Assembly: GCA_023511915.1 (NCBI GenBank)
Contig: JAIMAN010000026.1
Span: forward strand, 1-33,463
Direction of reading: 5' to 3'
DNA length: 33,463 nt
Origin: Armatimonadota bacterium
GTDB taxonomy: Bacteria; Armatimonadota; Fimbriimonadia; Fimbriimonadales; GBS-DC
The notes under the pieces were generated by a model. The model worked only from the letters and a program-made list of their open reading frames with translations. It had not been told where the DNA came from and ran no database searches. How positions within the stretch are numbered: the first letter of the stretch is position 1; every line of letters starts with the position of its first letter. Made by a program: the position numbers and the translations under genes. Of the stretch, positions 1 to 33,463 are shown piece by piece.

Positions 1-7
1 CCCCCAG

Positions 8-139
8 CCCCTCTCCCACGCGGTGGGAGAGGGGGGGGGCGCGCTGACCTGTTTGGAGTGCTGAAGCGTCCGCTTCAGCGTGGGCGGAAGCTTCGCTTCC
101 GCACTCCATAACCCCCTCTCCCGCCCCGCGGGAGAGGGG
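8..139. repeat. Composite palindromic intergenic element
   Basis: Three palindromic blocks are stacked here. A 12-bp-stem hairpin at 8-19/23-34 (CCCTCTCCC arms) is followed by a block with outer arms GGAGT/ACTCC at 55-59/103-107. That block encloses two perfect hairpins, at 61-68/71-78 and 84-91/95-102. A second CCCTCTCCC-type hairpin follows at 113-124/128-139. The two outer hairpins are near copies of each other. No coding potential is convincing in 1-208. The element lies downstream of the minus-strand UPF0175 gene and could end its transcript, but it looks more like a dispersed REP/MITE-like repeat. Only one copy of this exact sequence is visible in the window. Confidence 0.7.
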
Positions 140-208
140 GACAAAGGGGGTGAGGACAAAAAGGCACGCCTGCCTGTTCGCACACACGCATGGGAAAATT
201 GCCGTGCC

Positions 209-481
209 TCAGCGATTCGGTACCAAACCACTCTGGGCATAGTCGATGTCCATTTGCGGATCGTCTTCGGAGTAGTGGCGTGGAATCTGGCGCGCGGCGA
301 GCAGTTCGGCGAATTCACGCACGCCGACGCCCGCAAGCAGACGCGCCTTGCCAAACGGAAGCATGCCGCGAGCGTAGAGCGCAAGCGCCAACTCCTGCCG
401 CAGTGCTGACTCGGCTTCTTCTGGCGGCACACGCAGCGCCAGAGAGACTTCTTCAGGAATAGTGATCTGCAACTGAGCCAT
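209..481 (-). CDS. UPF0175 family small protein, antitoxin-like
   Basis: This 90-residue protein has the UPF0175 pattern: an N-terminal beta strand (AQLQITIPEEV), then 'LALALYARGMLPFGKARLLAGV', a helix-turn-helix-like stretch around residues 34-62, and the family ending 'IPRHYSEDD'. UPF0175 proteins commonly act as antitoxins or DNA-binding partners of PIN-domain toxins encoded just downstream. No PIN gene follows here; downstream is the palindromic repeat, so it appears solitary. I chose the ATG at 481 because a TATACT box lies 7 nt upstream, which fits leaderless transcription. A GTG one codon earlier (484) is possible. Family assignment is fairly secure; function as an antitoxin is inferred. 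Confidence 0.8.
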   Translation of the reverse strand: MAQLQITIPEEVSLALRVPPEEAESALRQELALALYARGMLPFGKARLLAGVGVREFAELLAARQIPRHYSEDDPQMDIDYAQSGLVPNR

Positions 482-488
482 CACGTGC

Positions 489-494
489 AGTATA
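489..494 (-). promoter_or_regulatory. -10 box (TATACT) of the UPF0175 gene
   Basis: TATACT on the minus strand ends 7 nt before the ATG at 481, so transcription would begin at or next to the start codon. No Shine-Dalgarno sequence or clear -35 box is visible. Confidence 0.5.
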
Positions 495-550
495 CCCAGT
501 TCGGCAGGAGTATCGCTTTGCCCAGCGAACCCATGCTGTGGAGGCTATCG

Positions 551-1756
551 ATGAAGATACTCGTCGCCGATAAGTTCGAGCAGAGCGGGCTGGAAGGGCT
601 GAAGTCGCTGGGCTGCAGCGTGGTGTACGACCCCAGCCTCAAAGACGACGCGCTGGTGGACGCCATCCGCACGTACAACCCCGAGGTGCTGGTCGTGCGT
701 TCCACGAAGGTCACCGCGCCGATGCTGGAGGCGGGCGACTTGAGCCTGGTGATACGCGCGGGCGCGGGCGTGAACACCATCGATGTGGACACCGCCTCGC
801 GACGCGGGATCTATGTCGCGAACTGCCCCGGCAAAAACGCCATCGCTGTCGCCGAGTTGGCGTTTGGGCTGATTTTGTCGCTTGATCGGCGCATTCCCGA
901 CAATGTAGCGCAGTTGCGGGCAGGTCAGTGGAACAAGAAGGCGTTCAGCGAGGCGCGCGGGGTGTACGGTTGCACGCTGGGGCTGATCGGCGTGGGCAAC
1001 ATCGGGCGCGAGATGATTACCCGCGCGCGGGCGTTTGGGCTGCGCACAATCGCGTGGAGCCGTTCGCTGACCCCCGAACGCGCCGAGCAACTCGGCGTCG
1101 GCTTCCGCGCGACCCCGCTCGATGTCGCCAGCGAAGCGGACATCGTGAGCGTGCATGTCGCGCTGACGCCCGAAACGAAACACCTATGCAACCGCGCGTT
1201 TTTCGAGGCGATGCGCCGCGGGGCGTACTTTATCAACACTTCGCGCGCAGAGGTCGTCGACGAGGACGCGCTGGCGTGGGCAGTGCGCGAAAAGGAGATC
1301 CGCGCGGGGCTGGATGTGTTCGAGGGCGAGCCGAGCGCAGGCGAGGGCGCGTTCCAGCACCCGCTGGCGAGCCTGCCGCTGGTGTACGGCACGCACCATA
1401 TCGGCGCGTCCACCCAGCAGGCGCAGGAAGCCATCGCCGCCGAAGTGGTGCATATCGTGCAGACCTATATGCAGACGGGGCGCGTGCCGAATGTGGTCAA
1501 TCTCGCCGACCGCACCCCCGCGAATTATCTGCTGGTGGTGCGCCACTTAGACCGCGTGGGCGTGCTGGCGCATGTGTTCAACTGCCTGCGCGAGGCGAGC
1601 ATCAATGTGCAGGAGACCGAGAACATCATCTTCGCGGGCGCAGAGTCGGCGGTGGCGCGCATCCAGTTGGACAGCGCGCCACCCGAAGCGACCCTTGCAT
1701 CGATACGCCAGCACGAGTGCATCTTCTCGGCGACGCTGGTGCCGCTGGGCGATTAG
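551..1756 (+). CDS. serA: D-3-phosphoglycerate dehydrogenase
   Basis: This 401-residue enzyme would oxidise 3-phosphoglycerate to 3-phosphohydroxypyruvate with NAD, the first step of serine synthesis in the cytoplasm. The substrate-binding domain is split around a Rossmann fold with GVGNIG at residues 147-152. The catalytic triad of the 2-hydroxyacid dehydrogenase family is present: Arg232 (NTSRAEVVDE), Glu260 (DVFEGEP) and His283 (HHIGAST). An ACT-like regulatory domain fills roughly residues 325-401 ('HLDRVGVLAHVFNCLREASINV'-like pattern), suggesting allosteric control, classically by serine. The ATG at 551 is chosen because GGAGG lies about 8 nt upstream and the protein then begins MKILVADKF, as in the family; an upstream GTG at 485 would add 22 unlikely residues. 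It converges on the next gene with a 4-base overlap of stops. Confidence 0.93.
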   Translation: MKILVADKFEQSGLEGLKSLGCSVVYDPSLKDDALVDAIRTYNPEVLVVRSTKVTAPMLEAGDLSLVIRAGAGVNTIDVDTASRRGIYVANCPGKNAIAVAELAFGLILSLDRRIPDNVAQLRAGQWNKKAFSEARGVYGCTLGLIGVGNIGREMITRARAFGLRTIAWSRSLTPERAEQLGVGFRATPLDVASEADIVSVHVALTPETKHLCNRAFFEAMRRGAYFINTSRAEVVDEDALAWAVREKEIRAGLDVFEGEPSAGEGAFQHPLASLPLVYGTHHIGASTQQAQEAIAAEVVHIVQTYMQTGRVPNVVNLADRTPANYLLVVRHLDRVGVLAHVFNCLREASINVQETENIIFAGAESAVARIQLDSAPPEATLASIRQHECIFSATLVPLGD

Positions 1757-3324
1757 CACCCCGCGCCGAAGTTGAACAGCACCAGCAGCAGGTCGGCGTC
1801 GTCGACAATGCCGTCGCCGTTCAGGTCGGCGTTGGGGTTGTCGCCGCCGAAGGCGAACAGCACCGCCAGCAGATCGGCGTCGTCGATGCAGTTGTCGCCG
1901 TCCACATCGCCCAGCACGAGTTGCGAGCGCAGGTAGGGGTCAATCGTGTCGCCGCCGGGCAGCAGCGTTTCTGGGAACTGCTGCGAGAGTGCGCCCTGCG
2001 CCTTCACCTGCACCAGCCAGACGGGGGTGTAAAAGCCGTCGTCGTCTGTAATCGCCTCGTCGCCCGCCTGCAGCGAAACGCGCCAGACGCCGTTTGCATC
2101 GGCGGTGGTCGTCTTCGTGACGCTCGTTCCTGTGTTCGGATTGATGATTTGCACCGTCACGGGTCGGTTCGCGCCGTGCGGGGCGAGGTAGCCAATCAGG
2201 AGCGGGCTGTTGATTTCCTGCTGCGCCCAAGCGAGCCGATTCGCGCCGTTGACGAACTCGGCGTAGAAGTAGCGCGTGGGCGGCGCATCTGCAGGCACAA
2301 AAAAGGTAATCACCGCAGACTGGCGCGGCTGGAGCGTGAGGCGCTGCTGGATGTCGGGCTGGAATCGAGTGCGCCAGTCGGCGAGTTGGCGTCCTGTGAG
2401 CAGTCGAGTGCCCTGCGTATACAGGTACAAATCGCCGACGAGTTCCTGATTGCCGCGATTCTCCACCGTGAGTTGCACGCGCCGTGAGCCGTCGTCCTGA
2501 TACACCGACGGCGCAAACCGCCACGACAGGGGCAGCAGCGGTACGATATTCCCGTTTCTGAGCCAGTGGAGCAATCGGAACCCGCTACTGCCGCTGCACC
2601 AGTGCGCATGTTCCGATTCGAACGCCCATAGTTCGCCTGTCGTCCCGCCCGATGCCTCAATGTCGCGCACGACACTCCCTGTGAAGTAGTGTTCCAAGTG
2701 GGGCGGTTCAGGAATCTCAGGGTAGAACACGCGGTCGCGCAGGGCAGATACCGCGTCAAGAATCTTGATAGTATATTGCGTCGTCGGAGTTGCGTACTCG
2801 TAGTCGTACTGGAAGCGTACTTGGCTGTTTCCAGGGTACGCGAGCTGCCCAGAAACCGCTCCCAGCGCGTCTTTCGGAGTATCAAGCGTCTGCAGCACCT
2901 TGATGCGGAAGGCGTATTCTTTGGTGGTGTTCGCCGCGTTCACCACACGGAACTGGATGTACCAATCCTCGACGGGCGTCGGCGTGTTCATTTTGTAGCC
3001 GAAGGTTTTCGACGCGCCGGGCGCAATCCGCGCGGCGGTTGTGTTCGCCTGAAAGCGCAGGTTGTGCGGAATCGCGTCCCACGGCACATCGGGCAGATGC
3101 GCCCAGTTCGACGGCGTGCTGGTCGCCTGCAGCACCCCCGCCGTCGTGTATAGCACATGCAACTGATCCACCCACCACCCGCTGTTGTTGTTCTGCACGG
3201 TCATCTGGTACTCGTTGGTGAGCGGGTTGACCAGACTAATCGTGATTTGCACATTGTTTTGCGCCATCAGAGATGACGCAAAAGCCATCGCAATTGCTAT
3301 TCCAAACGCCCTCTTTCGGAGCAT
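1753..3324 (-). CDS. Secreted protein with C-terminal dockerin-like module
   Basis: This 523-residue protein begins with a signal peptide (about residues 1-21, ending SLMAQ) and ends with a 52-residue dockerin-like module (472-523). The body is rich in beta strands and aromatic residues and I do not recognise its family; it includes an early segment with a 'NNNSGWWVDQLHVLY' type pattern and no obvious catalytic motif. The module has two calcium-loop-like motifs, DVDGDNCIDDAD and DLNGDGIVDDAD, and ends FNFGAGC. It is the last of three tandem secreted genes on this strand. GAGGTG lies 4 nt before the ATG and TATAAT 17 nt before it, so this gene has its own promoter and a normal ribosome-binding site. 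It is probably exported and surface-associated. Confidence 0.85.
   Translation of the reverse strand: MLRKRAFGIAIAMAFASSLMAQNNVQITISLVNPLTNEYQMTVQNNNSGWWVDQLHVLYTTAGVLQATSTPSNWAHLPDVPWDAIPHNLRFQANTTAARIAPGASKTFGYKMNTPTPVEDWYIQFRVVNAANTTKEYAFRIKVLQTLDTPKDALGAVSGQLAYPGNSQVRFQYDYEYATPTTQYTIKILDAVSALRDRVFYPEIPEPPHLEHYFTGSVVRDIEASGGTTGELWAFESEHAHWCSGSSGFRLLHWLRNGNIVPLLPLSWRFAPSVYQDDGSRRVQLTVENRGNQELVGDLYLYTQGTRLLTGRQLADWRTRFQPDIQQRLTLQPRQSAVITFFVPADAPPTRYFYAEFVNGANRLAWAQQEINSPLLIGYLAPHGANRPVTVQIINPNTGTSVTKTTTADANGVWRVSLQAGDEAITDDDGFYTPVWLVQVKAQGALSQQFPETLLPGGDTIDPYLRSQLVLGDVDGDNCIDDADLLAVLFAFGGDNPNADLNGDGIVDDADLLLVLFNFGAGC
1756..1911 (-). repeat. Dockerin-like 52-residue module, copy 1 (with Cys pair)
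   Basis: This encodes residues 472-523 of the secreted protein at 1753-3324. It has two EF-hand-like loops, each followed by 'DDADLLxVLFxFG'. A Cys sits at module position 8 and another is the last residue of the protein. The nucleotide sequence is clearly alike in all three copies. Confidence 0.85.
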
Positions 3325-3341
3325 GATTCACCTCACCCACT

Positions 3342-3347
3342 ATTATA
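3342..3347 (-). promoter_or_regulatory. -10 box (TATAAT) of the secreted protein gene at 1753-3324
   Basis: A perfect TATAAT on the minus strand lies 17 nt before the ATG at 3324, with GAGGTG between them. Confidence 0.5.
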
Positions 3348-3375
3348 GCACACATGGGCTGTCCGAGCGTGAAAG

Positions 3376-3398
3376 CCCCCCGCCCGTGCCGAGCGGGG
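3376..3398 (-). terminator. Possible terminator after the Cys-rich secreted gene
   Basis: A GC-rich hairpin (CCCCGC at 3378-3383 pairing with GCGGGG at 3393-3398) is followed on the minus strand by GGCTTTC. It lies 26 nt past the stop of the gene at 3424-4551 and before the next promoter. The T-run is weak, and the flanking CCCCCC/GGGGGG runs suggest it may be a degenerate copy of the intergenic repeat family. Confidence 0.35.
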
Positions 3399-3423
3399 AG
3401 CGTTGAGCGAGAGGGGGGTAAAG

Positions 3424-4551
3424 TTAGCATCCCGTGCCGAAGTTGAACAGCACGATGAGCAGGTCGGCGTCGTCGACGATGCCGTCGCCGTTCACATCCG
3501 CCGCGCCGCCCTGTCCGCCGAACGCGAACAGCACTTGCAGCAGGTCGGCGTCATCGACGCAGCCGTTGCCGTCCACATCGCCCGGCGTGCGCGGAATATC
3601 CTGACCTGACACGCCGCCGCCGCCCATCTCGATGCCTTCCACCACTTCACCACGACCCGCTCGGAAAGGCAGATCAAAGACGCCTGGCAAGGTAATCCCG
3701 CCATCGTCGTACAGGGGCATCGTGTCGCCGACATTCGGCAGTCTCAAATCCGCAAACTCGCCCGTCGCTTCCGATTCCACGACTTGCATGTTGGCGTCCC
3801 AGCGGATGTGGATGCGCGAGGATTCAGAGCTCCCCGAGCGCCCCTTGAGCAGTGTGACATGCCCTGTCTTCCCGCGGTCCTTTGATCCAGTGCGCGCGGT
3901 CGCGCCGTCGTCATTAGGTTGCCACCAGAAGTTCGACGCGCTGAGTTCGAACAGCACCTCCTCGCGTGTGGCTCCCGTGCTGGGATTTCGGTAGCGAATA
4001 ATCACAGGGTCGTACATCTGCACGCCGCACTCCGAGCCGAGCGCGTCTTGGAACTGGGGCGTCCAGACGACCGTGCCCTGCGTGATGTTGGGGCAAGAGA
4101 TGACGATGTGCGAGTTCGCGGCGGCGTTCGCGCCGTGCCTGCGGCATATCGCGCAGGCGCGTCCAAAAGCCGTGTGCGTACCCTGTAGGCAGTTGGTTCC
4201 TGCAATCCAGTTCACATTGAAGCTGGCGCACGCTGTCGCAACTGCGCAGCTCTGACCACCTTGCGTGATTTGCGCTTGAGCGCACTGGCTATCGCTGCTG
4301 GGCACGCTGTAGGTTTGAGAGCCACTGTTTGTGTTGATAGTCGGGGGAAGGTTGTTCAGATCCCAAACGGCGGCTTGGGTGTTCCAGTTCCAAGTCACCT
4401 GCGGCTGCTGACAGCCTTGCGGCAGGCACAGCCTGAAGTTATGAGTCACGCGGAAGCTACAGCATCCATGGGTCTGCGCCGTTGCGGGCGTCAGCCCGAC
4501 GGCGGCAACAGTCATCGCCAAAGTCGCTAATATCCCATAGTGTCGTCGCAT
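3424..4551 (-). CDS. Cys-rich secreted protein with dockerin-like module
   Basis: This 375-residue protein has a signal peptide (about 1-25, ending ATAQ). A cysteine-rich N-terminal half has some twelve Cys before residue 210 (HGCCSF, CLPQGC, CAICRR and others), followed by a beta-rich middle and a dockerin-like module at 324-375. I do not recognise the family. The many Cys suggest disulfide stabilisation outside the cell. The module has loops DVDGNGCVDDAD and DVNGDGIVDDAD and ends FNFGTGC. GGAGG lies 10 nt upstream of the ATG, so the start is well supported. It is the middle one of three tandem genes with the same C-terminal module. The 123 nt upstream hold no other gene; a TACATT near 4594 might be its -10 box. 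Confidence 0.83.
   Translation of the reverse strand: MRRHYGILATLAMTVAAVGLTPATAQTHGCCSFRVTHNFRLCLPQGCQQPQVTWNWNTQAAVWDLNNLPPTINTNSGSQTYSVPSSDSQCAQAQITQGGQSCAVATACASFNVNWIAGTNCLQGTHTAFGRACAICRRHGANAAANSHIVISCPNITQGTVVWTPQFQDALGSECGVQMYDPVIIRYRNPSTGATREEVLFELSASNFWWQPNDDGATARTGSKDRGKTGHVTLLKGRSGSSESSRIHIRWDANMQVVESEATGEFADLRLPNVGDTMPLYDDGGITLPGVFDLPFRAGRGEVVEGIEMGGGGVSGQDIPRTPGDVDGNGCVDDADLLQVLFAFGGQGGAADVNGDGIVDDADLLIVLFNFGTGC
3427..3582 (-). repeat. Dockerin-like 52-residue module, copy 2 (with Cys pair)
   Basis: This encodes residues 324-375 of the Cys-rich protein. It has exactly the same length as the other copies and again carries Cys at module position 8 and at the final position. Confidence 0.85.
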
Positions 4552-4674
4552 GGTTAGGTCCTCCGTTTCGTTAATACAGCCGCAGAGCCAAATGTACCCA
4601 CCTTGACGCTTGGATTCGGGCGAATTCGGGGAAAGTTCCTGCGAATCGCCGAATCTGGCAATTGTATGGGGGCG

Positions 4675-6366
4675 TTATCCGCCCGCGCCGAAGTTGAACA
4701 GCACGGTCAGCAGGTCGGCGTCGTCCACTGTGCCGTCGCCGTTCAGGTCGGCTTGCGGGTCGCCCCCGCCGAAGGCGAACAGCACCTGCAGCAGGTCGGC
4801 GTCGTCGATCACATCGTCGCCGTTCACATCGCCCAGCGTCTGGAAGCGCAGGTCAAGGTACGCGAAGCCTCCGTCCACAATAGAGACGCTTGGCAGGCTC
4901 ACGGACAGGTAGCCCGCCGCCTTCGCGCGGATGGTGTAGGCGCCTGCGCTCGCGACGCGCTCCGAGAATCGCCCGTAGGCGTCCAGCGTTGTGGCGATGG
5001 TCTGCACGGTATTGCTGCCCTGACGCAGTTCGAGCGTGAGCGGCGCGCCCAGCGGCAGCCCCTGCTTGCCCTCCAGCCGCGCCTGACCCGACACAATCGC
5101 AGGCGGGTTCACAGGGCGAATGCGGTACACCCGATTCGCGTACAGGCTCACCACATACAGATAGCCGTCGGGACCGACCCGCAAGTCGGTCACCACGCCC
5201 CAGTTCGCGCCGAAACTGGACAGGTTGCGCTCAGTGGATGAGTCCGCCACGCGGTCGGCGAGCGCGCCCGTCAGCACGAAGTCGTCGCGCGCGACGTTCA
5301 TCGTGAAGCGATACAGCCTGCCGTTGTTGCTCTCGCCGACGATGACCTCGTCGCGCACGCCTGCGTCGAACCGCGCCGAGCGCACAAAGACGATGCTCGT
5401 CGCCCCAATCGGCTGCAGCCACGAGAAAACGGGGTCGGCGTAGTAGGCGTTCGGCAGGTAGATGAGGTCATTCGCGTCGTAGGCTTGGTTGCCGTTCTCC
5501 GAGTAGGTCGCGTTGCGCGAGTCGGGTCCCATAATCTTGAGCCAGCCGCTGTTGAAGCCGCGCCCGACGAGGTTGATTTCGTCGTACACATTCGGTCCGT
5601 TTTCGGTGAGCCACAGGCGCGCCGTGAGGCTGTCGAAGACCATGCCGAAGCTGTTGCGAATGCCATACGCCCACAGTCGCCGAATGCGCGGGTCGGCATG
5701 GCTGACGAACGGGTTGTCGGGCGGTGTGGAGCCGTCGGGGTTGAGCCGAAAGACGCCGCCGACGCCCGCGACCGCCGTCGCGCTGGTGTTCTGCTCGATG
5801 CGCGGGTTGCTCAAAAAGCCGCGATTCAGGTCGCCCGTGACGCCATAGAGCTTGCCGTCGGGACCGAACAGAATCACGCCTCCGTCGTGGTTGGGACCGT
5901 TGTTTTGCGTCGTGTCGCGCGGGAACGCCACGATTAGCGTCGGCTCCACCAGCGCGGAGCCGTTCCAGCGATACCGCTCTACGCGGTTGTCCAGCCACGC
6001 CGATTGGGTGGAGGTGTCCGCGCCTGTGCTGGAGCGGGTGTAGTAGAGGTACACATGCCCATTCGTGGCGAAGTCGGGGTGGAGCGCGATGCCGAGCAGC
6101 CCGCGCTCGCTGGCGTTGTTCACGGGCAAGTCCAGCACGGTGCTGACCACCGCGCCGTTCTGCACCAGTTTGACGCGCCCGCTGTTTTTCTCGATCACGA
6201 AAAAGCGCGTCGGGTCAGACGGGTCTAAAAACGCCATCGCAATCGGGAACGATAGCCCGCTGCTGACAACGGTGTCGTAAGTAAGGTCTGAATCGACCAG
6301 TGTCTGGGCGTGTAAACTGCCTGCCAAAACAAGCCCTGCCATCCAAAAGCCTGAACGCGTGCGCAT
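4675..6366 (-). CDS. PQQ-dependent sugar dehydrogenase (GSDH family) with dockerin-like module
   Basis: This is a 563-residue secreted protein. After a signal peptide (about 1-20, ending SLHA) comes a beta-propeller of the glucose/sorbosone dehydrogenase family (roughly 25-425). Its signatures are 'ERGLLGIALHPDF', 'GPNHDGGVILFGPDGKLY' (with the His expected near the cofactor), 'YGIRNSFGM' and 'ENGPNVYDEINLV'. A carboxypeptidase-regulatory-like beta domain follows (about 430-505), then the dockerin-like module (512-563). Family members oxidise sugars using PQQ outside the cytoplasm; the substrate cannot be read here. No PQQ synthesis genes are in the window. The module ends FNFGAGG and lacks both Cys present in its two neighbours. 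The ATG at 6366 is preceded by tandem TATAAT boxes and no Shine-Dalgarno. Confidence 0.9.
   Translation of the reverse strand: MRTRSGFWMAGLVLAGSLHAQTLVDSDLTYDTVVSSGLSFPIAMAFLDPSDPTRFFVIEKNSGRVKLVQNGAVVSTVLDLPVNNASERGLLGIALHPDFATNGHVYLYYTRSSTGADTSTQSAWLDNRVERYRWNGSALVEPTLIVAFPRDTTQNNGPNHDGGVILFGPDGKLYGVTGDLNRGFLSNPRIEQNTSATAVAGVGGVFRLNPDGSTPPDNPFVSHADPRIRRLWAYGIRNSFGMVFDSLTARLWLTENGPNVYDEINLVGRGFNSGWLKIMGPDSRNATYSENGNQAYDANDLIYLPNAYYADPVFSWLQPIGATSIVFVRSARFDAGVRDEVIVGESNNGRLYRFTMNVARDDFVLTGALADRVADSSTERNLSSFGANWGVVTDLRVGPDGYLYVVSLYANRVYRIRPVNPPAIVSGQARLEGKQGLPLGAPLTLELRQGSNTVQTIATTLDAYGRFSERVASAGAYTIRAKAAGYLSVSLPSVSIVDGGFAYLDLRFQTLGDVNGDDVIDDADLLQVLFAFGGGDPQADLNGDGTVDDADLLTVLFNFGAGG
4678..4833 (-). 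repeat. Dockerin-like 52-residue module, copy 3 (no Cys)
   Basis: This encodes residues 512-563 of the sugar dehydrogenase. The loops are DVNGDDVIDDAD and DLNGDGTVDDAD. Both positions that are Cys in copies 1 and 2 are Val and Gly here. Confidence 0.85.
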
Positions 6367-6371
6367 AGCCT

Positions 6372-6387
6372 ATTATAGCCTATTATA
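6372..6387 (-). promoter_or_regulatory. Tandem TATAAT boxes upstream of the sugar dehydrogenase gene
   Basis: Two perfect minus-strand TATAAT hexamers, at 6372-6377 and 6382-6387, lie 10 bp apart within an exact repeat of CTATTATA. The distal box would give a leader of about 8 nt, the proximal one a start at or inside the first codon. Confidence 0.5.
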
Positions 6388-6410
6388 CACATCTGCGCGC
6401 GGCTTAACAC

Positions 6411-6437
6411 TTGCTTTACACGCATCAGAGGTATAAT
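6411..6437 (+). promoter_or_regulatory. Promoter of the ABC exporter gene
   Basis: TATAAT at 6432-6437 lies 9 nt before the ATG at 6447. A TTGCTT at 6411-6416 could be the -35 box, though the 15-nt spacing is short. It is divergent from the tandem boxes at 6372-6387. Confidence 0.5.
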
Positions 6438-6446
6438 AAGGCGCGT

Positions 6447-8768
6447 ATGGATACGGCGCAACGACGGCTGCCCGAGTTTGTGCGCGCTGCCGTCGAGCAA
6501 CGGATGGGCACGGCGGATATCGAGTTCGCGTTAGCGTCCGATTTGTCGCCAGACGGGCGGTTCGGCGAAAGCTGGCTCGTGCTGGCGAATGAGACCCTGC
6601 TGACCCTGCGCGTCGATCACACCCCTGTTGAGACCAGCACCAGCGCGCGCTTGCCCTGGCTGCGCAAAAACAACAGCCAGAACGGCGTCGCGCACAGCAA
6701 CGGCGCGCCGTACCTCAATGGCAGCGCGCCCCGCGTGTTGATACAGTTGATCGTCCCGCTGACGGACATCGTCCAAGTGCGCACGACGCAGCTGGTCGGC
6801 GCGTCCGCGCTGGAGGCGGTGCTGCACGATGGGCGCGTGTTGGAGCTGATTCGCTACAGCAGCGCACTGGCGCATCTGTTCGGGCAGGCGCGCCTGCGCA
6901 TCGAGGCGATGCTCAAAGACGAGGAGCCGCCCCCCTTCGAACACAAGCAGCTGGCGTGCGAAAAGTGCGGGCGTCCTATCCCCGAAGACAGCATCTCGTG
7001 CCCCGCGTGCCGCTCCCAAAAGCAGGTGCTGCTGCGCCTGATGGGGCTGGTGCGCCCCTACTGGAAGTATATGTGGCTCTCCACCTTTCTGGCGATTCTG
7101 ACCGCCGCAGTGGAGCTCACCCCGCCGTACCTGACCAAGATTCTCATCGACGAGGTGCTGGTGCCCCGCTCGAACGCGCACCTGTTTGGCTGGCTGCTCG
7201 GCGCGCTGATTGGCATCCGTTTGTTTGGCACGGGCGTCAACATCGTTCGCGGGCGACTGAACGCCTGGCTGGGCAGTGAAATCTCGTTCAATCTGCGCTC
7301 GCAACTCTACCAGCACCTGCAGTGGCTCTCGCTCAGCTACTTCGACAAGCGGCAGACAGGCTCGATTATGAGCCGCGTGACGCGCGACACGGACGCCTTG
7401 TACGACTTTGTGGTCAACAGCGCGCCGACGATTGCGCTCAACCTGCTGATGATTATCGGCATCGCGACCGTGATGGTGCTGATGGACTGGAAGCTGAGCC
7501 TGCTGGTGCTCATCCCCGCGCCGTTTATCGTGTGGCTCTCGCGCTATGCGTGGCGTAAGGTGATTCGCGTCTGGCGGCGGCACTGGCATCGCTGGTCGCG
7601 CCTGACCGCGCACTTGGGCGGCACGCTGTCGGGCGTGCGCGAGGTGAAAGCCTTCACCCAAGAGCAGCGCGAAATCCAGACCTTCGACAAGCGCAACTTC
7701 GAAATCGCCGAGACGGGCATGGTCGCAGGCAAAATCAACGCGAGCGTGTTCCCCCTCATCTCGTTTCTGGTGATGTCCAGCTCGTTCGTGATTTGGTATG
7801 TGGGCGGGCGCGGCGTGCTGGAGGGCAACTTCGAACTCGGCAAGCTGGTGGCGTTCCTATCGTATATCGGGATGCTGTTCGGTCCGCTGAGCATCATCAC
7901 CAACATTATGGACTGGGCGTCGCGCACGGTGACCGCCGCCGAGCGCGTGTTCGAGGTGTTGGACACCGAACCCGAAGTGCGCGACGCGCCGAACGCCCAG
8001 CCCCTGACCGAAGTCAAGGGCGAAATCGTGCTGGAGAATGTCTCCTTCGGCTACGAGAAGCACCACCTGGTGCTGCACGACATCAATCTGCACATTCGCC
8101 CTGGCGAGATGATTGGGCTGGTCGGTCCGTCGGGGTCGGGCAAGACGACGCTGATTAACCTGATTTGCCGATTTTATGACCCGACGCGCGGGCGTATCCT
8201 GCTGGACGGCAAAGACCTGCGCGAGGTGCGCATGCAAGACCTCCGTCGGCACATCGGCGTCGTGCTGCAGGACAACTTCCTGTTTCCAGGCGCCATTCGC
8301 GAGAACATCGCCTACGCGCGCCCCGATGCGACGCTGGAGGAGATTATCGAGGCGGCGAAGGCGGCGAACGCGCACGATTTTATTATGCGCTTCCCCGACG
8401 GCTACGACTCGTGGGTCGGCGAGCGTGGGCATCGGCTTTCGGGCGGCGAGCGACAGCGCATCGCGATTGCCCGCGCGATTCTGCGCAACCCGCAGATTCT
8501 GATTCTGGACGAGGCGACCGCGTCGGTGGACACCGAGACCGAGCGGCTGATTCAAGAGGCGCTGGAACGGCTGGTGCAGAACCGCACGACGATTGCGATA
8601 GCGCACCGCCTGTCGACGCTGCGCAACGCCGACAGGATTATCGTGCTGGAGCGCGGGCGCGTGGTGGAGGTCGGCACGCACGACGAGCTAATGGCGCGCG
8701 AGGGCGTCTATCGCCGCCTCGTCACGATGCAGATGGAACTCAGCAAGTCACGCTTGTTCGTGGGGTAG
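6447..8768 (+). CDS. ABC exporter (fused permease and ATPase) with N-terminal zinc ribbon
   Basis: This 773-residue inner-membrane half-transporter is expected to work as a homodimer. Unusually, about 190 residues precede the transporter core. They comprise a beta-rich segment (about 1-150, PH-like in appearance, with an Asn/Ser-rich insert) and a zinc ribbon with Cys171, Cys174, Cys185 and Cys188 (CEKCG...CPAC). A six-helix permease domain follows (about 205-490). The ATPase domain has Walker A GPSGSGKTT at 560-568, signature LSGGERQR at 664, Walker B ending at Asp688 (ILILDEATASVD) and the H-loop His720. The family exports lipids, drugs or peptides; the substrate here is unknown. The start at 6447 is placed by the TATAAT box 9 nt upstream; an in-frame codon at 6411 would precede the promoter. 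It converges with the rhomboid gene, 14 nt apart. Confidence 0.92.
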   Translation: MDTAQRRLPEFVRAAVEQRMGTADIEFALASDLSPDGRFGESWLVLANETLLTLRVDHTPVETSTSARLPWLRKNNSQNGVAHSNGAPYLNGSAPRVLIQLIVPLTDIVQVRTTQLVGASALEAVLHDGRVLELIRYSSALAHLFGQARLRIEAMLKDEEPPPFEHKQLACEKCGRPIPEDSISCPACRSQKQVLLRLMGLVRPYWKYMWLSTFLAILTAAVELTPPYLTKILIDEVLVPRSNAHLFGWLLGALIGIRLFGTGVNIVRGRLNAWLGSEISFNLRSQLYQHLQWLSLSYFDKRQTGSIMSRVTRDTDALYDFVVNSAPTIALNLLMIIGIATVMVLMDWKLSLLVLIPAPFIVWLSRYAWRKVIRVWRRHWHRWSRLTAHLGGTLSGVREVKAFTQEQREIQTFDKRNFEIAETGMVAGKINASVFPLISFLVMSSSFVIWYVGGRGVLEGNFELGKLVAFLSYIGMLFGPLSIITNIMDWASRTVTAAERVFEVLDTEPEVRDAPNAQPLTEVKGEIVLENVSFGYEKHHLVLHDINLHIRPGEMIGLVGPSGSGKTTLINLICRFYDPTRGRILLDGKDLREVRMQDLRRHIGVVLQDNFLFPGAIRENIAYARPDATLEEIIEAAKAANAHDFIMRFPDGYDSWVGERGHRLSGGERQRIAIARAILRNPQILILDEATASVDTETERLIQEALERLVQNRTTIAIAHRLSTLRNADRIIVLERGRVVEVGTHDELMAREGVYRRLVTMQMELSKSRLFVG

Positions 8769-8782
8769 GGCGGTCGGAGAAC

Positions 8783-9910
8783 TCACCGCCTGCCCTCCAG
8801 TTGAGCGAGGGCGGCTTGGAGGGAGTCGGGGTGGTCGGTAATCAGGCGTTGCAGGATGGCGTTCGCCGCGTCGGGCTGCCCCTGCTGGTGCAGCAGGCGG
8901 GCGTGCAGCAGCAGCCATTCGGGGCGGTCGGGCAGGTCGGGATGGCGCGTCAGCGTCTCCAGCCAGCGCAGGGCGCGCGCCCGCTCCTGAAGGCGTTCGG
9001 CATGGCGCAGTAGCGTCTGCAGGGTTGGCGCGTCCAGCGTGTGCAGGCGGTCTAACTCGCCCAGCAGGTCGGCGGCGTCGGCGGCGTGCGCGTCGTCGCC
9101 CCGCGCCAGCGCGCTTTGCACCGCTTCGCGCAGCAGGGGGCTTGCTTCGTCGGGGTCGCCCAGCATCGCCCACGCTGCGCCCTGCAGGTAGCGCACGCGC
9201 GGCGCGTCGGTCGCGGGCAGTTGCTGCAGGTAGCGCAGCGCGTCGCCCGCCGCGCCCTGCTGCAGCGCGCGCTCCGCCTGCTCCAGCAGGTACTCCTGTT
9301 CGCCCTGCGCGCCCGCGCCCCACAGCAGCGCCAGCGTCAACCCCGTCGCGAAGCCGCCCAAGTGCGCCCAGTAGCCAATCGCGGACGGCGTCGGCTGACC
9401 CGCCTCCAGAATCGCGCCCGCGCCCTGCAGCAGCACCCACGCCAGCACGCCCACCCACATCGGCACGGACAGCCCCCACCGATTCGGCGACGCCCACACC
9501 AGGCGCACCCGCCGCCGATAGAATCGCAACGCGAAGTAGCCCACCAGCCCCGAAATCGCGCCCGACGCGCCCACCAGCCCCTCGCGATACAGCGACGGCT
9601 GAATCGTCAGGCTCATCGCCCAATGGACGCCGATTGCGCCCAGCCCGCTCGCCAAGTAGAGCGCCAGCCACCGCCACGCCCCCAGCGCACGCTCCACATA
9701 GACCCCGAACAGCCCCAGAAACAGCGCGTTTTTCAGCCAGTGCAGCCAGCCCGCATGCACAAACAGGCTCGTCAGCGCGCCGACAAGCGACGGGTGCGCA
9801 GGGGTGAACCCCCACGCCTCCACCGACTCGGCGCGGGCGGTCAGCCACAAGGTAAGGACGGTGTTCACCCCCAGCATGCTGAGGGTCGCGAGGGGCAACG
9901 GGACGCGCAT
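8783..9910 (-). CDS. Rhomboid family intramembrane serine protease with C-terminal TPR-like region
   Basis: This 375-residue membrane protein has about six transmembrane helices in residues 1-205. The rhomboid signatures are intact: HxxxN (His57...Asn61) in an early helix, GASG at 114-117 with catalytic Ser116, and the partner His183 in 'GYWAHLGGFATG'. The remaining 170 residues (about 205-375) are alpha-helical, Ala/Leu/Gln-rich and look like degenerate tetratricopeptide repeats, probably a soluble interaction domain. Rhomboids cleave transmembrane segments of other membrane proteins. It is the last gene of the ltaE - yebC - rhomboid run, 17 nt after yebC, with GGTGAGG before the ATG. A long overlapping frame on the same strand (8748-9848) lacks these motifs and was discarded. 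Confidence 0.9.
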   Translation of the reverse strand: MRVPLPLATLSMLGVNTVLTLWLTARAESVEAWGFTPAHPSLVGALTSLFVHAGWLHWLKNALFLGLFGVYVERALGAWRWLALYLASGLGAIGVHWAMSLTIQPSLYREGLVGASGAISGLVGYFALRFYRRRVRLVWASPNRWGLSVPMWVGVLAWVLLQGAGAILEAGQPTPSAIGYWAHLGGFATGLTLALLWGAGAQGEQEYLLEQAERALQQGAAGDALRYLQQLPATDAPRVRYLQGAAWAMLGDPDEASPLLREAVQSALARGDDAHAADAADLLGELDRLHTLDAPTLQTLLRHAERLQERARALRWLETLTRHPDLPDRPEWLLLHARLLHQQGQPDAANAILQRLITDHPDSLQAALAQLEGRR

Positions 9911-9927
9911 GCGCGCCTCACCAACGG

Positions 9928-10674
9928 CTACGAGACGCTCGCGAACGCCTCGTCGGGGATGTCGAAGTTCGCGTAGGTGTTCTGCACATCGTCGTGGTCT
10001 TCGAGGGCTTCCAGCAGGCGCATCAGTTTCTGCGCGGTCTCGCCCTCCACGCGGACGGTAGTGGTCGGCGTCAGCTCCAGTTGCGCTTCGGCGATGGGCA
10101 GCCCGCGCGCCTGCAACGCCTCGCGCACGCGGTGGAACTCATCGACGCTCGTCAGCACGCGGTAGAACTCCTCCTCTTGAGACACATCCTCCGCGCCCGC
10201 CTCCAGCGCGATCTCCAGCAGCTCCTCTTCGGCGATGGCTTCGACGGGGATGGTGATGACGCCCTGCCGCTTGAACTGCCATGCGACGCTGCCCGTCTCG
10301 CCCAAGTTGCCCCCGTGCTTGGAGAACAGGTGGCGCACTTCAGCGACGGTGCGGTTGCGGTTGTCGGTCATGCACTCCACCATAATGGCGACGCCGCCAG
10401 GACCGTAGCCCTCGTAGGTGATTTCCTCGTAGCTTGCGCCCTCCAGCTCGCCTGTGCCTTTCTGGATGGCGCGCTTGATGTTGTCGGCGGGCATGTGGTT
10501 CTCGCGCGCCTTTTCGATGGCAAGGCGCAGGCGCGGGTTCGCGTCGGGGTTGCCGCCGCCTTGTTTCGCAGCGACCGTGATCTCCCGCGCCAGCTTCGTG
10601 AACAGCTTGCTGCGCAGCGCGTCCTGCTTGCCCTTGCGAATGCGAATGTTATGCCACTTGGAATGTCCAGCCAT
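9928..10674 (-). CDS. yebC: YebC/PmpR family translation/regulatory protein
   Basis: This 248-residue cytoplasmic protein matches YebC/PmpR along its full length. It begins MAGHSKWHNI and continues with 'KLFTKLAREI', 'NPRLRLAIEKAR', 'EITYEGYGPGG', 'TDNRNRTVAEVRH' and 'GSVAWQF', all hallmark segments of the family. YebC proteins have been described as transcriptional regulators and, more recently, as ribosome-associated factors that help translate proline stretches. The Shine-Dalgarno AGGAGG (10682-10687) is 7 nt before the ATG and overlaps the stop of ltaE, so the two genes are probably co-transcribed and coupled. Confidence 0.96.
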   Translation of the reverse strand: MAGHSKWHNIRIRKGKQDALRSKLFTKLAREITVAAKQGGGNPDANPRLRLAIEKARENHMPADNIKRAIQKGTGELEGASYEEITYEGYGPGGVAIMVECMTDNRNRTVAEVRHLFSKHGGNLGETGSVAWQFKRQGVITIPVEAIAEEELLEIALEAGAEDVSQEEEFYRVLTSVDEFHRVREALQARGLPIAEAQLELTPTTTVRVEGETAQKLMRLLEALEDHDDVQNTYANFDIPDEAFASVS

Positions 10675-10685
10675 CGCTCTGCCTC

Positions 10686-11714
10686 CTACGATAGGATACC
10701 CGAAACGCGCCGAAACACGGAGATGGCATGCTCAAGCGCAGCGTCATCGATGTCCTTGTGCGTCACGAGGCGCAGACGGTGCGGGTCTAACGCGATGCAC
10801 AGCACGCCCTCGGCAGCCAGCGCGCGTTCCACTGCCTGCGCGGGGTGGGCGGTCTGCACATAGACCATGTTCGTCTGCACGGTGCGCAGGTTCACCGAGA
10901 AGCCTGGCAGTTCGGCGATGGCTTCGGCGAGGCGTTTGGCGCGGGCGTGGTCGTCGGCGAGTCGGTCAATCATCGTGTCCAGCGCGACCAAGCACGCCGC
11001 CGCCAGCACGCCCGCCTGACGCATCCCGCCACCCAGCATCTTGCGCACGCGATGCGCCTCGCGAATGAACGCTGCCGACCCCACCAACACCGATCCCACA
11101 GGGCAACACAACCCCTTCGAGAAGGCGACCATCACCGAGTCGGCGTAGCGCGTCCACGCCTGCGCCGAGACGCCCAGCGCTACACTCGCGTTGAACAGCC
11201 GTGCGCCGTCCAAGTGCAGGCGCAGCCCGCGCCTGTCCGCCAGCGCGCGCAGGTCGGGCATCACTTCGGGCGGCAGGATTGTGCCCCCGCAGCGGTTGTG
11301 CGTGTTCTCGACGCACAGCAGGCGCGTGCCGGGCGTATGGTCGTCGGCGACGCGGATGCGCGACTCGATGTCGGCAAGGTGAAACACTCCGTCGGCAATC
11401 GGATAGGTCTCCACCTGCACGCCCGCAATCACGGCGGGGGCTGCCAGTTCGTAGTGCAGGATGTGGCTTTCAGCGTCCACCAAAATCGCGTCGGCAGGCT
11501 GTGTCCACACCTTGACGGCGATTTCGTTTGCCATCGTGCCCGACGGGGTGAACAGCGCGGCGTCGTGCCCCAGCAGTTCCGCCACGCGCGCTTGCAGGCG
11601 GTTCACGGTCGGGTCTTCGCCGTACACATCGTCGCCGAGTTCGGCGTTTGCCATCGCGCGGCGCATCTCAGGCGTCGGCAGGGTCACGGTATCGGAACGC
11701 AGGTCTACACGCAT
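10686..11714 (-). CDS. ltaE: Low-specificity L-threonine aldolase
   Basis: This 342-residue PLP enzyme of fold type I cleaves threonine or allo-threonine to glycine and acetaldehyde. The N-terminus [14 protein letters not shown] and the following '[15 protein letters not shown]' are typical of the family. The central '[14 protein letters not shown]' and '[11 protein letters not shown]' segments hold cofactor-binding residues, and the Schiff-base Lys lies in '[17 protein letters not shown]'. The ATG at 11714 is chosen over an upstream codon at 11858 because the family starts here and a TATACT box lies 6 nt before it. It heads the ltaE - yebC - rhomboid run. Confidence 0.94.
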
Positions 11715-11720
11715 ACGCCA

Positions 11721-11726
11721 AGTATA
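11721..11726 (-). promoter_or_regulatory. -10 box (TATACT) of ltaE
   Basis: TATACT on the minus strand ends 6 nt before the ltaE ATG, indicating a leaderless transcript. It lies between ltaE and the small gene upstream, so ltaE need not depend on read-through from it. Confidence 0.55.
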
Positions 11727-11736
11727 TCCGTATCGA

Positions 11737-12000
11737 TTAGTCGCGTCGGCTCGCTCGTCTGTGCCACTGCTCACGCTCCTTGCGTACCCACGCATCGCTA
11801 TCCTGCAAGGCTTCGTGGTCTGCCCACATGCCAAAGCACGGGAGTTGGGCAAACTCACTCACCGACGCCTCAGACTCGGTGCTGTGGTCGTGTACGCTAC
11901 GCAACAGTTGCATCACCCTACGCTTTGCATCAGGCGATAACTGGCGCACCAACTCAACGACTTGCTCTTCCGATAGTTCCAGCTTCGGCAACGCTCTCAC
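11737..12000 (-). CDS. Small antitoxin-like protein (orphan)
   Basis: This 87-residue protein starts with an amphipathic beta-helix segment '[20 protein letters not shown]' and ends with '[20 protein letters not shown]', followed by a basic tail. That ending resembles the toxin-binding tail (FGMWxDxxxxxDsxxWVRxxR) of small antitoxins found beside PIN-domain toxins. No PIN gene follows; the next gene on the strand is ltaE, 22 nt away. The GTG at 12000 is supported by a TACACT box 8 nt upstream; TTG further in is an alternative. Existence of the gene is likely, family assignment is moderate, and an antitoxin role is inference. Confidence 0.65.
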
Positions 12001-12008
12001 CCGCCTGA

Positions 12009-12014
12009 AGTGTA
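12009..12014 (-). promoter_or_regulatory. -10 box (TACACT) of the antitoxin-like gene
   Basis: TACACT on the minus strand ends 8 nt before the GTG at 12000, the spacing seen for other leaderless genes here. Confidence 0.35.
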
Positions 12015-12079
12015 CCCGACATTAATTTTCCGCTACACAGGGTGATGCCGTGTGCGCGAAGTTCCCTCGCCGAAGCGGG

Positions 12080-12085
12080 TACAAT
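12080..12085 (+). promoter_or_regulatory. -10 box (TACAAT) of the VWA protein gene
   Basis: TACAAT ends 9 nt before the ATG at 12095. No Shine-Dalgarno sequence is seen. Confidence 0.45.
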
Positions 12086-12094
12086 ACCCTGCGC

Positions 12095-14971
12095 ATGCGC
12101 TTTCTGGAGCCGAGTTATCTGCTGCTGCTGCCGATTGCGCTGCTGGGGGTCTGGTGGAGCGGGCGGCGGCTACTGGGGCTAAGTCGCGGGCGCAAGCGGC
12201 TGGCGCTGGCGTTGCGAATGCTGGTGTTCGCCCTGCTGATTCTCGCGCTGGCTGCCCCGCAAGCCGTGCGCCCCAATCGCGGCACATGCACCATCTTCGT
12301 GCTGGACGCCTCCGATAGCATCGCCGACGCAGGCAGGCAAGCCGCCAAACGCTACCTGCAGGAAGCCATCAAAACCCGTGGCGAGGACGACCTGGTGGGG
12401 CTGGTGGTGTTCGGGCGCGACGCGGTGGTGGACTTCCTGCCCGCTGAGGTGCGCGAGTTGCCGACCATCTACTCCAAGCCCGCCGCCGACGGCACAAATA
12501 TCGCCGCTGCCATCCGCCTTGCCAGCGCGATGTTCCCCGACGGCAAGAATCGGCGCATCGTGCTGCTGTCCGACGGCAACGAGACGGAAGGCAACGCGCA
12601 AGACGCCGCGCTGGTCGCCGCGACCGAGAACATCGAAATCGATGTCGTGCCGTTGGAGACCGCGCGCCATGAGGCGGAAGTGTTGGTGCTGGAGACGCAC
12701 GCGCCCAGCGAGGTCAAAATCGGCGAGCCGTTCAACCTGCGCGTAGTGATCGAGTCGCGCAAGGCAGCCGAGGGCGTGCTGGTGATCGACCGCGACGGCG
12801 AGCCTGTCAAGCGCGTGCCTGTGCAACTGACGCCGGGCAAAAACGCCGTCGTTGTGCCTGTCCGCACCGACCGCGAAGGGTTCCATCGCTACCGCGTGTC
12901 GCTGGAGGCACGCCCTGACGGTGACCCGCGCAACAACTTGGGACGCTTTTTCGTGCGGGTGCGGGGCAAGCCGCGCGTGCTGCTGGCGGAAGGCGGCGCG
13001 CCCGACCCGACCCGCGCGCTGGAACGGGCGCTTCGGGCGAACAATCTGGAGGTCACGCGCGTCTCGCCCGCGACCTTCCCCGCACGCGCCGAAGACCTGC
13101 AGAACTACGACGCCATCCTGCTGCACGATTTCCCCGCGACCGCCCTCTCGCCCCAGATGATGCTTGCCCTACAAAGCGCCGTGCGCGACACAGGGATTGG
13201 CTTCGCGATGATTGGCGGCGAGAACTCGTTCCTGCCTGGGGGCTACTACGAGACGCCCATCGCCGAGATGTTGCCCGTAGACCTGAATGTGCGCCAGCGT
13301 AAGGTCTTCCCGCCCGCGACGGTGGTGATTATCGTGGACATTTCGGGCAGTATGGGCGTGGAGGAGGACGGCATCCCGAAGATTCAGTTGGCGGCGCGCG
13401 CGGCGATTGAGACGCTGAAACTATTGCGCCCGCACGACCAGTTCGGCGTGATTGTCAGCGGCACAGGGGTAGACTGGCTTGCGCCGATTCAGAAGGCAGG
13501 GAGTCGCGAGCAGGTGATTGCGCAAGTGTCGCGGATGTACGCGGGGGGCGGGGGGATTTATGTGCGCCCGTCGCTGCTGTTCGCCGAGAGCGCGCTGACG
13601 CCCATCCAGACGACGACGCGCCATGTCATCCTGCTTGCCGACGGCGACGACTGCGACGAGCAGGGCGGGTGCTTCCAGATTGCGCAGCGCATGCGGACGA
13701 TGGGCATCACGATGTCGGTGGTGTCGCTGGGGCAGGGCAAGGATGTGGAGTTTTTGAAGCAGTTGGCGCGGGTGGCGGGGGGCAACTTCTACCTGACGGA
13801 GCGGGCGCGCGACTTGCCCCGCCTGTTCACTGCCGATGTGTCGCTGATGACCCGTTCGGCGATTGAGGAGGGCGCGTTCGTCCCCAAACTCACTGCCTCC
13901 GACGAGATGTTGCAGGGCATCGACTGGAGTCGCACGCCGCCGTTGCTGGCGTATGACCTGACCTCCGACCGCCCGCTGGCGCGCACGCTCCTGCGCACGC
14001 ACAAGGACGACCCGCTGCTGGCGGTGTGGCAGTACGGCTTGGGGCAGTCGCTGGCGTTCACTTCGGACGCGAAGCCGAAGTGGGCGATGCGCTGGGTTGG
14101 CTGGAGCGAGTTCGCGCCGCTGTGGACGCAACTCACGCGCGGGATTTTGCGCAAGGGCGGCAAGCAGCGCTACGAGACCGTCGTGCGCTTGGAGGGCGGC
14201 GAGGCGATTGTGGAGATGCAGGCGTTCACCCCGCAGGGCGAGCCGATTAACTTCCTGCAGCCCGAAGTGCGCGTTGGGCTGCCGACGGGCGAAGGGCTGA
14301 CGATTACGCTGGCGCAGGAGGCGCCGGGGCGCTATGTCGGGCGGTTCCCCGCGCGCGGCGTCGGCGACTACACGCTGAGCGTTATCGAGAAAGACCCCGA
14401 CGGCACGACGCGCGTCAACACGACGGGCTTCGCGATTCCGTACCCCAGCGAGTACCGCTTCACGCGGGCGAACCTGCCGCTTTTGACGCGCCTTGCGGAA
14501 CTCACGGGGGGCAAGGTCAACCCCGCGCCTGCGGAGGCGTTCCGTCCCGTCGCGCGGCAGGGTCGGGCGGTGCGCGATTTGTGGCGCAGTTTCCTGTGGC
14601 TGGCGTTGGCGTTGCTGCTGGTGGACATCACGGTGCGGCGCGTGGTGATTCCGCTGACGGAGTGGGCGGCGTTGGTGCGTGGGGCGTGGGCGCGTCTGGT
14701 GGGCAGGGGCGCGGGGCGTCGTCCTGCACCGCAGGCGCAGGCGACGGCGCGGCTGCTGGGCGTCAAGGCGCGCGCAGGAACCCGCCGCGCCGAACCCGAC
14801 GGGACGCCGACGCCGACCGCGCCTGCCAGCGCGCCCCCCGTTGCTGCCACGCCGACCGATGCGCCTCCAACGCCCGCCCGCGCGCCCCAACCGACGCCCA
14901 CCGCCGCTGCGACTACGCCAGCCGACACCACTAGCCGCTTACTGGAGCGCAAAAAACAGCGACGGCAGTAG
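12095..14971 (+). CDS. Membrane-anchored von Willebrand factor A protein with glutamine-amidotransferase-like domain
   Basis: This 958-residue protein begins like BatA-type proteins: 'MRFLEPSYLLLLPIALLGVWW' includes the first membrane helix, and a second lies near residues 45-60. A first VWA-like domain follows with a metal-site motif D71-A-S-D-S. A class I glutamine-amidotransferase-like fold comes next (GFAMIGGENSF near 368), and then a second VWA domain with canonical DISGS (Asp415, Ser417, Ser419). A beta-rich region leads to a C-terminal helix (about 830-850) and a cytoplasmic tail rich in Pro, Thr and Ala (about 890-958). Such proteins are common in Planctomycetes and relatives, but their role is not established; adhesion or complex assembly is plausible. 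The ATG at 12095 follows the TACAAT box; the earlier in-frame codon at 12050 precedes it. Confidence 0.88.
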   Translation: MRFLEPSYLLLLPIALLGVWWSGRRLLGLSRGRKRLALALRMLVFALLILALAAPQAVRPNRGTCTIFVLDASDSIADAGRQAAKRYLQEAIKTRGEDDLVGLVVFGRDAVVDFLPAEVRELPTIYSKPAADGTNIAAAIRLASAMFPDGKNRRIVLLSDGNETEGNAQDAALVAATENIEIDVVPLETARHEAEVLVLETHAPSEVKIGEPFNLRVVIESRKAAEGVLVIDRDGEPVKRVPVQLTPGKNAVVVPVRTDREGFHRYRVSLEARPDGDPRNNLGRFFVRVRGKPRVLLAEGGAPDPTRALERALRANNLEVTRVSPATFPARAEDLQNYDAILLHDFPATALSPQMMLALQSAVRDTGIGFAMIGGENSFLPGGYYETPIAEMLPVDLNVRQRKVFPPATVVIIVDISGSMGVEEDGIPKIQLAARAAIETLKLLRPHDQFGVIVSGTGVDWLAPIQKAGSREQVIAQVSRMYAGGGGIYVRPSLLFAESALTPIQTTTRHVILLADGDDCDEQGGCFQIAQRMRTMGITMSVVSLGQGKDVEFLKQLARVAGGNFYLTERARDLPRLFTADVSLMTRSAIEEGAFVPKLTASDEMLQGIDWSRTPPLLAYDLTSDRPLARTLLRTHKDDPLLAVWQYGLGQSLAFTSDAKPKWAMRWVGWSEFAPLWTQLTRGILRKGGKQRYETVVRLEGGEAIVEMQAFTPQGEPINFLQPEVRVGLPTGEGLTITLAQEAPGRYVGRFPARGVGDYTLSVIEKDPDGTTRVNTTGFAIPYPSEYRFTRANLPLLTRLAELTGGKVNPAPAEAFRPVARQGRAVRDLWRSFLWLALALLLVDITVRRVVIPLTEWAALVRGAWARLVGRGAGRRPAPQAQATARLLGVKARAGTRRAEPDGTPTPTAPASAPPVAATPTDAPPTPARAPQPTPTAAATTPADTTSRLLERKKQRRQ

Positions 14972-15010
14972 GTGAAGTGCGGAAATTCTGAGCGGATGTA
15001 GGGGGAGCGG

Positions 15011-15016
15011 TATAAT
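15011..15016 (+). promoter_or_regulatory. -10 box (TATAAT) of the HTH micro-gene and R-M gene
   Basis: A perfect TATAAT ends 7 nt before the ATG at 15024, in the 52-nt gap after the VWA gene. It fits a leaderless first gene and would drive the restriction-modification gene as well. Confidence 0.55.
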
Positions 15017-15023
15017 ATCCTTG

Positions 15024-15176
15024 ATGGAGCCACTCGACTACCGCGAGCGTCGCTATCTTTCGGCAGTGGAAGCAGCGCGGATACTGGGTGTATCTACAGG
15101 CACTTTCCACCCATACGGATTTCGGGAGGTTGGGCAAGCATGGACGATTTCGGGGAAACGCTACAGCGTTACTTAG
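15024..15176 (+). CDS. Small helix-turn-helix protein overlapping the R-M gene
   Basis: This 50-codon frame starts MEPLDYRERRYLSAVEAA and contains a MerR/excisionase-like helix-turn-helix, 'SAVEAARILGVSTGTFHPYG' (residues 14-32), followed by 'WTISGKRYSV', which resembles the wing of such domains. It starts 7 nt after a TATAAT box and its last 37 nt overlap the restriction-modification gene in another frame. The position recalls controller proteins that regulate some restriction systems, but the fold differs from the usual C-protein family. It could also be the shortened remnant of a longer DNA-binding protein. I rate it as probably translated because of the promoter placement and the clear motif. 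Confidence 0.65.
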   Translation: MEPLDYRERRYLSAVEAARILGVSTGTFHPYGFREVGQAWTISGKRYSVT

Positions 15177-18100
15177 AAAGGCTTACGGAGTTGCGCAGGC
15201 GACGCGCGTCAGAAGCAAGCATTCGCAACGAGTTCCTGCGATTTTTGCAAGAGGCTTTCCCGCGCCTAAGCCTCTCCGAACCGATCGAGCTGGAAAGGTT
15301 TGTTCCGGGATTGCGGGTGCAAGGAGGCACGGTTGATGTGCTCTACGGCGACTTAATCTTCGAGTTCAAGCGCAGATTAGATGACGCCAGTCGCAGGGAC
15401 GGTGAAAATCAGCTGTGGCGATACCTGACCAACCAGGAGACCCCGCATCGATTCTTTGGCATTCTAACCGACGGCGAGACGCTTGTGGCTTATGCCTTGC
15501 GAGATGAGCATCTGGCGAAGGTCGACGAACTAAAGCTAAGCGTAGAGGCTGTTGAGAAGTGTCGCCTTTGGTTGGACTGCTACCTTTTTCATGAGAGGCA
15601 GCGTGCGCCGACGGCGGACGACATCACGCTGCGTTTCGGGCAACATAGCCCGACCTTTTGGCACAGTTTCAGGCTGCTGCGGAGCGCATGGCAAAGTGCG
15701 AGGAACGACCCTTCTGTACAGACGAAGTTCGCCGAGTGGCAGAGCCTGCTCGCTATCGTCTATGGAAGCACAGTGGGCGACGAGAACCTGTTCTTGAGGC
15801 ATACCTACCTTGCCCTGTTTGCGCGGGTTCTCGTCTACCTGTCGCTGAACCGCAAATCGCCCAACGATGATGAGCTGGCAGGGCTTGTTTCTGGGGAAAC
15901 CTTTGAGAACACGGGATTGGACAATTTCGTCGCAGACGACTTCTTCGCGTGGTCACGAGACTACCCTGAGACGGAAGATTTGCAGCGCGCCCTTGCGACG
16001 CGCCTGACGACAGCATACGACCTCGACGCAATCAACGAAGACCTGCTGAAGGGGCTGTATCAGGGGCTTGTGGATCCCGAAACCCGTCATGACCTCGGCG
16101 AATTCTACACGCCCGATTGGCTTGCTGAAATCACCCTCCGCGAGGCAGGTTTCCCAGGTTCCTGCCCGCAGCCGTCGTTGTTAGACCCCGCCTGCGGTTC
16201 AGGCACCTTTTTGTTTACCGCTATCCGCTTGCTGCGTGAAGCAGGCTATAAAGACGCCCAACTGGTTGAGTTCTGCGCCTCACACTTGGCAGGTGTGGAT
16301 GTCCACCCGCTGGCAGTCACTATCGCCCGCACGAACCTTGTATTAGCGTTGGGTAATGACTTGCGCGGCTATAACAAGCGATTCGCCGTACCCGTTTACT
16401 TGGCGGATAGCCTTAACTTACCTGAGAATTTAGGTCAGCAAGAGGTGTTGAGCGTTCCTGTGGACACTGAAAACCTGTCCAAGATCGCTGGGAAGGAAAC
16501 TCCGAAAAATCTGCCCCAAGCGTTTCATATTCCTGCAGCGGTCGCTGCGCATCCAGAACGACTAAGCGGCGCGCTGAACGCTCTGCAGGAGTTCGCAAAG
16601 CACGAAGTTAGCGAGCAAGATGCAGCGAATGGACTCTCCACGCGATTGAGGGAGTTGGGCATCTCCCAAAACCAGCAGTGGTGGTGGCAAAACAATCTTC
16701 GCTTGATGCGCTGGCTACTGCAGCCCCCAGCCACCGACACGGTATGGCGGTTCATCCTCCAAAATGCTTATCGTCCTGCACTGCTCGCGCACCGCAAATT
16801 CGCCTTCGTCGTTGGCAACCCGCCTTGGCTGTCTTATCGGTATATTCAGCGGCGCGACTATCAAGCGCGCGTGCGCGAACAGGTTCTGAAACGATACCAG
16901 TTGCTATCTCCCGACGATGCCCAGTTGTTCACGCAGATGGAAATGGCGACACTCTTTTTCGCTTTCTGCGCAGACTACTACCTTGCCGATGATGGCATCT
17001 TAGCGTTTGTGATGCCTCGTAGCGTCATAACAGGCGCGAAGCAGCATGCGGAATTCCGCCAGCGGTATGCGTCTACGGCGCTGCTCATCATCGATTGTGA
17101 ACAGGTGGCGCCGCTTTTTAATGTCCCGACCTGTGTGATCCTGTGGAGCAAGGAACCAAAGACGGTTTCTGTGCTGCGCCTCGCGGGCAATCTGCCCACG
17201 CATAACGCTGACTGGCAAGAGGCGCAGAAAACTCTCCACCAGACCCGAACGAGTTTCACCTCGCCCACTGCGCTGGGGGAAAGCCCCTACCTTGAACACA
17301 TCACGCAGGGCGCGTCAATTGTGCCCCGCAGCCTATGGTTCGTGCGCCCCTACTCAAGGGCGATAATCATCGACCACACGCGCCCACAGTTAGAGACCGA
17401 TCCGCAAATCGCAGCGCGTGCCAAAAAACCCTGGCAAAACATACAATTGCAAGGAAGTGTGGAGGCAGACTTCTTGTTCGCTACGCTCCTCTCTGACGAC
17501 CTGCTTCCCTTTGGCTGGCGTCAGATGCATATGGTCATCTTACCATTAGTGAAAATTGGAGCTACCCGTAAACTCATCGACGATAGGGACGCCATCCGTA
17601 GGGGAAGGGCAGGCTTAGCTGACTGGTTGAGAAAGGTCGTTGCAAGGTGGGGTCAGCAAGCCAAATCAAGCCAACGAGTTCGCTCAATCTACGATCGGTT
17701 AGACTATGACAGGAATCTTTCGATACAGTCGCCAACAGGCGTCTACAAGTTGCTCTACAACACCAGCGGTACACACCTGTGCGCTTGCGTTGTGGATGCT
17801 CGAAGCGTCAGTAATTGGCGGGTTCATGGCTTGCCCGTTCAAGGCTTCGTTGCAGACACCACAACCTACTGGCTGGAAACGAAAAACAGAAACGAGGCGC
17901 ACTACCTCTGTGCAATCTTGAACGCGCCCTGCGTGGACGCCTTCATCAAACCCTTCCAGGCGAAAGGCGCGTTCGGGTCACACTTGGGCAAGGGCGAGCG
18001 CCATATCCACCGTCGTCCTTTTGAGGTGCTTCCAATCCCCAGCTTCGACCCGAACAATCGTCGGCATCAGCAGTTAGCGAGGTTGAGCATCAGATGCCAC

Positions 18101-18250
18101 GAGGCAGCGAATCAATTTGTGGCAGCCGCTACCCCAAAGACGCTGAATCAGCCTATCGGCAGCTTGCGCCAAAAGGTACGGGAGACTCTGACGAGTCAAG
18201 TTTCGCAGATTGATCGACTCGTCGCTGAGCTGTTGGGGCTGTCCTCGTAG
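15140..18250 (+). CDS. Type IIG-like restriction enzyme / N6-adenine DNA methyltransferase
   Basis: This is a single 1036-residue polypeptide. Its N-terminal domain carries a PD-(D/E)xK-type nuclease motif, Asp66...Glu75-Phe-Lys77 in 'GGTVDVLYGDLIFEFKRRL'. A helical connector (about 150-330) leads to the methyltransferase domain, with the AdoMet motif DPACGSGTF from Asp349 and the catalytic NPPW at 560-563. The C-terminal 300 residues probably recognise the target and include 'GAFGSHLGKGERHIH' and 'FEVLPIPSFD'. The order nuclease-methylase-recognition fits Eco57I-like Type IIG systems that cut and methylate with one protein; a methylase-only or defence-associated role is the alternative. GGGAGG lies about 8 nt before the ATG. 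Base composition is visibly less GC-rich than the flanking genes, suggesting acquisition by transfer. Confidence 0.88.
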   Translation: MDDFGETLQRYLERLTELRRRRASEASIRNEFLRFLQEAFPRLSLSEPIELERFVPGLRVQGGTVDVLYGDLIFEFKRRLDDASRRDGENQLWRYLTNQETPHRFFGILTDGETLVAYALRDEHLAKVDELKLSVEAVEKCRLWLDCYLFHERQRAPTADDITLRFGQHSPTFWHSFRLLRSAWQSARNDPSVQTKFAEWQSLLAIVYGSTVGDENLFLRHTYLALFARVLVYLSLNRKSPNDDELAGLVSGETFENTGLDNFVADDFFAWSRDYPETEDLQRALATRLTTAYDLDAINEDLLKGLYQGLVDPETRHDLGEFYTPDWLAEITLREAGFPGSCPQPSLLDPACGSGTFLFTAIRLLREAGYKDAQLVEFCASHLAGVDVHPLAVTIARTNLVLALGNDLRGYNKRFAVPVYLADSLNLPENLGQQEVLSVPVDTENLSKIAGKETPKNLPQAFHIPAAVAAHPERLSGALNALQEFAKHEVSEQDAANGLSTRLRELGISQNQQWWWQNNLRLMRWLLQPPATDTVWRFILQNAYRPALLAHRKFAFVVGNPPWLSYRYIQRRDYQARVREQVLKRYQLLSPDDAQLFTQMEMATLFFAFCADYYLADDGILAFVMPRSVITGAKQHAEFRQRYASTALLIIDCEQVAPLFNVPTCVILWSKEPKTVSVLRLAGNLPTHNADWQEAQKTLHQTRTSFTSPTALGESPYLEHITQGASIVPRSLWFVRPYSRAIIIDHTRPQLETDPQIAARAKKPWQNIQLQGSVEADFLFATLLSDDLLPFGWRQMHMVILPLVKIGATRKLIDDRDAIRRGRAGLADWLRKVVARWGQQAKSSQRVRSIYDRLDYDRNLSIQSPTGVYKLLYNTSGTHLCACVVDARSVSNWRVHGLPVQGFVADTTTYWLETKNRNEAHYLCAILNAPCVDAFIKPFQAKGAFGSHLGKGERHIHRRPFEVLPIPSFDPNNRRHQQLARLSIRCHEAANQFVAAATPKTLNQPIGSLRQKVRETLTSQVSQIDRLVAELLGLSS

Positions 18251-18295
18251 ACCAATTATGCAGCCAGAGTTCACGCTCTGAGCTGAACTATTGGT
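18251..18295. terminator. Stem-loop between convergent R-M and tmk genes
   Basis: An outer stem ACCAAT/ATTGGT (18251-18256/18290-18295) encloses an inner stem-loop CAGC-CAGAG / CTCTG-A-GCTG (18261-18269/18276-18285). It fills the 46-nt gap between two facing stops and may end both transcripts. There is no T-run. Confidence 0.4.
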
Positions 18296-18296
18296 A

Positions 18297-18914
18297 CTAC
18301 TTCCCAGCGTCTAAAAATCGCTCCTGTACCGCCTGCTCCAGCGACGCCTTGAGGACCTCCAGCGGCTGCAGTCCGTCCAGCACGAGGAATCGGTTCGGCT
18401 CGGTGCGGGCGAGTTCGAGGTAGCCCGCGCGGATGCGATTGTGGAACGCCAGCGTCTCGGCTTCGAAGCGGTTGGGCGCGTCAGCGCGGGCGAGGGCGTC
18501 CTCCACAGGCAGGTCAAGTAGCACGGTCAGGTCGGGCGCGAGGTTATCCGTTGCGATGGCGTTCAGGCGGCGAATGAGGGGGATGTCCAGCCCGCGCCCG
18601 TAGCCTTGGTAGACCAGCGTCGAGTCGGCGTAGCGGTCGCACAGCACCCACACGCCTTGCTCCCGCGCGGGCAGGATGACTTGTAGGGTGTGCTGGCGTC
18701 GGTCGGCGAGGAACAAAAACAGCTCCGCCCAAGCGTCCAGCGGCTCGCGCAGTAGGATAGGGCGCAGGTGTGCGCCCAGCGCGCTGCCGCCTGGCTCGCG
18801 CGTAAGTCGCACAGGCACGCCCTGCGCCCGTAGCCACTCGGCAAGGTGGTGCGCCAGCGTGGTTTTGCCCGCGCCTTCGACGCCCTCGAAGGTGATCAGC
18901 GGCGCGTGGGGCAT
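18297..18914 (-). CDS. tmk: Thymidylate kinase
   Basis: This 205-residue cytoplasmic kinase phosphorylates dTMP to dTDP for DNA synthesis. The P-loop 'FEGVEGAGKTT' (residues 9-19), the LTREPGG motif, and 'DRYADSTLVYQGYGRGL' with the DRY/S signature are all present, as is 'LDLPVEDALAR'. The ATG at 18914 overlaps the stop of the upstream R3H gene (ATGA), so translation is probably coupled; a longer frame starting at 19064 only reads through that gene. Confidence 0.95.
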   Translation of the reverse strand: MPHAPLITFEGVEGAGKTTLAHHLAEWLRAQGVPVRLTREPGGSALGAHLRPILLREPLDAWAELFLFLADRRQHTLQVILPAREQGVWVLCDRYADSTLVYQGYGRGLDIPLIRRLNAIATDNLAPDLTVLLDLPVEDALARADAPNRFEAETLAFHNRIRAGYLELARTEPNRFLVLDGLQPLEVLKASLEQAVQERFLDAGK

Positions 18915-20566
18915 CAGTCCTCCCGTTCGGTGTCGGTGTAGATGGGCAGGATGCGCACGCGGCGGTTCGGCTCCTCGCCGACGCTCTCGGACAGCAGGCG
19001 GTACTTCTCGACGAGTTGGTGCTGGAGTCGGCGCAGGTAGCTGTTCTGGGGCGAGAGTTCGCACGGTTCGGCGGTCGCCAGCACCAGTTCGACGCCTTCC
19101 TCCGCCTCGCGCAGGGCGCGCTCCTCTGCCGATTCGCCGTTGGCGGGCTTGTGGAACAGGTCGCGCAGCGCGCTCACCAGTTGCGCGTAGGTGTTGCTGC
19201 GCACGACGGCGACGGGCAGGTTGCGCTGCACGGCTTCGCGCACTTTGGGCGGGCGGCGCTGATAGGTGGAGTGCAGCACGATCACCGCGTCGGCGTCCGA
19301 CACATCGCGGGCGACATAGGCGGGCAGGTGCAAATCGCGCAGCGCCTTCTCCAGTCGGCTGCGGCTCACGCCGTAGGGAAACACGCGCGAGGGGGCGTTG
19401 CGTCGGCTCTCGCCGCTGACCAGCGTGGTCGTGCGCGGGGGCGGGGGCGCGTACTCCGCCTCATGCTCGTGCAGGGGCAGTTCAATCTGTGGGGTGCGCG
19501 GCGAAAGGTCGCTGCGCTGCACCACTTCGTAGCCGCCGCTGTCGGTCTGCACGCGGATTTCGGGGCGGGGCGACGCGCCGCGCAGCATCCGATCCACGGT
19601 CTGCGCCACATCGTGGTGAATCGCCAGCCGATGGTAGTCCAGAATCTCGATCAGCACATCGAAGGTAGGCGGGGCTTTGCGTTCTAGCACGGTTTTCTGC
19701 GTGCCGCGCCGACGCGCCTCTTCGTCCGACAGCGTCACGGTCTGGATACCGCCCACAAGGTCTGACAGCGTGGGGTTCATCAGCAGGTTCTCTAAGGTTG
19801 TGCCGTGCGCCGTGCCGATGAGTTGCACGCCGCGCTCGGCGATTGTGCGGGCGGCGTATGCCTCCAGTTCCGTGCCGATTTCGTCGATGATGATGACTTC
19901 GGGCATGTGGTTCTCGACGGCTTCGATCATCACGGCGTGCTGCAGACTCGGTTCGGGCACTTGCATGCGGCGGGCGAATCCGATGCCAGGGTGGGGGATG
20001 TCGCCGTCGCCTGCGATTTCGTTGGAGGTGTCCACCACAATCACGCGCTTGTCGTACTCGTCGGCAAGCACGCGGGCGACCTCGCGCAGGCGCGTGGTCT
20101 TGCCGACGCCCGGTCTGCCCAGCATCAGCACGCTTTTGCCCGACGCGATAATGTCGTGGATGATGTCAATCGTGCCGTAGATCGCGCGTCCGACGCGGCA
20201 GGTCAGCCCCACCACTTTGCCCTGACGGTTGCGCATGGCGGAGATGCGGTGCAGCGTGCGCGGGATGCCTGCGCGGTTGTCCTTGCCGAACTGCCCGATG
20301 CGGTCGGCGACATACTGCAGGTCGTACTCTTCCACCTGCACGCCCTCCAATCGGATGGTGCGCTGCATAAAGCGCGCTTCGGGCATGCGTCCGAGATCAA
20401 GCACCACCTCCAGCAACTGGTTCAGGTCGGGCTGTTCCTCCAGCCACTGCCGCAGGGCTGGAGGAAGCACTTCCAGCATCGCGTTCAAGTCGTCCGCAAA
20501 ACTCTGCTGCGTCGCTGGGCTGGGCGCAGCGACGGCTTCCTGCTGGGTGTTCTTTCGCTCTGGCAT
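18914..20566 (-). CDS. R3H-domain AAA ATPase (SpoIIIAA/Ycf45-like)
   Basis: This 550-residue protein has an N-terminal helical region. A RecA/AAA-type ATPase domain follows (about 95-330) with Walker A GRPGVGKTT at 150-158 and Walker B VIIIDE ending near 229, and 'DTSNEIAGDGDIPH' between them. This arrangement is typical of the SpoIIIAA-like Ycf45 family. A variable linker follows, and the C-terminus carries an R3H single-stranded nucleic-acid-binding motif (about 480-545, 'RRLQHQLVEKYRLLSESVG'). The cellular role is not established. TATAAT lies 11 nt before the ATG, so the leader is at most a few bases. It is divergent from rpsT and its stop overlaps the tmk start. Confidence 0.9.
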   Translation of the reverse strand: MPERKNTQQEAVAAPSPATQQSFADDLNAMLEVLPPALRQWLEEQPDLNQLLEVVLDLGRMPEARFMQRTIRLEGVQVEEYDLQYVADRIGQFGKDNRAGIPRTLHRISAMRNRQGKVVGLTCRVGRAIYGTIDIIHDIIASGKSVLMLGRPGVGKTTRLREVARVLADEYDKRVIVVDTSNEIAGDGDIPHPGIGFARRMQVPEPSLQHAVMIEAVENHMPEVIIIDEIGTELEAYAARTIAERGVQLIGTAHGTTLENLLMNPTLSDLVGGIQTVTLSDEEARRRGTQKTVLERKAPPTFDVLIEILDYHRLAIHHDVAQTVDRMLRGASPRPEIRVQTDSGGYEVVQRSDLSPRTPQIELPLHEHEAEYAPPPPRTTTLVSGESRRNAPSRVFPYGVSRSRLEKALRDLHLPAYVARDVSDADAVIVLHSTYQRRPPKVREAVQRNLPVAVVRSNTYAQLVSALRDLFHKPANGESAEERALREAEEGVELVLATAEPCELSPQNSYLRRLQHQLVEKYRLLSESVGEEPNRRVRILPIYTDTERED

Positions 20567-20577
20567 GGATGTGCTGA

Positions 20578-20583
20578 ATTATA
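20578..20583 (-). promoter_or_regulatory. -10 box (TATAAT) of the R3H ATPase gene
   Basis: A perfect minus-strand TATAAT ends 11 nt before the ATG at 20566. It is only 21 nt from the opposing rpsT -10 box. Confidence 0.5.
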
Positions 20584-20604
20584 CCCCGCGTGGACGCCGT
20601 CGGG

Positions 20605-20610
20605 TATACT
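20605..20610 (+). promoter_or_regulatory. -10 box (TATACT) of rpsT
   Basis: TATACT is followed by a short leader with GGAGGT at 20620-20625 and the ATG at 20632, so rpsT has a normal led transcript. Confidence 0.5.
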
Positions 20611-20631
20611 GTTGCACTCGGAGGTACACCT

Positions 20632-20925
20632 ATGCCGAATACCAAATCAGCGAAGAAGGCGTTATTGAAGTCGCGCGAGCGGCACCTGCGCAACCGCTCG
20701 ACCAAGTCGGCGATTAAGACCTACTCGCGGCGCGTGAAGGAGTTGGCAGACAAGGGCGACACAGAGGGCAGCGTGGCGAGCCTGCGCCGCGCGATCAGCC
20801 TCATCGATAAGGCGGTCAAGCGCGGCATCCTGCACAAGAACACGGGCAACCGCAAGAAGTCGCGCCTGATGATCGCGCTCAACAAGAAACTGGCGCAGCA
20901 GCAGGGCGCGTCCGCCCAAGAGTAG
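20632..20925 (+). CDS. rpsT: 30S ribosomal protein S20
   Basis: This 97-residue basic protein begins MPNTKSAKKALLKSRERHLRNRS and contains 'AVKRGILHKNTGNRKKSRLM', both diagnostic of S20, which binds the 16S rRNA in the small subunit. Length fits the family. The ATG at 20632 is placed by GGAGGT 6 nt upstream; an earlier in-frame codon at 20590 lies ahead of the promoter. It lies directly upstream of rpsB but a separate promoter follows its stop. Confidence 0.96.
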   Translation: MPNTKSAKKALLKSRERHLRNRSTKSAIKTYSRRVKELADKGDTEGSVASLRRAISLIDKAVKRGILHKNTGNRKKSRLMIALNKKLAQQQGASAQE

Positions 20926-20933
20926 GCGCAGGG

Positions 20934-20939
20934 TATACT
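20934..20939 (+). promoter_or_regulatory. -10 box (TATACT) of rpsB-tsf inside an inverted repeat
   Basis: TATACT sits 9 nt after the rpsT stop and is flanked by GGCGCA (20925-20930) and TGCGCC (20943-20948). The repeat may be an operator or a weak terminator for rpsT. Confidence 0.45.
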
Positions 20940-20944
20940 CTGTG

Positions 20945-21040
20945 CGCCATCACATACCGCGTCCGACGCGCACGGGTGTCCCCTGAAGGGGATTGTCAGC
21001 GCGGATGACGGCGCGGGAGGAACCAACCCGGAGGAAACCT
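20945..21040 (+). promoter_or_regulatory. Structured 5' leader of rpsB
   Basis: About 95 nt separate the promoter from the rpsB ATG. They hold two small hairpins, CGCGT-CCG-ACGCG (20958-20970) and TCCCC-TGAA-GGGGA (20979-20992), before the Shine-Dalgarno GGAGGA (21030-21035). In other bacteria S2 represses its own operon through its leader; a similar role here is inference. Confidence 0.4.
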
Positions 21041-21937
21041 ATGGCAGAACTGAGTATGCGTGAACTTTTGGAAGCGGGCGTGCATTTCGGGCATCCGACC
21101 CGCAAATGGCACCCCAACATGCGCCGCTATATCTACGGCGCACGCAGCGGCATCCACATCATCGACCTGCACAAGACCGTTGAGATGTTCGACAAAGCGC
21201 AGCGCGCCGTGAAAGAGATCGTCAACAGCGGCGGGCATGTGCTGTTTGTGGGTACGAAGAAGCAGGCGCGCGACGCTATCAAGGAAGCCGCCATCCGCAG
21301 CCGACAGTACCACATCACCTACCGCTGGCTGGGCGGCACGCTGACCAACTTCCGCACGATTCAATCGCGCGTCAAACGCCTCAAAGAACTGGAGCGCATG
21401 ATCCAGGACGGCGAACTGGAGCGCATCCCCAAAAAGGAAGCCTCCCGCCTGCGCAAGGAACACGAGAAACTGGAGCGCAATCTGGGCGGAGTCAAGGACA
21501 TGCCTGGGCTGCCCGCCGCGCTGTTTATCGTTGACCTGAAGGAGGAACACACCGCCGTCGCGGAGGCGCGCCGACTGGGCATCCCCACCATCGCGATTGT
21601 GGACACGAACTGCAACCCTGACGAAGTGGACTACCCCATCCCTGCCAACGACGACGCCATCCGCGCCATCCGCCTCATCGCGGGACGCATCGCCGACGCC
21701 ATCATCGAAGAGAAGCAACTCGAATGGCAAGGCGCAGTGGTCGTCCCTGAAGCGGAAATCCCTGTAGTGGAGGAAGAAGCCCCGCTCCCGCCCGAACAGG
21801 TGGCAGAGTACGGCAAGATGTTCGGCGAGGAGATCCCGACCGAGCCGCGCCCGCTGTCGGACGAGGAGATTATGGGCAAAGAGTGGGAACTGATGAAGCG
21901 ACACCGACTGGAAGACTTGGAGGAGGAATACCGATGA
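21041..21937 (+). CDS. rpsB: 30S ribosomal protein S2
   Basis: This 298-residue protein carries the S2 signatures '[19 protein letters not shown]' near the N-terminus and '[14 protein letters not shown]' in the centre, followed by '[26 protein letters not shown]'-type sequence. S2 binds the small subunit late in assembly with S1. The roughly 60-residue acidic C-terminal tail ([12 protein letters not shown] and beyond) extends the usual core. The ATG at 21041 has GGAGGA upstream. Its stop overlaps the tsf start (ATGA), so the two are translated together. Confidence 0.97.
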
Positions 21938-22803
21938 GCATAAGCCCACAGTTAATTAAGACGCTGCGCGACGAAACGGGCGCAGGGTTCATGGACTGCA
22001 AAAGCGCGCTGGAGCAGGCGGGCGGCGATGTGGAAAAGGCGCGCCTGATCCTGCGTGAAAAGGGCGCGATTATCGCCAGCAAACGCGCCAGCAAGGAGGT
22101 CAATCAAGGCGTGATCGCAGGCGCGCTGAGCGCAGACGGACGCACAGGCGCACTGATTGACTTGCGCTGTGAGACCGACTTCGTTGCCCGCAACGAGGAG
22201 TTCCTGAGCCTCGCTGACGAGCTGCTCCAGCATGTGCTTGCCGTCGGCGCGGAGGGGCAACTGGACGCGATTTTGCAGCGCCCGTCGCTGGCTGACAGCA
22301 GCCTAACCGTCGAGAAACAGATTGAACTCGCCATCGGCAAGACGGGCGAGCGCATCGCCTTCCAGAACTACGCGATTGCGCGTGTGCCCGACGGCGAAAA
22401 CGGCGTCGTGGACATCTACATCCACCACAACAAACTCGTCGGCGTGATGGTCGTGCTGACAGGCAGCGCGGACAAGGACGCCATGCAGAACCTCGCGCAC
22501 GAAATCGCCATTCAGATTGCCTGGAGCGCGCCGCAGTACCTCACAAAGGACGAGATTCCTGCGGAGACCCTTCAGCAGGAGTTAGAGATCGAGAAGCAGC
22601 GCGCCATCAACGAGGGCAAGCCCGAAAATGTCGCCGAGAACATCGCGCGCGGGCGCGTGAACAAGGGCTTCGTGCAGAAAGTCGCCCTGCTGGAACAGCC
22701 CTTCTACAAGGACGAGTCCAAGACCATCGGCGATATGCTCAAAGCGGCGGGCAACGACCTGAAGGTTGTGCGCTTCGTGCGCTTGGAAGTCGGGGCGTCG
22801 TAA
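21934..22803 (+). CDS. tsf: Translation elongation factor Ts
   Basis: This 289-residue protein exchanges GDP for GTP on EF-Tu. The N-terminal UBA-like part reads '[20 protein letters not shown]' with the family's TGAGxMDCKxAL, followed by '[11 protein letters not shown]'. The core motif '[14 protein letters not shown]' is present, and the C-terminal region includes '[18 protein letters not shown]'. The ATG overlaps the rpsB stop, the classical rpsB-tsf arrangement. A strong palindromic element lies 17 nt after the stop. Confidence 0.97.
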
Positions 22804-22820
22804 GGCGAGACTGTTTTGTA

Positions 22821-22914
22821 CCCCCTCCTTAAGGTTCCCCCTGCAATCAGGGGGAACCGAACGGGTGCGTTGCTCGGTTCCCCTCGCGAAGCGGGGGGAA
22901 CCTCAAGGAGGGGG
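22821..22914. repeat. Cloverleaf-like palindromic element after tsf
   Basis: A perfect 10-bp outer stem (22821-22830/22905-22914, CCCCCTCCTT and its complement) encloses two hairpins. The first has an 11-bp stem at 22833-22843/22848-22858. The second is at 22876-22883/22895-22902 with an inner CGC-GAA-GCG tip. Each inner hairpin carries GGTTCCCC arms. It sits between the convergent tsf and glycosyltransferase genes and may end both, but the precise folding suggests a dispersed mobile repeat. Confidence 0.7.
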
Positions 22915-22963
22915 GCAAATATAAACCCTGCCACACAGTTGGTATAACTGCACACTCCACAAA

Positions 22964-24220
22964 CTATTTCCCGTACGGCGTGTTCGGCGGCAGACCGCAG
23001 AACAGCCGATCGTATGCCGTGAGTAGCACCTGCTCGCTGCGCTCCCAACTGAGGCAGTCCAGAAACCGCTGACGACCGTATTGGCTCATGAAGCGGCGGC
23101 GCTCGTCGTCCATCAGCAGTTCCAATATGGCATCGCCGAACGATTCGGGGCGGTCGTCTGGGGGCGAGATGAGCGCGTCCTGCGCCGACCACTTGTTCTC
23201 GATGCTGGGCGTCGCCACGATGGGCACGCCGACCGCCATGAATTCGATGATTTTGTTCATCGTCGAGCGCGCGGTGTAGGTGTTGTCGGGGTCGCTGGCG
23301 ACGCCCACATCGGCGGCGCTGAGGTAGCGCAGCAGCAGGTCGCGCTCGCGCACGAAGCCCGTGAAGGTGATGTAGTCGTTCAGGTTCAGTTGCTGCGCCA
23401 GTTGCTTGACCTCCTCTAAGCAGTCGCCTGAGCCAATCGCGAGGAAATGCACATCGCGGTAGCCGCGCGTGTAGACGATATGATGCGCCGCCTTGACGAA
23501 GATGTCCGTGCCGTCTTGCGGTCCCATGATGCCCAAGTAGCACACGAGATGCTTTTTGCCGCGCTTGACGCTGAGGTCAGGTTCTACGGGCATGAACTCG
23601 GAGGCGCGGGGACCGCTGCGCACGATTACAATCTTTTCGGGGTCTGCCTTGCCGCGCTCCAGCGCGTTCTGGCGGTACGACTCGTTCATCTCGATAATCA
23701 TATCCGCCAGTTGATAAGACCAGCGCTCGAACAGCACCTGCAGGTGATAAAACAGCCCGCGCTTTTTGAAGCGCACTTCGTAGAGTTCAGGGCACAGGTC
23801 GCGATGCTCATAGACGAACTTTTTGCCGCGCGCCTTGTAATACAGCCCAATAGACCAGAAGATGTCCAGCGGGTTGCCCACATGGAACACATCGAAGCCC
23901 TGTTCGCGTTCCACGCGCTTGCTGAGTCGGAAGGTGTGCCACAGGCAGTAGAGCGCCTCCTTGACGAAGTTGCCGACGCTGTGGGTGGGGGGCAGCATCG
24001 GGTAGCGGTAGAGGTGGACGCCCTCCAGCACGCAGTAGTCGGGGTCTTCGGGCGATCGGGGCGAGATGACCGACACATGGTAGCCCGCGCGCTGCAGCGA
24101 GGTCGCCACCTGCCACATGCGGCGATCGTGCGGCACAGGCAGGTTCTCCAGTACCAAGAGAACCCTGCGCGGCTGCTCCTCAAGCGAACCGACTCGCTCT
24201 ATCTCAGGCTCTTTCAGCAT
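22964..24220 (-). CDS. GT4 family glycosyltransferase (paralog of 25417-26649)
   Basis: This 418-residue predicted retaining glycosyltransferase has two Rossmann domains. The N-terminal one has 'LENLPVPHDRRMWQVATSL' and 'VSVISPRSPEDPDY', and the middle carries 'VYEHRDLCPELYE'. The nucleotide-sugar half contains 'YLGIMGPQDGTDIFVKA' and 'STMNKIIEFMAVGVPIVA', which replaces the usual E-x7-E region. It probably adds a sugar to a lipid-linked polysaccharide precursor on the inner face of the membrane; donor and acceptor cannot be told. The ATG at 24220 overlaps the end of the upstream glycosyltransferase by 7 nt, so it is the last gene of the algD-led run. It resembles the gene at 25417-26649 over its whole length. 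Confidence 0.9.
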   Translation of the reverse strand: MLKEPEIERVGSLEEQPRRVLLVLENLPVPHDRRMWQVATSLQRAGYHVSVISPRSPEDPDYCVLEGVHLYRYPMLPPTHSVGNFVKEALYCLWHTFRLSKRVEREQGFDVFHVGNPLDIFWSIGLYYKARGKKFVYEHRDLCPELYEVRFKKRGLFYHLQVLFERWSYQLADMIIEMNESYRQNALERGKADPEKIVIVRSGPRASEFMPVEPDLSVKRGKKHLVCYLGIMGPQDGTDIFVKAAHHIVYTRGYRDVHFLAIGSGDCLEEVKQLAQQLNLNDYITFTGFVRERDLLLRYLSAADVGVASDPDNTYTARSTMNKIIEFMAVGVPIVATPSIENKWSAQDALISPPDDRPESFGDAILELLMDDERRRFMSQYGRQRFLDCLSWERSEQVLLTAYDRLFCGLPPNTPYGK

Positions 24221-25407
24221 ACTAACTCCTGCGCGATTGGCTGGGGCATCGGGGTCAGCCCCATCAGGTGGCAGACTTTCTCAGCGTGCGCTTTGATCGA
24301 GTATTGCTCGGCGGTTTGGCGTGCGGCGGGGCTGAGCGCGTCCCGATTCAGGTAGCAGCGCTCGATGAGGGCTGCCAACTGTTCGGGGTCGCGTTCGCGC
24401 AGCACATAGCCGTTCTCACCGTCTTTGACGACAGCGGGCATGCCGCCGACATTCGTGACGACAGCGGGCACGCCGCACGCGAGCGCTTCCAGCAGCGCGG
24501 TCGGCAGCCCTTCCCACAGCGAGGTCATCACGAACACATCCGCCTGATAATAATACGGCAAAATCGCCTCGCGCGGCAGCAAGCCCGTCATCACTACGGA
24601 GTCTGAGACTCCGCACTGCGCGACAGCGTTGCGCACTTCGGTCTCCACGGGGTTGAAGTCGTGCGAGCCGCCGACGATGGTCAGCACGGCGTCGGGGTAG
24701 CGCTTGCGGAACCACGCGAAGCCCGCAATCAGCAGATCCAGCCCCTTCGAGGCGTCCAGCCTGCCCACGAACAGAATCTGCGGCGCACCGCGGGGACGTT
24801 CGGCGGGCGGGGTGTATTCGTCGGTCTCGATGCCCAGCGGCGTGTAGTGAATTTTGTGCGCGTGCTGCGGGAACTTGGCGACATAGAAGTCGTAGTCGGC
24901 GGGGCTGATGGTGAACACGCCCTGTGCGCGGGCAATCACGCGCGCCTCCATCCGCTGGAACCACGCCCGAAACGCGCGCCAGCGGAACAGCGGGTGCGTC
25001 GTCCACTTCTCGAAAAACGCCGACTGTCCGTGCGTGTTGAAATAAAGCGGGATATCGTCGTGCAGGAACGCCAGCCCGTGTTCGGCGCGCTGGATGTAGA
25101 CCGCCGCGCCCATCCGTAGGAACTCCGCCTTCTGCCGCTTGAGCGCGTTCAGGAACTTGAAGTTCAGCGGGATTTTCGAGCGACGCTGTTTCTCGTCATC
25201 CACATAGAGCAGGGGCAGGAACGGGCGCGCGGAGTTTTTCAGGCGCACGGTCGTCCACTGGCGCAGGGGCAGACTGGGGTCGGTCGTGATGCCGACGCAG
25301 TAGAGTTCGACGGGCGCGTAGCGGGCGAAGTTCTTCGTATACTCCAATACGCCGCCCATCGGATACTCGGCAAAGTCTCCTGCGTATGCCAGAATCAGTT
25401 TGCGCAT
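24214..25407 (-). CDS. GT4 family glycosyltransferase
   Basis: This 397-residue glycosyltransferase has the GT4 hallmarks: 'ILFVGRLDASKGLDLLIAGF' opening the donor-binding domain, 'VMTGLLPREAILPYYYQADV', and the E-x7-E motif in 'SLWEGLPTALLEALACGVPAV'. The N-terminal acceptor domain starts 'LAYAGDFAEYPMGGVLEYTKNF'. It is not closely related to the two neighbours on either side, which resemble each other. It follows the upstream glycosyltransferase by 9 nt and overlaps the next start by 7 nt, indicating one operon for polysaccharide assembly. A 17-bp perfect palindrome lies within the gene at 24597-24613. Confidence 0.92.
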   Translation of the reverse strand: MRKLILAYAGDFAEYPMGGVLEYTKNFARYAPVELYCVGITTDPSLPLRQWTTVRLKNSARPFLPLLYVDDEKQRRSKIPLNFKFLNALKRQKAEFLRMGAAVYIQRAEHGLAFLHDDIPLYFNTHGQSAFFEKWTTHPLFRWRAFRAWFQRMEARVIARAQGVFTISPADYDFYVAKFPQHAHKIHYTPLGIETDEYTPPAERPRGAPQILFVGRLDASKGLDLLIAGFAWFRKRYPDAVLTIVGGSHDFNPVETEVRNAVAQCGVSDSVVMTGLLPREAILPYYYQADVFVMTSLWEGLPTALLEALACGVPAVVTNVGGMPAVVKDGENGYVLRERDPEQLAALIERCYLNRDALSPAARQTAEQYSIKAHAEKVCHLMGLTPMPQPIAQELVC

Positions 25408-25416
25408 CGTCGTCGC

Positions 25417-26649
25417 CTATTTACCTACAGATTTGCCGCGCCTGCACGGTTGCATCATCAGGTTGTCATAGAACTCAATCAGTTTCTCGCGACTGTGTTC
25501 CCAGTTGAGGCACTCCAGGAACCGTTTGCGTCCGAACTCGCCCATCTGTTGGCGGCGTTCGGGGTCGTTCAGCAGGTCGATAATCGCCTGCGCGAAGGCT
25601 TTCTCGTCGTTGTCGGGGATGTAGACCGCTGCGTCTTGTGCCGAGTAGCGCGACTCTTTGAGGTCGAATGAGACAATCGGCAGCCCGACCGCCATGTATT
25701 CGATAACCTTATTCATCGTGGAGACATCGTTGAGGGGGTTCAGCGGGTCGGGCGCGAGGGCGATGTCGGCAGTGCTGAAGTAGCGCAGCAGGTCGTCGTC
25801 GGGGATGCGCCCCGTGAACTCCACGAAGTCGGTGAGGTTCAACTCGTGCGACAGTTTCACGAGGTCGGGGTACATATCGCCGCCGCCAATCAGCGCGAAG
25901 TGGCACTGGTGATAGCCGAAGGTATGCACGACATGGGCAATCGCGCGCAGCAGGTAGTCCACGCCGTCTTGCGCGCCCATCACGCCGAGGTAGACGCCCA
26001 AGTAGGGGCGTCCACGCTTGAGGGCGGGGTCGGGCTGCACGCGCTGGAATCGGCTGGCTAACGGTCCGCTGCGCACCACCGTGATTCGGTCGGGTGGGAT
26101 GCCCCCGCGTTCCATCGCCACGCGCCGATACGATTCGTTGGTGGCGATCACGGCGTCGGCGGTGCGGTAGGTCTGCTTTTCCAGCCACAGCAAGCCCTTG
26201 TGAAACAGGTCGCGCCGATTGAAACGCGACTCGTAGAGTTCAGGGCACAAATCGTGCTGGTCGAACACGAACTTGACGCCCTTGCGCTTGTACCAGCGCC
26301 CGATGAGCCAGAAGGTGTCGGGCGGGTTGCAGGTCTGGATCACATCGAAGCCGCGCTCGCGCCACACGCGCCGCGCCAATCGCCAAGTCTGCAGCCAGCA
26401 GTAGCTGAACTCGTAGAGGAAGCTCAGCACGCTTTTGGTCGGCGGGGGCATCGGGTAGCGGTAGAGATGCACGCCGTTAAGCTCCATGTATTCAGGCTCG
26501 TCTTTGGGGCGCGGCGAGATGACCGACACTTCGTAGCCCGCCTCGGTCAGCGCGAGCGACTCTTGCCACACGCGCCTGTCCATCGGCACGGGCAGATTCT
26601 CCACTAATATCAGCACTCTTCCTTTCGGTTTACCAGTACAGTCCGACAT
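25417..26649 (-). CDS. GT4 family glycosyltransferase (paralog of 22964-24220)
   Basis: This 410-residue glycosyltransferase starts 'GRVLILVENLPVPMDRRVWQ' after a short lead and includes 'FVFDQHDLCPELYESRF', 'VYLGVMGAQDGVDYLLRAI' and 'STMNKVIEYMAVGLPIVSFD'. About half the residues look identical to the gene at 22964-24220, so the two arose by duplication and now flank an unrelated glycosyltransferase. The ATG at 26649 lies inside the 3' end of the algD-like gene (20-nt overlap in another frame). An alternative internal start would remove the overlap but also the leading residues. Its role is likely in the same polysaccharide pathway. Confidence 0.9.
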   Translation of the reverse strand: MSDCTGKPKGRVLILVENLPVPMDRRVWQESLALTEAGYEVSVISPRPKDEPEYMELNGVHLYRYPMPPPTKSVLSFLYEFSYCWLQTWRLARRVWRERGFDVIQTCNPPDTFWLIGRWYKRKGVKFVFDQHDLCPELYESRFNRRDLFHKGLLWLEKQTYRTADAVIATNESYRRVAMERGGIPPDRITVVRSGPLASRFQRVQPDPALKRGRPYLGVYLGVMGAQDGVDYLLRAIAHVVHTFGYHQCHFALIGGGDMYPDLVKLSHELNLTDFVEFTGRIPDDDLLRYFSTADIALAPDPLNPLNDVSTMNKVIEYMAVGLPIVSFDLKESRYSAQDAAVYIPDNDEKAFAQAIIDLLNDPERRQQMGEFGRKRFLECLNWEHSREKLIEFYDNLMMQPCRRGKSVGK

Positions 26650-27946
26650 AGCGCCCTCTCAGTGCTTCTGGCGTCAGCGCGCGGGCAAGGTCGACGATGA
26701 CTTGGCTCTCGCGATGCTCGGCGAGGATTGCCTCACGCGCTGCGGAATCGAGGTGCCCAATCACAAGCACTTCAGCGTGTTGGACGACTTCGCGGGCGTC
26801 CTCGCGCAGGATTTCGCGAATGTGCGGGATTTCGCGCTCGATGTACGCCTTGTTCGAGCCGTACAGCGCGGCATACGAGACATTCGGGTCGTGAATCAGC
26901 AGGCGGTAGCCCTTGCCGATGAGTTGCTCGGCGAGTTCCACGAGGGGGCTTTCGCGCAGGTCGTCGGTGCCAGGCTTGAACGATAGTCCGAACAGCCCCA
27001 CCTTGCGCTTGCGCAGGCGCACAATCTGCTTGGCGACCTCTTCGATTTGGCGGCGGTTGCTGGGCAGGATGGCTTCCAGCGTCGGCAGCTCCAGGTCGTT
27101 GGCGCGGGCGCGGTAGGTGAGCGCGCGCAGGTCCTTCGGCAGGCACGATCCGCCGAACGCGAAGCCGGGTGTAAGATACTTTGGCGAGATATTCAGCTTC
27201 GTGTCGGCGCAGAAGACGCGCATCACCTCGTGGCTATCGACGCCCTCTGCCTTGCACAGCATGCCCAACTCGTTGGCGAAGGTGATTTTGAGCGCGTGGA
27301 AAGCGTTGCAGGCGTACTTGATCATCTCCGCCGTGCGGATGGACACCAGAAATAGCTGCGCCTTCACCGTCTCGTAGAGCGCGGCGACGGTTTCGGCGTC
27401 CTCTGGGCGCAGCGCGCCGACCACCGTGAACGGCGGATCGTAGAAGTCGGCGATGGCTGTGCCCTCGCGCAGGAATTCGGGGTTGACCGCCAGCCCGAAG
27501 TGTTCGTTCACGCGCTTGCCCGACGCCTCCTCAAGGATGGGCAGCACGACCTCCTCCGCTGTGCCGGGCAGGATCGTGCTGCGGATGACCACGATGTGGT
27601 ACGCCTGCTTCGTGATGAGCGCCTCGCCGATTTGGCGGGCGACACGCTCTAAGTAGTCGGTGCGCAGGTCGCCGTTCTCTTGGCTCGGCGTGCCCACACA
27701 CAGCAGGGAGATTTCGGTGCTGTGAACCGCCTCCGTCACGTTGTCGGTCACGGTCAGCTTGCCCGACTCGACGGCTTGCTGCAGATACGGCTCCAAGTTC
27801 GCCTCGACGATGGGCGCCTTGCCCTGACGGATGAGGTCTAACTTGTAGGGGTCAACATCGACGCCGATAACCGTGTGCCCCTCTTTCGCGAGACACGCCG
27901 CCGACACCGCTCCGACATAGCCTAATCCGAAGATGCTCACGCGCAT
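26630..27946 (-). CDS. algD: GDP-mannose 6-dehydrogenase (AlgD-like)
   Basis: This 438-residue enzyme should oxidise GDP-mannose to GDP-mannuronate with NAD. It starts MRVSIFGLGYVGAV (Rossmann GLGYVG, residues 7-12), then 'GVDVDPYKLDLI' and 'FLREGTAI'. The catalytic Cys268 lies in 'FAFGGSCLPKDLRALTYRA', and 'GLSFKPGTDDLRESPLVELA' follows. From memory, Pseudomonas AlgD is 436 residues with its catalytic cysteine at 268 and shares these segments; UDP-glucose dehydrogenases differ in them. A UDP-sugar enzyme is the less likely alternative. I chose the ATG at 27946 over a GTG at 27958 to match the family start. TATAAT lies 37 nt upstream. It heads the run of three glycosyltransferases. None of the other alginate genes is in view. 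Confidence 0.85.
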   Translation of the reverse strand: MRVSIFGLGYVGAVSAACLAKEGHTVIGVDVDPYKLDLIRQGKAPIVEANLEPYLQQAVESGKLTVTDNVTEAVHSTEISLLCVGTPSQENGDLRTDYLERVARQIGEALITKQAYHIVVIRSTILPGTAEEVVLPILEEASGKRVNEHFGLAVNPEFLREGTAIADFYDPPFTVVGALRPEDAETVAALYETVKAQLFLVSIRTAEMIKYACNAFHALKITFANELGMLCKAEGVDSHEVMRVFCADTKLNISPKYLTPGFAFGGSCLPKDLRALTYRARANDLELPTLEAILPSNRRQIEEVAKQIVRLRKRKVGLFGLSFKPGTDDLRESPLVELAEQLIGKGYRLLIHDPNVSYAALYGSNKAYIEREIPHIREILREDAREVVQHAEVLVIGHLDSAAREAILAEHRESQVIVDLARALTPEALRGRYVGLYW

Positions 27947-27983
27947 AGTCGCCACCAAAGGCGTTGTTCCATACCGCCCCTAT

Positions 27984-27989
27984 ATTATA
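27984..27989 (-). promoter_or_regulatory. -10 box (TATAAT) of the algD-glycosyltransferase operon
   Basis: A perfect minus-strand TATAAT lies 37 nt before the algD ATG and after the stop of the upstream glycosyltransferase at 28018, so the operon has its own promoter. Confidence 0.5.
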
Positions 27990-28017
27990 GCCCAATCGCG
28001 CTACAAAAAGTGCGGGG

Positions 28018-29241
28018 CTATTCCCAGCGTGCGTGTTTGTATTCATTCCAGACGCGCTTGTAGACCTGCTGGGTCTGTTGGGCAATACGCTTCCAGTTGA
28101 ACTCGCGCTGCACGGCTTTCTGGGCGTTATGGGCGCGGCGCTGCGCAGCGTCGGGGTCTTGCAGGATGCGCAGGATGCCCCATGCGAGGCTCTCGGCGTT
28201 GCCCGCGTAGGTCAGGATGCCCGTCTCCTCGTGACGCACGACCTCTTTGAGACCGCCCGCGTCAGAGACCACCACAGGCGCGCCTGCCGCCATCGCCTCC
28301 AGCGCGACGATTCCGAACGGCTCGTACAGGCTGGGGTAGACCGCTACATCCACCACGCGGTACAGGCGCAGCAGGTCGCTGTCGGGGATGAAGCCCGTGA
28401 ACTGCACGGCGTCCTCCAAGTGGCAAAAGCGCACGAACTCCTCCAGATGCGCGCGGTAGCCCCCGCCGACGACCACCAGTTTGGCGTTGGGGATTTCTGC
28501 CCGCACGATGGGCAACGCCTGCAGCAGCACCTGCACGCCCTTCTCGCGCACCATGCGCCCGACGAAAAAAATCAGCGGTTGGCTCGGCGCAGCGAAACGC
28601 GCACGGAACGCTTGACGCTCCGCTTCGGGGAACTCAAACTGGAACTTCTCGGCGCGGATGCCGTTGGGGATAACATCGAGCTTGTCGTAAGGCGTGTTGA
28701 GGGCGTACATCACCTCGCCGCGCATAAATTCGCTGCACACAACCACGCGCCACGCCTCGTAGCTCAGCTCCCACTCCAGTTGGTGGATGGCGCGGGAGAG
28801 GTCGGAGTGGATTCCGCCGTGCCTGCCATGTTCGGTCGCGTGGATGGTGGCGATTAGCGGCAGTTTGTAGCGGTGCTTGAGGGCTTTGGCGGCAGGGTGT
28901 ACCAGCCAGTCGTGCGCGTGCAGCAGAATTGGCTCGCGTTGGGTTTGGGCGGGCTTGCCGCGCAGCAGGTCGGCGATGAGTGCGTTGGTACGCGCCTCGA
29001 ACGCGGCGTTCATCGCCCACACGCCCTGCAGGAAGTCGCCGTGCGGGGACGGCGGCGCGCCCACCCGATGCAGATGCACGCCGTTCTCGACGGCTTCGTC
29101 GGGCGCGTCGGGGTGCGTGGCGGTAATCACATCCACCTGCACGCCCTGCGCTGCCAACGCCTCCGACAGCTCCTGCACATGGCGGGCAATCCCCCCGACG
29201 AGGCGCGGGGGGTACTCCCACGATAGCATCATCACGCGCAC
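28018..29241 (-). CDS. GT4 glycosyltransferase, glycogen/starch-synthase-like
   Basis: This 407-residue enzyme begins 'VRVMMLSWEYPPRLVGGIARHVQ', the pattern of the glycogen-synthase-like branch of GT4 where a Gly-Gly loop contacts the donor. Further motifs are 'LLHAHDWLVHPAAKAL', 'IPNGI', 'FFVGRMVREKGVQVLLQAL' and the E-x7-E motif in 'YEPFGIVALEAMAAGAPVV'. It may make glucan or add sugars to a surface polymer. A GTG at 29241 with GGAG about 8 nt upstream is the chosen start; GTG at 29262 and ATG at 29232 are alternatives. It lies 33 nt after the lipoprotein gene, so it may belong to that upstream run rather than the algD operon. Confidence 0.9.
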   Translation of the reverse strand: MRVMMLSWEYPPRLVGGIARHVQELSEALAAQGVQVDVITATHPDAPDEAVENGVHLHRVGAPPSPHGDFLQGVWAMNAAFEARTNALIADLLRGKPAQTQREPILLHAHDWLVHPAAKALKHRYKLPLIATIHATEHGRHGGIHSDLSRAIHQLEWELSYEAWRVVVCSEFMRGEVMYALNTPYDKLDVIPNGIRAEKFQFEFPEAERQAFRARFAAPSQPLIFFVGRMVREKGVQVLLQALPIVRAEIPNAKLVVVGGGYRAHLEEFVRFCHLEDAVQFTGFIPDSDLLRLYRVVDVAVYPSLYEPFGIVALEAMAAGAPVVVSDAGGLKEVVRHEETGILTYAGNAESLAWGILRILQDPDAAQRRAHNAQKAVQREFNWKRIAQQTQQVYKRVWNEYKHARWE

Positions 29242-29274
29242 GGGGTACTCCGTTCGCCGCACAAGGCGGGGTTC

Positions 29275-30180
29275 CTACTGCAGTACGACCGTGCCCAAGT
29301 CAATCTGCTGGGTCAGGCTGGTGACGGTCAGCGTGCGCGTGGCGGTGCGTGTGCCTTTGGTGAACACGAGGCGGTAGTCGCCCGGCAGCAGCCACAGCTG
29401 GAACGCGCCGCTGGGCTGCGACAAGATGACCGACTCGCTGGCGATGGGCGCGTCAGGCGGGGTGTAGACATCGATGCGCACGCCGACGGCGTCGCTGGCG
29501 GGCACTTGCACCACGCCGCGCACATTGCCGGGCTGCCCCGGCGGGTTGTCGTCCGTTTCGGGCAGCAGCAGCAGGTCGCCCACATCCATCACGCCGTCAA
29601 TCACAGGCTGGTCGGCGAGGAATCGGCGCGGGAGGTAGCCCGTTTTCTGCACCTCGCCTTCGGGATCCAGCACGCCGTCGGGGTCGTAGGCGACGCCGTT
29701 GAGGGTGAAGCGCCCTGTGGTCGGGTTGCTTTGGGCGCGTTGCCCCAGCAGCGTGATGGTCGCCTCGCCGACGGGCTGCTGCGTTAGCGCGTCCACGATG
29801 CGCCCCTGCACGGCAATCGTCTGCCTGCCCACATACAGGTCGCCGAGGTCTACGGTCTGTCCTGCCTGCAGTGGGGGCAGTGCGAAGGTGAAGTCGGGCA
29901 AGCCGGGCGTGCGCACGATGAGTTGCGTGGCGGTCGGCGACACGCGCAGTTGGAACGCGCCCTCTTGGGTGCTGGTGCGCACGCTCTGCCCGCCGACAAT
30001 AACCGTTGCGGGCGGGTTCGGCGGCTGACCCGTGCCGACCAGCACCACGCGCCCCTGCAGCAGGGTGGACGGACCGAAGCTGCCCCCGCCGCCCCCACAG
30101 CCTGCAAGCAGCGCGGTCAGCCCTATAACGACGCCCAGCAGCAATACCCAAAGTCGAAATCGCCGTCTCATCACTTTCAC
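29275..30180 (-). CDS. Predicted lipoprotein with carboxypeptidase-regulatory-like domains
   Basis: This 301-residue protein has a lipoprotein signal: a basic start, a hydrophobic stretch 'LWVLLLGVVIGLTALLAGC' and the lipobox LLAGC at about 24-28, followed by a Gly run. The rest consists of beta-sandwich repeats of the carboxypeptidase-regulatory type, for example 'LQGRVVLVGTGQPPNPPATV', 'VQGRIVDALTQQPVGEATIT' and 'VRGVVQVPASDAVGVRIDV'. Such domains often serve as spacers or surface scaffolds. No catalytic motif is seen. The GTG at 30180 overlaps the upstream stop (GTGA), suggesting coupling; the ATG at 30171 is an alternative start. Confidence 0.82.
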   Translation of the reverse strand: MKVMRRRFRLWVLLLGVVIGLTALLAGCGGGGGSFGPSTLLQGRVVLVGTGQPPNPPATVIVGGQSVRTSTQEGAFQLRVSPTATQLIVRTPGLPDFTFALPPLQAGQTVDLGDLYVGRQTIAVQGRIVDALTQQPVGEATITLLGQRAQSNPTTGRFTLNGVAYDPDGVLDPEGEVQKTGYLPRRFLADQPVIDGVMDVGDLLLLPETDDNPPGQPGNVRGVVQVPASDAVGVRIDVYTPPDAPIASESVILSQPSGAFQLWLLPGDYRLVFTKGTRTATRTLTVTSLTQQIDLGTVVLQ

Positions 30181-33100
30181 CGTGTCAAGAGGATGGGGGT
30201 TGTGGCGCGCGCGACGCGACCGTCGCTATCGACCGCCTCGATATACGCCATGTAGGTTCCTGGGGGCAGGGCGCGTTCGCTCGCGTCGCGCCCGTTCCAT
30301 GTGAGGCTCTGCGTGCCTGCGCCTGCTGCGCGGCTGGGAGTCAGCACGCGCACCGTCTCGCCGCGCGGGGTGCGGATTTCGGCGCGGAGGGTCGCCTCGC
30401 CCGTGAGTTGGAACTGCAGGGTCGCTTGTCCGCCGCGCGAGACGCTCGCCGAGAGGTTCACGATGCGCACGGGCGCAGCGACGCTCGGCTCGACGACCAC
30501 GCGCAGCGTCTGCGCCTCAGCGGGGGTGAAGCGGTAGAACTCGCGCTGGCGCATATCGACGCGCTCGCCCGTAATGGGGTTCTCCAGCACGATGCGCCAC
30601 CGCTTGGGCGTGCTGGGCGGGATGCGCCAAGTGAGGCTATGCTCGCGGTTCGGCTCGGCGGGCGCGACCTGCAGCGTCCACGCCTGCCTGCCCGACGGCG
30701 GCTTGACCGACTGCAGCAGCCGCTGCCCTGATTCGTCCAATATGCCGAACGCACTCATGCCAGGCAAGGCAGGAGGCGCGTCGTGGGTGTAAGCGTAGGC
30801 GCGGGTGCGCGCGGCGGCGTCAATCCCCACCGTAGCGACGCTGCCTCCCAGCGGCGACTGGAGGATTAGCTCCATCGCCCAAGTGGGCGCGTCAGTGGCG
30901 CGGGCGGCGCGCCCCGTGCTACCCGTCGGCGGGGGCACAAGCAGCGTGACGCCTTCGGGGCGCAGCACGCGAACCCAGTAGGCGCGCCCAGGCTCTAACT
31001 GCGTCGCCTGCACATAGGTTCCGAAACTGCCCAGCGTCCACACGCGGCTGCCCACCAGCGGCGGCTCACCCCCTACCGACTCGGTCGCCGTCTCCCACGA
31101 CACAGGCGAACTGAACTGATGCACCACCTGCAGGCTGTTGACGGGAATCGGCTGATTGAACGGCACGCCCACCAGATTCCAGCCCGGTTGCAGCGCGATT
31201 GCGAAGGGACGGTCTGTGGGTGGCGGGTCGCCTTGAATCGTGATGTTGATGGGGCTGCTCAGTTGCAGGAAGTAGCCAACTCCGGGCGCAGGGGGCGGCG
31301 TCGCGGGGTAGTAGGCGTAGTTGAACGACTCCTGCCGCCACTGTGCGAGGCGCAGCTGGCTGGCGGGGATGTTCAGCAGCTTCGCCATGTCGGTCTCGTA
31401 GGGGCGCAGGGGCATGCTGATCATATGCAGTCCTGCGCTGCGGTTCAGGGTGAACAGCCCTGCGGGGGTGAGTAGCGTCGCCTGCACATAGTGGAAGCCG
31501 ACGCCCGTGTTCGTGCGCCATGTGCCCACCTGTGCGCCCTGCGCGTTGAAGAAGGTCAAGACGGCGACGCGCTCGCGCGATAGGGTCTCCTCGCTGAACT
31601 GCATGCCGAACGCGCCTTTCGTGACGGGCGCGCTGCGCGTCTCCGTGCCGATTTGCACCTCCACCGTGCCGTCGCTCAGCCCGGACACCACGCCGAAAAA
31701 GTTGTTGCGGAAGTTCGTGCCCTGCACCTTGCTGCTGGGGTAGTGAACCTTCGCGTTCTCTGTGCCGACGCTGAAGTCCACCGTCAGGCGTTGGTTGGCG
31801 GTCTCCGCGCCGACGAAGCTGGGCACGACCGCGCCTGTGCCCACCCGAATATCCACCCGCTCATACTGCGGCGACAGCGTGAGGCGGTTGTAGGCGAAGT
31901 CCCAGTAGATGGGGTAGCAGGCGCCGTTCAGCAGCGACTCGTCCCAGCCGTTGCCCACGCGCGTCGTCTGGAAGTAGGTCAGGAACACGGTGAACACCGC
32001 CTGCTCGTCGGGCTGCAGCCCCGAAGCGTAGGGGAACATCTGCGCGTGCAGTTTGCGCCCGTAGGTCACGCTGGTGTCCAGAATATACTGTCGGCGCACC
32101 CACTGGTCAAACGGGACGCCCTCTACCGTCGGGTTCGGGTTGCCTGCAATCGCAGCGAGGGTCTGCTTGGCGAGGTTCAGCAGTTGCACGGTATCGCCGC
32201 GCAGGGCGGGCGTGTAGTTCTGGTAGTACCGCTGGTTGAACTCGCGGAAGAAGCTGGGGTACTCGGTCGCGAGTTTGAGCCACACGGAGCCTGCCAGTTG
32301 ATAGCGCACGAGCCACAGCCCACCTGTCGTGCCGCCTGCAATCGGCGGTTGGCGCAGCGAGGGCGCGATGAAACTCGGGCTGCCCAGCGTCGGCTGGTTC
32401 CACGCATCGTAGTAGGGGCGCGCGTCGTAGGTGTTGTCCAGCGTCTGGTCGATGAAGGCGGGGTTCAGCCCCGCGAGGCTGCGGAACGCGCTCCCGCGTG
32501 CGATTCGCGCCGTGACCGCCCGCGCAAAGCCCGCCTCCCATGCGTCGTAAAACGGCGCGACATCGGCATGGAACGCCTGCACCACCAGGTTCAGCAGGTT
32601 CACCGCCGCCGCCTCGCGCGAGTTGTAGATGGGGAACAGGAAGCGGCTGTTGCTCACATCGTAAATCCCGCCCACCACCGCGTCGCGGTCGCCGATGGTG
32701 TCATCGTAGTTCACGACCTGAATGGTGAGCGTGCGTGCGGGCTTGCCGTACTCGGCTTCCACCAGCGCGGGCGCGGCGTTGAGGATAGTCTGCAGGAGGG
32801 CTTTGTAGGCAGCGGGGAAGGGGTCTTCGCCGTCCACAATCTGGAAACTCAGCGCGCCGTTGCCCAGCCCGTCGGAGCGCGTGCGCGACGGCAGAATCAG
32901 CTCCCCGTTGCGCCGCAGCACCACCGTGTGCAGTATCGGCAAGCGGTAGTCTTCGGGCAGCAAGCCAAGCTGCTTGTAGAGGCGGATTTGGGCGCGCGCG
33001 CCTTGAATCTGCGCGCGGGTCGCCCGCTCCACCTGCGCCCGTATGAGTCGGTCTACCGCTTCAGGTGAACGCCCTGCGCGGTCGATGTCCACCACGATTA

Positions 33101-33233
33101 CATGTTGGGGACCGTTGCTGACCGTCTCGAAGGGGCGGTTGACGATGTTGCGATAGACCTGCTGCGCCTGTAGCCCGTTCAGAAAAAGTGCAATCGCCAG
33201 CGCCACAAGAAGGCGAAGTCTCCCTGCTCTCAT
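30177..33233 (-). CDS. Large secreted protein with FlgD-like C-terminal domain
   Basis: This 1018-residue protein has a signal peptide (about 1-23, 'LRLLVALAIALFLNGLQAQ'). The N-terminal half, about 450 residues, is of unknown family and contains 'VIVVDIDRAGRSPEAVDRLI' and a helical segment with 'VVQAFHADVAPFYDAW'. No HExxH or other protease motif is present. A middle region has 'LQPGWNLVGVPF', a segment common in secreted proteins of this type. The last 70 residues resemble the FlgD Ig-like domain ('WNGRDASERALPPGTYMAYI'). It is probably exported and modular. The ATG at 33233 has AAGGA about 10 nt upstream; an ATG at 33242 and a longer frame to 33353 are less likely. The stop overlaps the lipoprotein start. 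Confidence 0.78.
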   Translation of the reverse strand: MRAGRLRLLVALAIALFLNGLQAQQVYRNIVNRPFETVSNGPQHVIVVDIDRAGRSPEAVDRLIRAQVERATRAQIQGARAQIRLYKQLGLLPEDYRLPILHTVVLRRNGELILPSRTRSDGLGNGALSFQIVDGEDPFPAAYKALLQTILNAAPALVEAEYGKPARTLTIQVVNYDDTIGDRDAVVGGIYDVSNSRFLFPIYNSREAAAVNLLNLVVQAFHADVAPFYDAWEAGFARAVTARIARGSAFRSLAGLNPAFIDQTLDNTYDARPYYDAWNQPTLGSPSFIAPSLRQPPIAGGTTGGLWLVRYQLAGSVWLKLATEYPSFFREFNQRYYQNYTPALRGDTVQLLNLAKQTLAAIAGNPNPTVEGVPFDQWVRRQYILDTSVTYGRKLHAQMFPYASGLQPDEQAVFTVFLTYFQTTRVGNGWDESLLNGACYPIYWDFAYNRLTLSPQYERVDIRVGTGAVVPSFVGAETANQRLTVDFSVGTENAKVHYPSSKVQGTNFRNNFFGVVSGLSDGTVEVQIGTETRSAPVTKGAFGMQFSEETLSRERVAVLTFFNAQGAQVGTWRTNTGVGFHYVQATLLTPAGLFTLNRSAGLHMISMPLRPYETDMAKLLNIPASQLRLAQWRQESFNYAYYPATPPPAPGVGYFLQLSSPINITIQGDPPPTDRPFAIALQPGWNLVGVPFNQPIPVNSLQVVHQFSSPVSWETATESVGGEPPLVGSRVWTLGSFGTYVQATQLEPGRAYWVRVLRPEGVTLLVPPPTGSTGRAARATDAPTWAMELILQSPLGGSVATVGIDAAARTRAYAYTHDAPPALPGMSAFGILDESGQRLLQSVKPPSGRQAWTLQVAPAEPNREHSLTWRIPPSTPKRWRIVLENPITGERVDMRQREFYRFTPAEAQTLRVVVEPSVAAPVRIVNLSASVSRGGQATLQFQLTGEATLRAEIRTPRGETVRVLTPSRAAGAGTQSLTWNGRDASERALPPGTYMAYIEAVDSDGRVARATTPILLTR

Positions 33234-33308
33234 CGTTCCCATCCTTAGACGCGCGAAGCGGGGGCGGGTTTCCCGCGCTCGATGGGCGAAAGTGTACCCG
33301 ATGGCAGG

Positions 33309-33314
33309 TATACT
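33309..33314 (+). promoter_or_regulatory. -10 box (TATACT) of the terminal antitoxin-like gene
   Basis: TATACT is followed by GAGGTGG at 33328-33334 and the ATG at 33341, a led transcript with a good ribosome-binding site. Confidence 0.5.
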
Positions 33315-33340
33315 TAGCACGGCAAGCGAGGTGGAAACCG

Positions 33341-33463
33341 ATGGAGCAGGCACTTGAGCAATATGTGGTGGACTCGGAAGGCAACCCCGTAGCGGTAATC
33401 GTGGACATAGAGTTTTATCGTCGCTTATTGGACGCTTGGGAAGAGTTGGAAGCTATCCAAGCC
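33341..33463 (+). CDS. Antitoxin-like protein, cut by the window end
   Basis: Only the first 41 codons are present, open to the last base. They read MEQALEQYVVDSEGNPVAVI and then 'VDIEFYRRLLDAWEELEAIQ'. This is the opening of short antitoxins of the Phd/RelB-like kind, in which 'YVxDxxGxxVAVIxDIExYxRLLE' precedes a toxin-binding tail. A PIN or RelE toxin gene would be expected just past the window. The promoter and Shine-Dalgarno support the start. It is divergent from the large secreted protein gene. Confidence 0.7.
   Translation, partial: MEQALEQYVVDSEGNPVAVIVDIEFYRRLLDAWEELEAIQA

Follow-up and report, generated by a model that had tools for sequence, protein, structure and literature searches.

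Co-varying cysteines in predicted dockerin-fold C-terminal tags of secreted proteins from a family of Armatimonadota

Three secreted proteins with a common C-terminal module

The window, that is the whole analysed stretch of 33,463 nucleotides (contig JAIMAN010000026.1 of assembly GCA_023511915.1), belongs to a genome of 2.73 Mb in 122 contigs that is 98% complete. Three neighbouring genes in this window encode proteins, referred to here as P1, P2 and P3, which have Sec-type signal peptides in 3/3 cases (read from sequence) and which all end in a module of 52 residues, as the first-pass annotation had stated (Table 1). Direct reading of the codons also bears out its description of the cysteines: the modules of P1 and P2 carry one at module position 8 and another as the last residue of the protein, and the module of P3 lacks both. 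They are missing as well in the P3 orthologs of other genomes (L066, L073, L075, L082 and L139). The length of "exactly 52" is correct for the window modules, but does not extend to the family, in which the inter-loop linker varies and the stretch up to column 49 comprises 48-53 residues. The domain scan gave no confident Pfam domain for P1. Module position 8 corresponds to position 7 of EF-loop 1 if the initial Asp is counted as position 1. At this position of EF-loops, the Ca2+ ligand is normally the backbone carbonyl and not the side chain.

Table 1. Features of the three genes and their C-terminal modules (window positions).
Feature	Position	Strand	Basis
P1, secreted protein of 523 aa with a signal peptide; both Cys in the C-terminal module	1753..3324	-	sequence and domain scan
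P1 module, predicted dockerin fold, 52 aa, GDVDGDNCIDDADLLAVLFAFGGDNPNADLNGDGIVDDADLLLVLFNFGAGC	1756..1911	-	profile match and predicted fold
P1 Ca loop 1, module residues 2-13	1873..1908	-	sequence, EF-loop pattern DxDGDxxIDxxD
P1 Ca loop 2, module residues 29-40	1792..1827	-	sequence, EF-loop pattern
P1 Cys8 codon, EF-loop-1 position 7	1888..1890	-	sequence
P1 terminal Cys codon	1756..1758	-	sequence
P2, secreted protein of 375 aa with a signal peptide; both Cys in the C-terminal module	3424..4551	-	sequence and domain scan
P2 module, predicted dockerin fold, 52 aa	3427..3582	-	profile and domain scan
P2 Cys8 codon	3559..3561	-	sequence
P2 terminal Cys codon	3427..3429	-	sequence
P3, secreted protein of 563 aa with a glucose/sorbosone (PQQ-type) dehydrogenase domain and a CarboxypepD_reg-like domain; its C-terminal module is Cys-less	4675..6366	-	sequence and domain scan
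P3 module, predicted dockerin fold, without the Cys pair (Val8, Gly52)	4678..4833	-	profile match
P3 module Val8 codon	4810..4812	-	sequence

A 2-hydroxyacid dehydrogenase-like gene (485-1756) is convergent with the P1 gene. The stop codons of the two overlap, and the codon for the terminal cysteine of P1 has one base in common with the stop codon of this neighbour. Near the start of the window (8-34 and 113-139) there is a REP-like palindrome of the form CCCCTCTCCC-N6-8-GGGAGAGGGG, which occurs in 62 copies genome-wide, compared with 0 for the reversed control pattern.

Distribution, predicted fold and relatives of the module

A profile built from the three window modules has 57 matches in the same genome. 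About 54 distinct modules could be read, all of them C-terminal in their frames, and most of the complete host proteins start with a Sec-type signal peptide. The hosts that were scanned are mutually unrelated and include glucose/sorbosone dehydrogenase, subtilases, M1 and M23 peptidases, a lamin-tail domain, SpoIID, WD40 and PQQ propellers and ThuA-like proteins. Two copies in this genome (L043 and L055) have unrelated letters in frame right before Cys8, which suggests frameshifts, pseudogenes or assembly errors. Within the phylum, strong matches cluster in a single family of the Fimbriimonadia, GTDB f__GBS-DC, where the module was found in 18/18 genomes, two of which have 129 and 115 copies. 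In modules sampled from other families, both cysteines are missing almost throughout, the one exception being L194, a lone module with Cys8 and a Cys tail. A sub-type without the pair (L131, L080) has the linker QSCPSGCPE and tails like xxGAxAFA.

C-terminal sorting tags such as PEP-CTERM and T9SS type A consist of one module that is common to many unrelated secreted proteins of a genome. The module described here resembles them in this respect, but differs in its predicted Ca-binding dockerin fold, and has neither a transmembrane tail nor a beta-sandwich tag.

AlphaFold2 models that were computed for the window module together with 31 relatives, and for module L120, which has four cysteines, reached pLDDT values of 88.7 and 90.9, respectively. 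The leading Foldseek matches are all dockerins, with 2y3n_B at the top (TM 0.78, rmsd 1.2 over 52 columns), and calmodulins, whose EF-hand pair is helix-loop-helix with the loops back to back, rank far below them with a TM of about 0.3. The models contain two Ca loop-helix motifs in the antiparallel arrangement of dockerins. In dockerins, helices 1 and 3 run antiparallel and the Ca loops lie at opposite ends (PMC5934362), which implies that the segment after helix 3 comes to lie beside loop 1. The module is thus predicted to be a dockerin fold, with its C-terminus, by topology, at the loop-1 end. In the L120 model, DSSP assigns isolated bridge residues at 21 (Cys8), 37, 49 and 65 (which adjoins the last cysteine). 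A pairing of 21 with 65 and of 37 with 49 would fit the dockerin topology.

The closest described families are dockerin type I and the GC-type dockerin. With PF00404 (curated cut-off 22.9), P2 scores 23.4 in the genome search and 21.9 by hmmscan, P1 scores 13.9, and P3 is unlisted. With NF041540, the NCBIfam model of the GC-type dockerin (cut-off 29), the three whole proteins reach 21.2, 21.9 and 20.2 bits and the window modules alone 24-27, still below the cut-off, which is passed by three other modules of the same genome. The likeness to the GC-type dockerin lies in a C-terminal dockerin-like tag with a Gly-Cys end, which is present in P1 and P2 (P3 ends in GG). The difference lies in the N-side cysteine: NF041540 favours it in a C-x-x-D motif before loop 1, and in the window modules it is found inside loop 1, although two modules of the window's genome, L058 and L059, carry C-x-G-D. 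We probed the preferences of the model by scoring altered letters. A cysteine in the last position is worth about 3-5 bits and one in the first position (C-x-x-D) about 2-3 bits, while Cys8 lowers the score by about 1.5-2 bits. As NF041540 favours a final cysteine, the terminal cysteine is already a known feature of a class, and the first-pass annotation's remark that it knew of no dockerin class with this pair applies only to the in-loop partner, which NF041540 lacks. In the library searched, no paper uses the term "GC-type dockerin", and searches for dockerins with a disulfide or with Armatimonadota gave nothing on this cysteine pair among the papers listed. The in-loop-1 position, and also the second pair described below, which NF041540 lacks as well, appear to be undescribed.

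Dockerin type I (PF00404) and its "intramolecular clasp" are comparable in fold, in the duplicated Ca loop-helix and in the joining of the ends. Such clasps are non-covalent, formed by Trp-Pro in Ruminococcus flavefaciens ScaA and by Tyr5-Pro66 in a Clostridium thermocellum dockerin, and they affect stability (PMC5934362, PMC4728124). In the modules studied here, by contrast, the clasp would be covalent, the helix motif is DDADLLxVLFxFG, cohesins are not detectable and the scanned hosts do not look like a cellulosome. Searches for Pfam cohesins gave none in the genome of the window or in any of the 18 f__GBS-DC genomes, 11 of which are at least 90% complete, and no glycoside-hydrolase domain was found in the 23 hosts scanned. 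Thus no cohesin-bearing scaffoldin was detected in these genomes and no dockerin-bearing glycoside hydrolase among the scanned hosts, which makes a cellulosome unlikely. The dockerin fold might still speak for cellulosome-like modules with cohesins that have diverged beyond the reach of Pfam, an idea that concerns the receptor and would be compatible with a disulfide in the tag. In view of the same two negative results, we consider it unlikely.

Coupling of the loop-1 and the terminal cysteine

In the genome of the window, 35 modules have both Cys8 and the terminal cysteine, 0 have Cys8 only, 6 the terminal cysteine only, and 13 have neither (Fisher p 2e-8). We then counted 286 distinct modules of f__GBS-DC, scoring the loop cysteine at position 7 or 8: 206 have both, 62 neither, 15 only the terminal and 3 only the loop cysteine. 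Modules with a single cysteine of the pair, on which the coupling proposed from the three window modules could have failed, thus make up only 18/286, and 5 of these carry a substitute cysteine. Column 52 (215 cysteines) and column 8 (204) stand apart from the next commonest column (35), and in 203/206 modules with both cysteines the terminal one sits at column 52.

To allow for the relatedness of the modules, we applied a Pagel-type likelihood test that compares a dependent with an independent model of the two traits, on a tree built with the cysteine positions masked. The likelihood ratio (LR) for the pair is 109.7 (p about 9e-23), and lies between 120 and 167 on 12 bootstrap trees. It exceeds the values of all 127 other residue pairs that were used as controls (median 4.8, maximum 100.9). 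The highest of these belongs to a Ca-ligand pair of loop 1, module positions 4 and 6 (EF positions 3 and 5; window 1894-1902 and equivalents), where Asn/Asp and Asp/Asn are swapped in a coupled manner, by which a single loop charge is apparently preserved. This swap is a real constraint and serves as a positive control. The modules are short and branch support in the trees is weak: well-supported branches provide only 3 independent pairs, each of which either agrees with expectation or is neutral, too few for power. The co-occurrence of the two cysteines is not due to chance; across hundreds of homologs, and after phylogenetic correction, the pair is gained and lost jointly.

Terminal-only modules have a cysteine just upstream of the module in 5/15 cases, compared with 0/62 for modules with neither cysteine (p 1.5e-4). 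These substitutes occur in L058 and L059 of the window's own genome, there as C-[ED]-G-D, and in genome G173, twice in L253 and once in L199. They indicate that the N-side cysteine can take several places (position 7, position 8 or just ahead of the loop), and that its C-terminal partner stays put. One family of orthologs, of G-N-V-N-G-D type, breaks the rule (L015, L097, L123, L140 and L141 versus L033 and L242) and has one cysteine without an evident partner. Outside this type, L090 is the sole module with a loop cysteine and no terminal one. Located at the end of a contig and agreeing with the both-Cys module L148 in all but its last residues, it is probably an assembly chimera.

Co-variation would also be expected if the disulfides were intermolecular, linking tag to tag in dimers or polymers, or tag to receptor, to give covalent surface assemblies. 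The terminal cysteine is the exposed final residue in 183/206 modules with both cysteines, and the 15 modules with a terminal but no loop cysteine would likewise suit such a bond. However, the coupling is tight and one-to-one between sites that are adjacent by dockerin topology, the number of cysteines per module, 8 upstream residues included, is mostly even (231 even, 55 odd), and the N-side cysteine shifts while the C-terminal one stays in place. We therefore give this explanation a low probability.

A founder effect, with both cysteines stemming from one ancestral module that was spread by duplication and without any bond between them, has to be considered because the pair is nearly absent outside f__GBS-DC, so that the cysteine form may have few origins. 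Yet parsimony requires 24-27 changes per cysteine trait (29-45 on bootstrap trees), the dependent model stays ahead throughout (LR 110-167), L194 carries the pair in another family, and other common residue pairs, the Ca-ligand pair excepted, are not coupled to this extent, all of which makes the idea very improbable. We attach as little weight to metal binding or a redox switch in place of a structural disulfide: Cys8 does lie inside a metal-binding loop by sequence, but most copies have two thiols only, position 7 of an EF-hand binds Ca through its backbone, and export together with VKOR (see below) favours oxidation.

A putative disulfide staple

The co-variation of the cysteines, combined with a dockerin fold that has its C-terminus at the loop-1 end, is best explained by a disulfide clamp. 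We estimate at roughly 0.78 the probability that the modules are dockerin-fold, Ca2+-dependent C-terminal tags with a stabilising intramolecular disulfide between Cys8 and column 52 in most copies, and with a receptor other than a recognisable cohesin. What the first-pass annotation had proposed as a clamp between loop 1 and the C-terminus holds as far as co-occurrence, joint loss and topology are concerned; the disulfide, its contribution to stability and a docking or anchoring function we infer.

Our model is as follows. The tag would sit, in a Ca2+-dependent manner, at the end of a Sec-exported protein. Its Cys8, which occupies position 7 of the first EF loop, would bond to the cysteine at column 52, usually the last residue, and would thereby pin the strand that leaves helix 3 onto loop 1. 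Such a staple would be the covalent counterpart of the aromatic/proline clasp at the ends of cellulosomal dockerins, and would probably keep the tag from unfolding, losing Ca or being cleaved by proteases where the environment is hot and oxidising. Oxidation would probably be the task of a VKOR-DsbA-type fusion that is encoded in the genome of the window, with a VKOR domain and a thioredoxin-like tail containing CPAC. VKOR occurs in 107/113 genomes of the order, some of them from families that lack the cysteine pair, and is therefore permissive for the pair rather than specific to it; the notion that the pair tracks the presence of VKOR was rejected. A link to thermophily is plausible. The genome KatS3mg018, assigned to GTDB f__GBS-DC, stems from a 52 degree spring (PMC9671151). 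As a working reading, we take the tag to serve as a C-terminal anchor or sorting tag.

A second pair of cysteines also co-varies, which the first-pass annotation had missed along with the lack of detectable cohesins. One of them lies in the linker, about 5 residues ahead of the module, and the other at module position 32, which is EF position 4 in loop 2. In the 286 modules, both are present in 25, the linker cysteine alone in 18, the loop-2 cysteine alone in 10 and neither in 233 (Pagel test LR 23.5, p 1e-4; 14-50 on bootstrap trees). Carriers include L120, L122, L017, L028 and L049, and their loop-2 cysteine lies within NCDG. Since dockerins have two-fold pseudo-symmetry, this pair could be read as a mirror staple, in which the N-terminal strand would be joined to loop 2 as the C-terminal strand is to loop 1, so that a subset of tags would be stapled a second time, between loop 2 and the linker ahead of the module. 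The inter-loop linker of several modules has CxxC or CxxxC (CxxC in L217, L244, L251, L254 and L216), and a third, local disulfide is possible there. Taken to its end, this leads to a doubly stapled, pseudo-symmetric dockerin with both ends pinned covalently, the C-tail to Ca loop 1 and the N-linker to Ca loop 2. Such a tag would anchor exported proteins of many kinds, from dozens to more than 100 in each genome, and would be read by a receptor other than a cohesin. We put this forward tentatively, with the odds somewhat against it.

If the clamp exists, it may offer protein engineering a design rule for disulfide-locked dockerins. Where bacteria have no recognisable cohesins, the docking partner of their dockerin-like tags has been a loose end. 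The large and uniform set of tags in f__GBS-DC, a family that includes hot-spring members, with its predicted built-in covalent clasp, makes a clean test case, and the second coupled pair turns it into a specific prediction, namely that some of these tags would be held by two symmetric staples.
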